From positions 10,158,501 through 10,222,500 of the forward strand of contig JAPNXP010000001.1 in assembly GCA_028753945.1 (NCBI GenBank): 64,000 nt of DNA, written 5' to 3'. This document shows, piece by piece, positions 1 to 64,000 of this stretch. Numbering within the stretch: position 1 is the first letter of the stretch; each line of letters begins with the position of its first letter. The DNA comes from Hexactinellida sp. DTS-2022. Lineage: Eukaryota > Porifera > Hexactinellida. The notes beneath the pieces were generated by a model. That model ran no database searches. It saw only the letters and a list, made by a program, of their open reading frames with translations, and was not told the origin of the DNA. A program made the translations under genes and the position numbers.

Positions 1-399
1 CGTGTATTATCAGCACAACTCATCAAGATTGATTAATGTTAATTAATTCTATCTTTTGTTGAAATTCAATCGTATTTGATTATTTATTATATCACTACAA
101 TCGCCACTATCATTTTAATATTACCTAGACATCCCCAAAACAAATTATAATGGTTAGTTAATTTATCAAGAAGTTCGTTTAGAAATGATTTAATTTACCT
201 TTCGCTAATGATGACAGATTTGGTATTTCTCCTTCTTGTTACTTTCATGATAATTATGCAACAATCGCAGTTTGTATCATCACACATGTATTGATGAACA
301 ACTAACTTGAATCATACGTAATATATTTTTGACATTGTTAACTAATTAACTTTGGAATAGCACAAGTCTTTTGAAATCAATGGTTCAAAATACCACTTG

Positions 400-545
400 C
401 AGGGGCGGATCCAGGATTGTGTAGTGGGGGGGCACCGGAGCGAGAAATAGTAAGGGGGACCTAATTTTGCACATATTACATTGGCAATATTTTCAAGGGG
501 AGAGGGGCACGTGCCCCCTGTACTCCATCCCTAAATCCGTCACTG
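400..545. mobile_element. hAT-like MITE (CAGGGGCGGATCC family), copy 1
   Basis: The element starts CAGGGGCGGATCCAGG and ends with the imperfect complement AATCCGTCACTG, the usual form of a short hAT terminus. ACTTG follows on the right and also precedes on the left, so the target duplication is imperfect. The orthologous copy is at 6033-6157 in the duplicated segment. It has no coding capacity. Confidence 0.75.
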
Positions 546-993
546 ACTTGTCTTCTAACAATTCGTACTTTTTTAATAAACTTCATTACAGAAATTCTTC
601 TGAATAATTTTTTTTTAAATTCTAGCTTTTCTTTTTCAGATGGATTCTGGAACTTTTCAATTATATTATACTTATATAACTTCTGCCGAAGAATGCTTTT
701 GCAATATTCCTATAATTGACTATATGATGATACCACTCGTAAGTATCGAGCTGCCCTACTGAATTATATCTTGTTCTAAGATGGATTCATTTTGTTGTCG
801 TTTCTATTTCCACGCTGATATCTCTATTCTCCTAAGTTGTAAGGCTGTCTTTAGAATAGTATATCTGCACTTATATGCCCATCTCAGCATAACATACACA
901 TACAAATACTATTGTATATAGATTCCTCTGATGTTAGTCAGTTATTTTATGAATATTCTGATCATATTCATGTTTTCTTGTCTTATCTGGAAT

Positions 994-2063
994 TTTTAAT
1001 CGTCATTAAAAGCTGATACAAATATTTTCGGTTAATTGGGTAAAACTTTGGTTACTGATCAAAATTAGGAAATTTGAGTCCAAATTTGGTTATTCTGAAC
1101 ATAATTTGGTTGAGTGACTCATTAATCAAATAAAAAATAAGAAATTTCAATTAATCTTCAATATTTTGTCATTTGTGTAAAATTATGAGTACAAAATTAT
1201 TTATATCACTCGTGTAGTAGTATAGTACACAGGTCTGCTTATTGTGAACAATTTTTCGTCTGCTTTATATGATGATTTTTTAATATAAATAAGCCCTATG
1301 GGATGTGGTCCAAATTTAATAACTTACATAAGGTTTGTATTAAGTTGAGTTCACATATTATGAAGTCTCTATTATGAACACAATTTTTGATCTTGAATGT
1401 TCATAAAAAAGAATTGATTGGTATTTATTCATATTATGCTATACATATATGTATATAATAAATAGTTATACCCTAAATAGCATAATTTGGTTAATTAAGT
1501 GTTTCTCAAAGTGGGCCTTAGAGCCCCGGGGGAACTGAAAGGTTGTTGTGGGTGGTCATGCAGCAAGGGGGCGCTACGGGATTTTAGAAAGCGAAACTGA
1601 ATACAACCTCACGTCAAAACAACGATAACATATTCTTAAATAATAATTAACAATAGGTACTAACAAAAACTTCAAGGATCAAGCCATTAACAGTAGTGAT
1701 TACTATTTCTATTGGTGATTATTAACAGAAGCCAGTACTTTAACAATGAATGACCAACATAATTTTACACTGTCACTGGCTTTACTAATCAAAGTAAAGC
1801 ACAATCTTGTTCTTTCAGCAAATGTTGACTTCACAATAGTCAGTGATCACTTTAATTTCAATATAAATATGTACAAATCTAACCGAATTGAAATAATAAT
1901 TGATAAACTCGATCGAATAAACGAAGACGAAGAGTAAAAGAAATGTAGACTGTTTAGTGCTGATTCATTAAATCAAATGCGGATTAGTTAAACAAACACT
2001 AATGTATTCAAATATTGAGACTTTGTGGAGGGCGGCGGTATCGAGGGTAAATTGTTGACAAGC
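994..2063. other. Copy-A-specific sequence, no gene seen
   Basis: This AT-rich sequence is absent from copy B. Around 1495-1580 there is a G-rich patch (TTTCTCAAAGTGGGCC...) that resembles one end of a hAT element, but I cannot find its partner. I see no exon-like open frame. Confidence 0.4.
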
Positions 2064-2071
2064 GGCGCTGC

Positions 2072-2463
2072 CAGTTGCGGCGCGGGGGGGGCACCAGATG
2101 GGAAAACTTGAACCCAGGGGGGCACACCTTTAAATTAAAAAACGCAGGAATTCATAGTTGCGTCGAGACTCGAGAATCCACATATTTTCCCAGTTCACCT
2201 TAGCTGCTCCCTCCGCCGGGTGGCCCTGGACGCGAGCCAAAGCTGGTGGTCCTGCTTAGCAGCAGGACCACCAGCTTTGGCCATCTCATGTAGATTCATC
2301 AATCAGAGCACTACAAATGTAATAGTACTGTTGTATTTAACACTTAACATTGATTGGGCATTCATGTTTGAAGACTCTGATTGAATTTTGTTGTTCATGT
2401 TCAATATTGTTCACATTTCGCTAAAAATATCTGAAAAGAGTGCCCCCCATGGCGCCGCCACTG
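2072..2463. mobile_element. hAT-like element with exact 8-bp target duplication
   Basis: The ends are CAGTTGCGGCGC on the left and GGCGCCGCCACTG on the right. The 8 bases GGCGCTGC flank the element on both sides (2064-2071 and 2464-2471), an exact hAT-type target-site duplication. The interior is non-coding and holds the strong hairpin at 2236-2281. Confidence 0.85.
2236..2281. other. Perfect 21-bp GC-rich hairpin
   Basis: GCCAAAGCTGGTGGTCCTGC (2236-2255) continues to T2256 and is matched exactly by its reverse complement at 2261-2281, around a 4-base spacer TAGC. It lies in the middle of the hAT element 2072-2463. Its composition is far richer in GC than the surroundings. It could be a captured palindrome, a small-RNA precursor or a cruciform; nothing here decides between them. 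Confidence 0.8.
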
Positions 2464-3284
2464 GGCGCTGCACCAAAAAAGTTCGACTGGGATAATAGAT
2501 TCTCCGCTAAATCGGGTCAAACTATGCTTGTGCCAAGTAATTAGGCGGAGTTGTTAAATTTATCACCTTTTTGTGGTAGTCATTTAATGTAAAATTCATT
2601 CTGTATCAGTTCCTATATTAAGCTCAGTAATTTTCTATATGTAATAAATTATTCAAAAAATTAGGTAATTAAATATTCTAAATATATAATCCTTAATTGG
2701 CAGCGCAGATGTTTCTGAGATGAGTTACTTTGAACTTTTGTTCGCTTATGATAAAATAGCTTACAAGTTCGTTCACATGTTTAATTAATTTATTCACAAA
2801 GCTGATGACCCCACTTTTATAGAACAGTTTTCTTGCGGTTTGTGGTTGCATACTTTAAAAAGGACTTTCTAACAATAATGTGGGATTGCAAAGTTTATTT
2901 GGATGAACTATATTTGTCTTTCTAATTCTATGGATTGATGTCTAGACTCTATAGCTGAATTAATTTCAATAAATTTAATTTCAATTTTGTAATAGTAGAC
3001 ATGTACTATTTTCGAAGCTTTTAAAAATAGTGGTTTTTCTGTAATTATGCTGCTGTAGCATAATATCCAATGCTTATATGAAAAGTTCTTAGCTTTATAC
3101 CCAGATCAATTTACTGCAATTTAATATTTGTTTTCTGCTAATCTTTAGCTTTAATAATATCTAATTGGGATCTTATAACATTATTATAATTAATTGTAAT
3201 TACATGAACACTACCCGGACAAAAGTCTTCGACCAACCAAAATTTTCCCATTGAAAATATACTATAGAAGGTTTAACAGTGGAA

Positions 3285-3390
3285 GATAGTGTATTCAAAG
3301 AATTTTGGGGTGTACAGGTATTTTGCCAATGTACAGGGGAAAATTGGGGGCCCGCACTGGGATATGACTATAGTAGTTTGCAGGTATGCG
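3285..3390. mobile_element. Fragment of the CCTGCCAAC family
   Basis: The phrases GGGGTGTACAGG, GCCAATGTACAGGG and TTTGCAGGTATGCG match the terminal region of the large element at 16680-18763 and of 22640-23085. Only one end is present. Confidence 0.55.
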
Positions 3391-3539
3391 TACAGAATCG
3401 ATAAAATTACCAACTTATTAGCTAAAGCAAATTTAACCTATTTTTTAAATTCAAATTTACTTGAATTTAAAATTCATTTCTGATAAATCGCATTATTTTG
3501 TTATTTTCCTGTTATTTTCACATTAAACACCAACCTCTC

Positions 3540-4075
3540 TCCGAGTTTCGGATTTATTTATAACGAGCCCTTCGGTCTCGGTCGCATTGCGACAGATCGG
3601 TGCTACGCACCTCAAGTTAACGGCCGATGTGCGGCCTTACTCCTCACATTTTCTACCATGGAAATGGTAGAAAGGGACGTTATGATTTTGAATTTTCATT
3701 AATTTGTTGACCTATTTGTGTAAACAACAACAACAACAACAACAACAAATACTCATATGAGAAATTTATAAATGCGAAATTCGTGTTCAGCATACTTGTT
3801 TACCTATAATACCCGTTGAAAGCTAACTTCTAAGTTGATTTTGAATTTTCATTTATTTGTTTATCTTTTTGTGTCAACAACAACAACAAATATTCATATT
3901 ATAAATTTATAAATGCGAAATTCGTGTTCATAACATTTGTTTACCAATTTTACATTTGACAGTTAGTTTATATCTCATATATTAATGCGGTTTCTATTCC
4001 CCCATCACTTTAATACAATCCGGACAAACAAACACACAAACAAACACACACACACAACAATCGAGATTTAATAAT
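3540..4075. repeat. Dispersed repeat with CAA runs and an internal tandem
   Basis: A region of about 165 bp is repeated twice with divergence (about 3690-3800 and 3840-3960). Each copy has a CAA run followed by AAATTTATAAATGCGAAATT. The 3' part (TCACTTTAATACAATCCGGA, then CAAA/CACA runs and CAATCGAG) recurs at 59965-60050 and, inverted, at 38763-38830. It is a dispersed family of unknown class with simple-repeat growth near one end. Confidence 0.6.
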
Positions 4076-4165
4076 ATAGTTTATTGGTATGTAAACAAAT
4101 CCAAACCTCTTTTGGGAAAAAATTCAATTTTCTTTTTTTGACAATATCCAACAATTAATTTAGGT

Positions 4166-4540
4166 CAAATTCCAAAGTTGGGAATTCCTTTAGGACACAT
4201 TCCAGTATTTAGCGATTTAGGAAAATTCCAGTACTTAGATATTTATGATAAAATCCAGTACTTAGAGATTTAGAAAAATTCCAGTACTTAGAGATTTATG
4301 ATAAATTCCAGTACTTAGAGATTTAGAAAAATTCCAGTACTTAGAGATTTATGGTATATTGCAGTACTTAGAGATTTATGATAATTGCAGTATACTTAGA
4401 GATTTAGAAAAATTCCAGTACTTAGCGATTTAGGGAAATTCCAGTTACTTAGAGATTTATGATAAATTGCAGTACTTACAGATTTACGACAAATTCCGGA
4501 TTCAATTTAGGACAAATTCCGAATCTAGAATTGGGACAAA
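4166..4540. repeat. Minisatellite, unit about 25 bp
   Basis: The phrase AATTCCAGTACTTAGAGATT followed by TAGAAA or TATGATA is repeated about 13 times with small variants; the outer units decay to AATTCCGAATTTAGGACA. It is non-coding. Confidence 0.8.
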
Positions 4541-4987
4541 TTTGAGTTTTCAGTTAGTACATATTCCGGTTTCCCTGTATACTTACTTATGTTATTGACG
4601 TAAGCTAACAATACATAACCAACTAAATAAACTGATTGTGCCAAACTGGATTGATCAAAGTAAGCAATTTCGGAAATAGACTAATTAAATCACCAAACCT
4701 CAATATGTGCTATGAGGCAGCAGTAGGAGCTTGCATTTTTGTTAACATGAGGGACTCAGATAATGCCTGGCTCAGATAAATGTGGAAATTGCAATACAAT
4801 AGATTTTATAATCTGACAAATTTCGACTGATTCAAAATTGTAAGAGCTGAATCTAAATTAGTTCCCATGTGACGTCATACACCAAACGGCCAAAAGTTAT
4901 ATACAATCACTTTCATTGGGTATTAATCAAATTTAATTATTCTAATTATAGTTTGGGGATTTATATTGCAACATTCCAATGTATATA
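4541..4987. other. Intergenic, nothing recognised
   Basis: AT-rich sequence with no repeat structure or exon-like frame that I can support. Confidence 0.4.
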
Positions 4988-5338
4988 TATAGTAGAAAAT
5001 CGTTAATACGAACCAGGGCCGGCGGAAGAGGGGCGTTTGGGTCGGCCCCACTTTTTCTGTGATTCTTTTGGTACTCTGAAATTTCCCGGGCGTGTTTTTT
5101 GACTCTGCAATCCTCACAATTATCATAATAATAAAAGGCCGCCCACCTCTCACGAGCTTCCGCCGGCTTTGATACGAACACCAGCAGACGGTAAAATTTG
5201 TTCGTATTATCCGGAGTTCGTATCAACCTTAGTAATACCCATTGAATAGCCATTATAGCGACCTGATTTTATGGAATTGTTTGTTCGTATTATCCGGAAA
5301 TTCTTATTAACCGTGTTCATACTGACGACTTTCCACTG
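4988..5338. mobile_element. Pogo/Tigger-like MITE split by a hAT element
   Basis: The right end is TTTCCACTG followed by TA. The interior repeats TTCGTATTATCCGG, the motif type seen in the copy at 63353-63450. A hAT element (5014-5171) sits inside it, so this element is older. The left end is decayed. Confidence 0.6.
5014..5171. mobile_element. hAT-like MITE nested in a pogo-like MITE
   Basis: The ends are CAGGGCCGGCGGAAG and CTTCCGCCGGCTTTG. An exact 8-bp target duplication ATACGAAC occurs at 5006-5013 and 5172-5179. The frames crossing it on the minus strand are not genes. Confidence 0.85.
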
Positions 5339-5566
5339 TATTTTCAATAGAACTGAGGTTAGTGAATTGCCAGCAAGTGAGCCCTAGTTTGCGAGAAGAA
5401 TAGTAAAGTTTGATTTATTGTATAATGCTATAACAGTATTGTAGTAGTTTGCTATCCCCATTATTATTATAATTAATTACCTCTCACCACAAACTATATT
5501 TATATCTCATTATAATATTGAATAGTCTGCTTACCTTATATCTGAATTAGTTACCATATCTAAATA

Positions 5567-5666
5567 CAGGTAAACCTCCCAAAGCGGCACCTCCGAGTAG
5601 CGGAAACCTCCGAGAAGCGGCACAAAATCATTCTCCCGATGGGTGCCGCTTTGGGAGGTTTACCTG
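5567..5666. mobile_element. 100-bp pogo-like MITE, AAGCGGCAC type
   Basis: The inverted ends CAGGTAAACCTCCCAAAGCG are perfect or near perfect, flanked by TA on each side. The motif AGCGGCAC, or its complement, recurs four times inside. Confidence 0.85.
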
Positions 5667-5715
5667 TAGTAGTTTATGTTTTCTAAAGCTTTTTTACTAA
5701 AGGTAAATTTGCTTT

Positions 5716-7280
5716 CGTGTATTATCAGCACAACTCATCAAGATTTATTAATGTTAATTAATTCTATCTTTTGTTGAATTCAATCGTATTTGATTATTTA
5801 TTTTATTACTACAATCGCCACTATCATATTAATAATAGCTAGACATCCCAAAACCAAATTATAATGGTTAGTTAATTTACCAATAAGTTCGTTTAGAAAT
5901 GAATTAATTTCCCATTGGCTAATGATGACAGATTTGGTATTTTGTTACTTGTTACTTTCATGATAATTATGCAACAATCACAGTGCATTGTATCATCACA
6001 CATGTATTGATGAATGATTCAAATACCACTTGCAGGGGCGGATCCAGGATTGTGTAATGGGGGGGGGGGGGACATATTTTGCACATATTACATTTGCAAT
6101 ATTTTTCAAGGGGAGGGGAGCACGTGCCCCCTGTGCTCCATCCCTAATCCGCCACTGACTTGTCTTCTAACGATTCGTACTTTTAATAAACTTTATTGCA
6201 GAAATTATTCTGAATAATGTTTGTTTATTTATTCTAGCATTTCTTTTCAGATGGATTCTGGAACTTTTCAACTATATTCTACTTGTATAACTTCTGCCGA
6301 AGAATGCCTTTGCACTATTCCTTTAATTGACTATATGATGATACCACTCGTAAGTATCGAGCTGCCCTACTGAATTATATCTTGTTTTAAGATTGATTCA
6401 TTTTGTTGTCGTTTGTATTTCCACGCTGATATCTCTATTCTCCTAAGTTGTAAGGCTGTCTTTAGAATAGTATATCTGCACTTATATGCCCATCTCAGCA
6501 TAACATACACATACAAATACTATTGTGAATACATTCTTCTGATGTTAGTCAGTTATTTTATGAATATTTCTGTATATTCTTCTCTTTTCTTGTCTTATCT
6601 GCTATTATTATCCCCGCTAAATCGGGCCAAACTATGCTTGTGCCAAAGTAATTAGGCGGAGTTGTTAAAGTTCTCCCCTTTTTGTTGTAGTCATTTAATG
6701 TAAAATTCCTTCTGTATCAGTAAGTATATTAAGCTCAATAATTTTCTATATGTAATAAAGTTATTCAAAAAATTATGTAATTTAATATTCTAATTATATA
6801 ATCCTTAAATGGCAGCGCAGATGTTTCTGAGATTAATTTCTTTGAATCTTTGTTCGCTTATGATAAAATAGCTTACAAGTTCGTTCACGTGTTTAATTAA
6901 TGTATTCACAAAGCTGATGACCCCAATTTTATTGAACAGTTTTCTTGCGGTTTGTTGTTTACCTACTTTAAAAAGGACTTTCTAACAATAATTAGGAACT
7001 GCAAAGTTTGTTTGGATGAACTATATATGTCTTTCTTATAGCTGAATTAATTTCAATAATTTAGTTTCAATTTTGTAATAGTAGACATGTACTATTTTCG
7101 AAGCTTTTAAAAATAGTGGTTTTTCTGTAATTATGCTGCTGTAGCATAATATCCAATGCTTATATGAAAAGTTCTTAGCTTTATACCCAGATCAATTTAC
7201 TGCAATTTAATATTTGTTTTCTGCTATAGAAATCTTTAGCTTTAATAATATCTAATTGGGATATTATAACATTATTATTA
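5716..7280. repeat. Segmental duplication, copy B
   Basis: Copy of 1-3190 without the 1.5-kb insertion; the junction corresponds to about 6603-6612. It ends about 0.6 kb upstream of the kinase gene. Frames at 6014-6217 and 6413-6655 lie in this repeat and are not genes. Confidence 0.85.
6033..6157. mobile_element. hAT-like MITE (CAGGGGCGGATCC family), copy 2
   Basis: Same element and same position in the duplicated segment as 400-545, with a longer G run. It ends AATCCGCCACTG, which complements the left end better than copy 1 does. Confidence 0.75.
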
Positions 7281-7492
7281 TTATTATTTCACAATCCTAA
7301 GTTTTAACATAAAACTATTACATAGTATATGTATGCTCTACATATCTGATTCTTGTAATAAGTAATGTCTAATTGGGATATTATATCATTATTATAATTT
7401 ATTGTAATTACATGTATAATTTCACAATCATAAGTTTTAACATGAAACTATTACATAGAGTATGTATGCTCTACAGATCTGATTCTTTTAAG
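7249..7492. repeat. Two-unit tandem duplication, about 120 bp
   Basis: The block beginning TCTAATTGGGATATTATA and ending near CTGATTCTT occurs at about 7249-7366 and again at about 7367-7492 with modest divergence. It lies in the upstream region of the kinase gene. Confidence 0.7.
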
Positions 7493-7906
7493 TCCCTTGA
7501 TTTGAACGGTATCGCTTCTAGTTATTTTCTATAGAAGTGATACACATTATAACATACACAGATAATTTCAATCTTGGTTGCCAAACGAATAGATAGAAAA
7601 TTTGAATATTTTATTCAGCTCAGCTGTTTCGATTCATATATAACATGATATGATATGATATATATGATGTCTCTAATATACACTTACCCACAACATTCTC
7701 TATGATTAATATTTCTCGGGTACAAAATACATATTTAATTCAACTCAGTAATTTATTGCTACTTGGTACTAGTAGTAAGCTTTTCAAGTAATCTTCCTAA
7801 AAGTATAAATAGTCTGATACTCTGAAAGGAAATAGTAATAGAAACATTCAATACTTAATATTAATTATCAGCTACCACGCCCATTATTCATATTTCTTCA
7901 GTTAAC

Positions 7907-9763
7907 ATGACAACTCTGAGTAATAATCCGATTAAAGAAGTTAAGAATCACACATTCCAATTGCACTATTTTAAGCTACCAACATTTTGCTCGCATTGTA
8001 CTCGATGGATAATTAGTTTAAGCAAGCAAGGATATAAGTGTTCGCGTTGTAACTTAGCCATTCATGCATCTTGTGCAGATTTTGTTTCTTGCGATTGTCT
8101 TTCAGAAACTGAGAATACACAAGAAAACTTCCACCATTTCCTTCCGACTCAACAGATATTTTCTGTCTGTGAACATTGCGGACAAATCATATGTGACGAT
8201 GGCTACAAATGTGACCACAAGTTGTGCCAGTTGAGGGTACATTCAGGATGTCGCGCTCTAGCACCCCGAGAATGTGTTGAGCCATCTGAACTTAGATTCG
8301 GTTTCTTGATTCTCAACATTCTTTCCTTTTCAATCCGAAATTCATTGGTGGTACAGATTGATGTGAAAGCGGCACATAACTTGATTTCTTCGAAGAAGAA
8401 CGGACTCTCTGACCCACTTTGCAAATTCACCTTGAGGTATGGCTCTCAGGTATTAGAGACATTCACTTCCGAAGTTCAACAAAACACTCTTAATCCAGTC
8501 TTTGACGATTCTGTCATTTTCACTATTCGTGAAAATTCGAATATCAAACTCAATATCGCGGTATTTAGTCAGTCGAAGAAAAGATCGGGAACATTTATAG
8601 GAGGGTTTACTCTAACTTTGGATGATATTAAGAGATATAGCACCGCAAGTGACATTAAGTTTGTTCTCCTCAAAAGGAAACTCGCTAAATCCCTTCACCA
8701 TGTTACTCCGGCTATGCCAAGAAAGGACCCGGTTCAAGCGGTGAAACAATTAACAACATCCCCTCGCATTTCTATTGAGGATTTCTCTGTAATATCTGTA
8801 CTTGGTGAGGGCGGGTTTGGTAAAGTTGTACTAGCAGAGCTGAAGGATTCCCCGGAGAGTGCATTTGCTATAAAGGTGATTAGCAAGAGGCAGGCTATGA
8901 GCGATGATCTAATGAATGCACTGTTAGTAGAGCATCGGGTTGCTGTCATTGAAAACAAACCCTCTTTCCTCGCAGGAATACTCGCATCCTTTCAAGACCC
9001 TGAATACTTGTACATGGTATTTGAATTCTACAGTGGAGGAGACCTGCTCTACCATATCAATCAAGAGAAAATATTTCCGGAAGAACGCACGCGGTTTTAC
9101 ATAGCAGAGGTTTCAATCGCTTTATTCTTCCTTCATAGCCGTGGCATCGCATACCGTGATCTAAAGCTTGAGAATATTATGCTAGACAATGAGGGCCACA
9201 TTAAACTTGTGGACTTTGGGATGTGCGTAGAAGGTATTATTAACGGGCGAAATAAGATCGATTCATTTTGTGGAACCCTTAATTATCTGGCTCCTGAAGT
9301 GTTGAAGCGAATTCCATACGACTGTGGTGCTGATTTATGGAGCTTGGGTGTCCTTGCATACGAAATGATGTTAGGGAAATTTCCTTACATTGGTAATACA
9401 GAAATGGAACTTATAAACACAATCCAAAACGCCCCATTGAGATTGCCATTTTATCTATCAGAAGCTGCAAAATTATTCATCTCGAGTTTACTGAAGGAGA
9501 ATCCAACGGAGCGACTCGGTTATAACCCGGAGAGTGGGCGTGATGAGTTCAGGTCTGCTCGATTCTTCTCCCAAACAGAATGGGCGAAGCTTGAAAATAG
9601 GGAAGTCACGCCTCCCTTCGTCCCAAGACTGCAAAATGTCAAATCTACCACTTACTTTGAGTCGAGAAGTGATTCGTTTCAAGTTTCCAAAACCCTGCCC
9701 GTTGAATCAGATGTTGTTAAAGAATTTAATTATCTTTCTACAAATATGCTTGCATTACTTTAA
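7907..9763 (+). CDS. Protein kinase C-like Ser/Thr kinase (C1-C1-C2-kinase), single exon
   Basis: A 618-residue AGC-family kinase in the domain order of conventional PKC. Two cysteine-rich C1 domains come first (residues about 15-64 with canonical H-x12-C-x2-C spacing, and 76-123 with C-x4-C in place of C-x2-C). A C2 domain follows at about 145-262, then the kinase domain at about 290-552. The glycine loop LGEGGFG, AIK lysine K323, YRDLKLEN with D418, DFG with D436 and the APE motif are all present, so catalysis should be intact. The activation-loop residue before FCGT is Ser where PKCs usually have Thr. The C2 domain keeps SDP and TLNPVFDD, but the loop that supplies the later calcium-binding Asp residues reads FSQSKKRSG, so calcium binding is doubtful. 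The 14 residues before C1A contain no pseudosubstrate, and the usual C-terminal turn motif is missing; FNYLST may be a degenerate hydrophobic motif. A pyrimidine-rich TATTTCTTCAG just before the ATG could be a splice acceptor, so a further 5' exon is possible. Confidence 0.92.
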   Translation: MTTLSNNPIKEVKNHTFQLHYFKLPTFCSHCTRWIISLSKQGYKCSRCNLAIHASCADFVSCDCLSETENTQENFHHFLPTQQIFSVCEHCGQIICDDGYKCDHKLCQLRVHSGCRALAPRECVEPSELRFGFLILNILSFSIRNSLVVQIDVKAAHNLISSKKNGLSDPLCKFTLRYGSQVLETFTSEVQQNTLNPVFDDSVIFTIRENSNIKLNIAVFSQSKKRSGTFIGGFTLTLDDIKRYSTASDIKFVLLKRKLAKSLHHVTPAMPRKDPVQAVKQLTTSPRISIEDFSVISVLGEGGFGKVVLAELKDSPESAFAIKVISKRQAMSDDLMNALLVEHRVAVIENKPSFLAGILASFQDPEYLYMVFEFYSGGDLLYHINQEKIFPEERTRFYIAEVSIALFFLHSRGIAYRDLKLENIMLDNEGHIKLVDFGMCVEGIINGRNKIDSFCGTLNYLAPEVLKRIPYDCGADLWSLGVLAYEMMLGKFPYIGNTEMELINTIQNAPLRLPFYLSEAAKLFISSLLKENPTERLGYNPESGRDEFRSARFFSQTEWAKLENREVTPPFVPRLQNVKSTTYFESRSDSFQVSKTLPVESDVVKEFNYLSTNMLALL

Positions 9764-9792
9764 ATTTAAACCTGTATTCAATACATTTCTAT

Positions 9793-9798
9793 AATAAA
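9793..9798 (+). terminator. Polyadenylation signal of the kinase gene
   Basis: AATAAA lies 30 bases after the kinase stop codon, a normal spacing for a cleavage/polyadenylation signal. Confidence 0.6.
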
Positions 9799-9965
9799 AA
9801 TCCTATATTTGAGCATTTGGATATAAATATAAATATAAATTCATTACTTGTCAGGAATGCTCATGGTAGCACTGTAACTCATATGATCAGGGTTTCAGAA
9901 ATGCTGATAAACGATAATTTTGCTGTCAGTAGCTCATATTTGCTGTTAACAGATATTAATACCTG

Positions 9966-10220
9966 TGTTACGATATCCCTTGTCTTCAGGATACCTAAGG
10001 GTTGGGAGCCCTGGGTAGTTGGCAGTACGGGCACCGTTCCCTCGGATCGCCGGCAGTACGAACGGGTAGCCGGTGTGCGACACTGGTACGAACGTGGTCG
10101 AGGGTTACCCTCCTGATGAGTCCCTGCAATGGGACGTAACAACACACATAACATCCCTATGAGTTGGGGTCAGCTAGAGCGGCTAGTCTTCATACTAGTA
10201 CGTGGCCTCATCTCATAACA
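9966..10220 (-). mobile_element. 255-bp TG...CA repeat (solo-LTR-like), copy 1
   Basis: A GC-rich unit bounded by TGTTA and TAACA, flanked by a possible 4-bp duplication CCTG (9962-9965 and 10221-10224). It is present inverted at 14169-14423 and as a broken copy at about 55485-55790. TG...CA ends and lack of internal symmetry fit a solo LTR, but a SINE is an alternative; I see no clear RNA polymerase III boxes. Frames across it are spurious. Confidence 0.6.
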
Positions 10221-10349
10221 CCTGTTAGCAGCATTTTTGACTCCTCGACATAGTATATGTAATCTCTCCCACATAATTATTTCAGGAAAACATATTAAAC
10301 CATGATGCAACAGTACTAGATGTCAACTTCGCTGTTTAAATGTTGCTGG

Positions 10350-10796
10350 CAGGGGCGTAGCCAGTGGGCCTGCAGGGCCTGCCGGCAGGCCCAAACTAAA
10401 TTCCCGCAGGCCCAACTGGGCCTGCGCATTTTCAGAATGTATTCTTCTGAAAATGCGACAACACTTAATTATCTAGAGCTGGACTAATTACAAATGGTAA
10501 GTTGTATTATATTTGGTTTGAAATATTAGTAATATGGTGGTACGTGTCAGTTGTCTTTTTATTACTTCAAACCTTTAAACGATTTCATTATCTTAAGTTC
10601 TGCTTGTAGCTTGCATTCATTTATACTTGTGCATGTGCGGTATTTAGCTTTTCCTTTTAAATAAATCATGTTTTCAACTACGTAATAAGAAATCAGCAAG
10701 TGATAAATAAACGAGATCGTAATAGAATTTGCAGGCCCTACGGCAAAGCCGCAGGTCCTATGAAGGCCCAGTCCGTAAAAACTGGCTACGCCACTG
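10350..10796. mobile_element. hAT-like element with exact 8-bp target duplication
   Basis: The ends are CAGGGGCGTAGCCAGT and ACTGGCTACGCCACTG. GTTGCTGG flanks both sides (10342-10349 and 10797-10804). The subterminal regions are built from GCAGGCCC/GGGCCTGC repeats; the middle is AT-rich and non-coding. Confidence 0.9.
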
Positions 10797-10968
10797 GTTG
10801 CTGGCTCTCGTGTTCTTTCTCATCTCAGATGTTTCCAACGGCAATGAGGGTTTATGCAAAGCTGTCTTATTATTCCAGTACTACTTTTATGTAAATTTTG
10901 GGTATAAGAGAAATGCAGGCAAAAACAGTATGGCCATGAGTTGTCGAATAAATCTTGTTATTTCAGGA

Positions 10969-11589
10969 TTATTTTTTAAGACCTAGTTTTTGGGTTTTCG
11001 CCCAAATACGTTGGCTATAATGAAACCAACATCCGTAATAGCTGATATGAGGAAATACATCTTTGAAAGCGTTCCTAGCTGCCGGTTCCCAATCAGACAT
11101 GGAGGCTACGGGTTTAAATTTAGGGATGTCAATAAGAATCTTTTCTAAAACTGCTTTGTATCATCCTTTCTTTCTTGCCCGACAATAAACAGTGGACAGC
11201 AGGAAGTGTATGCCTACCAACAGCTATGAATATCGTCCATAATTGATAGAATTGGACCGTCAATGGTATTTTGGGATGTATTTTTCTCCTAGCACGATAC
11301 ATCGACGATTCGCACACCGCAAAAGAAATTTCACGTGCACATAATACGTTCCTAGTAACGTCATCGAATACCTCCCTTAGACCTGTTGTTTCCACTTGCT
11401 TCGTTCATAGGGATTATCAAATTTCTAGCACGATTTATTTTACCAGTTCCCTTACAACCACTCCTAAAGAATGCGCACTTTAAGTAATTATATTTCTCAG
11501 TAATTTTTGACTGAACATACTTGTGTCCGTCAGTCGATGTCAGAATATTTCCTATACAGCGTTTATACTCTTCAGAATTGAATTCCATT
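10969..11589 (-). pseudogene. MULE transposase fragment with FLYWCH domain, broken
   Basis: Read on the minus strand from about 11589, the first part (KYNYLKCAFFRSGCKGTGKI) is a FLYWCH-like zinc finger remnant. Next comes LREVFDDVTRN... and YRARRKIHPKIP, typical of animal MULE proteins, then FYQLWTIFIAVGRHTLPAVH, the start of the MULE catalytic domain. The last part (SDWEPAARNAFKDVFPH, then GCWFHYSQRIW) is the conserved catalytic-domain block. The pieces are in different frames and segments between them are missing, so it is a deleted, frameshifted relic. It is separate from the MULE at 32.5-36.4 kb. Confidence 0.8.
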
Positions 11590-11814
11590 ATGTCCTATAA
11601 ATTGCGAAATGATTTCGAAGTTAATTATGGGAATTCTTTTATACAGATAAGATGAATGGATATTTCTAGTAATTGATTCGCGAAAATCAAAATATTATGA
11701 AATTGCAGTTGTGTGTACTGATTGATAACGTGTGATAAATGGACAATGTTTGTTTACCTATACTACATACTAGTATCATGTTGCAAATAGATTTTTCATT
11801 TATCATTAATCACT

Positions 11815-11945
11815 TTTCGAACAAATGACAATATTCCAAATTACGATTCGGACACATGATAATATTCCAAATTACGATTCGGTCAAACGCCAGTTAACGC
11901 TTTTCGGACAAATGACAACTTACAAATTCGGACAAATGCATGCGC
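11815..11945. repeat. Short tandem repeat
   Basis: The phrase ACAATATTCCAAATTACGAT followed by TCGGAC is repeated about twice in full, with shorter partial units (TTCGGACAAATGACAA) beside it. Confidence 0.6.
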
Positions 11946-12119
11946 CTCATAATTATTTATTTTGTATTCCATTTTACGATGTGTGTAGGGAATGATAATT
12001 TATAGTAATTTGGAAATATTGTTATGTGTTTTGAGTTTTGAGTGGAAAACCCACAAATTCAATAAAATTAGGTAGTGATCAAAGAACACAATAGGTGATA
12101 TCTAAAAGCAAATTTTTGA

Positions 12120-12725
12120 AGAATAAGAAACCCTAATGACAACTCCATGAATCTAGAACTAATGACAACTCTATGAATCTTACAATAGAACTAATTACAA
12201 TAGAACTAATTACAACTCTATGAAATCTTACAATAGAACTAATGACAATCCATGAATCTTACAATAGAACTAATAAAACTCCATGAATCTTACAATAGAA
12301 CTAATGACAATCCATGAATCTTACAATAGAACAGGGTTCCGCAAACTTTCATTTATATCAGGCCACATAATCTTAACAAAATTTTCCTCATGCCGCAAAC
12401 ATTATCGAGAAATTTTTCGAAATATAACAAAAACTATGTTGTTGTAATACTATAACTATACTAATTTAAGCAAAAAGTGCATAAAGCACTCTAGCCAAAG
12501 GTAATAATCAGTGTGTATATGTGTACAGGCCAGATTAAAATTAGAAATGTCTCTCAGGCCACACATGATACCAATTTCCAATTACCATTGAGCTATCAGG
12601 CCACACATAAGGTTGTTTCAGGCCGCATGCGGCCTGAAAAACCTAGTTTGCGGAACCCTGCAATAGAACTAATGACAACTCCATGAATCTTACAATAGAA
12701 CTAATTACAACTCTATGAAATCTCA
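12120..12725. repeat. Minisatellite split by a hAT element
   Basis: Units of about 36 bp built on AACTAATGACAACTCCATGA then ATCTTACAATAG run from about 12130 to 12331 and continue at 12661-12725 after the hAT insertion. More units resume at 14437-14475, beyond the next element, so one original array was cut twice. Confidence 0.8.
12332..12660. mobile_element. hAT-like MITE inserted in a minisatellite
   Basis: The ends are CAGGGTTCCGCAAACT and AGTTTGCGGAACCCTG. The 8-bp target duplication CAATAGAA is exact (12324-12331 and 12661-12668). Internal motifs AGGCCACA and GGCCGCATGCGGCC recur. It is non-coding. Confidence 0.9.
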
Positions 12726-13283
12726 GTATAACCATGACCTACTATAATACGGCTAGATAAGTCAAGTATTTGCTAATATATTTCCAGGCCAGTGTTTACT
12801 TTCTAATTGCTCGTAAAATGAATTACCTATAGTCATGGAATAAACTAAACTTAGGTTTTCAAATATGCCGGAAACATCTAAAATACTTTTGAGAATGATT
12901 TCAAATCGGATTTAACCACAATGACGTTATCAAATATACATACCCATATATGGAAATTATTACTTTATACTATTAAAATAAATCAAAAAAAATAGAAAAT
13001 GAGTACTTGATTCTTTCCAGTATCCATTTGGCATGTTGTCAATTGTCCATAGCAATTTGTGTCTGTCCAAATATCTTGTGTTAAATTTAATAGACATGAA
13101 GAAGGAGACAGATCAGTGAAATCCGCCGTAAAGATCAGGTTTGTGCATTTAAATCCAACAAACGCCAGAAAACCTAATTGTATACCTTCTCCCATTACTT
13201 ATAATCCTTGTATTTCTTGTTCCAAATAGAAACAATAAAAGTACTCATTTTCTAATTTTTTGATTTATTTTAATAGTATAGAG

Positions 13284-13417
13284 CAGGGGTTTTTTTAAGG
13301 CCGATCTTGGTGTAAAATTTGCACCAAGATCTTTTCGAGTTACACCACGATTCGGGTCGGCCGAGGCCGCTGCAGTGTTAAGTTGCACCAAGGTCTCAAC
13401 ATTAAAAAAAAAACCTG
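13284..13417. mobile_element. hAT-like MITE (CAGGGGTTTTTTT family), copy 1
   Basis: The ends are CAGGGGTTTTTTTAAGG and TTTTTTTTTT-complement runs ending AACCTG. The 8-bp duplication GTATAGAG is exact (13276-13283 and 13418-13425). The interior carries CACCAAGATC and GGTGTAA motifs in both directions. Confidence 0.85.
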
Positions 13418-13447
13418 GTATAGAGTAATAATTACCATATATGGGTA

Positions 13448-13959
13448 CAGTAGAACCCCGCATATCGGGACATGCGCGTATCGGGGCAGTAGGTTGGGAA
13501 TTTGCTTTTTTCCCATTAAAAATAACCCCGCGTATCGGGGCGCCATTCACTTATCGGGGCACTCCACCGAAGATTATTTTCTCTTGAGTAACAAGATTTT
13601 TACTTTTAGGCAGCTTAGTATTCTTTGTAATGGCCGCTAAGCGTCACCCACTCACGATAGAGACTCGTGCAGAGGTAATCGAGGGATTTTTTCAAAACAA
13701 AAATTCCGTGAATATCATAGATTTGTGACTCCTAGTGTAGGTAAAGTATAATGTGAAATTGTAATGTGTAGTACTGCTTAAATATCAGCCTTAACTCTAG
13801 GTTTAGACTATATGTGTATGATTTGTTGTGTAGGTGCTAACTTAATTGTTTTAACCAAACATATTGGAGTTCTCTTAGAATCCCGCATATCGGGGCACTC
13901 CCTCGTATCGGGGCGCTGAGCGCTTGGACGGAGGTGCCCCGATACGCGGGATTCCACTG
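13448..13959. mobile_element. Pogo/Tigger-like element, TATCGGGGC type, deletion derivative
   Basis: The ends are CAGTAGAACCCCGCATATCG and GATACGCGGGATTCCACTG, flanked by TA at 13446-13447 and 13960-13961. TATCGGGGC-like motifs recur about six times in the two terminal regions. It retains the beginning of a transposase gene (13630-13728), so it is an internally deleted derivative of an autonomous element. Confidence 0.88.
13630..13728 (+). pseudogene. N-terminal stub of a pogo/Tigger transposase
   Basis: An ATG-initiated frame of 32 codons reads MAAKRHPLTIETRAEVIEGF and ends after NIIDL. Basic KR, then LT-E-AEVIEGF, is the beginning of the CENP-B/Psq-type helix-turn-helix found at the N-terminus of Tigger transposases. 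It stops soon afterwards because the rest of the gene has been deleted. Its position inside TA-flanked CAGT ends ties this whole MITE group to the pogo/Tigger lineage. Confidence 0.65.
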
Positions 13960-14168
13960 TATGAATATTTGATTACGTCATTGCGGTTAAATCCCGCGAG
14001 AAATCATTACCAAAAGTGTTCTAGATGTTTACAGTCTATTTGAAAATTTATGTCTAATTGATTCCATGACTGTAGGTGATTACATTTACGAGCAATTATA
14101 AAGTAAACACTGGCCTGGAAATGAAATGAGCAAATACTTGACTTATCTAGCCGTATAATATAGTATGC

Positions 14169-14423
14169 TGTTATGAGATGAGGCCACATCCTAGTACGGA
14201 GACTAGACGCTCTTTCCGACCCCATCCCATAGGGATGTCATGTGTGTGGTTTCGTCCCATTGCAGGGACTCATCAGGAGGGTAACCCTCGACCACGTTCG
14301 TACCAGTGTCGCACACCGGCTACCCGTTCGTACTGCCGACGATCCGAGGGAACGGTGCCCGTACTGCCAACTACCCAGGGCTCCCAACCCTTAGGTATCC
14401 TGGAGACCAGGGATATCGTAACA
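14169..14423 (+). mobile_element. 255-bp TG...CA repeat (solo-LTR-like), copy 2
   Basis: Reverse-complement match of 9966-10220 over its whole length. It starts TGTTATGAGATGAGG and ends GATATCGTAACA. It interrupts the right arm of the element at 12726-14436. Confidence 0.65.
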
Positions 14424-14498
14424 AGGCCATGGTATAACTAATGACAACTCTATGAAATGTCAGTAGACTAATGACAACTTAGAAAATTCGCACTAACG

Positions 14499-14768
14499 CA
14501 GCGGTCCCCCCGTGTCAGCTGTCCCCCCGGACCAGCTGTCCCCAGGACCTGTTGCCCTAGTGTCAGTACTCCCCCCCAGGGTTAGATGTCCCCCAATCGG
14601 ACTACTTTAAAGTTTAAATGTAGAATATGAGACTATAGTGATGTGCATTGTGAAATTTATTGTTCTGGGACCCTAGTGTTAGTCCGAGTGGGAGACATCT
14701 GACCCTGAGGGGGGACAGCTGACACTAGGGCGACTGGTCAGGGGGGACATTATTTGGGGGGACCGCTG
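14499..14768. mobile_element. hAT-like MITE with G/C-run termini
   Basis: CAGCGGTCCCCCC and GGGGGGACCGCTG are the ends. The arms are made of CAGCTGTCCCCC-like words repeated in both orientations. I find no matching flanking duplication. Confidence 0.65.
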
Positions 14769-14948
14769 GCATTATGACACCGGTACCACATATACGCGGA
14801 GTTCTCATAACTTCTTTATTCTCGTTCAATCCTTGGTCTATCCTGGCTTTTATCAATCATAACGACAGCTCTCACCTCAGCCACAGCTTCATATTCACTA
14901 TCATACTGGGACTGCAGGGTTGTGCTATTCGCTATCCTATACCCTTGA

Positions 14949-15075
14949 CAGGGTTTTTTTTAAAGGTTGAGACCTTGGTGTAACTCAACACTGCAGCAGC
15001 CGCGGCCGACCCGAATCGTGGTGTAACTCCCAAAAACCTTGGTGCAAAATTACACCAAGATCGGCCTTTTAAGGT
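14949..15075. mobile_element. CAGGGGTTTTTTT family, copy 2, right end lost
   Basis: It matches 13284-13417 (CTTGGTGTAACTC, GCAGCAGCCGCGGCC, CACCAAGATCGGCC) but lacks the final ACCCTG, so its right end is truncated. Confidence 0.7.
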
Positions 15076-15455
15076 TATTCATTTCGTACCTATTCTACCC
15101 AGGAATTAGCCTCCAGTTTCATTTTGAATTTGCAGCAATTTATATATAACGAGCCCATCGATCTCGAAAATGACTGTTATGTACATTGTACAGATGACTG
15201 CTATACTCAGGCATGGCCTACTTAATATACGGCTAAACGTGTCACCGAGAAGGCCATGAAACGAGAAGGCCAGTTTCTAATTTTCATTCTAAGCTAAACT
15301 ATATACCTCCTATTGTTATTATTTACATTGTATATGGGGTAATCAACCATCGCGAGTCCAATGGAACCACTTTTGAGAATCTCAGATTTGTGGTTAAGCT
15401 GTTTAGGTGCCATTTCATGGTGACGATAACAATCTATAGTAAAATTTAGATATAA

Positions 15456-15641
15456 CTTATATGTAGACCGTATATTTCTAGACTAGGTTTTCTTACATAT
15501 ACATTAGTATACCCATAGACGGCAGGGCTTTTGGTCTACAAAAATTATAGACGGTCTATAAATTTTTGGCTTATTTGTATGGGCTTTTATAGACCGTCTA
15601 GAAAATTAGAAATAGACCGTCTACATATAAGGATGCTCTTT
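15456..15641. mobile_element. MITE of the TAGACCGTCT family, copy 1
   Basis: The ends are CTTATATGTAGACCGT and TAGACCGTCTACATATAAG. A second copy is at 53003-53172, with the same inner line GCTTATTTGTATGGGCTTTT. Confidence 0.8.
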
Positions 15642-16095
15642 TATTTAGAAGATTTCAAATGTTATAAATTTCATTTTCTTGTTACTTTTAAGAATTTTTA
15701 ATCAGGAATAATAAATAGGGATATATTTCATACCATGGCGACAATCTAAAAATTATAAAAATTATAAAGCAACCACATGCTAAAATACAAGTAGTATCCG
15801 AGTTACAACTTACTATTTTCGTCCATAAAACGTATATAATTGCTGGTTTATATATTCATTCTCATTCTATATTCTGGAAATGTTTACTAAGTATATTAGC
15901 AAATTATCTTCATTTTCTCGTACGTAGTTCATTAGACTCAAATTGTATATTTTGTATATTTGGGTGTCATCATTAAATGGCGCCTAAACAGCTTAACCAC
16001 AAATCTCAGATTATCAAAAGTGGTTCCATTGGACTCGCGATGGTTGATTACCCCATACACAATGCAAATAATAACAATAGGATGCATAGTTTAGC

Positions 16096-16585
16096 CAGAG
16101 ATGCAGCGGTCCGGAAATTTCATGGACCGGACCGGACCGTCTTGATTTTTTTCTGGACGGTCCTGACCGTATGATAAATATATTGGATCGGTCAAGACCG
16201 TTATATCCCTTATTTGGACAGTTACAGACCGCATAGTAGAGTGGCTAATTATATTCACTTGTATTTAGAAGATACTTATCACTTATGTGCTTGTAAACAA
16301 TGGGAAATAACGGATTGGAGCCTAATCGTTTGTCCAATCTAGGATCAGTCCAGACCGATATATCGTTAATTTGGACCGGTGTAAGCGCGCTTTGGGGACG
16401 CCCAGCGTTTTAGGGACCACGTCCCTAAAGCCCTAGCGTTTTAGGGACCCCCGTCCCTATATCGCTAGTGTTTTAAAGCCCAGGGGGTCCAAAACGCTAG
16501 CGATTTAGGGACGGGGTCCCCAAAACGCGTTTATACTGGTCCAGACCGCGGTCGGTCCGGTCCGGTCCAGACCGCTGCATCTCTG
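16096..16585. mobile_element. hAT-like element, GGTCCGGTCC-rich, exact target duplication
   Basis: The ends are CAGAGATGCAGCGGTCC and GGACCGCTGCATCTCTG (with some internal change). AGTTTAGC flanks both sides (16088-16095 and 16586-16593) and fits the uninterrupted left arm at 15205-15420, which confirms the insertion. The centre carries GCGTTTTAGGGAC words in both orientations. Confidence 0.88.
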
Positions 16586-16885
16586 AGTTTAGCTTAGAAT
16601 GAAAAAATTAGAAACTGGCCTTCTCGTTTCATGGCCTTCTCGGTGACATATTTAGCCGTATATTAAGTAGGCCATGACCATACCTGCCAACCTATTTGAG
16701 ATAAATCCCTGTACGCGGCTCCTATTTCCCCCTGTACATTGGCCAAAATCCCTGTACACCCCAAAAAAATCTTTCCTGTAAAGGTGAAAAGACTAGTTTA
16801 TATAGACTGTACAGGGAATCCCTATATGCTCGAATAGGAACAGATTATTTAACAAAACAAAATGCTATATTTAGACATGTAATGA

Positions 16886-16975
16886 AAAGTCTAACGAGCA
16901 TGCTCATTAGACTCGACGAGCATGCTCATTAGACTCGACGAGCATGCTCATTAGGCTCGACGAGCTATCTATTAA
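16886..16975. repeat. GAGCATGCTC tandem array, left
   Basis: The 10-base palindrome GAGCATGCTC is repeated every 22 bases or so, separated by ATTAGACTCGAC. It mirrors the array at 18473-18585. Confidence 0.85.
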
Positions 16976-17817
16976 ACTTTCTGACAAAAAACATACATTG
17001 CATTCTTTAACTTTAACGGTTCGAATTAAGTTCGGTCGTACCTAATTAGCAAAGTTCTAGAATCTAGATGAACTAAATAGGTCCATCCGAATCAAATAGG
17101 TTTGAACTAGGCTCAAAAAATTTTCCCGCGGGTGAATTTCTACTGTCACCGATTTATGTTAATTAATTACCTTTCGAGCAGATTATATGGATCGATTTAG
17201 AATTTTTAGTTCAGCCGAACCAAATTTGTTGGGTTCCACTCGAATTAACTTACTCTAAATATGTTCACTCGAACCAAATAAATTCGTGTTGAACTAAACA
17301 TATGAATACTTTTCCAGCGATTTTCGCAGTGGGTCGAAATATGCAGGAAATTTAGTCAAACGAGTTCAGAAATAATAAAAAATAGCAATTCATGATAATA
17401 GATAGTAGATACATCCAATTTATCACGAAACACCACCAAAAATCACCGAATTTCGGCAGATTTATGCCGGGGCTAAACAGTGGCCGCCCCGGCATGATTT
17501 TCTCATGCCGGAGCACGCCCCGTCCGCCTCGGCATGGTTGACGCCTATGACTGTTCTAGAGGTGGAATTTCCAGAAATAATGCATCTTCTTCATCATTGG
17601 AATGACTTGTATCAAATATAAACAAAAGCATTATCAATGTCACTGTCAACATACAAGATCTGTTAAAATTTCTCTTCGGTAACTTTCATTTATCGCAGCA
17701 AAATCAAGATCGATATGCAATAGATTCGGTTAATTGGAGCTTTAATTTTTTGCTTTAGGAATAGATAGATTAGATATTCCGGCCATATACAGCAAGGTTT
17801 TAACAGTTGACGAATTA

Positions 17818-18001
17818 CAGTCGACTCCGCTTAAAAGAGTCATCTCGGGACCAGGTTGATTTGACCCGATTAAGCGAGAAATCTATTAACCGAAAATAAT
17901 TTAAGCCAAAATATAATTCCGTCCTATAAATCCTGTGAAATTTTTACCCGATTAAGCAGTGAAATCTATTAACCGGTGGATCTATTAAGCGGAGTCGACT
18001 G
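17818..18001. mobile_element. Pogo-like MITE, ATTAAGCGG type, copy 1
   Basis: The ends are CAGTCGACTCCGCTTAA and TTAAGCGGAGTCGACTG. Internal ACCCGATTAAGC and CTATTAACCG words match the smaller copy at 47756-47857. TA precedes the left end; the right flank is GA. Confidence 0.82.
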
Positions 18002-18069
18002 GATATAGCTAAAAGTATTGAAACTACCATATTATTTGTAATATTATTAAATGTGTGTATATGCTGGTA

Positions 18070-18322
18070 CAGTAGAAGCTCGCAAACCGGGGCACCTCCC
18101 AAACCGGGGCAGTTACATCCGAATTTGGTTTTATCATATATAAATTCCGCTCTCGAACCGGGGCAAAGCTCGCAAACCGGGGCACTCTTTTTCATTGATT
18201 TGTTACTTTGTTTTCATATTTGTATATTTAGCTTTGTAGATAAGCTCGCAAACCGGGGCACTCTCCCAAAGTGGGGCATATTTCAGAAACGCCAAGGTGC
18301 CCCGGTTTGCGAGCTTCTACTG
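18070..18322. mobile_element. Pogo-like MITE, AACCGGGGC type
   Basis: The ends are CAGTAGAAGCTCGCAAACCG and CGGTTTGCGAGCTTCTACTG, flanked by TA at 18068-18069 and 18323-18324. The motif CTCGCAAACCGGGGC or its core occurs about six times. The frames of 79-93 codons across it are spurious. Confidence 0.88.
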
Positions 18323-18472
18323 TATAATCTTTAGGAAGGATTAAAATGGTAAACTTCATAAAAACTTTTAACTTAAGAAAGAGGATACAACCAAATCCTG
18401 GGAAAGGAAAGGATCCACTCCAGCGGAACTTGTATATAACAGCCACCCTTTGGACGAGAGTTATCATCGAGT

Positions 18473-18585
18473 CTAATGAGCATGCTCGTCGAGTCTAATG
18501 AGCATGCTCGTTGAGCCTAATGAGCATGCTCGTCGAGCCTAATGAGCATGCTCGTCGAGTCTAATGAGCATGCTCGTTAGACTTT
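18473..18585. repeat. GAGCATGCTC tandem array, right
   Basis: Five units of GAGCATGCTCGTCGAGTCTA type, the inverted partner of 16886-16975. Confidence 0.85.
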
Positions 18586-19156
18586 TCAATCCCTCATTTA
18601 GATGCTGTAGACATGTTTAGGTATTTTAATAGACTCACAATCAATAATTTTTCCCTAGCTAAAAATCCCTGTACAAATTTAAAAATCCCTGTACGGTCCA
18701 GCCAAAATGGTCAAAATCCCTGTACTGTACAGGGAATCCCTGTACGGTTGGCAGGTATGCATGACTCAGGTAGACTATTATATGCTAAGTGAGGGGGGGG
18801 GAGTAATGTGACTACGTACCTATATACCATATTATACCTAAATTTAAGATCATATTTTACAAGTAAATAATTATATTCAGAAATGCCTATACTATAATAT
18901 TAAACCATAGAAAGTTAGTTAGCCACCTATTTTGTCACGGGCACAATAAACCTATATCCATATTTAAATTAATACCCATTAATCAAGTGGTCACGACCAA
19001 AGGAACGATTGATAAATTGGAAGTTTGTTTCCATTTTAATCCATCTTGAGTTTAAATTAATTAGTAGTAATTGCTCTTGACACACAACTTTAATATTTTC
19101 ATACAAAACTTGAAATTATTGAGTTATATTGATCCTTACTGCTCCGGATATAAGCT

Positions 19157-20002
19157 ATGAACCTAGACTTGCATCAGCTGCTATCTCTCTTGGCCAGACT
19201 AGACCCGGGTCTCACTAAGGAATTTATCCTCAGTTCCGCTGTCCCTCTTATCGTATGCAGCGGCGGTCTGGTGTCCACATTCAATGTGTATGACTATGGG
19301 TTCCCTCTTTCCTTCGCTTTTCTGCCTGTGTACAACACGCTCTCAGTCTATAGGGGAGGCGCCCCTATCTCGGTGTCGATTCTCCTCTACAGCAGTGCCC
19401 TGTCGCTGCACGGACTGGTGCTAGCGAGATATATGTACAGACGGAAGCGCATAGCTGGGTTCCAGGAGAGTTTCGATAAACACATTATAAATACAAGCGA
19501 GGTTTTCTCCTCACTACGCGATGCTTCCCTAATAACAAAGATATTTAACTGGCTCGGATTGTCAGCTGTTATAGCCTGCTGGAACGCTATTCCCTACCTG
19601 TACACGCTTAGGGGGGAGGGGGTGTGTCCCTCCGGACTCCTGGGTCTCTCCCTGGTTGTGCTGGGGGCTGTGCTGCAGGCAACAGCTGATCTGCAGAAGC
19701 AGCGACACAAGGCGGCTCACGGACCCGAGTCATACTGCAGAGACGGGGTATACAGGATATGTAGACACCCGAACTACCTAGGAGAGATTATCTTCCATCT
19801 GGGAGTGTTCGTATCCGGGTACTCTCTATTCCCTAGTCTCTACAGATGGATACTGGTGGGGGCCGTACCGCTATTTATGCTGCCTCTGATGGTGTTTGTG
19901 ACTAGTGACATGGCCAAGAGACAACAACAGAAATACTCCTCGGACCCTAGCTTTACGGAGTATCAGAGTAAAGTTAGTAAGCTCATACCATTCGTATGGT
20001 GA
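19157..20002 (+). CDS. DUF1295 / steroid 5-alpha-reductase-like membrane protein
   Basis: A 281-residue single-exon protein with about six or seven hydrophobic segments. Near the C-terminus it has the block GVYRICRHPNYLGE (about residues 197-210), the hallmark of the DUF1295 / isoprenylcysteine methyltransferase / steroid-reductase superfamily, followed by a membrane segment and a polar tail (KRQQQKYSSDP). Members act in endoplasmic reticulum or other membranes on lipid-like substrates; the substrate here cannot be told from sequence. Length fits the family. The coding stretch is richer in GC than its surroundings, consistent with a real gene. The first ATG of the frame is taken as the start. 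Confidence 0.88.
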   Translation: MNLDLHQLLSLLARLDPGLTKEFILSSAVPLIVCSGGLVSTFNVYDYGFPLSFAFLPVYNTLSVYRGGAPISVSILLYSSALSLHGLVLARYMYRRKRIAGFQESFDKHIINTSEVFSSLRDASLITKIFNWLGLSAVIACWNAIPYLYTLRGEGVCPSGLLGLSLVVLGAVLQATADLQKQRHKAAHGPESYCRDGVYRICRHPNYLGEIIFHLGVFVSGYSLFPSLYRWILVGAVPLFMLPLMVFVTSDMAKRQQQKYSSDPSFTEYQSKVSKLIPFVW

Positions 20003-20620
20003 GTAACTCACCTAATGAATCTATTTATACCTATACTGGGGTACTCATTTGATTTATACAATGTATTTATTTATCGTAGTTTGATTCTACAGTGATTCTT
20101 ATTAATAAGTTATAATATTCCCTTTTAGACTCTGGTTTAGTTTAGCAATCTACTTCGAGAAATGTTATTTGTAAAATAATCAGATTGTTTTCATAATTTG
20201 AGTACGTATTTATAAATTAATTATTTTGTCTGCTATTTTATAGACCAAACTATGTATTAATGCCTGCATAATCCGACATTACATTCTTTAAATTTTCGTC
20301 ACTAAAATGAATTTCTTTTATTTCGAATAATTTATAAGGAATATTATTCCAATGGTGTCAATCAACAATCCATGGTTTTTTTCTTACAAAACTACAAATA
20401 GCCTTCATAAGAAGGGGGTGTCTAATTCTCTAAAATTTTGCGTTACTTAAAGTTTGAAGGCCCTTTTGTTTCAATGAATAAGTTAGGGCATAGCATTCTA
20501 TAGCATTCTATGTATAGAATGCTATGGTTAGGGTTAACTTAATTAATAAGCAAGCGAAGCGACCTAGCTATTCACCATTTCATGAATTATTCATAATTCT
20601 AGTCAATTATCAATGAATTT
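20003..20620. other. Intergenic, no feature recognised
   Basis: AT-rich sequence after the DUF1295 gene. A short word TAGCATTCTA is repeated near 20495-20530 but nothing coding is seen. Confidence 0.4.
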
Positions 20621-21238
20621 CAGTATAACCTCGATTATCCGAACTCGTTGGGACCAGTCAAACATGTTCGGATTATTTACAATTAGGATAATTTACGGCT
20701 GAACTAATTTATGGAATAACATTGGAACCAGTCAGGTTCGGATAATCCAGGGCTTTTCACGAGTCATTTGATTGACTAGTATTCTTCAAACGAATATTCG
20801 TTCAATCATTTCGAACGAATATTATAATACTCGGTATATTCGTTTCAGCCCTACAAGATACTCAAGCACCTGGGACCTGAATGTCCTCCTAGATTATCGA
20901 CAAATACCTCACAAAGAACACAGCAACATCGATTATTATAGCACACGGCTCCCGCTGCTCTGAAATAGCGCAATAGATATTCTTTACATCTCTACCCAGA
21001 GCAAAATATAGTCTGTCAGATTGGTCACTCAAAGACCTGGAAGAAAAGACGGATGAATAGATTTGTCATATCTCGCTTTAGTGAATGCAGTCTCATCTGC
21101 CCGCATCCGCCCTAGACATGTACCTAAATATAGCAAAGGAGCTGAGCCGTCTGACACCTTAGCGCTTATCGGCCTACTAAACCTTATAAGGGAGTCACTG
21201 CCTCTACCGTTGGTAGATTCGATTAAGGGCTTCCACTG
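20621..21238. mobile_element. Remnants of pogo-like elements
   Basis: The left end, CAGTATAACCTCGATTATCC, is followed by TTCGGATTATT words. A right end, AAGGGCTTCCACTG with TA after it, lies at 21238. The inner motifs of the two ends differ, so they may belong to two different elements. The 62-67-codon frames between them could be transposase debris, but I cannot identify them. Confidence 0.45.
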
Positions 21239-21266
21239 TACTTACTTGGTGATAGCTTTGTTGTAA

Positions 21267-22404
21267 TGGCGTGGTTCGTATTATTAACACCTCTGTACTA
21301 ATGTATTTTATTGTGTCTGTAATATAAGATAGCTCAGTATAATGATACACGAGTATGTGGTTCTATGGTTACAGAGGAATATGCCTAAGTAGACTTTCAT
21401 AAAAGTAGTCACAGACTGTATCTAGCTGCAATTCTACTCAAATTATACTATTTTCTCGATAACAATATTTCACAGTGACAATTGTGTCTTTTCATAATTC
21501 AAACGAATTCCTAGTTTCTATTCTCCGATTTATCAGGTTAGTGTACTATAGTCTATATGCTATAAATAAACAATGACTATTCATTTTAATGAAATTATTT
21601 AATAACCCTATAAATATACAAACACATAATTGAATTGTATCAAAATGAATCAATTCTATCAGAGAAGATAAAGCACCAAAGCGTTTTCAATGTGGAACTT
21701 TCTAAGTGTGTTGTGTGACGCATATAGTATAGTCCGTGGACCCATTGGGCAGAGGCGTAGCTAGGGTGCGGCACTTGGGGTACAGACCGCACACAATAAA
21801 TTTTCGCTGACCTAACCTATACAAATGCATGCAAGAGACTCTGGTTAATATGAACAAATCTTGACAGCCCACTGGTGTCCGTATTAATTAGGCTGTAATG
21901 ACCCGGTCGGGACAAATGGCCGATTCGCTCTACAGTAAATTATGTTTACTGTTAATGAGATTTTACAGTACATGACAATAATTTTCTCCAATCACAGTTT
22001 GTTGTGATATGGAGAACAAGAAAATAAGCATTTTCTAATTAATTGTATTTATCTATTCATAGTAGTTTACTAATTAATCTTATTGTAGCGTTCTATTCAG
22101 GATAAATTCAAAGATAGCATAGATTTTGAGTCTCCCGTTTTTTCCATCATCAACCTCCTACTTTTTTGGTAAAACTCCCGCCAAAATGGCAAACCTCCCG
22201 CTTTTTGGTTTTGGCACCCCTGTTATTGTAATATGATTTGTGCACATTTGTACTGTCAGGTAAAATCATCTTGTGGACTGGATTCCCCCGCGAACCGTAT
22301 GTTTTGACATCCCTGCTTTAAGTGATCCGGCATGAGTTTTATCGGCCATAACTGATCCCATCCGGATAGTGATATCCGTCATTGCCTGCCCCCTTTATTG
22401 TTCC
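21267..22404. other. Intergenic with one hAT-like end
   Basis: CAGAGGCGTAGCTAGGGTG at 21752 looks like a hAT terminus, but I find no partner. Three CCTCCCGC/ACTCCCGCC words lie near 22130-22200. No gene is seen. Confidence 0.4.
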
Positions 22405-22639
22405 TATTCAGTCAGGGCCGGATTAACCCATGGGCAACTGCCCCGGGGCCTCCACCACCAAGGTTGTACTTCATTTTTCACTGGACAATTGTAGTGGAAG
22501 GAGTTAGGGGCAGGGACGTCACCACGGGGGGCATAGGGGGGAAATGCACCCTGGTAGAAATCCTCGCCCCGGGGCAATGCTCTTCTGGTAATATATTAAA
22601 CTATTTTATTCCTCTGATTCATTGATGCTATTGAATTCA

Positions 22640-23085
22640 ATTTAATGAGTTCACACTTTCCAATCCATTTGAGTCATATGCCTGTAGGAGGCTCCAATTT
22701 TCCCCTGACATTGGTCAAGATCCCTAGACACCTCAAAAAATTAATTACACTGACCCAAAAGCATTTTATTATGTGTGTCAAGATATACATACGAACATGT
22801 TATTTATTCTTATTAAGTTTGACATAAATCAAAATAATCACTTAGGAACGCAGATAATAATGAAATATATAGTTTGTACTGAGAATCGCTGTACGCTTGA
22901 ATAGGGTATTAATTTACACAAAACAAAATGCTACATTTTAGGGTTAGACATATTTTATCTATTATTCGACAAACAATCAATAATTTATCCAAGCTAGTAA
23001 TCCATATACAAATTTATTACATCCCTGTACGCCTGTACAAAAAATTGAAAATGGTTGAACCCCTGTACGATTGGCAGGAATGGGC
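22640..23085. mobile_element. CCTGCCAACC-family copy inside the nest
   Basis: TCCCTGTACG and GATTGGCAGG words, and AAACAAAATGCTACATTTT, match the ends and flanking interior of 16680-18763. Boundaries are approximate. Confidence 0.6.
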
Positions 23086-23251
23086 TGTTAGTAATCTAGA
23101 TACGCCTTGTAGGTTATTCCTAGTTATTTTGGCAACTTTTGTTCTAACTTCTAATCAACTGTTTTACAAACCCAATACACCTTTTACAGTTTTACTTTAG
23201 ACCTGTTACCTGTCAAAATTGACTTTTTACTGTCATTATAGCAAGTAGTTA

Positions 23252-24437
23252 CAGGGTTGGGTTTTGTCCAGTCCCAAACTGGTTTTGGACGGACAGTGGA
23301 CAAAACCAGGTTTAAACCGGTTTAAACCGGTTTAAACAGGACAAAACTGAACAAAACTATTTGAAGTATTAAACCTATGTATATTAATATAGTAGAGTAC
23401 AGGTATCCCTCTTTTTACGCGGTAGATGCGTTCCTTGAAAACCCCGCGTAAAACGAAATCGCGTAAAAAAAATGGTTCATTCTCATAGTAACACATATTA
23501 AACCAATAGATGCGTTTCCAAATATTATCAACATCGAATAAAATTTTAATTACCTAGTGTTTAAACATTCAATAATGCAACATCCGGACCTCTCAGATAG
23601 CCAAGGTTTCCGTGTGTATGTTAATCCCATTGGAATTCCCATGGGATTTCCAATATGGATTGGAATGGAAATTATTTTAACCTATGGGAATCCAGATAGA
23701 AACCAACTAGTGAGAATACTCGGGAATTCCCACAGAAAGGGAATTGTGTTGTGAAGGGAATTAAAATTCACTTCACACCGCAAGCCTACACCTTCGGGTA
23801 CCTCCCACAACCGGGTATCTCTAGTGTGAATAGTGAAGGAAATATGTATTCATTTGACCAATAATATATTTGGATGAACTTACTATAAGACAAATACATA
23901 TCCCTAACTATCTACTATCTCTAAATCATCATTTTTTGTTTTTTTGTAAATGTAGAATCGCTTTGTTACCACTAAATCTTAAAAATTATAGAAAATATCC
24001 ATAAAAAATAGAATTATTTGAATAAAAATCATAAATAAACCGCGTAAAACGAGTTTAGGATCGCGTAAAAAAGTTTTGGTCATAAAAAATTGTTCCGCGT
24101 AAACGAAAACGCGTAAAAAAAACCGCGTAAAACGAGGTATTACTGTATAATGATTCTCTCATTGAAAACTTTATTTACTCAATGGGTTACAAAGCAATTC
24201 CAATCTTCACACTGATAACAAGAAAGCCATCTTTATATAGTATATCAATTTACCTTTTACATTTTTAATCTTTCATCAGTTTTAAAGATTATAGATTAAC
24301 AACTGATATTTTGTTCATTAATTAGGTTTTGTCCAGTTTCGTCCAGTTTTGTCCACTCATGAGGTTTTGTCCAGGACGGTTTAAACTAGGTTTAAACCAC
24401 CTGGTTTTAACCACTTGGCCAAAACCTACCAACCCTG
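23252..24437. mobile_element. hAT element, third shell
   Basis: The ends are CAGGGTTGGGTTTTG and AAAACCTACCAACCCTG. AGTAGTTA is duplicated exactly at 23244-23251 and 24438-24445. GGTTTAAACC words are repeated inside both ends. Confidence 0.9.
23400..24145. mobile_element. Pogo-like element, CGCGTAAAA type, core of the nest
   Basis: The ends are CAGGTATCCCTCTTTTTACG and CGTAAAACGAGGTATTACTG, flanked by TA at 23398-23399 and 24146-24147. CGCGTAAAA words recur at least six times. The 65-codon frame at 23557-23754 looks non-genic. Confidence 0.85.
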
Positions 24438-24727
24438 AGTAGTTAAGCTGTAGTATATGCTGGGGTTGCAAAATTATTGTTAATGTATTGATTTTTGTAG
24501 GCTACTTTTCATACTTTGCAGGACTTTTAACTAGAAAGCTTCATCTTTATCGCCTAGTTTTTGGTAACGTCAACTGCTAGATCTAACACCAATATAATGT
24601 TTGGCTCCCCTGGCAATTTCTATGCCCCCCCTATGTGAAAAATCCTGGCAACGTCCCTGGTTAGGGGCCTCCACAACACTGGTTGCCCCAGGGCCTCCAC
24701 CTCTGTTAATCCGTCCCTGTATTCAGT

Positions 24728-25340
24728 ACTAGGCTGCAACTATGGCTCCATAGAGCCTGGATGTCGTGATTAGTAGGGCCAATTTGGTGTCTTAAAAGCT
24801 AGTCGGTTTTTAACAAATTACGGCCTTGCTAATAGAGCAATTACCATTTAGTAAGACTTGCTAATATATTGTTCCAAGGGGGTTAAACCAATGCGTGACA
24901 GACCATTCTATTTGTAAGGTCAAAAAGCGTGATATAGAGAGGATGGCGCAAGTTTTTAAACCTTTGATAGGGCAGTGAAATTTTGTGTGGAGAAGTGGAG
25001 AAGTGGAAAATTGATCCCCTAATTACAATATTTTCGGGGCGAATGATATCATTTATTATGTAAATATCTATTTTAACAATCCTGCTACATAATTTCTGTA
25101 TTGATACTACATATACTACAGTGAATTCGGTACATCTCCACCCAGGGTAAAATCAATTCGGCGTCGCCCTTCGGGCTTATAGAATTCGAAAATAATTAGC
25201 AGGAAAAAGAGTGTTTTTTGTATAAAAGCTTTTGAGAGGTGGATGAACAATGTACATTTTTTAAGCTAGGCGATGCAGTGTAGAGGTTGAGTAATTAATG
25301 AAGAAGCATACTAGAACGGAGGGTTGGTGTGTATACATAC
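24728..25340. other. Intergenic, nothing recognised
   Basis: AT-rich sequence with no supported gene or repeat. Confidence 0.35.
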
Positions 25341-25688
25341 CAGGCTTGTTAAAAGGTCAGCTCATAACCTGTCCTGACTTGAGTCCTCACCTCGAGTGAC
25401 CTGACCTATTCTTTGAACTGCTTGACTTGATCTGACCTCAAGTTTTCATCTGGTCCTTTCCTATCAAATGGCCAAATCGGTTGGATCTAATTTTTCTGAT
25501 TAGTGATTCAATCAACTTGTGATATGTAAAGAACGAAATTGCCAATTAGAGCGTATTGTTATTATGTTAAGTTGTATTTGCGAACATAATACAATGGGCA
25601 TTGTTGTTATTCGAAAATAACTTGACAATGACCTGAATGAATTATGACCTGACCTGACCTAACAGTGCAGGACATTTTGACAAGCCTG
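25341..25688. mobile_element. hAT-like MITE rich in GACCTGACC words
   Basis: CAGGCTTGTTAAAA and TTTTGACAAGCCTG are the ends. The flanks ATACATAC and ATACATTC agree at six of eight bases, so the duplication is imperfect. ACCTGACCT words recur within. Confidence 0.65.
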
Positions 25689-25969
25689 ATACATTCCCAA
25701 TACAAATAGGTCATGCAACATACACGCTGGGCTGGGGACATTATATGTGTCCCCAGTGTGGCCCTTTTATTAAACTGCATGGTACCATATATGTCTAGTA
25801 CTAATACGATTGATAATATGTAGCAAAAATTCAATGCGAATGGATCTGTAATTATTACTTTATTAAATACATCTAATCCTGAGGTATTAATAGATTAACT
25901 ATTGTCCGATAAACAGGTTGCGTGATTGTATAAGGAGTTGTATTAGTATCCATTAGCAGTGCACTATCA

Positions 25970-27211
25970 ATGGCTAGTGCTGATGGCGAGGGAGATAGCT
26001 TCCTCTCCCGCGTGGAGAGAGTGCGTAGCGACATACGAGCTAAGTTCCTGAGAGCTCACCTGGCACTGCAGGCCCGAGAGGCCGATCTGCTGGCAGAGCT
26101 GCAGAGACTAGCGGATGAGCACACGGGAGAGGGAATAATGCTACAGATCAAACGACTGTCGAGTTCGAAGGATGCTCTCAGGGATTCTCTTACGGAGAAT
26201 GAGAACCAAGATGTTCTCGATAAGTCGTTAGCGCCTATTAATGCACGCATTGCGAAGTTAGAAATAAAGCTCCAGAGAGCTAAATATAGCTACCAGAGTG
26301 TGTCATTGGAATGGGACGTAGAGCTAGATGAGAAACTGAGTGTAGCAGGTGAGATACGACTTAATGCTGCGAAGGAAGGAGCACGAGACTACAAGGAGAT
26401 AGGAGACCCTGTTGCGGTATTTGGGAAACACAGTAAAGAGGAGTCTTCTTCACCTGGTGTTTTCTGGGATCCTATGGGTATAGCTATTAATCCTGTGAAT
26501 AATTATATTTACATTTGTGATGCAGGCAATAACCGAATCCAAGTTTATAACAAATCATTTGAATTTGTATTCCAATTCAGTGATAAGATGAATGTCCCAA
26601 ATGGTATTTGTATGAAACAGAACAAGATATATGTCACACAGTATCACTCTGATTCTCTCAACGTATATTCTACAGAAGGGAAATACCTGAACTCTGTTGG
26701 GGTTAAAGGAAAGGAGGAATTACAGTTTGACTTTCCAATGGGACTTGATGTTTCCACCGACAAGAATAGAATATATATAGCTGAAGTAAGGAATAATAGA
26801 GTTCAATGTTTGAACTTAAATCTCAGTTTTAACTCTTTTATTGATATTCCTTTTGCTGTAGATGTCAAACTGACTTCTGATGAGATTGTTGTATTGTCTG
26901 TTCGTAATCCCTGTGTGTCTGTGTACACATATTCTCACCAATTGATCCGTGAGATTATTCCTAAAGGTGAAGAGAATTCAGTTTTGTTTCCTTCTTGTCT
27001 CACTCTCGATAGTGCCTCAAATATTATAATTACAGATGGTGAGGCTCATTGTGTTTGTGTCTATTCTTTTGGAGGAGAGTTGATACATAGATTCGGGAAA
27101 GAAGGAAAGAAGAGAGGAGATTTCATACAGCCATATGGAATAACAATTGATTTTGAAGGGAGGATTATCGTTGCTTCTTCTAACCCCGAATATTGTATTC
27201 AAGTGTTTTGA
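25970..27211 (+). CDS. Coiled-coil / NHL-repeat protein (TRIM-NHL-like, no RING)
   Basis: A 413-residue single-exon protein. Residues about 10-130 are charged and heptad-like, a predicted coiled coil. From about residue 150 there are six NHL repeats of the form PxGIAIN...IYICDAGNNRIQVY, ending ...IIVASSNPEYCIQVF, which would close a six-bladed beta-propeller. NHL propellers bind protein or RNA partners in TRIM E3 ligases. No RING or B-box zinc finger is encoded here, so this is a RING-less relative whose ligase activity should not be assumed. The N-terminal third is clearly richer in GC than the propeller part, which could reflect a fusion or different constraint. The start is the first ATG of the frame. 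Confidence 0.88.
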   Translation: MASADGEGDSFLSRVERVRSDIRAKFLRAHLALQAREADLLAELQRLADEHTGEGIMLQIKRLSSSKDALRDSLTENENQDVLDKSLAPINARIAKLEIKLQRAKYSYQSVSLEWDVELDEKLSVAGEIRLNAAKEGARDYKEIGDPVAVFGKHSKEESSSPGVFWDPMGIAINPVNNYIYICDAGNNRIQVYNKSFEFVFQFSDKMNVPNGICMKQNKIYVTQYHSDSLNVYSTEGKYLNSVGVKGKEELQFDFPMGLDVSTDKNRIYIAEVRNNRVQCLNLNLSFNSFIDIPFAVDVKLTSDEIVVLSVRNPCVSVYTYSHQLIREIIPKGEENSVLFPSCLTLDSASNIIITDGEAHCVCVYSFGGELIHRFGKEGKKRGDFIQPYGITIDFEGRIIVASSNPEYCIQVF

Positions 27212-27343
27212 ATTTTACACTCACTATTTAACATCTCTATTAATTCGCCTTTCCTACTTTTGTTATTTTCATATTATTTTTCTACGAACTATGCATTGAC
27301 TCTACTTTATTCCTTTTCAATGTTTCTTGATTCTGTAATTATA

Positions 27344-30300
27344 GTTAGGGAATTTTAGCCCAAATTATAGGTCAACCTCGAAAAAAATTGTTACCAAACA
27401 ATTTCTACACTAGCGTCTTCTTCTGTGTCCGAATAAACATAGAAAAAAAGTTGCAAGCCCAAAGCTGTGAGGAAAATTTTTTACACCCCTTCAAACCTGG
27501 GGACCAGGGGCCAAAAATCGCCGATATTTTTACCTTTTTTTTTTCATTAAAATCAATTTATATGGTGTATTTTGGAATAAGGAATTGTTTAGAACCACCC
27601 ATTTTATGCTAGCATTAATAGAACCTCTCGAACTTTGAGCATTTACTCGAAAAATTCGAATATCTGAAACCTAATACTACAAAAGTTAGGCCCTATCAAA
27701 TAAATTACTTGTTTAATATTCCCGCCCGTCCCAATTTTTACACTCCGTCCGGATTCATTTACTATTAACTTATGAACTTAATAGTGCAAAATATTAGCTA
27801 TTGACTGATGTTAAATATTCCTAATGTATCAATTTTAATAAGTCAAGAATTTTAGAGCATTACTTTTATATTTTGGGCATTGCCTTGTGTTTTTCTAATT
27901 AAATTAAATCAGAATATGTATTTTATTTGATATTGGATATGTTGTTTCATATTAATGGAATAAAAAAGAAAAAGAAAATCCCGTCCGCCGTCCTTATTTT
28001 CTAAAAAATCTGGATGATAAACAAGTAAATTTTTACATGTATTTATGTTGCGGTGTGTACCACACACACACTGTCATGTTAGTGTGTGCAGGTACACACT
28101 GCTGTATGACCGCACACAATCAGTGTATTAGTGTGTGCGGGCACACACTGGTAACTGCACACAATTAATGACTAGACTACATTGTATCAATATACACTAA
28201 GGAGTTTGTGTAATTGGGAAAGAGATCGAATGCCGGCTGCTATCCCCGTGTATTCGGTACATACAAACCAGGGAATGAAAGGTTCACGAACGAACTTATT
28301 GAACTTGAACTGAACGAACTGAACGCAAGACTTTGATGGCATTTACGCTGGACGAACTGAACGAACGTCAACGGTTGCCTGAACGGCAGTTGAACGAACT
28401 GAACGAACGCTGGTGGTGTTCAAGTTAGGAGGTGAACGTGAACGAACTGAACGTGCGTTAATTTGAAATGAACTGAATTTGGTTTATTCAGTCCGTTCGT
28501 GAACCTTTCATTCCCTGATACAAACTATAATTTTTTAATCCGTAATAATGATTATTTAATCATAGACTATAGTAGGATACTACAACTATTTAATACTACT
28601 CTAAGCAGCAAAGTTTCAAAATTGTTCGCTTATTTTCTGGGTGGCCTTTCTGCCTTACAGATAAGCCTAACTAGACCATTTATGATAGGGGTATAAAATT
28701 TAGGCAGGAGAAAGAGAATCGAACTTCGAATTCTCAATTTTTCATTCAATTCCAGTATTACATCGAACTTAGTGTATTTGTTATTTTTCCATTTAAACTT
28801 TACTACATTGAATTAAAATCAAAGTATGTTTAAAGAGTTGCTTAGGGTTTTCATGTAGGTACTAGGTAGACTCCATGGGTCTCCATGGATAGCGAACCGA
28901 CACGAATATTGCTTACTGCATTATGTATTTCAAAGTGTTTACTACTGGGTGGCAGTGTTGCCGTCGATATGGGAATACCCACAGCATTTCCATATGATGG
29001 GAATGGGGAAAATTTTCATGCTATGTTAATTCCCGCGAGTTGAAATCCTATGGGAATGCTCTTTGCTGCGGGGTCATGTAAAGAATAAGAAATTCTATTT
29101 AATAAAACGAAAACATGTTCCAAAGTATTCATAAATTTGGAAGCATACGAAAGAATGTGTCATCCATCCTGTCTGTGAGCTGTTTTGTATTATATATTAT
29201 GTATTATTGACTTGTAGTATGATTTAACTAACATCAACTGTGTAGTTAGGCTGGTCACGGGCTGATCTATAAAGCTGAATTTCCAGCCTGAAAAATGATG
29301 TAATTTATAATCAGGGCGGGAAGGAGCTGTTACAGTTAACAGCAAATATAACAGCCAACTGTAGTTTAACTAGTAACATTAAATGCGTCATTAACAGCAT
29401 ATTAAGGGTCTGATATTTACATTAATCTCCTTTTGTATCTCATAGGAGACATTCTATAATAATTGGGATCGAAATTCAACTGTGAAAGAACGATTTGCAA
29501 TTACTGGGCCCTCTTAATTAAAAGCGAATAGTTTCTTATTTCTAGAAACTAAAAAAAAGCTGCTAAATACAATTTTAGCTTATGTGGCTTAAATATACTG
29601 ACAATTGTCAAGTGTACTTTTGTGTAAGCAGGTGAATAGATAAATTTTAAGTAGTGTGGCGCTTACACCGCAAGCAGAGTAATATACTATATGTAATATG
29701 TATAGTATGGGCATATAGTTCACAGTTTGTATAATATCTGGAGTGATTAAAACTCCTCTACCCCCCTTATCTACACCCATCGTAAGTGTTTCCAGATACT
29801 CTATACTTGAAAAATTTACTGAAAATTGGCTTGATAAAAAAGAAGGAGTGTAAAAATAAGCTGTAAACAGCAAGAGTAATGCTGTTAACAGTTAACAGAA
29901 AAATAGGCTATTACAACATTTCTAACATTCCTGTTTATAATTAAATAATTATTATTACGGAATAAAAAATTATAGTTTGTATGTACCGAATACACGAGGA
30001 TAGCAGCCGGCATTCGATCTCTTTCGCAATTACACAAACTCCTTAGTGTTTATTGAGACAATGTAGTCTAGTCATTAATTGTGGCAGGTACCAGTGTGTG
30101 CCCGCACACACTAATACACTGATTGTGTGCGGTCATACAGCAGTGTGTACCTGCACACACTAACATGACAGTGTGTGTGTGGTACACACCGCAACATAAA
30201 TACATGTAAAAATTTACTTGTTTATCATCCAGATTTTTTAGAAAATAAGGACGGCGGACGGGATTTTCTTTTTCTTTTTTATTCCATTAATATGAAACAA

Positions 30301-30886
30301 CATATCCAATGTCAAATAATACATATTCTGATTTAATTTAATTAGAAAAACACAAGGCAATGCCCAAAATATAAAAGTAATGCTCTAAAATTCTTGACTT
30401 ATTAAAATTGATACATTAGGAATATTTAACATCAGTCAATAGCTAATATTTTGCACTATTAAGTTCATAAGTTAATAGTAAATGAATCCGGACGGAGTGT
30501 AAAAATTGGGACGGGCGGGAATATTAAACAAGTAATTTATTTGATAGGGCCTAACTTTTGTAGTATTAGGTTTCAGATATTCGAATTTTTCGAGTAAATG
30601 CTCAAAGTTCGAGAGGTTCTATTAATGCTAGCATAAAATGGGTGGTTCTAAACAATTCCTTATTCCAAAATACACCATATAAATTGATTTTAATGAAAAA
30701 AAAAAGGTAAAAATATCGGCGATTTTTGGCCCCTGGTCCCCAGGTTTGAAGGGGTGTAAAAAATTTTCCTCACAGCTTTGGGCTTGCAACTTTTTTTCTA
30801 TGTTTATTCGGACACAGAAGAAGACGCTAGTGTAGAAATTGTTTGGTAACAATTTTTTTCGAGGTTTTGAGTTATAATTCCCTAAC
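27344..30886. mobile_element. 3.5-kb transposon-like element with about 950-bp inverted arms
   Basis: The ends are GTTAGGGAATTTTA and AAAATT-type complement ending CCCTAAC, flanked by TA. The left arm (27344 to about 28558, minus the insertion 28271-28517) is nearly identical to the reverse complement of about 29942-30886. The centre (28560-29940) has no recognisable transposase. Two identical 74-codon frames in the arms are mirror images of each other, not genes. A shorter relative is the palindrome at 53592-54521. TA flanks suggest the Tc1/mariner/pogo group, by inference only. Confidence 0.85.
28271..28517. mobile_element. hAT-like MITE in the left arm
   Basis: The ends are CAGGGAATGAAAGGTTCACG and CGTGAACCTTTCATTCCCTG. 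The exact duplication ATACAAAC lies at 28263-28270 and 28518-28525, and the right arm lacks the insertion. The interior is made of GAACGAACTGAAC words. Confidence 0.92.
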
Positions 30887-31158
30887 TATTAATGTACGTA
30901 TATGTTAATATAATATGTTCATTTCTATAATTAGTGTAGGTAATTAAGGGTCTCATAATTTACAACATTTCATAACATTTCAAATGCCAGCTCAGTGGAT
31001 TATGCCTTCTCAGATAATATTTCTCCTTGTTTCCCTTTCTGATACGTCACTTAAATAGTTAGCAATTTAGTTAGACTTACCCATGACATCTTGTTTCATT
31101 ATACATTAAAATTACTACATATTTCGTAATCATGAACAAATTATTCTAATAATATATA

Positions 31159-31556
31159 CAGTAGAACTCGGTTAAGACCACCCTGGGAAACAAGAAAAAG
31201 TACGTACTAACCGAGGTACGTCTTATCCGTGTCCATAATCCACAAGTCGAAATACTGACTTGTTTAATGATATGAACACGATGTAATAAAGTGTAGGGTG
31301 TTCAAGTCTTTTCATAACGATACGATTAAAGTATTTTAGTTGTCAGCTACTCACTTAAACCAAATACTAACTGAGTTCTGCTGATAGTTTTCTACAGTAA
31401 GTACTAACCGAATTAAACTAAATACATTTTGTTTACTTGGGAATAGAAATTGGTACGTATTAACCGAATCATTTATAATGGACAGATAGGAAGAAAAATC
31501 GGTTATTCGAGAACAGTACGTAGTATCCGAGAGTACGTACTAAGTGAGCTCCACTG
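31159..31556. mobile_element. Pogo-like MITE, GTACTAACCGA type
   Basis: The ends are CAGTAGAACTCGGTTAAG and TAAGTGAGCTCCACTG, flanked by TA. ACTAACCGA and GTACGTA words recur inside. Confidence 0.78.
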
Positions 31557-31779
31557 TATACAAGTTTTGAACGAATAATGCAAGTGCAAGATTCTATTGA
31601 ACTGTTAATAAATATCGAAATTATCAATTGCTGCTTTCCCTGAGGCTGAAAACTGGACCATAAATGAAAACATGGCATTCTGCAAATTGTGTTAAAATTT
31701 AAGAAAATTAAATTATTCGTTGAATTAAGCCCTTAAAATCACTTCTCTATTTAATAATAGAATTATTGTGATTAATACT

Positions 31780-31969
31780 AAGATAATCTCGTTAATACGT
31801 ACACGATGGACCTTCTAAATGTGTTCTCCTTATCCTTATCCGAATTTCGTATTAACCGTTGCCATTTGTATTGAAAACTCCTTAAAAAGGGGACTGAAAT
31901 AGTGTAAGTATTTTAACCGGAAATACCTATTAACCGTGTTCGACTGTTCGTACTAAGAAGGTTCTACTG
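31780..31969. mobile_element. Pogo-like MITE remnant, TATTAACCG type
   Basis: The right end AAGGTTCTACTG with TA is intact; the left end is decayed to CTCGTTAATACG. The words CGTATTAACCG and TTATCCG match 63353-63450. Confidence 0.6.
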
Positions 31970-31971
31970 TA

Positions 31972-32540
31972 CTATGGATTTGGGAATGCTTTTGTCGAAT
32001 TTCTAAACCAACTCACAATCCTAAACTACATTATATTCCTATACTGCACAATAGAGTAGGAATAATCATTTTTTTGTGAGAATTCCTACATTTCGCTGCG
32101 CGATGTAGAAATTTACGGGAAATTTCCTTTCTCTAGCTCCAGGTGTTTAAGCAACAGTTATTAGGGTGACCAGAGACCAGTTGAAATTGATTTAGCCGGA
32201 CTGTCACGAAAATTTGGTTCCCCTTCAATAGTGTTTCGGGATCAAATCTTTGTGGAAATTTTGTCCTGATGAGATGTATGGTTAACTACTCGAGACAATG
32301 ATATAACACGAATCCCTTATTTCTCACAAGTTTTAATCTACTCTCTCTCTTTCAACTCTCACTTCTAACTTGTATGATGGTCGAATTACACATTTTACAG
32401 CCCCTAGGGCCTAGGCCCTAAACTCTCAACCGCTAAACTGATAACGTTTAAGTTCCTTTCTTCCTCGATCTATTAATTCGACGCGATGTAGAAATAATTG
32501 TTTTGATAGAGATAAATAATGTATACACGCAGGGAGTTTT
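31972..32540. other. Intergenic, no feature recognised
   Basis: AT-rich. The word GCGATGTAGAAAT occurs at about 32098 and 32482, but I see no element or gene. Confidence 0.35.
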
Positions 32541-32544
32541 ACAC

Positions 32545-34690
32545 ACTTGCGTACATTACATTTGCGTACAAAGTTTGTCATACACATTTGCGTACATTAC
32601 ATTTGCGTACAAAGTTTGTCATACACATTTGCGTACATTACATTTGCGTACAAAGTTTGTCATACACATTTGCGTACATTACATTTGCGTACAAAGTTTG
32701 TCATACACATTTGCGTACATTACATTTGCGTACAAAGTTTGTCTTACACATTTGCGTACATTACATTTGCGTACAAAGTTTGTCATACACATTTGCGTAC
32801 ATTACATTTGCGTACATTACATTTGCGTACATTACATTTGCGTACAAAGTTTGTCATACACATTTGCGTACATTACATTTGCGTACAAAGTTTGTCATAC
32901 ACATTTGCGTACATTACATTTGCGTACAAAGTTTGTCATACACATTTGCGTACATTACATTTGCGTACAAAGTTTGTCATACACATTTGCGTACATTACA
33001 TTTGCGTACAAAGTTTGTCATACACACTTGCGTACATTACATTTGCGTACAAAGTTTGTCATACACATTTGCGTACATTACATTTGCGTACAAAGTTTGT
33101 CATACACATTTGCGTACATTACATTTGCGTACAAAGTTTGTCATACACACTTGCGTACATTACATTTGCGTACAAAGTTTGTCATACACATTTGCGTACA
33201 TTACATTTGCGTACAAAGTTTGTCATACACATTTGCGTACATTACATTTGCGTACATTACATTTGCGTACAAAGTTTGTCATACACATTTGCGTACATTA
33301 CATTTGCGTACAAAGTTTGTCATACACATTTGCGTACATTACATTTGCGTACAAAGTTTGTCATACACACTTGCGTACATTACATTTGCGTACAAAGTTT
33401 GTCATACACATTTGCGTACATTACATTTGCGTACAAAGTTTGTCATACACATTTGCGTACAAAGTTTGTCATACACATTTGCGTACAAAGTTTGTCATAC
33501 ACATTTGCGTACATTACATTTGCGTACAAAGTTTGTCATACACATTTGCGTACATTACATTTGCGTACAAAGTTTGTCATACACATTTGCGTACATTACA
33601 TTTGCGTACAAAGTTTGTCTTACACATTTGCGTACATTACATTTGCGTACAAAGTTTGTCATACACATTTGCGTACATTACATTTGCGTACATTACATTT
33701 GCGTACAAAGTTTGTCATACACATTTGCGTACATTACATTTGCGTACAAAGTTTGTCATACACATTTGCGTACATTACATTTGCGTACAAAGTTTGTCAT
33801 ACACATTTGCGTACATTACATTTGCGTACAAAGTTTGTCATACACATTTGCGTACATTACATTTGCGTACAAAGTTTGTCTTACACATTTGCGTACATTA
33901 CATTTGCGTACAAAGTTTGTCATACACATTTGCGTACATTACATTTGCGTACATTACATTTGCGTACAAAGTTTGTCATACACATTTGCGTACATTACAT
34001 TTGCGTACAAAGTTTGTCATACACATTTGCGTACATTACATTTGCGTACAAAGTTTGTCATACACATTTGCGTACATTACATTTGCGTACAAAGTTTGTC
34101 ATACACACTTGCGTACATTACATTTGCGTACAAAGTTTGTCATACACATTTGCGTACATTACATTTGCGTACAAAGTTTGTCATACACATTTGCGTACAT
34201 TACATTTGCGTACAAAGTTTGTCATACACATTTGCGTACATTACATTTGCGTACAAAGTTTGTCATACACACTTGCGTACATTACATTTGCGTACAAAGT
34301 TTGCCATACACATTTGCGTACAAAGTTTGTCTTACACATTTGCGTACATTACATTTGCGTACAAAGTTTGTCATACACATTTGCGTACATTACATTTGCG
34401 TACAAAGTTTGTCTTACACATTTGCGTACATTACATTTGCGTACAAAGTTTGTCTTACACATTTGCGTACATTACATTTGCGTACAAAGTTTGTCATACA
34501 CATTTGCGTACATTACATTTGCGTACAAAGTTTGTCATACACATTTGCGTACATTACATTTGCGTACAAAGTTTGTCATACACATTTGCGTACAAAGTTT
34601 GTCATACACATTTGCGTACATTACATTTGCGTACAAAGTTTGCCATATACATTTGCGTACATCTCACTTAAGTGAGATTGCGTACAATAC
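32545..34690. repeat. 2.1-kb tandem array, 41-bp unit, TTTGCGTACA
   Basis: The main unit is TTTGCGTACATTACATTTGC followed by GTACAAAGTTTGTCATACACA (41 bp). About 50 units are present, with shorter variants that drop or add a 15-bp TTTGCGTACATTACA part. Units are nearly identical: most differences are CATACAC/CTTACAC or ATTTG/ACTTG. The array ends in an inverted patch (CTCACTTAAGTGAGAT, 34663-34678). No forward frame of the unit has a stop and 41 is not a multiple of 3, so all three forward frames stay open for over 700 codons. That is an arithmetic effect, not a gene. Confidence 0.95.
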
Positions 34691-34804
34691 ATTATTATTT
34701 GTAGACTATTCAAATTGATTTATCTAATTAATTTAAAAACAGGAATGAAAATTTAATGAGTATAACAGAAAATAACAAGCATAATAATTATAGGAAATAA
34801 TTTA

Positions 34805-36213
34805 TTAAAATATGGTTCTAAAAGTAAGCCCTCTTAAGAACACTAATACAGGCCTGTGATAAAATGAATTTACTAAGGTTATAATTGCTTTTTCATTATC
34901 AATCGATTTTTTCGTTTTTTTGGGGTCTTCACCATGAGTAAATTTCAATTGTTTTAACTCGACATTACCCTGTTCTGTTTTAAGGCAACGAACGTATAAA
35001 TTTCCAAACTGTAGGGTGGTGACAACCACATGTGCTTAGAAATCCACGATGCCATGCTTCTAATAAGTTTGTACTTCTCGGCAATCCTTGTGAAACAAGA
35101 TGAAAATTGTTCCAAAGGGATATAGGAAAGAGAGGAGGATTCCTTTCCCCATTCAAGCTTAGAAGGCCTATGTAATTTTCCTCAAAATATCTGCAGAGAT
35201 GAGATGCATTTTCAGGGAAAATCATGACCAGTTGTTGGAAAGACCAGCTGACTAGCTCTGGTGGTACGAATGCTAGAGCAGCTAGCAGGTAGCATACGCA
35301 TGGTTAATGCAAATTCGGATCAGTATGGTATTCTGACTGCAGCCCAAGAGACTGAAGTTTCCTAAAAACTGACTGTGAGAGATGAAAAAAGCACCTTTTC
35401 ACTAGGGTTAATGTCCAAATTGAATTGAAAGAGTTGATTGCTGCTTTCTCAAAGTCGACAAAAAGATAGTGCGGTTGAGAATTAGGGCATGATTCACGGA
35501 TTATTGTCCACATTTAGTATATGTTGAGATCGATTTGTTTGGCAGTAGCGCGTATACACATGGTAACAAATGACCATTTTCAAAAGGATTGGGTCCTCCA
35601 ACGAGACAATGGATTGTGTATAGTTGGCAAAAGAGAGTAGGGACTGTTTTGAATGTCCCATCGGCTAGCCAGATGCTTTACATGTACAAGAATTCTAAGT
35701 TCTTGGTTGCAAATATCACTATCCTGTGCGGGCCAATACCAGAGTCGTAGAATAGAAAGTTCCTGTTAGAAAATGTCTTGATGTTTTCAGCGTCTAATTG
35801 AAGTTCTTCAAGAGATGCTGGATTAGGCGGAGCAATACGTTGCCTCTTATACATCGTCTTCAGGGCGTGTTGATTTGGAAGCAAAGACTTCGCAGGTTCA
35901 GACAATACACTGGTCATCTCTCCTATCGCAACGTGAGGATTGTCGTTTGTTTCTCTCGCTCGCTTCCTCATTAAATATTTCATGACTGTTACCTCATCTT
36001 TACCGTATTCCTGTGGATGAGAATGTTCCCCAGACTTCTTGATGATTGTCTCATTAACGGAGTGATTCTTGCTTTACAACCTCTTACGTCATACCTCCAT
36101 TCCTTTTTCGAAGTCCCCCGATGGAAAATATATAACTACCCGTCGTGGGATAATTTGTCAGTACCCTTGGAGGATTTGACAATGCTGAAGGTTGTATCAA
36201 TATTAGTAGCCAT
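34805..36213 (-). pseudogene. MULE transposase with FLYWCH finger, broken
   Basis: Reading from ATG at 36213, SIVKSSKGTDKLSHDG then YIFHR and KEWRYDVRGCKARIT is a FLYWCH zinc-finger domain, with a TAG replacing a tyrosine codon. A frame change leads into SGEHSHPQEYGKDE-like sequence and then MKYLMRKRARETNDNP (35983-35678). LFVDFEKAAINSF with CFFHLSQSVFRKLQ (35513-35304) is the catalytic MULE block. LFPISLWN, then LPRSTNLLEAWHRGF and HPTVWKFI (35225-34980), is the conserved C-terminal block. These segments lie in different frames with stops between, so it is inactive. It would have cut and rejoined DNA at TTTGCGTACA ends. Confidence 0.85.
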
Positions 36214-36789
36214 TTTTTAATTGTTCGAAATTGGTGCTTAGCTAATTCCTTTTATATATTAGTTTGTATACTTTTCACAACTTACTGAACTAGTTAGTAT
36301 ACGTATATTGTATATTTATTTTGTACGCAAGTGTGATGTACGCAACTGTGATGTACGCAAATGTGCGGATCCCAACAAATTTTGACCGAGTTCAAATGAA
36401 TGCAAACTTAAAGTAATACCCAAATTTATGTGACCCGCATGAAGTCATAATATTGCATAAATTAATTTTAAGGTTTGGCGCCAAACTTCAAGATTGAAAT
36501 TTGAACGCCAGTATAAATTATAAAGGTGTTAAAAAATACCTTGAGGTGGCACTAATAATATCACTAATAAACATGCCGCTTAAATTAAAAAAAAGGCGCC
36601 AATTATATCGGGGGGGCTGTTGTACTAGTTCATTCAATATGTCAAATACACAAATTAAAATGAATAGTAATATGAATTATATTTTGAATCCTTCCATGTC
36701 TGCATTTCGTAATTGATCAATTAAAGAATCCATAATTTCATGTTATTACAGTCTACTGGATATCATTGTTAAAAGATCAAGAGGTCAGG

Positions 36790-38318
36790 TTGGTTTACTT
36801 GTATCATGGACGAGACTCAAGACATCTCAACCCTTGAGCAAGTTTGCATCTGTATTAGATATGTCGACGAGTCAGATCATAGTGTACGGGAAGATTTTTA
36901 GGATTTCATAACATAAATGGTACCACAGCTCTAGAGCTCTACGATATACTTATCAAGACGATAAATAATCTTAGTCTTGACATGCAGAATTTCCGAGGTC
37001 AGGCCTACGATGGAGCCTCAAATGTTTCTGGTCATGTCTCTGGTTTGCAGACATTAGTTAGGAGTCATTATCCAAAAGTCCTGTATTCCCACTGCGCTGG
37101 TCATAATCTTAATTTGGTGCTGAATGATGTTGCAAAGGAAGTTCGCCAGTGTTATCATATCGTGACGCTCGTAGGTAAGATCGGGGCATACATATGTGAA
37201 GGATTCAGCAAAAAGAAAAGTACATTTCGATCTGATACGAGTTGCGAACTCAGAAGACGGTAAAATTGGCAGCTCAAATGTACGGCCCATTTGCCCAACA
37301 AGATGGATTCTAAGATACCCGGCAGTAAATGATATTTTGGAGAATTATGAGGATCTTCTAGACTTCCTAAGCACCTCTAGCGACAATGAAAACAATGCTC
37401 AAGGATATGTTAGAGAACTTCAACGCTTTGAAGTATATTTCGGGGTACGCATTCTGCATCGTATCTTTGGTCAAGTCCACCCAGTTCACAATGCAATCCA
37501 ATCAGAATGAATGTCACTGGGGGAGTGTTCAAGTATAATAACTGCACTCACTGCTGCATTGGAATAGACGGAGAATCCGTGGATATTTTCACTGTATTCA
37601 TGACTAGCTGCAAGACTTCAGCATCAACTATGGGCATTGAATTGCCTGCAGTTCCTCGAGTTCCGCGAAAAGGGTGAATAGAGGAAATAGGGTTGACTGG
37701 GAAATTGATGATGCCGTTGTTGATAATTATTACCATGGTATTTGGACAAAGATGTATAACTCTCTTGTAGTATCACTGACAAAGCGTTTTCAAGAGAAGG
37801 CAATTGACATTGCACGGGATTTTCAAGATATTCCCTCCAATATTAGTGAGGTTTCTAATTATGAATTCCCAAGCATGAACTCACTCATGGAGCAGCTCTA
37901 CACAACAGATCTTAATTGGAAGTTTTTGAAGTTAGAGATGATACAATGGGATCGTGTTAGTAAAATATCCAACCCTACCCAACACACGACTGATCTGAAG
38001 TACCTTCACAAGTATCTTTCTGAGAAGTCTGATCATCGTCTCATGTGGCCTATTTTGGTTTTATTCCTTAAGCTCTACCTTCTTCTACCTTGTACGTCAT
38101 GTTCTGCCGAACGCGGATTTAGCTGCTTAAGACGTATAAAAACGTATCTTCGCAGCACAATGTCAGAAGACAGATTGAATGCATGTGCATTATGCAATGT
38201 ACATAATGAAATATTGGACAAAATGCATATTGCCAAAATCACTGACGAATGGATTAATAGGAGTGAGGTCAGGATGAATCGATTTGTGCTAAGTGAAGAT
38301 AGCTTGAGGAATTCTTAA
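36790..38318 (+). pseudogene. hAT transposase, ZMYM1/DUF4371 type, frameshifted
   Basis: IMDETQDISTLEQVCICIRY begins the DUF4371-like part. FRGQAYDGASNVSG and YSHCAGHNLNLVLND are the conserved catalytic blocks, and RPICPTRW follows. The last 214 codons end in the hAT dimerisation domain with SCSAERGFSCLRRIKTYLRS and MSEDRLNACALCNVH. Frame breaks occur near 36895 (in a T run) and 37200, with a stop at about 37508 and another change before 37674, so it is dead. No element ends could be assigned with confidence; a G/C-run terminus ending GACGCCCCTG at 38566 may be its right end. Confidence 0.88.
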
Positions 38319-38499
38319 AATAAGTTAATGACATTAATTTGTTTATGATAATATTAATTGTCTTATAATACACGTATACATTTCAAATATCTAAATAAAT
38401 TATACATAATCAGTAGTATCTAGTATTGCAATCACGCACTGCATATTTATCCACAGCACATTGAGTAAACTAGGATCAAAATACCTTTAAAGTGAGCAT

Positions 38500-38566
38500 A
38501 ATTTTTGAAAAGAAACTGGGGGGGGGGGGGGGGGCGCTCCCCCGGAACCTGACGCCCCTGCATAGG
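38500..38566. mobile_element. Possible right terminus of the hAT element
   Basis: A long G run followed by GCGCTCCCCCGGAACCTGAC and GCCCCTG resembles the right end of ZMYM1-type hAT elements. I did not find the matching left end or target duplication. Confidence 0.4.
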
Positions 38567-38722
38567 ACAGAGTTACATAATCCTCGTGAGTTGTCTGGTA
38601 GGAAGAGAACTTCTGGGAAGAACCGTTTGGCACCTTGATGTCCCATTGGGGTCCTCTGGGCCTGGATATAAGCAATTCCTTTCTCGTCTAATCCCAATGC
38701 CCGGTGGAGCTCGCCCTCTATA
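38567..38722 (-). pseudogene. Possible exon of the Ig/VWA gene
   Basis: On the minus strand a good acceptor (TTACTTGTATTCCTATAG) precedes an open stretch reading GELHRALGLDEKGIAYIQAQ, then RTPMGHQGAKRF and LFLPDNSRG. It looks coding in composition, lies downstream of the VWA exon and may be cut off by the hAT end at 38566. The family is not recognised and its link to the gene is inference. Confidence 0.35.
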
Positions 38723-39176
38723 GGAATACAAGTAAACTGGAACTGAAACTAAATATCTATATTATTAAAACTCGATTGTTGTTGTTCGTTTGTTTGTTTG
38801 TCCGGATTATATTAAAGTGATGGGGGATAGAGGTGATGCTCGTATAGGATCTTTTGCATGATATGGTTCCATTTAATTCTTAGGAATATTTATAATTTGG
38901 AGGCCTAAGTAATCCATAACATATTTTAATCAAAGTTTTATAAATAGCAACCTATATATAAACGAGTGTGATAAATTGGTTATTGTTCGTAGTTTGTATT
39001 TCAGACACAATTTGTTATTAGTTTTGATTCACAAAGAACAATTGTTGGGGTTGGCTGAATAGCGGTACCTAGCGGATTTAATAAAAATCGACAAAAAATC
39101 ACTTGCTAATAGGCAATATTGTTATTATGCAAACACTACTGTATTTCCCTTTCAACCAATTAATAAGTTCACTAAC

Positions 39177-39390
39177 CTGTCTTCACAACGAAATTCCCCT
39201 GTCTCCTCTACGAGCCTACTTTCCAACAGAGCAGACACAATAGCCAACCAATGAATAGCATATGCCATTGAAGTAGACAGGTCCACTAGTAGTACCATGT
39301 CTAGACAGTTCGCTTTATCCACTGTATAGAATGTGTCTCCATCCGTGTATTCATTATCTGATGTTATGCAAGCTGCTCCTCTCTCAAACA
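39177..39390 (-). CDS. Exon with start of a VWA domain
   Basis: The acceptor TTGTCATTTAG and donor ACAG/GTTAGT bound this minus-strand exon. It reads FERGAACITSDNEYTDGDTF, then DMVLLVDLSTSMAYAI. DLSTS is the DxSxS metal-site (MIDAS) motif of von Willebrand A domains, which bind ligands in adhesion proteins. The phase of its start (two bases completing a codon) fits the donor at the end of the Ig exon 39739-40223. Later VWA motifs are not seen here, so the rest of the domain must lie on further exons or be lost. Confidence 0.6.
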
Positions 39391-39435
39391 CTAAATGACA
39401 ACAATAATACAGCTTATTATGTATACCTATATATA

Positions 39436-39652
39436 CAGTAGACTTTGTTATAGGAACACCAGGGGACCGTATAATACAATAGCTCTGTTAGTAGGAACAC
39501 CAGGGGACCGTTGAAATATGTTCGTATTATACCGAATTCGTATTAACCGGAGTCACTTGCATGCATTTGTATAGGCTAGGGGAATTAAACCTTGTATACT
39601 CCTTAACCGAAATTTCCTTATCCGTATTTCTCCTATTAATGAGAGTCTACTG
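39436..39652. mobile_element. Pogo-like MITE in an intron
   Basis: CAGTAGACTTTGTTATAGGA and AGAGTCTACTG are the ends, with TA on both sides. GGAACACCAGGGGACCGT is repeated inside. It lies in the intron between the Ig and VWA exons. Confidence 0.72.
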
Positions 39653-39738
39653 TATGTATGTATGTATGTATGATGTTGTTGTTAATAATTTAAAACAACA
39701 TTTTGCAAACAAAACAACAACATTTTTGTTTTGTTTAC

Positions 39739-40223
39739 CTTCTATTTCAGTTGAAATAACTCTTCGGTTAGTCGGTGGGAAACTGTCACACTCCATAGCA
39801 ACACACGTGGACCATAGGTATGTCCCGGAGTGCTCTAGATTAGCTCTCAATATCGTTAGAATAACAGTTTCAGTTCCATTAACGATCTCCTTTGTAACAG
39901 AAAGACTCTCCTCTTTTGACAAATCAAATCCAAGGATTGTGTTTCCCCATTCCAATTGCATCTCTTGGTTGTCAGAGCTGCAAGTTAAGCTGAGTGTGTC
40001 GTTAACGTAGACTGAGCCTCTGGATGTGACACCACAGCTGTGCGAAACCTGACGAGTAGTTCCAGTTCTGCATTCCATTGTCACTCCTGTGTCGGTAGGC
40101 AGGTAGATATTCCCCGGATATTCTGACATTGTTTCGGTACCATTTGTATCTGAAGCCAGGAGAGACCGCATTTATAACTCTGCAGTAGAGGAGACTGTCC
40201 AGTCCGTGGGCAGAGTTTGGGAG
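39739..40223 (-). pseudogene. Ig-domain exon with an apparent frameshift
   Basis: From an acceptor ending GCGCAG the minus strand reads LPNSAHGLDSLLYCRV... then GFRYKWYRN, an Ig B-strand Cys and core Trp. The matching second half (NIYLPTDTGVTMEC..., then VNDTLSLTC and LEHSGTYLW) is in the next frame. The shift falls near 40135-40150. The exon ends at a donor GAAG/GTAAAC that is in phase with the VWA exon. Either the gene is decaying or a one-base assembly error is present. Frames also disagree with the upstream Ig exon, which favours decay. Confidence 0.6.
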
Positions 40224-40254
40224 CTGCGCAACGTCAAGAATAGCAGGGATGATT

Positions 40255-40500
40255 ACAAATACATAAATATATACGTAAACAACAACATAAACAATATAAT
40301 CATATACGCAAACAAGAACAACAACAAAGAAACATAAACAAAAAGAACAAAAACAACAAAGATAACATTTAAAAAAAACATAAATATAAACAACAGCAAC
40401 AACACAACAAAACAACAACAACAACAAAAAACAAACAAAACAAAGCAAGAACAAAACAAACAACAAAAACAAACAAACACACAACATTTGTCTACAAAAC
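40255..40500. repeat. AAC/AAAC-rich low-complexity intron
   Basis: Simple AACA-type repeats fill the intron between two Ig exons of the minus-strand gene; the frames of 86 and 166 codons crossing it are mostly this repeat. Confidence 0.75.
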
Positions 40501-40517
40501 AATAGTACAGCACTTAC

Positions 40518-40653
40518 CGTTTAGTTTAATAGAAGCTGTAGATATTCTCCCGGACATATTACCCTCACAAACATAAATTCCCGCATGTGTTAGCCGTGTT
40601 CTCTCTCCCGTTAGAATAAGGGACCATTCTACACCACAGATATACTCTGGTCC
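40518..40653 (-). CDS. Ig-domain exon, partial
   Basis: The minus strand reads GPEYICGVEWSLILTGERTR then LTHAGIYVCEG and ISTASIKLN, the second half of a V-type Ig domain with the usual D/HxGxYxC turn. It ends at a strong donor (ACG/GTAAGT). A weak acceptor (TAAGTAG) marks its start. No signal-peptide exon was found upstream; the hAT element at 40749-41800 lies immediately there. Confidence 0.55.
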
Positions 40654-40832
40654 CTACTTAGCCCCTCTCCTTTCTTATAAAACCTTATAGCAGACCTGTC
40701 TAGCGGTCTCGTTTCGCAGAGGAGAGAGTAGGGAAGGTCTGACTCGCACATAGGCGTAGAGTTATTAATTATTTTACCAAAAGCTGACGGGGCGTGATTC
40801 TGTGTTTGAAAATAATATTTCGTTCATAAACA

Positions 40833-41042
40833 ATGGCCAAAATTTTGAATAGCGGGGTGGTCGTAATTCCAAAATCAATTAATACTAATGTTAATAAGTG
40901 GTTGAGCGATAATATAAAAAGTAATAGCAATATCGGGATGATCGTTAATCTGAGGTGGTCGTTAAGCGGGATTCCACAATTGGTATACTCGTACAGTAAA
41001 TTATTGATAAAATATCCGGAAAGTATAGTTATTCTTGATTGA
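40833..41042 (+). CDS. Small open frame inside the hAT element, unknown
   Basis: 69 codons starting MAKILNSGVVVIPKSINTNV. It resembles no family I know and is compositionally AT-driven. It may be chance. Confidence 0.2.
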   Translation: MAKILNSGVVVIPKSINTNVNKWLSDNIKSNSNIGMIVNLRWSLSGIPQLVYSYSKLLIKYPESIVILD

Positions 41043-41153
41043 AATAGTCATGATTTCATACTCTGTATATATTTATATATTTACCGGAATCTTTAACAGA
41101 AAGCTGACGGGGCGAAGAGGCCTCCGCCCCGTAATGCCCACGGACTGAAGGGG

Positions 41154-41800
41154 CGTGCCCCGGCCGCCCCGCATACTCTACGCCTATGTAAACAGGATTA
41201 CATACTCTAGCTACGTGCCTGGTGCCCCGGCCGCCCCGTCATACTCTACGCCTATGTAAACAGGATTACATACTCTAGCTACGTGCCTGGTGCCCCGGCC
41301 GCCCCGTCATACTCTACGCCTATGTAAACAGGATTACATACTCTAGCTACGTGCCTGGTGCCCCGGCCGCCCCGTCATACTCTACGCCTATGTAAACAGG
41401 ATTACATACTCTAGCTACGTGCCTGGTGCCCCGGCCGCCCCGTCATACTCTACGCCTATGTAAACAGGATTACATACTCTAGCTACGTGCCTGGTGCCCC
41501 GGCCGCCCCGTCATACTCTACGCCTATGTAAACAGGATTACATACTCTAGCTACGTGCCTGGTGCCCCGGCCGCCCCGTCATACTCTACGCCTATGTAAA
41601 CAGGATTACATACTCTTGCTACGTGCCTGGTGCCCCGGCCGCCCCGTCATACTCTACGCCTATGTAAACAGGATTACATACTCTAGCTACGTGCCTGGTG
41701 CCCCGGCCGCCCCGTCATACTCTACGCCTATGTAAACAGGATTACATACTCTAGCTACGTGCCTGGTGCCCCGGCCGCCCAGTCATACTCTACGCCTATG
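41154..41800. repeat. 68-bp tandem array, about 9.5 units
   Basis: The unit is CATACTCTACGCCTATG, then TAAACAGGATTACATACTCT, then AGCTACGTGCCTGGTGCC and CCGGCCGCCCCGT. Units are almost identical (one A/T change near 41618 and one C/A change near 41781), so the array is young. Each unit starts with the element's own terminal repeat. Confidence 0.95.
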
Positions 41801-41914
41801 GACTCGCATATATCCAGAGTATTGAAACTAATTCGTGTTACAGTTCCGGTTATTGTCACCTCAGGATACCCGTCTGCAAATAATATGCGTATAATTAGGG
41901 AAAGGAATCTGGAA

Positions 41915-41980
41915 AGCAACCTCTAAATAGCGGACAACGGGTCCGGTCCCAAGGTGTCCGTTGTTCAGAGGCTCTACTGT
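41915..41980. mobile_element. Half of a pogo-like MITE
   Basis: AATAGCGGACAACGGGTCCG to AGGCTCTACTG with TA matches the right half of 42603-42745. Confidence 0.65.
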
Positions 41981-42290
41981 ATTATCCAGTCTACTAATTA
42001 CCTTATGAATTAAATCTTCATTTAGAATTAATTAACTAATTAATTAGAATTAGAATTTTGAATATAATATAAACCAACCATAACATTATATTCTAGATCA
42101 GATATAAGATAGGGATTTAGGGAAGTTTATTTGCTTTACTTAAAACTTTACACAACTTTCAAATAAAAACTAACAGGTAAGTTGGCTCTATGCCTTGGTG
42201 TCTCCCGACACCTTAATTAATAAAAGAGAATATTATTACATTTTATCTACTGCTTTGGAATTTAATATTTAATAAATTAAAATATCTAAA

Positions 42291-42382
42291 TTCCAGCTGT
42301 GCCGACCCATTTCCCTTTGGTGGCTACCTGTTGGCTAATTGATAGTGCCTCCAAGGAAAATGCTGTTGGCACAGCTGCAATT
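42291..42382. mobile_element. GCAGCTGTGCCGAC palindromic MITE, copy 1
   Basis: AGCTGTGCCGACCCATTT and AAATGCTGTTGGCACAGCTG form the two arms, with GATAGTGCCTCCAAGG inside. Copy 2 is at 43215-43322, and the 300 bases that follow each copy are also similar. A single arm recurs at about 53350. Confidence 0.75.
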
Positions 42383-42602
42383 TTTAATTTTTTCCGCCAT
42401 GTCATCATCACTAAAAAGGTATTAAATTATTTCACAAAGGTGTTTCCGAAGGCAACGACCCTTAGTGAGTTGGAGTTTCGTTTTAGCTCGCTTCATTTCA
42501 GAGTTATTCAATTTCAGTCAATTAATAGGTGATGAGTTAGCATTTTTTATGTGCGTGTTGGGTGTTCACACAACACAAACCAACCTATTCGAATTAGTAG
42601 TA

Positions 42603-42745
42603 CAGTGGAGCCTCCCATAACGAAATAGCGGACAACCCTCGTGGCACGGATTTATTTATTTAGCATATGTCTAATAGAAAAGCAACCTCTAAATAACGGA
42701 CAACGGGTCCGGTCCCAAGGTGTCCGTTGTTCAGAAGCTCTACTG
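42603..42745. mobile_element. Pogo-like MITE, AGCGGACAAC type
   Basis: CAGTGGAGCCTCCCATAACG and CAGAAGCTCTACTG are the ends, flanked by TA. GCGGACAAC and its complement recur. Confidence 0.8.
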
Positions 42746-43214
42746 TACATGTAATTTGTAGTATAAATATTTAATTAATTTACTAATATTTAAAAAAAAT
42801 CTTAGTTTTCGATTGGAAATTAGAAGCCTAACCAATCTCAGAAGTTGAATCAATATAATTATAACGAGTTGAAACAATAGAGTAAGATTTAACACTTTCA
42901 ATTGAACAGAAGTGTTAGTAAACAAAGGAAATTTGCAACTCAATTGTGGCACAAACGAAGCCCAATTTGAAAATTCGTGCACTGTGAAAAGGTGTAGAAT
43001 TAAATTCTCTATCGAAAGCATATAAATTGAAAATTCGGGTACTATTTATTGTTCCTGCTTCAATATTAAACAGGTGCAAAAATGTGTCCAAATCAATGTA
43101 ATAAAAAATCGTGACCCCAGGTGCACATCTGTAACCCATGAGACACCTATCCTGAAAATTTGGGCTTAGTTAATAAAACTCTGTTCTGTGGAGAGAATAC
43201 GGAAGGAAAACAAA

Positions 43215-43322
43215 ATTGCAGCTGTGCCGACGCATTTCTCTTTGGAGGCACTATCTTTTGGCTACCGGTTGGGTAATTGATAGTGCCTCCAAGGAAAATG
43301 CTGTCGGCACAGCTGCAATTTT
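43215..43322. mobile_element. GCAGCTGTGCCGAC palindromic MITE, copy 2
   Basis: The arms GCAGCTGTGCCGAC...AAATG and CATTTTCC-complement...GTCGGCACAGCTGC are closely complementary. It parallels 42291-42382 and its downstream sequence (GTCATCATCACTA, AACGACCCTTAGTGAG). Confidence 0.78.
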
Positions 43323-43617
43323 GGATTTGTTTTTCGACATGTCATCATCACTATGAAGGTGTTAAACCATTTCAGAAAGGTGTTTCGGAATGTAACGACC
43401 CTTAGTGAGTTGGAAGTTTCGTTTTAGCTCACTTCGTTTCAAAGATATTCAAGTATCAGTAGAATATAATAAGTGATGAGTCAGCATTTTTTATGTGCGT
43501 GTTGGGTGTTCAACCAACCCATTCGAAATATATAATCCACAAAATTGTAAAAACACATTTTTTTGACGATGTCATCATCACCTCAAAGTGTCAAGACCAT
43601 CTTGTATAGGTTGTGCA

Positions 43618-43939
43618 CAGGGGTTTATCTAGGTGCCTGGCCGGCACTTTTAGGTGACGGCCAGGCATCAGTTGTGGTGAAAAAGTGCGCGAATTGCGAT
43701 TCGATTTAGGTGCCGGATTGGCACTTAATTAGGTGACGTGCCGGTTGTATGGCCAGATTTTCTGGTCCAGAAATGCTTGGATAAACAAATGTTTGTGCAC
43801 CCTTGCAATTTACCTCCTTAAAATAATGCCGTATCATTGAATTATACTGATTATGTATTATGGCTAATACCTTTAGGTGCCGGAAAATTTATACCTCCAT
43901 AATAAAGTGCCAGCCACGAAAATCCTAGATAAACCCCTG
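43618..43939. mobile_element. hAT-like MITE, exact target duplication
   Basis: The ends are CAGGGGTTTATCTAGG and CCTAGATAAACCCCTG. GTTGTGCA lies at 43610-43617 and 43940-43947. TTAGGTGCCGG and GTGCCAGCC words recur inside. Confidence 0.92.
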
Positions 43940-44537
43940 GTTGTGCATGCCATAAGGACAAATTGATAAATTGAAAGTTTGTTTCTAACTTATATCATTT
44001 CTGAGATTAATGAACTTTAGCTAATTAGTATAAATGTTGCAGCGTGTACGCAAGATTAGTGCGCATCCATGCACGCTAGTGTGCATGCATGCACACTAAG
44101 TTTCTAGCCTGCATGCATGCACACTAGCGTATATGCGCGAAAATCACTATTTTCATATTCGTGCATATACACTAGCGTATACACACGATAAAGTGTTCTC
44201 TTTTGCTAATGGTTGTCTAATTAACATTTGTTCTAGTTCCATCTTTGATCTTTCACCAATGTCTAGTTTGAATTTTCACATTTTTTCTCGTTCGCTCCTC
44301 AGTTATACAATCCAACACGTATTACTCAACAATTTTTGAAATCGAATTGCTGTATATTGCTATATATAGTTGAGATATATAGTATACAATTTAATTAATT
44401 AATTACGTATACTTTACTAGCCAACAGGTTTCAATTACTATTTATAATATGAGTATTATTTGAGCCAACGAGATAACCTTTTAATGTAGCTGAAACCAGC
44501 TACCCTTAAGAATTATTGAGCTATTAATTAACTAATA

Positions 44538-44639
44538 CAGTCAAAATCGGGGTTTTTTGCCACGGGTTTTTTTTGCTTATTGGGTTTTTTGCCTCCTTTT
44601 GTCGTGCATTTTGGGGGCAAAAAAACCCGATTTCGACTG
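44538..44639. mobile_element. Pogo-like MITE, GGGTTTTTTGCC type
   Basis: CAGTCAAAATCGGGGTTTTT and AAAACCCGATTTCGACTG are the ends, flanked by TA on both sides; 102 bp. Confidence 0.82.
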
Positions 44640-44939
44640 TAATTAATAACTAATAAAGTAATAAGAATAACTTCATTAAATAAAATTAACATACTTTCCA
44701 AAACAAATTACATTATTGCATTATTAACGAATCACAACCCAAAATGAAGTACTAGTTATAAATGGTAACTTGAGGAAAGTACGCCGCGAAATGGTCCATA
44801 ATTTTAGGCGCGCCTGTACCAACGATGCAGAAAATATAATATGAGTTAGTAAATATCCTCTCTCAAATAACAACACACTGAAATGAACGACTTAGTTGTG
44901 AGTAATTTACAAGAATAAGGTTAACTTATTTATCATTTA

Positions 44940-45035
44940 CAGTCAACTCCCGTTATAACGAAGTGCTCGGGACCGTAGTTTCATTTCGTTATAAGCGGAG
45001 TTTGTTATATCCATTTCGTTGTAACCGAAGTTTTA
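44940..45035. mobile_element. Pogo-like end, GTTATAACGAAG type
   Basis: CAGTCAACTCCCGTTATAAC preceded by TA, then repeated TTTCGTTATAA and GTTATATCC words. The right end is not found. Confidence 0.55.
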
Positions 45036-45161
45036 TTAATGTAGTAAGATAGAAGGATTTCCGGACCATTGAAGGCTCGTAGAATTAATAAATACAAATT
45101 ATTTCTATTAACATACAACCATTAGCAAAAGAGAACACTTTATCGTGTGTATACGCTAGTG

Positions 45162-45365
45162 CAGGGGTTGGCAACCCTAGGCACGCGTGCCACTTATGGC
45201 ACGCGAAGTGTTTTCCATGGCACGCCAAGTGATTCACCAAACATTTTCCGTGGTGACCATATTATGTTTTCTCTAAAAATAAATTATGTTTGGCACGCAA
45301 GGTCATAAATATGTTGACATTATAGGTAAACTGGCACACATCATTCAAAAGGTTGCCGGTCCCTG
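45162..45365. mobile_element. hAT-like MITE, CAGGGGTTGGCAACC type
   Basis: The ends are CAGGGGTTGGCAACCCT and AGGTTGCCGGTCCCTG. CGCTAGTG is duplicated exactly at 45154-45161 and 45366-45373, and the left arm of the host element shows the uninterrupted site. GGCACGC words recur within. Confidence 0.92.
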
Positions 45366-45487
45366 CGCTAGTGTATATGCACGAATATGAAAATAGCGAT
45401 TTTCGTGCATATACGCTAGTGTGCATGCATGCAGGCTAGAAACTTAGTGTGCATGCATGCGCACTAATCTTGCGTACACGCTGCAAC

Positions 45488-46246
45488 AAATATATTAATA
45501 ATTTAACACTGCAAAATAAACTAAGTTCAATTATTTGCAAACAGTATTAATTTAATTTGAATTTCACTATAATATTTGAATTCAGCGGACTCGATAACCC
45601 CAATAATCTAATTGGAACCGTCTCTATAAGTTAAATACAGAGCGAATTAATTTAATTAAATATGTCAGTGCATAGCATTCTATACATAAGGCAATGGTAC
45701 GCACTCAAATTTCTGGACCAGGGATTAACTAGTATAGTCAACTAAATAGATGCAATTCAATTATTCTTCGAAATAACTAATCAAGGGTGCTTCTACTTAT
45801 GTAATTGTTTTTTATAAAGGTAGTCATGTACAAGACGCATATTTTTGAGGTGCCACTTGGGCGAAATGACGTCACCGTATTATCTAATAGGCAAAATATG
45901 CCAGAACTTTGAACGCATGTAAAATGTTCAATTTCGCTTTTTAAAACAAATCGCTGTGACTAACCCATCTAGGAGTCATTTTACATATAATATCTCAGAA
46001 TCAATTATGGAATGTTGACACATTCCTCTGTTGCTATGGAAACGTGATTTCAATGCTTGAGGTCATATCTCGAGAAGAAATATAGTTAAAGCTTAGTCAA
46101 TGGATCCAATTGATAGCCCATCCTCAACTACCTATTCAATGATAATACATTTCGATGCTCTATCTCCAACCAATTTTCTGAGAATTGTGACTATTGTAAT
46201 ATACATTCAAACGGTTATACACATTTTGCGCAAAATTGGTTGAAGA
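45488..46246. other. Intergenic, upstream of the seven-helix gene
   Basis: AT-rich and without recognisable elements; it presumably includes distal promoter sequence of the gene at 46476. Confidence 0.4.
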
Positions 46247-46462
46247 TGGAGGATTTAGACAAACAGGTTATTGAACAATACGTAATCCGTCGGCTTAAAA
46301 TAAGTATAAATATACTTCAATGATTTAAAAACAACAGTTAAAATTCTGCACATCTGGAGGATTTAGACAAACAGGTTATTGAACAATACGTAATCCGTTG
46401 GCTTAAAATAAGTATAAATATACTTCAATGATTTAAAAACAACAGTTAAAATTCTGCACATC
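46247..46462 (+). repeat. Exact-looking 108-bp tandem duplication before a start codon
   Basis: The 108-base block TGGAGGATTTAGACAAACAG...AATTCTGCACATC occurs twice in a row (46247-46354 and 46355-46462), differing by about one base (CGTC/CGTT). The gene's ATG follows 13 bases after the second copy, so the duplication falls in its promoter or 5' UTR. Confidence 0.92.
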
Positions 46463-46475
46463 TACAATTTGAATA

Positions 46476-47606
46476 ATGATCGACTGGCATGCAATTGTTT
46501 CTGCAGTTCTTACAATAAGCATGTTTTTAACATTTTGCTTAAATCTAGGTTGGCTGGTTAAGTGCATAATTAAATTATGTGTTGTTTTCAAGAAATATCA
46601 AACTTGCAAACGAACTCCCAATCTTCATCCCATCCATAGAGACGTCCAATATCTCTCTCAACAGAAGAAGCTATACAATCTAGAGACACACCTTGTGAAG
46701 TATGCTCTCATTGTGCTTTGCATTAGTGTCGAACTGATTTTAAATATTTCGTTTGGTATGTCACAATTAATTTCTTCTAAACTACAATTTAATCCGGAAC
46801 AAAATGCACAAATTTCAAAAATTGAACAGGAATATCCCAACTGTGTTTTCAGCCATTCCCTTTCTCTGGTTTACTTCTTCCCTTATTATATCATTGCATT
46901 TAATATGAATTTTCTTCTTGTATTCCTCTTGTTTGTCTGTTTATCAATCCTGACTCGGTACCTAGCGGCTAGATACTTCAATCATCCTTTTAGAACAATT
47001 CTCATCAAGTATCTGGTATGGTTAAGTGTGCAGTCTTTGGTTGTCTGTCTCTGCTCTACTAAATACACACTGGCATTCTCATCCATACTATTCCCATTGC
47101 TAATGATAATCAATTGGTTAGTTCTGTTGAGGGACAATCGGCTGCTTAGTAGAAATCTTAAATCCCATCTGAGAGAGATTAAGCTGTTTGGGAATAACAA
47201 GAGACTATACAGGGAACAGTTGTTCGCATTTAGGTTCTATCGCATCTTTCAGAAGGTATTACTCTTGTCTTTCTTCTTTCTTTCACTTTTCGGTATCTTT
47301 AATCAAATATTCCATCTTTGTTATATTATTTTTGACTCGTACTGCATTCTCAATGTTGTTTACGGTTTCAACATTACTATTGACTCTCCCTACTTCCATC
47401 CCTCTCAAAATAAGGTTGTATTACAACAATATGGGACTATTATTGACACCATACTTGGTTGCATCTACTCACTCTCAACTCTATTTCCAATGATATTAAT
47501 AACATTATTTCCATTGATTCATGAATGCTTTAAGAGATACAAGTATCGTAATGTTGTATATAGATACAATTATGATAACATCCAGCCTCTGATGAGAAGA
47601 CAGTAA
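46476..47606 (+). CDS. Orphan seven-helix membrane protein
   Basis: A 376-residue single-exon protein with seven strongly hydrophobic segments at about residues 8-33, 72-97, 128-160, 172-188, 196-217, 255-285 and 320-345. There are basic loops between them (KKYQTCKRTPNLHPIHRD; RDNRLLSRNLKSHLREIKL) and a tyrosine- and arginine-rich C-terminal tail (YKYRNVVYRYNYDN). No signal peptide is obvious beyond the first helix. I do not recognise GPCR signatures such as DRY or NPxxY, so a divergent receptor or a lineage-specific channel or transporter are all possible. Single-exon structure and seven helices would fit an expanded receptor family. A 108-bp duplication sits directly upstream. Confidence 0.8.
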   Translation: MIDWHAIVSAVLTISMFLTFCLNLGWLVKCIIKLCVVFKKYQTCKRTPNLHPIHRDVQYLSQQKKLYNLETHLVKYALIVLCISVELILNISFGMSQLISSKLQFNPEQNAQISKIEQEYPNCVFSHSLSLVYFFPYYIIAFNMNFLLVFLLFVCLSILTRYLAARYFNHPFRTILIKYLVWLSVQSLVVCLCSTKYTLAFSSILFPLLMIINWLVLLRDNRLLSRNLKSHLREIKLFGNNKRLYREQLFAFRFYRIFQKVLLLSFFFLSLFGIFNQIFHLCYIIFDSYCILNVVYGFNITIDSPYFHPSQNKVVLQQYGTIIDTILGCIYSLSTLFPMILITLFPLIHECFKRYKYRNVVYRYNYDNIQPLMRRQ

Positions 47607-47755
47607 TTATATTATACTATATTAGTTATTATATTTTTTGTGTTGATTTTATTTGAAGTGTATTGTGTTCCCTATTCCTCTATCCATTAAGTTATTCCAA
47701 TTAAATATAGTATAGTTGAGACAATCAAAACTACAGCTATTTATAATTTCATATA

Positions 47756-47857
47756 CAGTCGACTCCGCTTAATGGAGTCACATCGGGACCAGGTTTCTTT
47801 CACCCGATTAAGCGGAGAAATCTATTAACCGGTGGCTCTATTAAGCGGAGTCCACTG
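47756..47857. mobile_element. Pogo-like MITE, ATTAAGCGG type, copy 2
   Basis: CAGTCGACTCCGCTTAATGG and TTAAGCGGAGTCCACTG are the ends, flanked by TA; 102 bp, of the same family as 17818-18001. Confidence 0.88.
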
Positions 47858-47878
47858 TATATCTAAATGCGTTATAAG

Positions 47879-48156
47879 CAGGGTTGTTTGATTTAAATCA
47901 ATGATTTTTATTAATAAAAATCATGATTTAAATCAAAAATCTGATTTTAATCAAGAAGTCTGATATAAATAAAAAAAAGTCGGACTTTTATTTATTTAAA
48001 TCAGATTTTTTATGTCTATTGTTTATTGCGAAAAGAAAAGAAATACATTGATAATGAGTCATTAACAATGTAATTAATCTATTAGCCAAATAATATACGC
48101 CAGTGTGATATAGATTGAAAAAAAAAAAAAAAAAATCATGATTTTTATCAACCCTG
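47879..48156. mobile_element. hAT-like MITE, CAGGGTTGTTTGATTT type
   Basis: CAGGGTTGTTTGATTTAAAT and ATGATTTTTATCAACCCTG are the ends. GATTTAAATCA words recur. The flanking 8-mers do not match. Confidence 0.65.
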
Positions 48157-50118
48157 AATAAATAATTTAATTTACTTATAAGTACAGTAAATCGTTACAA
48201 AATACTCTCTTATAGTAAATCAAAATGTTTGCGCTCCATTTTCGAGGAACTAAACAGGGAGCGCGCTCCAAAATTGAGCGTGCTTAACTAATTAATAAAT
48301 ATGCATGGGTTTACTATTAAATTGTGAATTTATGTGCAATGAAAATTTCTATTTAATATGTAGACGAAATCCCCAAAATTTTTATATTTACTAATACGTC
48401 GGAGGTGCTGCGTGCTATATTTCCTAAAGTATTAGATTTTCCGATATAAAAGTACCACCAAATTCCTTCAGTATGTTAAGCCCACTGTGCTGACTAACAC
48501 AGCAAATATATTTAATTGCACAGGTTCATTTATTACTGTACGGTAGTTCAGGATATATGCTTTCAGTATTGTAATCAATTATGCAATGTTTATGATATCA
48601 TAAACCGAGATGATTTCATTTGGATGGTTATCAAATTATAATTTATTATGCTCTCTTTTTAATTTAATTGAGTAATGGGTTTGCTTTGGGTATTTTCACA
48701 GGGATTTCTCTCAAAAATGCTTTTGATAGTGATTACATTATGTAGACTTTACATTGATTACATGATTCATTTTGTAATACATTTACACTATATTGTTAAT
48801 ACCACATAGAAGTGTCCCTCCAAACTATCTACCTTGATTGCAGATAATAATGTGGGATACCACATTTGCAATCTGGATGACATACAGAGGAATGTATTCT
48901 AGACAAATGCCATGGTATTGAATAACCTATAATTATGTCTTGAATGACTATCTAAATATATTTTAGTTATGCATTTACTTGTATTTCACACACATTCGGG
49001 GCCCCTGTGGAGCTGGGTCTCGGACTATGCCCAGTTGCATGTTGGCCTCCATAAATCGGCTCTGAAGGTTGGAATACTCTGCTTTACAATCAAAATATGC
49101 CATAATACAAGGTGCTATTGGAAAATGCATCTGCATAATTTCAAGCGAGGGCCACACGTCCGAGTACAAGATGTAAGAACACGCTTAGCCAGGAAATGCA
49201 GCATGTAGTATATAAATTGTACGTAGGTCACTACCTCTCTTGGTGGGGTCTCTGGAAGCCAAATTAAGGCAAGTACCTGGTTCCTCGTAATATCAGTGTG
49301 GACACTCTATTATACTCTGACATTGAAGTTTCCTTCATAACCACAGCCAGGCAATTTAGCTATAAGAGTTAATACTAACATTACGACAATACACATAGCT
49401 ACAATGGAATTGGCATCAGCTGACTCCATCTGATAAAGACTGTAAACTCTTAATGTTCCTTAGTTCGTTAGTACCAAGGAATTATCCAGGAACGCGAGAC
49501 GCTCCTTTGGGAGTATGATTTTTGGAAAATTTAGAATCCTCTGCTATACCGTAACATTAATTTGTGATTTAGGCGTATGAATATTGGATCAGACCAGGAT
49601 TAGGAGCGTATTTATCGGATAGTAGATCTTTTTATAAACTAGGAAAGTGAGCGGATTTGATCGAAGAACCCCCAACGCACTTTAGGGGTTCACAACCATT
49701 CTGGTGAATAATTTGTTAAAAATACAAAAATTAAGCAATATCCACGAATCCGTGGACGTACTCCCTTTAAAAGTTGATAAAGCTACAGGAATGTAATTCT
49801 TTTTTGTCGAAAATGAAAATAAGTTAGAAAAGTATCTGCATGTTACCCGCCACAAGACACAAATGCCTGCCTTTAGTTAATTGATAGCCTCTTCAATACA
49901 GTTGATATTGGTTAACACGAAATCCGGATAAGGCGGACGCATTTCAACAGTCCCCTTGTGTTCATACTAATGAGGTTAGTCAACCCACCCAAGTAAATCT
50001 AAATAATAAATGAGGTAGCTAGTACTTGTTGACGGTTTACATATCATGACAATTTACTTACCTCTATTACTATAAGTTATCCGTTATGTATACTTTATAT
50101 CCATGACGGTTTACTACC
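48157..50118. other. Intergenic, weak coding traces only
   Basis: Mostly featureless. On the minus strand around 49300-49205 there is an open stretch reading VHTDITRNQVLALIWLPETP and on to PREVVTYV, preceded by LPGCGYEGNFNVRV. A second minus-strand stretch at 49169-48975 begins YSDVWPSLEIMQMHF. These could be exon relics, but frames are interrupted and splice sites are poor. Confidence 0.3.
49470..49632. repeat. Dispersed repeat GCGATACGCTCC family, copy 1
   Basis: AAGGAATTATCCAGGAACGC through GATTAGGAGCGTATT is matched by 59129-59284 in intron 4 of the receptor gene. CGAGACGCTCC / GGAGCGTA makes imperfect inverted ends. Confidence 0.75.
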
Positions 50119-50126
50119 GTCTTTGT

Positions 50127-51110
50127 CAGTGGTGGATTAAGGGGGGGGGGACGGATGGGGCGGTCGCCCTGGGCCCGAGCCTAAAGGGGGCCCGATACAA
50201 AGCGTAATATTTGTACATGTATTGAGAAATGTGTTGCATTATAATGTTTGAGTAGTGAAGCAATAACATGATAAGGTTAATTAATTTTCAACAGTGAACC
50301 AATAACAGTGAACCAATAACAATGATACAATTAATAGACAGCACACCTTGAAAGTAACAAGCCTAGTCCTGATCTACTTTTTCATTGAATCTTTCGAGTC
50401 TAAATATATTCTCCACTTCTAAGTAATGCCAATTCGCAGGCAACTAAAAGAAAAGAAAGTCCCCTTCGCGAAAAGCAACTAAACAAGAAACGTCTAAACT
50501 TCCTAAACTAGACACCTTCTTTAACTTACAATCACAATCCCAAGAATTGTAAGCCGAAGACTATGAGCTTTCTACTTCAACATCTTCCTTTGTACCTCTT
50601 GGCGATTCGTTTGTATATAATTCAAACGAATAGTCGCAGTATGGGACTCCAGTTTTATCGAGTCAGAGCAGGGGCGGTCGCAGGAATTGATAAAAGGGGG
50701 GGTCTAATTTTAGGATTTGATAAAAGGGGGGGTCTAATTTTCCAAAACTCCAGAAATAATTTCTGAAGAGGCATTTCTGACAGGCATAATTTCATTAGTC
50801 CAGAAAAAAGGGGGGTTCGGACCCCCTGGACCCCCCCCCTGGGACCGCCTCTGTCAGAGTATCAAGTTCCAGAGGTTGTAGAAGAGCATCACGCTTTTAA
50901 CTCAGAAAGAAATACAACTTGTGAATAACATTGGGTTGTGAGACGATATATCAGAAGACTTACGAAATCGTTGGATAGCAAAAGGTAGTGAAGATTGTAG
51001 AACCATTGTAAGGATCCTGTAGGATTATATTTGGGGTGTCCTCAAAGAAACTCCTAAAGGCCCGTGGTTGATGTCCGCCCGGGGCCCAATATACCCTTAA
51101 TCCGTCTCTG
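50127..51110. mobile_element. Non-autonomous hAT of the ZMYM1 type
   Basis: The ends are CAGTGGTGGATTAAGGG and CCCTTAATCCGTCTCTG. GTCTTTGT is duplicated exactly at 50119-50126 and 51111-51118. Around 50440-50540 the plus strand reads ATKRKESPLREKQLNKKRLN and then, in another frame, LPKLDTFF, resembling a transposase N-terminus with a frameshift. The rest is deleted. A smaller element is nested at 50669-50853. Confidence 0.88.
50669..50853. mobile_element. Small hAT-like MITE nested in the above
   Basis: CAGGGGCGGTCGCAGG and CTGGGACCGCCTCTG are the ends. TCAGAG flanks both sides. GATAAAAGGGGGGGTCTAAT is present twice within. Confidence 0.75.
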
Positions 51111-51143
51111 GTCTTTGTTAGGGCTTCACATAGATACTATATA

Positions 51144-51240
51144 CAGTTGAACCTCGCAAATACGTACACCAGGGGACCGTCAAATGTGTACTCTTTATCC
51201 GGAATTCGTATTATCTGGTGCCATTTATAGAAAATAGGCT
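51144..51240. mobile_element. One end of a pogo-like element
   Basis: CAGTTGAACCTCGCAAATAC preceded by TA, then ACACCAGGGGACCGT, the phrase also found in 39436-39652. The right end was not found. Confidence 0.55.
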
Positions 51241-51542
51241 CTGAAGGGAACTGAATTATTATACATAAATTTTTGGCAATTTCAAATAAAAGTCCTAAGC
51301 ATAATTTGAAATATGTAATCTTTCCAGAAATTTCCATGGAAAACAAAAATTTTGGAAATTTTACAACACTAATAGTAACAACAAATATCAGAGTAGAAAT
51401 TATGAATCAAAGGTATACACGAATGGGATGTTACAGTATACTACAGTAAACATTCATAAAATCAATTTCCAAAAGTCAAAATCCCAATAATGTATAATAT
51501 ACAATATACAATATCAGAGACACAAACAGAGAATAGTCTTAT

Positions 51543-52481
51543 TCACACTTCCTGAGGTGCCCCCTCATAGTCTAGGAAGTCCGGTAGCTTCCCTATAGCT
51601 GCGTACTCGTACATAGAGAGGTCGCACACCACCTCCTCCTTAGCGCGCTCCCGCTTGTACAGAATATTAAAGTGCCTCCTACCCACCACTAGGATAAACC
51701 AAACCAGAATTATAGCTGCGAATATCAGCCCTATTACAACCAGAATAACCAGTATAATTATCAGAATTATAACTAATGTGTGACCGCCACCACAGTTAAA
51801 GTTAGTTCCGGTACCAGTGCACCCCGTGCACCCCACGCACCCCCCGTACACAGGCACAACCGGGTAGTAGTAGCCGAGGTGACAGGGGTATCCAAACCAA
51901 CAGCAATAGAGACCCAGGAAGGCTGCGTCCGTGTCGTTACAGCAGCCGGGGGATTTGCAGCAGAGACAGAAGGTACCCACCAACAGACCTATCAGACCGA
52001 GGCTAGCGAAGAAAAACACAATCCCAGCCAGGTAGTACACGCCCACCTGAGCTGACTCCGGCCAGGAGCGATAGGGGAACAGATGCCAGATGTACTTACC
52101 GGCTGGTATATCCAGTCCGTAGCAAATAGCAGACATTAGGATAATCAATAGCTCGGCTATTATCAATAAGGTTAAGATGTCTCGAGTTAACAAGAGAAAG
52201 AGCTTGATACTCCTAGAGACACGCTGCTGCTTCATACAGACTCTGTACTTGTAATTACAGGTGTTGCAGTGTGTGAAGGATTGCTCGGTGTGTCTAGTCG
52301 CACGCCAGTTATCCAGACACCGTCTGTGTATCCATTTGGAGGACCCCGTGCAGAGACAGGGGGCAATCAGCCCCGGTCCTCCCTCGTAACAGATCCTACA
52401 GATGTCCCCTCCCTCCTCAGAGCCACCTATGGCCTGGTAGCTATTCCGGCCTCTATGGCAGCGACAGCACCATACTGACAT
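51543..52481 (-). CDS. RING-CH (MARCH-like) membrane E3 ligase candidate
   Basis: A 312-residue single-exon protein. Residues 28-75 hold a complete C4HC3 RING-variant finger: C28, C31, C42, C44, H52, C55, C72 and C75, with W59 in the usual position. This is the signature of MARCH ubiquitin ligases, which act on membrane proteins in endosomes, ER or plasma membrane. Hydrophobic segments lie at about 95-120, 148-175 and 240-275. Most MARCH proteins have two; here an unusual Cys/Gly/Tyr-rich loop (about 176-238, with CCWFGYPC and CVGCTGCTG) separates the second and third. Coding sequence is GC-rich relative to the flanks. Start is the first ATG. Confidence 0.9.
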   Translation of the reverse strand: MSVWCCRCHRGRNSYQAIGGSEEGGDICRICYEGGPGLIAPCLCTGSSKWIHRRCLDNWRATRHTEQSFTHCNTCNYKYRVCMKQQRVSRSIKLFLLLTRDILTLLIIAELLIILMSAICYGLDIPAGKYIWHLFPYRSWPESAQVGVYYLAGIVFFFASLGLIGLLVGTFCLCCKSPGCCNDTDAAFLGLYCCWFGYPCHLGYYYPVVPVYGGCVGCTGCTGTGTNFNCGGGHTLVIILIIILVILVVIGLIFAAIILVWFILVVGRRHFNILYKRERAKEEVVCDLSMYEYAAIGKLPDFLDYEGAPQEV

Positions 52482-52658
52482 CTCTTGTTACTAGTAACTG
52501 AATATGTATCAATGTATGTATTATTATTATTAATTAATTAAGCGTGAATACAATGTTCTACATAGTATATTAGTTGCTTAGTATAACTTCTTTGGTAAAG
52601 AGCATATTGCATTTACTAATTAAGATTATGATATAATATGTAATATTATATGAGATTA
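52482..52658. other. Upstream region of the RING-CH gene
   Basis: AT-rich sequence next to the divergent palindromic element; nothing specific is seen. Confidence 0.35.
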
Positions 52659-52824
52659 CTTATATAGAGCTGAGCTTTGTAGAGTTCAGTTTTTCACTAT
52701 GTGTATTTAGGCACTGAGAAAGGTCAGTTTTTTTTCCAGAGTTTGAAATTGACCTTTAGAAAGTAAGCCTGGGCTTTTAGTATGGGAAAAAATCTGAACT
52801 CTACAAAGCTCAGCTCTATATAAG
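52659..52824. mobile_element. Palindromic MITE, AGAGCTGAGCTTTGTAG
   Basis: TATATAGAGCTGAGCTTTGT followed by AGAGTTCAG is matched by its reverse complement at the right side; the centre is about 100 bases. Confidence 0.8.
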
Positions 52825-53002
52825 GATTCCCAGATTATATTGCATATACCTATGCTAAATAAATAAATAGTTAAGTTACATCATCTGATTCAATTAATTG
52901 AGATTCTTCTGATGAGATAATGAAATATTATATTGCAATATCTGCTAAATAAATATACTGTATATTCTGTTACACTGATTCAAATAAAATATTATGAGAT
53001 AT

Positions 53003-53172
53003 CTTATATGTAGACCGTCTAGAAATAGACCAGGTTTTATTCCCTATACATTAGTATTACCCATAAAAAGCAGGGCAAGTGGTCTACAGAATTTATAGAC
53101 GGTCTACAAATTTTTGGCTTATTTGTATGGGCTTTTATAGACCGTCTATTTCTAGACGGTCTACATATAAGG
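53003..53172. mobile_element. MITE of the TAGACCGTCT family, copy 2
   Basis: CTTATATGTAGACCGTCTAG and CTAGACGGTCTACATATAAG are perfect inverted ends. It is the better-preserved relative of 15456-15641. Confidence 0.85.
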
Positions 53173-53591
53173 ATGCTCAAATATTATACTACTTCATCTG
53201 GTTAGAATTAAAAAAATATTAGATTCTCCATACCTCCTATGTTGTGTAATTGTAGAAATTCATTATAAGCCTTGTTTTGGTTGCAAGAAAATAATATGGA
53301 GACTAAAATAATTCTGAATATCTGATGATAAATGAAAAAAATCTAAAATTGCAGCTGTGCTCACAGCATTTTCTTTATCAAGAATTTGAAAAAACCATCA
53401 AGATCATGTTTTCGGCCATAATAGTACATTCATTCTCACCGAATCTTCCAATACTTCATCTTCACTCTTTAAATTAAATAAAATATCATAACGAGCTATT
53501 TGCACACATTATAAGGATGATAAAGAATTTCAATTTCATGTTATGACAACAGAATTTGATTTTCTGAGCTCATCCAAAGTAATATCTACTA

Positions 53592-54521
53592 GTTAGGGAA
53601 TTTTACCTCAAATTATAGGTAAACCTTGAAAAAAATTGTTACCAAACAATTTCTACACTACTGTCTTCTTCTGGACCCAAATAAACATAGAAAAAAAGTT
53701 GCAAGCCCAAACCCGTGAGGAAAATTTTTTACACGGGTTGCGGTTTCTGATTTTCCATAGTAAATCGCCGACATTTCTGGAGCTAACTTTCTCAAACCAG
53801 CTCCAATCAAATTATTATCACCATATTGGTACTCTGCGTTAAATTTCCAGCAATTTGATATATCACATGTCCATATTTGGAAGAATTTTTCCATAGCAAC
53901 GCTGGAATTTCTTAGGAATGTGTAAAAATTCCATTATCAAATTGTGTTCCCACTTAATCAAGTGACCCCTCATACGACTCCATTCAGCTACCTGAGTAAA
54001 ATTATACACATACCGACACTCTAAAATGTGATTTTATAAAATTATTCGAGATTTACAGTTAATCTCAAAAATCTCGAATAATTTTATAAAATCACATTTT
54101 AGAGTGTCGGTATGTGTATAATTTTACTCAGGTAGCTGAATGGAGTCGTATGAGGGGTCACTTGATTAAGTGGGAACACAATTTGATAATGGAATTTTTA
54201 CACATTCCTAAGAAATTCCAGCGTTGCTATGGAAAAATTCTTCCAAATATGGACATGTGATATATCAAATTGCTGGAAATTTAACGCAGAGTACCAATAT
54301 GGTGATAATAATTTGATTGGAGCTGGTTTGAGAAAGTTAGCTCCAGAAATGTCGGCGATTTACTATGGAAAATCAGAAACCGCAACCCGTGTAAAAAATT
54401 TTCCTCACGGGTTTGGGCTTGCAACTTTTTTTCTATGTTTATTTGGGTCCAGAAGAAGACAGTAGTGTAGAAATTGTTTGGTAACAATTTTTTTCAAGGT
54501 TTTGAGTTAAAATTCCCTAAC
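53592..54521. mobile_element. 930-bp near-perfect palindrome (fold-back element)
   Basis: The ends GTTAGGGAATTTTA and AAAATTCCCTAAC have TA on each side and are the same as in the 3.5-kb element at 27344-30886. The two halves, each about 460 bp, are almost exact complements around a centre near 54057 (ATCTCGAATAA...). Frames of 68 and 78 codons appear twice because of the symmetry. A transcript would fold into a long hairpin. Confidence 0.92.
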
Positions 54522-54655
54522 TATACTGTGAATTAAGAATTTCTAGAAAATATGAAAATTGTCGATTTAGCACCTTGTAGAATTCACGAAAATAAAGTAA
54601 TTTATGCTTATATCATATAGACACTTTTACTGACACTCAAATATAAACTACAGTA

Positions 54656-54799
54656 CACGGGCGTCGCACGGCTTTGAAAAATCTCCGGCCAAACAGTTAA
54701 AGTGGTCCGGCCAAAACCGGATGCTCCTATAAATATAGTATAATAAATGAAACTGGTCCGGCCATCGCCGGACCAGCCGGACCGCGTGCTACGCCTATG
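54656..54799. mobile_element. hAT-like MITE, CCGGCCAAA-rich
   Basis: CACGGGCGTCGCACGG and CCGCGTGCTACGCCTATG are imperfect inverted ends. CAGTA occurs on both flanks. TCCGGCC words recur. Confidence 0.6.
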
Positions 54800-55484
54800 C
54801 AGTATTTCTCACTGTTTTATCCGATTGGAATACTGTAGATATTCCAATCGGAAATACTGAAATACTGTAGATCTTTCCGAATCTACTCAAGTTTTACAAA
54901 ATAATGCCAATTCTGCTCAAGTTTTGGTCAATAAATTCCCAATCTACTCAGCTTTGCAATAAATTCACAGATAATAAATTCACTTTGTGCCTGCATTTTA
55001 GGACCATTTTGGAGCAAAACTGAATTGCCTTCGTTTACCCTCGCACCTTCTTACTTGGAGATGAAACTTTACATTCCGCTATTAAATCTTTATAGTGATC
55101 CAATCGTTTTGGGATGAAACTTATTCTGTATATGGTAACTGGCATTCATATTATTGCATGAATGACATGCTTGAGAAAAACACACCATAAATTTATGGAG
55201 CCCTTATATGCTCGAATTACCCCGTCCTATCGCCGCTCAACGCTGCTGACTATCTCTGTCAATACAAATATATTGTCTATATTTCGTGAAAATAGTGGCT
55301 CTTATTTTTTCCTGAGAAAGTCTAGATACGTCCCTGCAGCCTACGGATAAAAGTCCGCGGGTTTAGGTTATGTCTCAACCGGAATTAACCCACCCCGAAT
55401 TATATTTTCAGAAAAGTTGGAAAGCTCGACGCCTATGCTACTGTAATGAGTCTGAGAGCCAATGGCAGGAATCCCAGAGTCTAC
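54800..55484. other. Intergenic, short ATTCCAATC-type repeats only
   Basis: A few words such as ACTGTAGAT and TCTACTCA repeat near 54830-54960; no gene is seen. Confidence 0.35.
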
Positions 55485-55790
55485 GTGTAGTGGAGGTGGT
55501 TTCGTCCCATCCCAGGGACGCATCAGGAGGGTAACCCTCGACCACCAGTGTTTTAAGGCAAATTAGAGGCCAAAATGGGCCTCTAATTTTTAACGTGCTA
55601 AGTACTCAATATCATGAAATGTAGAGTTAGGGCCTCTAATTGTTGGCAGAGCCCTCTAAGCAAATCCTTAAAAAACACTGTCTACCACCTAGGCGACACC
55701 CGTCCGTCCCTAGTTACAAACCGTACTGCCGCTATCCAAGGCTCCCACTAGGATGCTCCTTACAGGAGTATCACACTAAGGCTTAGTAAT
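55485..55790 (+). mobile_element. 255-bp TG...CA repeat, diverged copy 3 with insertion
   Basis: GTGGTTTCGTCCCATCCCAG, GGAGGGTAACCCTCGACCAC and later GTACTGCC and AGGCTCCCA match 14169-14423. The copy is interrupted at 55546-55680 and has lost its 5' part. Confidence 0.65.
55546..55680. mobile_element. hAT-like MITE, CAGTGTTTTAAGG type
   Basis: CAGTGTTTTAAGG and CCTTAAAAAACACTG are the ends. The flanks TCGACCAC and TCTACCAC agree at seven of eight bases. GAGGCC/GGCCTC words pair inside. Confidence 0.8.
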
Positions 55791-56004
55791 TGTCAGGAAG
55801 CATTTAGTTAATTGTTAGTAATTGTCAGGAATTTGACTCCGGAAGAATTATTGGATCAAAAGGTTGAAATATTCCCATAATATATTTATAAAGAAAAGTA
55901 GTCAGTCAACAAATACTGTCTCTTGCTTAATTAATTACAAAAGAACATCTCATATTATGTACTAATTAGTAATTATATATAACTTATAATTATTAATTAT
56001 CATT

Positions 56005-59000
56005 ATGAAACTTCTTTTCATTGTGTTGATGATCCTGATATTTATTCAGTTGCACTCACAAGTATACTCTCAAGGTAAGTACTGTTAAACATTTTATCTT
56101 AATAATACTAAGTGTGATTTATTCATAAATAGTGTACCCCACTAAGTCTTTAAAACGAAGTCAATTACACTAGTATATAGACTAACAACTTTTTAATAAA
56201 ATTTTCAGGCACTGAGGTTAACTATTTAAATTCACAAATGCGAAGCCGGGTTTTTATTTGAAGAGGTATGGTAATACTTGTGATGTAAAAAATATATACT
56301 ATATATCTATCCTTGTGTTTTAATGACATAGATTGTTGTTATTGTTTAATAAATCAGTACACAAATTATTGAGAATTCAAATGGACCTTAAAAAAGATTC
56401 CGACAGGTATTATAGGTAAAGTACACTAACCGACCAAAAGTATTTAGAGCAACAGGAATGTTAATACAAACAATATTCTTCTGATAGCTTATTATAAGCT
56501 GTACAACTACTCTTAAATGACATTAAATATATTGCTATAACTATACAATTTAAAACTGTGTTTCAGGTAATTTTCAGCCAATGGCATAAGTGTCTCTATC
56601 GTGCCACTTTTGGCACAAGTGGAACAAATTGGAATGTGGCTATATCTCAGTAGAAATAATCGTAACAATTATAAATTATGCATCTATACAGATATCAAAT
56701 CAGAATCTGTATAATTTGTAGCATCTACAAATGTTATTGTGCTGCAGGAAGCTATATAAAATTATTGTTGTTCAAATACAAAGTTTGAAAATTCTATATT
56801 AAAAAAAAAACTATAAATGACACTATTTGACGGACTAATATTGTATATTGCGCGACTGCACATCAGTTGAATGATCAATTACGAGACCACCGTGATATAA
56901 TGACTATTACGATACATAAGAAGACATATTAGTAGATTGTAATGAATATGTACCTTTGTGTTTGCAGCTCCTACAAGCGGTTGTGATGCAATTTCAGATG
57001 AAGGGAGATGCTACAACTATTTGACTAGCTCTGCAATAAACAGGCAAGATGCTAGAGATATGTGCATAGCGATGGGAGGAGATCTAGCTACTGTTACATC
57101 TCTCGGAGAGAATACAATAATGTACAACATTTATCCAGGAATTGCCCACTGTTGGATAGGACTCAATGACATAAATGTAGAGAATACCTTTGTCTGGGCA
57201 GATGGTAGCGAAAGCACTTATAGGAATTGGAGTCCTGAGGAGCCTAATAATGCTTTTGGGAATGAAGATTGTGTAGAAATATGGTCAACCCAACAGTGGA
57301 ATGATGGTAGCTGTACAGTTACAAAAAGTTGTTATTTCTGTAGCACAACAGGTCAGTCAGTCCTTCGAATAAAACATACTATTTGTCTACAAAAGATTGT
57401 ATCAAAATCATATCCTCTATTATAGGAGCACAAATAATTAACAATTCAACAACTTCGTACAAGTAAATTGAAAATGCTTGTGAACTTGTTTGTTACCAAT
57501 TTTTCACACATTTGGAATTCAAAACCTTTGCTTTGGCTAGTTAAAATAAAATGTGAATTACTACTTTGCTAATCCTTAACCCGCTGATAACCACTTGTGA
57601 CCCACATGCCCATATATGGGCATAAAGTGGTTTAGTTCCATTTCCGTGACCCATCGGTGGTAAACGTCGTGTTAAGAGAATAAGAGTATTTGAATATGTT
57701 GTATATGTTAGTGAGCCCATTTGGAGAAAAGATCAGTTCAAACACTTATACGCTATTAAGAGACAACACAATTCTAAACACAAACACTACTCTATATTGC
57801 ATAACAGAGAATAAAAACACGCCACAAGTTACCTGGACCTTTGAAGATAAGGAAGGAATAACAACTACTCTCTCTGCTACAACTAATGCTACTACAGGAG
57901 TCAGCACTCTCCATGTAACTAGTGATAAGACAGGATACTACAGATGTGTAGTCAGTCAGAACGGAGGGAGCACTATAACGTATACAGCTGAGATGCTAGA
58001 TTTCATTATAGGTAATAACTACAATCTATTGTATGTATTGATACAGTAGAACTCGGAAATAACGTACCCTGTTTTGCAGAAATCAGTCCTCCCGGACCAA
58101 TTAAGTAGGGGGGACCAATTTCTGCAAAATATTATTCGAGTGTACATAGTAACCGAATTTACCCCACAAGAAATACCTCTGCTTTATATACTTGGTTAGA
58201 ATAAATTAGTACGTACTAACCTAGGTACGTTATAACAGAGTTCTACCGATTACAAATCAACTATTGTATAATAGGTGCACCAGTCTTAATATTGAATTAT
58301 GGAAGTGGCAATGCATTATCTCTGCTCCCTCCTGCTGTCAACAGAGCTGATATTCCTGTACTCACACAGAATGTAATCCTGAGTGCTAATCTAGTTGGGA
58401 GATGGCAGACACCAGATGGCGGCTATGTCGACAGTGATTATATCAGAATCCCGACTCTCTATGTGTCTCATGCTGGACTGTACAAGTTCTATGTCACTAA
58501 CTGGGATGGAGTGTGGACACTGGCTATTCAGATAGACATATCGCCTGTTGGTGAGTGTTAATAGCATTATTTCAGAACTTCAATGTACGCTCTATCATAT
58601 CCATAGACCATTTGTATAATACATGCATTTGAAATCATTTTGAAATGTTACAAAAATTACTTTAAAGTGAAATGTTGTAAACTGAACAAGAGCTGAGTTT
58701 CGTCTAGTTCAAATTGCTGACAGAAGTTAATATTGCTGTGATGCTATACGCCGAAAATTATGTAATAACTGAGAAGAAAAAAATATAGAGAGCATTTTTT
58801 GTGTCTTAGTTTACTCACAATATTTGAAATACTGAAAAGTTCGAGTTAAGGGGCTGTAATGTTTCAGAGAAAATCAGAAGTTCATAGAGAAATTATAAAT
58901 ATTTCTTACTTGTGTTTAACAAGTATATTACGAGTTTTTGTTGTTGTTGTTGTTGTTTACAAAATTGATAAACAATATCAATATAAAAAACAATTAAGGA

Positions 59001-61835
59001 TTCTAAATTTTTGGGGTTAAGTGATCGTTTCGATCGAAACCGAAAGGTTTCGTATATAAATACGTACACCCAACCATATATATGATTAATTTTTATTATA
59101 TTGTAAAAAATTGTAACGATATATTCAAGGAATTGTCCAGGAGCGCGATACGCTCCTTTTGGAGCATGATATTTGGAAAATTTGAATTTAGGACCGCGAA
59201 AATTTGGTATCCTCTCCTATACCGTAACATTAATTTGTGATTTAGGCGTATGAAAATTGGATCAGACTAGGATTAGGAGCGTATTCACAAATGGCAGTAT
59301 AATACACTGGATATATTCCTAATGGAATTAATTAGATATCCAATTTAGCTAGTATTATTGTAGGTAGCTCATTTGGAATCAAAATAAACTCAACAACTTT
59401 CGCAGCACTACCAGAGGATTCCATTCTAGCATCAAACACTATTCTATACTGCATAACTGGCAGCAGAAACTCTACAGAGGAGTGGCGCTATCAAGACGTG
59501 TATGGTAACAGAACTAATCTCTCTGCTACAGCTGACGCTAGCACGGGAATAAGCACTCTGTCTGTAACTACAGATGTGCCGGGCTACTACAGCTGTGGGG
59601 TCTCTCTGGAAGGAGGAGTGGAGAGGACATACACTGTTGAGATGGTGGATGTATCTCAGTACACAGGTATCTAGTTATAGAGTGAACTCCCGTTATATTG
59701 GATATCCGGATATAACGAATACCCGCTTATAACGAAATGGAGATTTTCCAAAGAGCACTAAATGCATTAATTATTATCCGCTTATAACGAATATCCGGAT
59801 ATAACGAAGAAATCTACAGGTCGCAAGCACTTCATTATAACGAGAGTTTACTGCTGCATTTTCATGAAATTAATTTTCATGAAATCGATATTCATGAAAT
59901 GAAATCATTGTGATTTAATAAAAAACAAATCAATGTGATTTAATATACGTAGAAGAATATAAATGCGGTTTATACTCCCCCTATCACTTTAATACAATCC
60001 GGACAAACAAATAAACAAACACACAAACAAACCACAATCGAGTTTTAATCATACAGAGTAATTATACCTTTAGTAAATATACTTTCACACCCTAGTTGCT
60101 GAGAATACGGATAGCTATCAATACACAATGGGAGTAGATGCAGACAATATATTCCTGTTCTGCTACAGTCCTGATAATTCAGTTCAACTCTCTGATATTA
60201 ATTGGAAGAGACATGATAGAATTGGATTCTTCCCAAACCCATTGGACCTACACAGACTGGGATATCTCCTCAAATACACCAACTCTCATCCGATGGAATG
60301 TTTCGATACAGAATCTGGTAATCCTATCATGAGTGTCCAACTCAGTGTACAGGGTGAGTGATTGGCAATTCCTTATTTTATAGGTTTATTATTCATTGTA
60401 CGTATGTATATAGATAGATACTAGTATAGTAGTAGATTAATTCTGAGGAATTGAACAACAAAGTTATTTTTCAAGGTGTTTAGATAATTTTGAACCTTTA
60501 GGGTTGTAATTCAACTTCTCTATCGAATAAAATGTATAATATTTCAAGAATACGTTAATACATAGTTAAGAAAATAGTTAATGATTATTAGTAAATACAG
60601 CCGAGCTTATCACTACTTGCTGCATTATATAATTGCTTCAAATACTCTTGTGCTAATTAGGTCCTCCAACAATAACATTGTATCTCGAACTCGACACAGC
60701 ATTCTCTTTGCTCCCTCCTGCTGTCAACAGAGCAGATATTCCTGTACTCACACAGAATGTAATACTGAGTGCTAATCTAGTTGGGAGATGGCAGACACCA
60801 GATGGCAGCTATGTCGACAGTGATTATATCAGAATCCCAACTCTCTATGTGTCTCATGCTGGACTGTACAAGTTCTATGTCACTAACTGGGATGGAGTGT
60901 GGACACTGGCTATTCAGATAGACATATCACCTGTTGGTGAGTATTAATAACTTTATATGCGTTATTTAATAACTTCAATGTACCCTCTATCATACCCATA
61001 TACCCTTTGTATAATACATGCATTTTAAAGCCTCCATATAATGTTACAAAATGTTAGTTTAAAGTGAAGTGTTGTAAACTGAAGGGTCGCTACACGAAGT
61101 GTGGCACCCACACAACAAATATTCCCTACACCACTGTCAAATTTCAAGTATGTAGCTCTTACTAGCTCAATCAATTCTGGACAAACAAAAACAAACAAAC
61201 AAACAGACAAACAAACAAACAATCAGACAGACAAACACACAAACAAACAAACAAACAAACAAACAAACAAACAAACAAACAAACAAGCAAGCAAACAAAC
61301 GGTCAAACAAACAAACAAACAAACAAACAAACAAACAAACAAACAAACAAACAAACAAACAAACAGACAAACAAACAAACAAACAAACAAACAAACAAAC
61401 AAACAAACAAACAAACAAACAACCCCCAAACAAATATTTGTGATTTATTATATACGATTAACGATACATTTGAAGTTCTCTATCTATGCAGGTACTACAG
61501 CATTACCGAGTATACCCTATGCGATGTACACATTCATAGCTGTGCTTCTTACATTCGGCACCATCCTAATACTCGCTATACTTATGTGCGTATTCATCCT
61601 CTGCTCTATGAATATGAAGAGACGAAATGGGAGCAAACTTAGCTCGCTCAACAATCAAATCCATTATAATGCGATTTTCCGGGAATTTGATATAACTCTT
61701 CCCACGACACATACCAATAAGTCGCTTTTGTATCCAGAGAGCGTTCCTGATCCGAAGGAAGAGATACTGGATCAGAAACAACCGATCTTAGACGGCACCG
61801 ATGGTACTGCTAACCACTACGAAGTTAATAATTAG
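56005..61835 (+). CDS. C-type lectin / Ig transmembrane receptor, eight exons
   Basis: Spliced from exons 56005-56074, 56968-57351, 57712-58011, 58275-58550, 59364-59666, 60096-60353, 60661-60936 and 61492-61835, giving 736 residues. All introns are GT-AG, all are phase 1, and the reading frame stays open. Residues 1-22 are a signal peptide. Residues 28-151 are a C-type lectin domain with WIGL (86-89), EPN (115-117), E123 and WND (134-136): the full calcium site 2 with the EPN motif typical of mannose-type binding. Five Ig-like domains follow, one per exon: 152-251, 252-343, 344-444, 445-530 and 531-622. Domains 1 and 3 are paralogues; domains 2 and 5 are almost identical. Residues about 636-660 span the membrane. 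The tail has IHYNAI (679-684), an ITIM-type motif around Y681, and further tyrosines at 703 and 732. It is probably a surface recognition receptor; ligand and pathway are inference. Exon 5 contains no ATG near its start and would be missed by ORF searches. Confidence 0.88.
58044..58248. mobile_element. Pogo-like MITE in intron 3 of the receptor
   Basis: CAGTAGAACTCGGAAATAAC with TA before it, and TAACAGAGTTCTACCG on the right. GGACCAATT is repeated inside. Its right tip has mutated. Confidence 0.7.
58310..58690 (+). repeat. Duplicated Ig exon plus intron, copy 1
   Basis: From TCTCTGCTCCCTCCTGCTGT to the end of exon 4 this matches 60700-60936 with about one amino-acid change (GG/GS), and similarity goes on for about 130 bases into the following intron. 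The first 15-20 codons of the two exons differ. Confidence 0.9.
59129..59284. repeat. Dispersed repeat GCGATACGCTCC family, copy 2
   Basis: Matches 49470-49632; it lies in intron 4 of the receptor gene. Confidence 0.75.
59677..59853. mobile_element. Pogo-like MITE, TATAACGAAT type, in intron 5
   Basis: GAGTGAACTCCCGTTATAT and TATAACGAGAGTTTACTG are the (mutated) ends. GGATATAACGAA and CGCTTATAACGAA words recur. Confidence 0.7.
59965..60050. repeat. CAATCCGGACAAACAAA dispersed repeat
   Basis: Matches 4007-4070 and, inverted, 38763-38830. It lies in intron 5 of the receptor. Confidence 0.65.
60700..61085 (+). repeat. Duplicated Ig exon plus intron, copy 2
   Basis: Partner of 58310-58690; it carries most of exon 7 and the first part of intron 7. 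Confidence 0.9.
61180..61430. repeat. ACAA microsatellite in intron 7
   Basis: About 250 bases of nearly pure ACAA repeat with rare AGACAA variants. The frames it opens on both strands (rich in KQTN or CLFV) are artefacts; one of them appears joined to exon 8 but is not the real protein. Confidence 0.95.
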
Positions 61836-62247
61836 TTTTTATGTGTTTCTTCTTAAAACTCTGATTAGAACAGTTTTGTGTGTTCTCTATAATAATTCCT
61901 AATACTACTTGTATATAGGAATTGTATAATACGTATTAACGTATTATATGTGCGTATTATATGTGCGTATTAAACATACTTGTAGAAAATTAAATTATTT
62001 AAAACGTGAAATATTGTATTGCATGACAAGGGAAGAGAATATTGTAGCGGTAAATAACTATTTCAACTATTGGAAATCGAATGACGTGAGTGTACTAAAT
62101 AGTTACTAAATGGTTACTAAAGTTAGAGAATGTTCTTACAGTATAAAACTGCACAATTCTAATGATAGATATTCTATTAATTTCTTGTGAATAATTGTTA
62201 TTGATTTAGAACCTTGTCAATCAAATTATAGTACGTGTATCTTATGG
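61836..62247. other. 3' flank of the receptor gene
   Basis: AT-rich sequence with a near-repeat of TATATGTGCGTATTA at about 61945-61970. No clear AATAAA was found close to the stop codon. Confidence 0.4.
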
Positions 62248-63149
62248 ATGTGCCCCAAAGGATACATTCCGATATTTATAATTAGCGCAGTGCTAAACGC
62301 TCTACTATGCATACTGCTTATACCAGTCACTATCCGACTAGCAGGTCAGCTGATAGGCCAGGTGTTTAAGTACAGATACATTGTTAGTAACCGTATAAAG
62401 GAGAGTGGGCATGATGAAAACAGAGTCGTTACTGCCTACTACCAACATTTCCAAAATTTTGTTGGCCAAAAGTATTTCAACATCAATATTATGAATACTT
62501 AAATTCAAGCTTCTAGCAGCATAATAACATTGTAGATGCTTCAAAATGGATGTTGACATAAAATGAATTAAATGATATGTTAAGTAGAATACATTTGGCA
62601 AAATATTTGAATTTAAATATTTATAGAGGTGTTAAACTCATTAACTATATAATTTCTGATCATTATGAGACAACTAGAATATACAAATTCTGATTTCAGA
62701 TTTGAATACTACATAGTCTAATTATTCTAGGTACATAATTTATAATCATTACGATCATTTTCCACTGAGATACACCCACACTCCAATTTGTGCCACAAGT
62801 GGCAAGTGGTTGGACACTTATGCCACTTCATGGATATTGTATAAAATAACATTGTCATGAAGTTTAGAACTATAGTAATATATTTAAATTCATTTTAAAG
62901 TAGTTTAAACAGCCGTCAACAAACTATTAGAAGCATATTGTGTCTGGAATATAATTCCTGTTGTTCAAATACTTCTGTCTCTTCAATGCTATTTCCCTCA
63001 TCTACACGTCTGTATATGTCCTTAAGCAGGAATGGGGAAATGAGAATATAATGGGTTATCTCGCAGAGGCAAACGCTCAGTCATTTCAGGAAGGAATAGT
63101 ATTATTCGGAGTAACTCTATTGCTACAGATAGCTAATTACTTTAAAGGT
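62248..63149 (+). CDS. Possible two-exon small membrane protein
   Basis: ATG at 62248 opens MCPKGYIPIFIISAVLNALL with a strong hydrophobic run, and CAG/GTGTTT at 62361 could be a phase-0 donor. A very good acceptor (long pyrimidine tract, TTAAGCAG at 63029) opens EWGNENIMGYLAEANAQSFQ, then a second hydrophobic run IVLFGVTLLLQIANYF, in phase 0. It then meets TAG, or a donor AAAG/GTTAGA. I do not recognise the product, and the splice model is uncertain. Confidence 0.3.
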
Positions 63150-63176
63150 TAGAAAGTAATAATAATGTTATTAATA

Positions 63177-63329
63177 CAGTAGATGCCGGATATAACACCG
63201 GTATAAGAACATACCGGATATAAGAACAATATATTGGAAAACGGTTTCCATATACCCTATATAATTTATGCCGGTTATAAGAACACTATATGCAGTTATC
63301 GATGATGTTCTTATATCCGGTATCCACTG
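63177..63329. mobile_element. Pogo-like MITE, GGATATAAGAAC type
   Basis: CAGTAGATGCCGGATATAAC and TTATATCCGGTATCCACTG are the ends with TA flanks. CCGGATATAAGAACA recurs four times in both orientations. Confidence 0.88.
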
Positions 63330-63352
63330 TAATAGCAAGAATGGGATATGTA

Positions 63353-63450
63353 CAGTAGAACCTCGTTAATATGAACACGGTTAATATGAACTCCGGATAA
63401 AACAAACAATTTTACCGTCTGTTGGTGTTCGTATTAACGAGGTTCTACTG
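63353..63450. mobile_element. Pogo-like MITE, CGTTAATATGAACAC type
   Basis: CAGTAGAACCTCGTTAATAT and GTATTAACGAGGTTCTACTG are the ends with TA flanks; 98 bp. Confidence 0.9.
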
Positions 63451-64000
63451 TACTTTGTGAGTTTAGCCCATATCTCATTCAGTTTGTTGACTTAGCATGA
63501 ATATCCCGGAAATTATCATCTGTGCGTTATTGTATACAATATAACGCCTATTACATTGTTATTATTGTCAATGGAATTGACTTATTGGCTCGGGTATTCA
63601 CGGTAATTGCGTTTATGAGAATGTGAGAACGATCGTACACAACGCATAATGGAGTTCATAACACATTTGCATACAGCTTTCTATAATGGGAGAGATACGC
63701 AGATAAGATACGAGCCAATAAGCTAATGAAGGTAGCTGCCTGGGGGACGTACTCATCGGCTCTTGTAAATGCTATTGATAGTTTGTCTGGTGTTGTAATT
63801 TATTATGTCGTCGAATGGGCTACTATTAATCCTGCTCCATTTGATCTTTTTGTGTATAGCACACTTGCTATTTATATTAAAGCAGTCCCACTTAAGGTCA
63901 GAAAGCCGCGTCGCTAAGTGAGGGAATTTGAGAATGGGTGGAGATACCGCGGTCATGAGTTCCAAAAGGGATCCTATCGAGCTCTCGGAACAAACCCCGA
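63451..64000. other. Window end, nothing firm
   Basis: A 63-codon frame at 63726-63917 (MKVAAWGTYSSALVNAIDSL...) has no recognisable family and no splice context that I can defend. Confidence 0.3.

Follow-up and report, generated by a model that had tools for sequence, protein, structure and literature searches.

The gene at positions 56005 to 61835 of the window, by which we mean the whole 64,000-nucleotide stretch of DNA that was analysed, is, on sequence grounds, a member of a multigene glass-sponge family of lectin receptors. Its members are predicted receptors that bind sugars at the cell surface, and their sugar-binding loop differs strongly from one copy to another. A glass-sponge family with a diversified lectin loop is apparently undescribed so far. 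We consider it probable (about 0.7) that the window gene is a divergent member of a family of single-pass lectin receptors that act as diversified glycan receptors for microbes or for self/non-self. In the mechanism we propose, a calcium-dependent C-type lectin at the tip would bind glycans, a conserved stalk would display this lectin at the cell surface, and a tail with one or two conserved tyrosines would most likely link the receptor to uptake, adhesion or tyrosine-based signalling. Because the window copy is without features that most of its relatives have (a fibronectin-type FN3 domain and the main tail tyrosine), its own function may differ from theirs. To our knowledge little is known about immune or allorecognition receptors of glass sponges.

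Gene model and composition of the stalk

All features described here lie on the forward (+) strand. Spliced from the ATG at 56005 to the stop at 61835, the eight exons of the window gene form one open frame of 736 amino acids, and each of the seven introns has GT-AG borders and is in phase 1. Exon 1 (56005..56074) contributes the start codon and the signal peptide MKLLFIVLMILIFIQLHSQVYSQ and ends in phase 1; exon 2 (56968..57351) is a C-type lectin domain with EPN and WND motifs; the stalk follows; and exon 8 (61492..61835), supported by splicing and by the tail loci of the genome, encodes the end of the stalk, the membrane helix, a cytoplasmic tail of about 75 residues with the hexamer IHYNAI (Y681), and the stop. 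The sequence-only reading had proposed eight exons joined by seven phase-1 introns, with a signal peptide, an EPN/WND lectin, a membrane helix and an IHYNAI tail. On the DNA this gene model holds, and all of these parts are present in the spliced product. The order and joins of the exons are supported by the Oopsacas minuta protein P0001, whose alignment (E 9e-228) spans 82% of the window protein with 41% of residues identical, and in which the signal peptide and the start of the lectin look alike by eye. The joins are further backed by P0056, a transcript-derived protein with an unbroken run of exon-6-, 7-, 5- and 6-like domains.

Five Ig-like domains had been read in the stalk, a number that is not fully confirmed: the Pfam, PDB and profile tests support two, those of exons 3 and 5. 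Exon 3 (57712..58011, type A), which has copies across the genome, passed the cut-off of one Pfam Ig model (PF00047, 27.0 vs 21.8), with three other Ig models below theirs. Exon 5 (59364..59666), a second subtype of type A, is a homologue of exon 3 at 49% identity, and the type A profile of exons 3 and 5 retrieved, at E<=0.01, 16 PDB sequences whose names indicate Ig domains. A domain over a curated cut-off, which defines the Ig superfamily, is found in exon 3 only, and exon 5 is included by homology. Exons 4 (58275..58550) and 7 (60661..60936) are of type B, which also has copies in the genome. Both Ig cysteines are absent from them, while the tryptophan and the GxY corner are kept. At most 1 of 11 type B members matched any one Pfam Ig model (best E 0.11). 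The type B profile found 13 PDB sequences at E<=1, of which 12 were weak (E 0.02-0.8) and mostly Ig chains, including JAML (0.022), Hoc (0.024) and KIT (0.086); the thirteenth was a bacterial adhesin of 5,898 residues that scored 9.2e-18 as a whole with no single stretch passing. When the profiles were compared with each other, types B and A aligned over 19 columns (E 0.076). Exon 6 (60096..60353) is a conserved domain of type C with two cysteines and nine aligned copies; its profile aligned with that of type A over 32 columns (E 0.39), the PDB search gave proteasome chains (E 0.76-0.82) and no Ig match, and the Pfam search gave non-Ig models only (E 0.029 or worse). By these comparisons the stalk appears to hold two Ig domains and possibly two more in the cysteine-less, weakly Ig-like exons 4 and 7, with no Ig similarity detectable in exon 6.

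A clustered family with a variable sugar-binding loop

The family search covered the 112.4-Mb genome in 18 contigs, and the resulting copy counts are lower bounds that include the window's own copies. Tail exons were found at at least 18 loci (19 rows, two of them the same locus), exon-3-type Ig exons in at least 21 copies at 71% identity or more, and type B exons in at least 27 copies at 74-100% identity, two of these in the window, together with two short fragments. The eight other copies of exon 6 were 85-91% identical to that of the window. The domain counts were made without the copies on contigs C10, C4, C15, C3 and C17 and without the C13 lectin. Most family copies lie on C1 between 12.40 and 12.68 Mb, and others were located elsewhere on C1 (9.6, 11.9 and 16.0 Mb) and on C2, C5, C9 and C13. 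In the loci that were read, short members have the domain order CTL-IgA-IgB-FN3-TM-tail and long members the order CTL-IgA-IgB-IgA-IgC-IgB-FN3-TM-tail; the window gene follows the long order but has no FN3. It shows what defines the family here, namely the CTL-IgA-IgB series, phase-1 joins (phases were computed for the window gene) and a homologous TM-tail exon. In the C1 array at 12.41-12.43 Mb two CTL-IgA-IgB units are followed by a long-type end; with a 7-kb unread stretch between the units, this array may be one gene.

With the full-length window protein as query only three database matches were obtained, all from O. minuta (8000 candidates scored), and P0001 as query added O. minuta P0004-P0009 (again 8000 candidates). 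A profile of the C-terminal half (B-C-FN3) gave five matches in a search of limited sensitivity that scored 7999 candidates; two of them came from O. minuta, the only species named, and the other three carried no species name. From these matches we take the host to be a glass sponge. Neither Pfam nor PDB searches gave a named family that covers the whole domain order, in agreement with the sequence-only reading, which could not match the architecture to one. No earlier description of the lectin-Ig family was found in the literature searched, whose scope did not extend to subscription papers and preprints, nor was one found there for O. minuta P0001-P0004. Both of the papers on glass-sponge genomes (PMC10280926, PMC10282587) use the words 'lectin' and 'allorecognition' 0 times in their main text. 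The part consulted of a further paper reports the sequencing of a glass sponge (PMC10232365), and in the examined parts of a paper that lists demosponge immune receptors the lectin-Ig family is absent (PMC6208332).

Ahead of the membrane helix an FN3 domain is present in 15 of the 18 tail loci. The corresponding site of the window gene is intron 7 (60937..61491), where tblastn revealed no hidden FN3 and where an ACAA repeat (61181-61422) is located. Since FN3 is missing from this intron, unlike in the 15 loci, the window gene is an FN3-less variant. Copies 12642k and 12654k likewise gave no detectable FN3, a query of FN3 plus linker having matched 28 residues there. A second peculiarity concerns the two type B exons of the window gene, which are near-identical except for their first 18 codons: between exons 4 and 7 there are 20 differences in the 54 nucleotides of these codons and 5 in the 222 nucleotides of the remaining body. 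Each body is closer to the other than to its counterpart in any of the further copies included, where the smallest differences were 5.0% and 3.6% (a degraded exon at 12594k being left out of the exon-7 set). Among six genes tested this closeness was clear in the window gene and missing from four others; in 9624k the difference between exons 4 and 7 equals that to the nearest other copy (2.7% for both). The pattern suggests that local conversion occurred in some copies and is not a general rule.

The lectin exon of the window scored 64.7 bits with Pfam Lectin_C (cut-off 22.6), which makes the product a C-type lectin domain protein, and matched 136 PDB sequences at E<=0.001 with mannose-receptor-type chains on top. 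Its EPN and WND motifs are intact. Nineteen lectin exons were aligned, the lectins C1 11954k and C9 1286k (paired with IgA exons at 73% and 72%) being left out. WND was retained in all 19, and the other triplet was EPN in six, QPD in 11, EPT in one and QLD in one; O. minuta P0005 has both EPN and QPD triplets within one protein. EPN denotes mannose-type and QPD galactose-type sugar specificity. Switches between the two in the loop would widen the glycan range of the family, whether towards microbes or towards other sponge tissue.

The sugar-binding loop SPEEPNNAFGNEDCVEIWSTQQWNDGSCTVTKS (57231..57329) is more variable between copies than the rest of the lectin. In pairwise comparisons the loop had a pN/pS ratio of 1.04 (pN 0.30, pS 0.29), with a jackknife range of 1.00-1.07 and an interval of 0.75-1.50 from the bootstrap over codons; the lectin outside the loop had a ratio of 0.57 (pN 0.10, pS 0.18), with a bootstrap interval of 0.40-0.82. 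The difference between loop and rest reached only p = 0.031 by column permutation, and the bootstrap intervals overlap. The synonymous rate is also raised in the loop, as the pS values show. Among the other domains, type B had a ratio of 0.55 and type C one of 0.43, and comparisons inside each subtype of A gave 0.54 and 0.62. Tree-based dN/dS, estimated on two trees, was 1.23 and 1.27 for the loop vs 0.52 and 0.53 for the rest (Fisher p about 2e-6), where the underlying parsimony counts come from 19 paralogues and are not independent; some of these exons belong to genes that contain stops in other places, and some bear traces of exon exchange. Without invariant columns the loop values rose to 1.42 and 1.47, a post hoc figure. 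Positive selection across the entire loop is suggested by these values, yet dN/dS was not significantly above 1 on either tree (p = 0.12 and 0.085), and we do not claim it. The reference throughout was confined to the rest of the same lectins and the stalk domains.

As the copies differ strongly in the sugar-binding loop, the family as a whole can probably bind varied glycans. We infer its glycan binding, role and signalling from these comparisons. The sequence-only reading of a mosaic lectin-Ig membrane receptor in an early animal is supported. The role in recognition that it suggested is plausible, given the many clustered genes of the family and their diversified ligand site; the part of that proposal that made an inhibitory tail the defining feature was not supported. 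With its gene clusters and its diversified glycan-binding loop, the family is a candidate set of receptors by which animals near the base of the tree could recognise microbes or tell self from non-self.

Conserved tail tyrosines and competing explanations

Twenty tails were aligned, 15 from the window's own genome, four from O. minuta and one from another source. The alignment left out C1 12595k, C5 4276k and C9 1293k, which are overwritten, short or broken, and the 12680k tail; of these, 12595k and C9 1293k retain the conserved tyrosine in their pieces. The most conserved tail tyrosine (NExY) is a Y in 18 of 20 tails. The window gene has F685 (61677-61679) in this column, immediately after the IHYNAI hexamer, and copy 9629k has N. 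A second conserved tyrosine, Y703 of the window protein (SLLYPES; 61731..61733), falls in a column with Y in 14 tails, F in five and H in one. Three positions after the main conserved tyrosine (+3), 9 of the 20 tails have I, L or V, 6 have M and 3 have D, and since this residue varies, partner specificity could differ between copies.

The same column bears on the possibility that the family consists of endocytic or phagocytic lectin receptors, in which the tyrosine would be a YxxPhi sorting signal instead of a kinase target and the lectin would serve the uptake of glycan-coated particles. The I, L, V and M residues at +3 fit this reading, and the PDB lectin domains with the highest scores come from the mannose-receptor group, whose members are endocytic receptors. 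The D residues, all in O. minuta P0001-P0003 (YNQD, YHQD), break the YxxPhi pattern, however, and two of the 20 tails, including that of the window, are without the tyrosine. We regard this as a possible explanation, to be held tentatively, which may overlap with the diversified glycan receptors that we favour; indeed, not all of the explanations considered here are mutually exclusive.

Glass sponges are largely syncytial. The receptors might be the membrane-bound partners of hexactinellid aggregation, with lectins that bind tissue glycans and hold cells or the syncytium together without any immune recognition. The QPD copies predict galactose-type binding under the specificity rule given above, and the C-type lectin of Aphrocallistes vastus is, in the available part of its description, a calcium-dependent galactoside-binding protein proposed as an aggregation factor (PMC4557014). 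However, that lectin is likened here by description, and adhesion alone does not predict loop diversification or EPN/QPD switching across tandem copies. We find this explanation unlikely.

A further explanation concerns the window copy itself, which could be turning into a pseudogene. It has lost FN3, with the ACAA array in its place, and has F685 at the conserved tyrosine, and some of its relatives, 12592k and C9 1293k among them, contain stops or broken frames. Decay is nevertheless hard to reconcile with eight exons that are open over 736 codons and bounded by GT-AG splice sites, with intact EPN and WND motifs, and with the fact that 12642k and 12654k also have no detected FN3; we judge it distinctly unlikely.

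The remaining explanation starts from the hexamer IHYNAI itself (residues 679-684; 61659..61676), which is present and ITIM-like around Y681 (codon at 61665-61667). Conservation of Y681 in orthologues, on which the sequence-only reading had staked its claim beforehand, was not seen: the column has Y in 4 of 20 tails, all from the window's own genome, and in none of the five from elsewhere. The strict ITIM, [SIVL]xYxx[IVL], occurs in 3 of 20 tails (window, 9629k and 12635k) and again in 0 of the 5 from outside the genome. Shuffled window tails contained an ITIM-like hexamer in 12.8% of cases, and the three motifs among the 15 tails of the genome compare with 1.83 expected by shuffling, which is near chance. 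We rejected the ITIM as a signature of the family and consider the ITIM reading of its tails weak. An inhibitory allorecognition receptor, in which the lectin or Ig stack would bind a self ligand and phosphorylated Y681 would recruit an SHP-type phosphatase, has in its favour that IHYNAI fits the strict pattern, that two SHP-like SH2-SH2-phosphatase series lie in tandem on C17 (188.8-198.0 kb), and that the part consulted of PMC12065747 places ITIM-bearing receptors in the allorecognition loci of Botryllus and Hydractinia, but with motif counts this close to chance and F685 in place of the family's conserved tyrosine it is highly improbable. An inhibitory role may still apply to this one copy, given that the genome does have the SHP-like series. 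The focus shifts away from the ITIM-like hexamer, to the lectin loop and to the effector bodies described below.

Lectins beside other bodies, and known systems

Lectin and Ig exons of similar kinds also occur next to other bodies in this genome, with candidate lectin-phosphatases on C15, C3 and C17 and lectin-GPCR candidates on C2. On C17 a lectin that scored 63.2 bits with Lectin_C is followed on the same strand by a domain that looks like Ig but has no Pfam match, then by a membrane helix recognised by eye and two phosphatase domains, the first with the motif HCSAGVGRTG. Lectin exons were found within 12 kb upstream on the same strand at 14 of 59 seven-helix loci, against controls of 6 downstream and 2 on the opposite strand; for phosphatase loci the figure was 8 of 34, against 5 and 1 in the same controls. 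These counts are inflated by tandem clusters. They were based on all 110 lectin rows, on 59 of 71 seven-helix rows, where second pieces of a locus already counted were omitted, and on 34 of 106 phosphatase rows that were chosen by eye, with many short fragments and second domains left out. In O. minuta P0005 and P0009 a lectin, a GPS and seven helices are combined in a single protein; in the window's own genome such joins of head and body are putative. We tentatively raise the possibility of a modular recognition system in glass sponges, in which one diversified lectin-Ig head is carried by tyrosine-tailed receptors, by adhesion-GPCR seven-helix bodies and by receptor tyrosine phosphatases. 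If this were true, EPN/QPD changes in the loop would give breadth over a conserved stalk, and the system would correspond, in sponges, to the families of paired activating and inhibitory receptors, with inhibition exerted through a built-in phosphatase rather than an ITIM.

The macrophage mannose receptor family consists of stacks of lectin domains and has no Ig stalk. Together with LY75 and PLA2R it provides the best-scoring solved lectin domains for the window lectin, and the non-sponge matches of P0001 (53 hits, 8000 candidates scored) were, judged by their names or Pfam domains, for the most part lectin proteins of the mannose-receptor or neurocan type, although they span 9-46% of P0001. 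The window protein differs from this family in having one lectin and five stalk exons, and we do not count it as a member.

Lectin-Ig proteins as a kind are already known. The crayfish protein PcLec3, set beside the family by description only, likewise joins a C-type lectin to Ig and, according to the available part of PMC4944128, promotes phagocytosis of bacteria; it differs in having one Ig domain and one CTLD in 252 amino acids and in being reported as secreted. Lecticans are named as lectin-Ig proteins in the same part of that paper, as is a Drosophila lectin that has both Ig and FN3 domains. The snail CREPs reportedly also combine a C-type lectin with Ig. Botryllus FcoR and Hydractinia Alr, again likened by description, resemble the glass-sponge family as multigene Ig receptors with tyrosine motifs in their tails, but no lectin domain is named for them in the part consulted of PMC12065747, and the ITIM is not conserved in the glass-sponge family. 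The A. vastus lectin (AvL) shares with the window protein a glass-sponge origin and a calcium-dependent C-type lectin, and differs in that its cDNAs encode polypeptides of about 22 kDa with a hydrophobic N-terminus, no Ig stack being described in the available part of PMC4557014.

The O. minuta proteins P0001-P0004 are annotated as 'Low affinity immunoglobulin epsilon Fc receptor-like', as 'Lactose-binding lectin l-2-like' or as hypothetical. They differ from the window protein in the presence of FN3 and in having no Y in the Y681 column, P0002 and P0003 are shorter forms, and P0004 has up to four lectins. They agree with it in being built from the same domain types, with A, C and B domains ahead of the FN3-TM-tail part and with conserved tyrosines in the tail.

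Lectin and Ig-like exons possibly joined to other bodies

On contig C17 of the same genome, one locus (L079, 3385700-3390500, minus strand) is a candidate gene for a lectin-headed receptor phosphatase, in which a C-type lectin and an Ig-looking domain would be joined to a membrane helix and a pair of tyrosine-phosphatase domains. The first of its two phosphatase domains contains HCSAGVGRTG. Lectin and Ig-like exons also cluster repeatedly ahead of phosphatase domains, six times on contig C15 (940-1001 kb) and once on contig C3 (574-595 kb). On contig C2 at 5258-5269 kb (L077, L078 and L080), CTL-IgA-IgB exons of the receptor family are followed on the same strand by two further lectins and then by a seven-helix (7tm_2) domain; all of these possibly form a single gene.

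Other features of the window

Pfam identified an NHL-repeat protein (25934-27211) and a RING-variant membrane protein (51543-52487), and inspection by eye added a protein-kinase-C-like frame (7865-9763). Open frames resembling additional Ig-type domains were seen by eye on the minus strand at 39647-40520; Pfam returned no match for the part tested, 39647-40171. The long tandem array of ICVHYICVQSLSYTFAYITFAYK repeats at 32452-34718, in which three frames are open, is likely a minisatellite and not a gene. A hAT transposase C-terminal dimerisation region occupies 37641-38318.

Tyrosine tails and SHP-like proteins

The conserved tail motif occurs twice in the tail of P0058, a relative, as NEIYEQI...LAY and NEAYGKI...PFY. 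At 188.8-198.0 kb, contig C17 holds two SH2-SH2-phosphatase series in tandem, both SHP-like.
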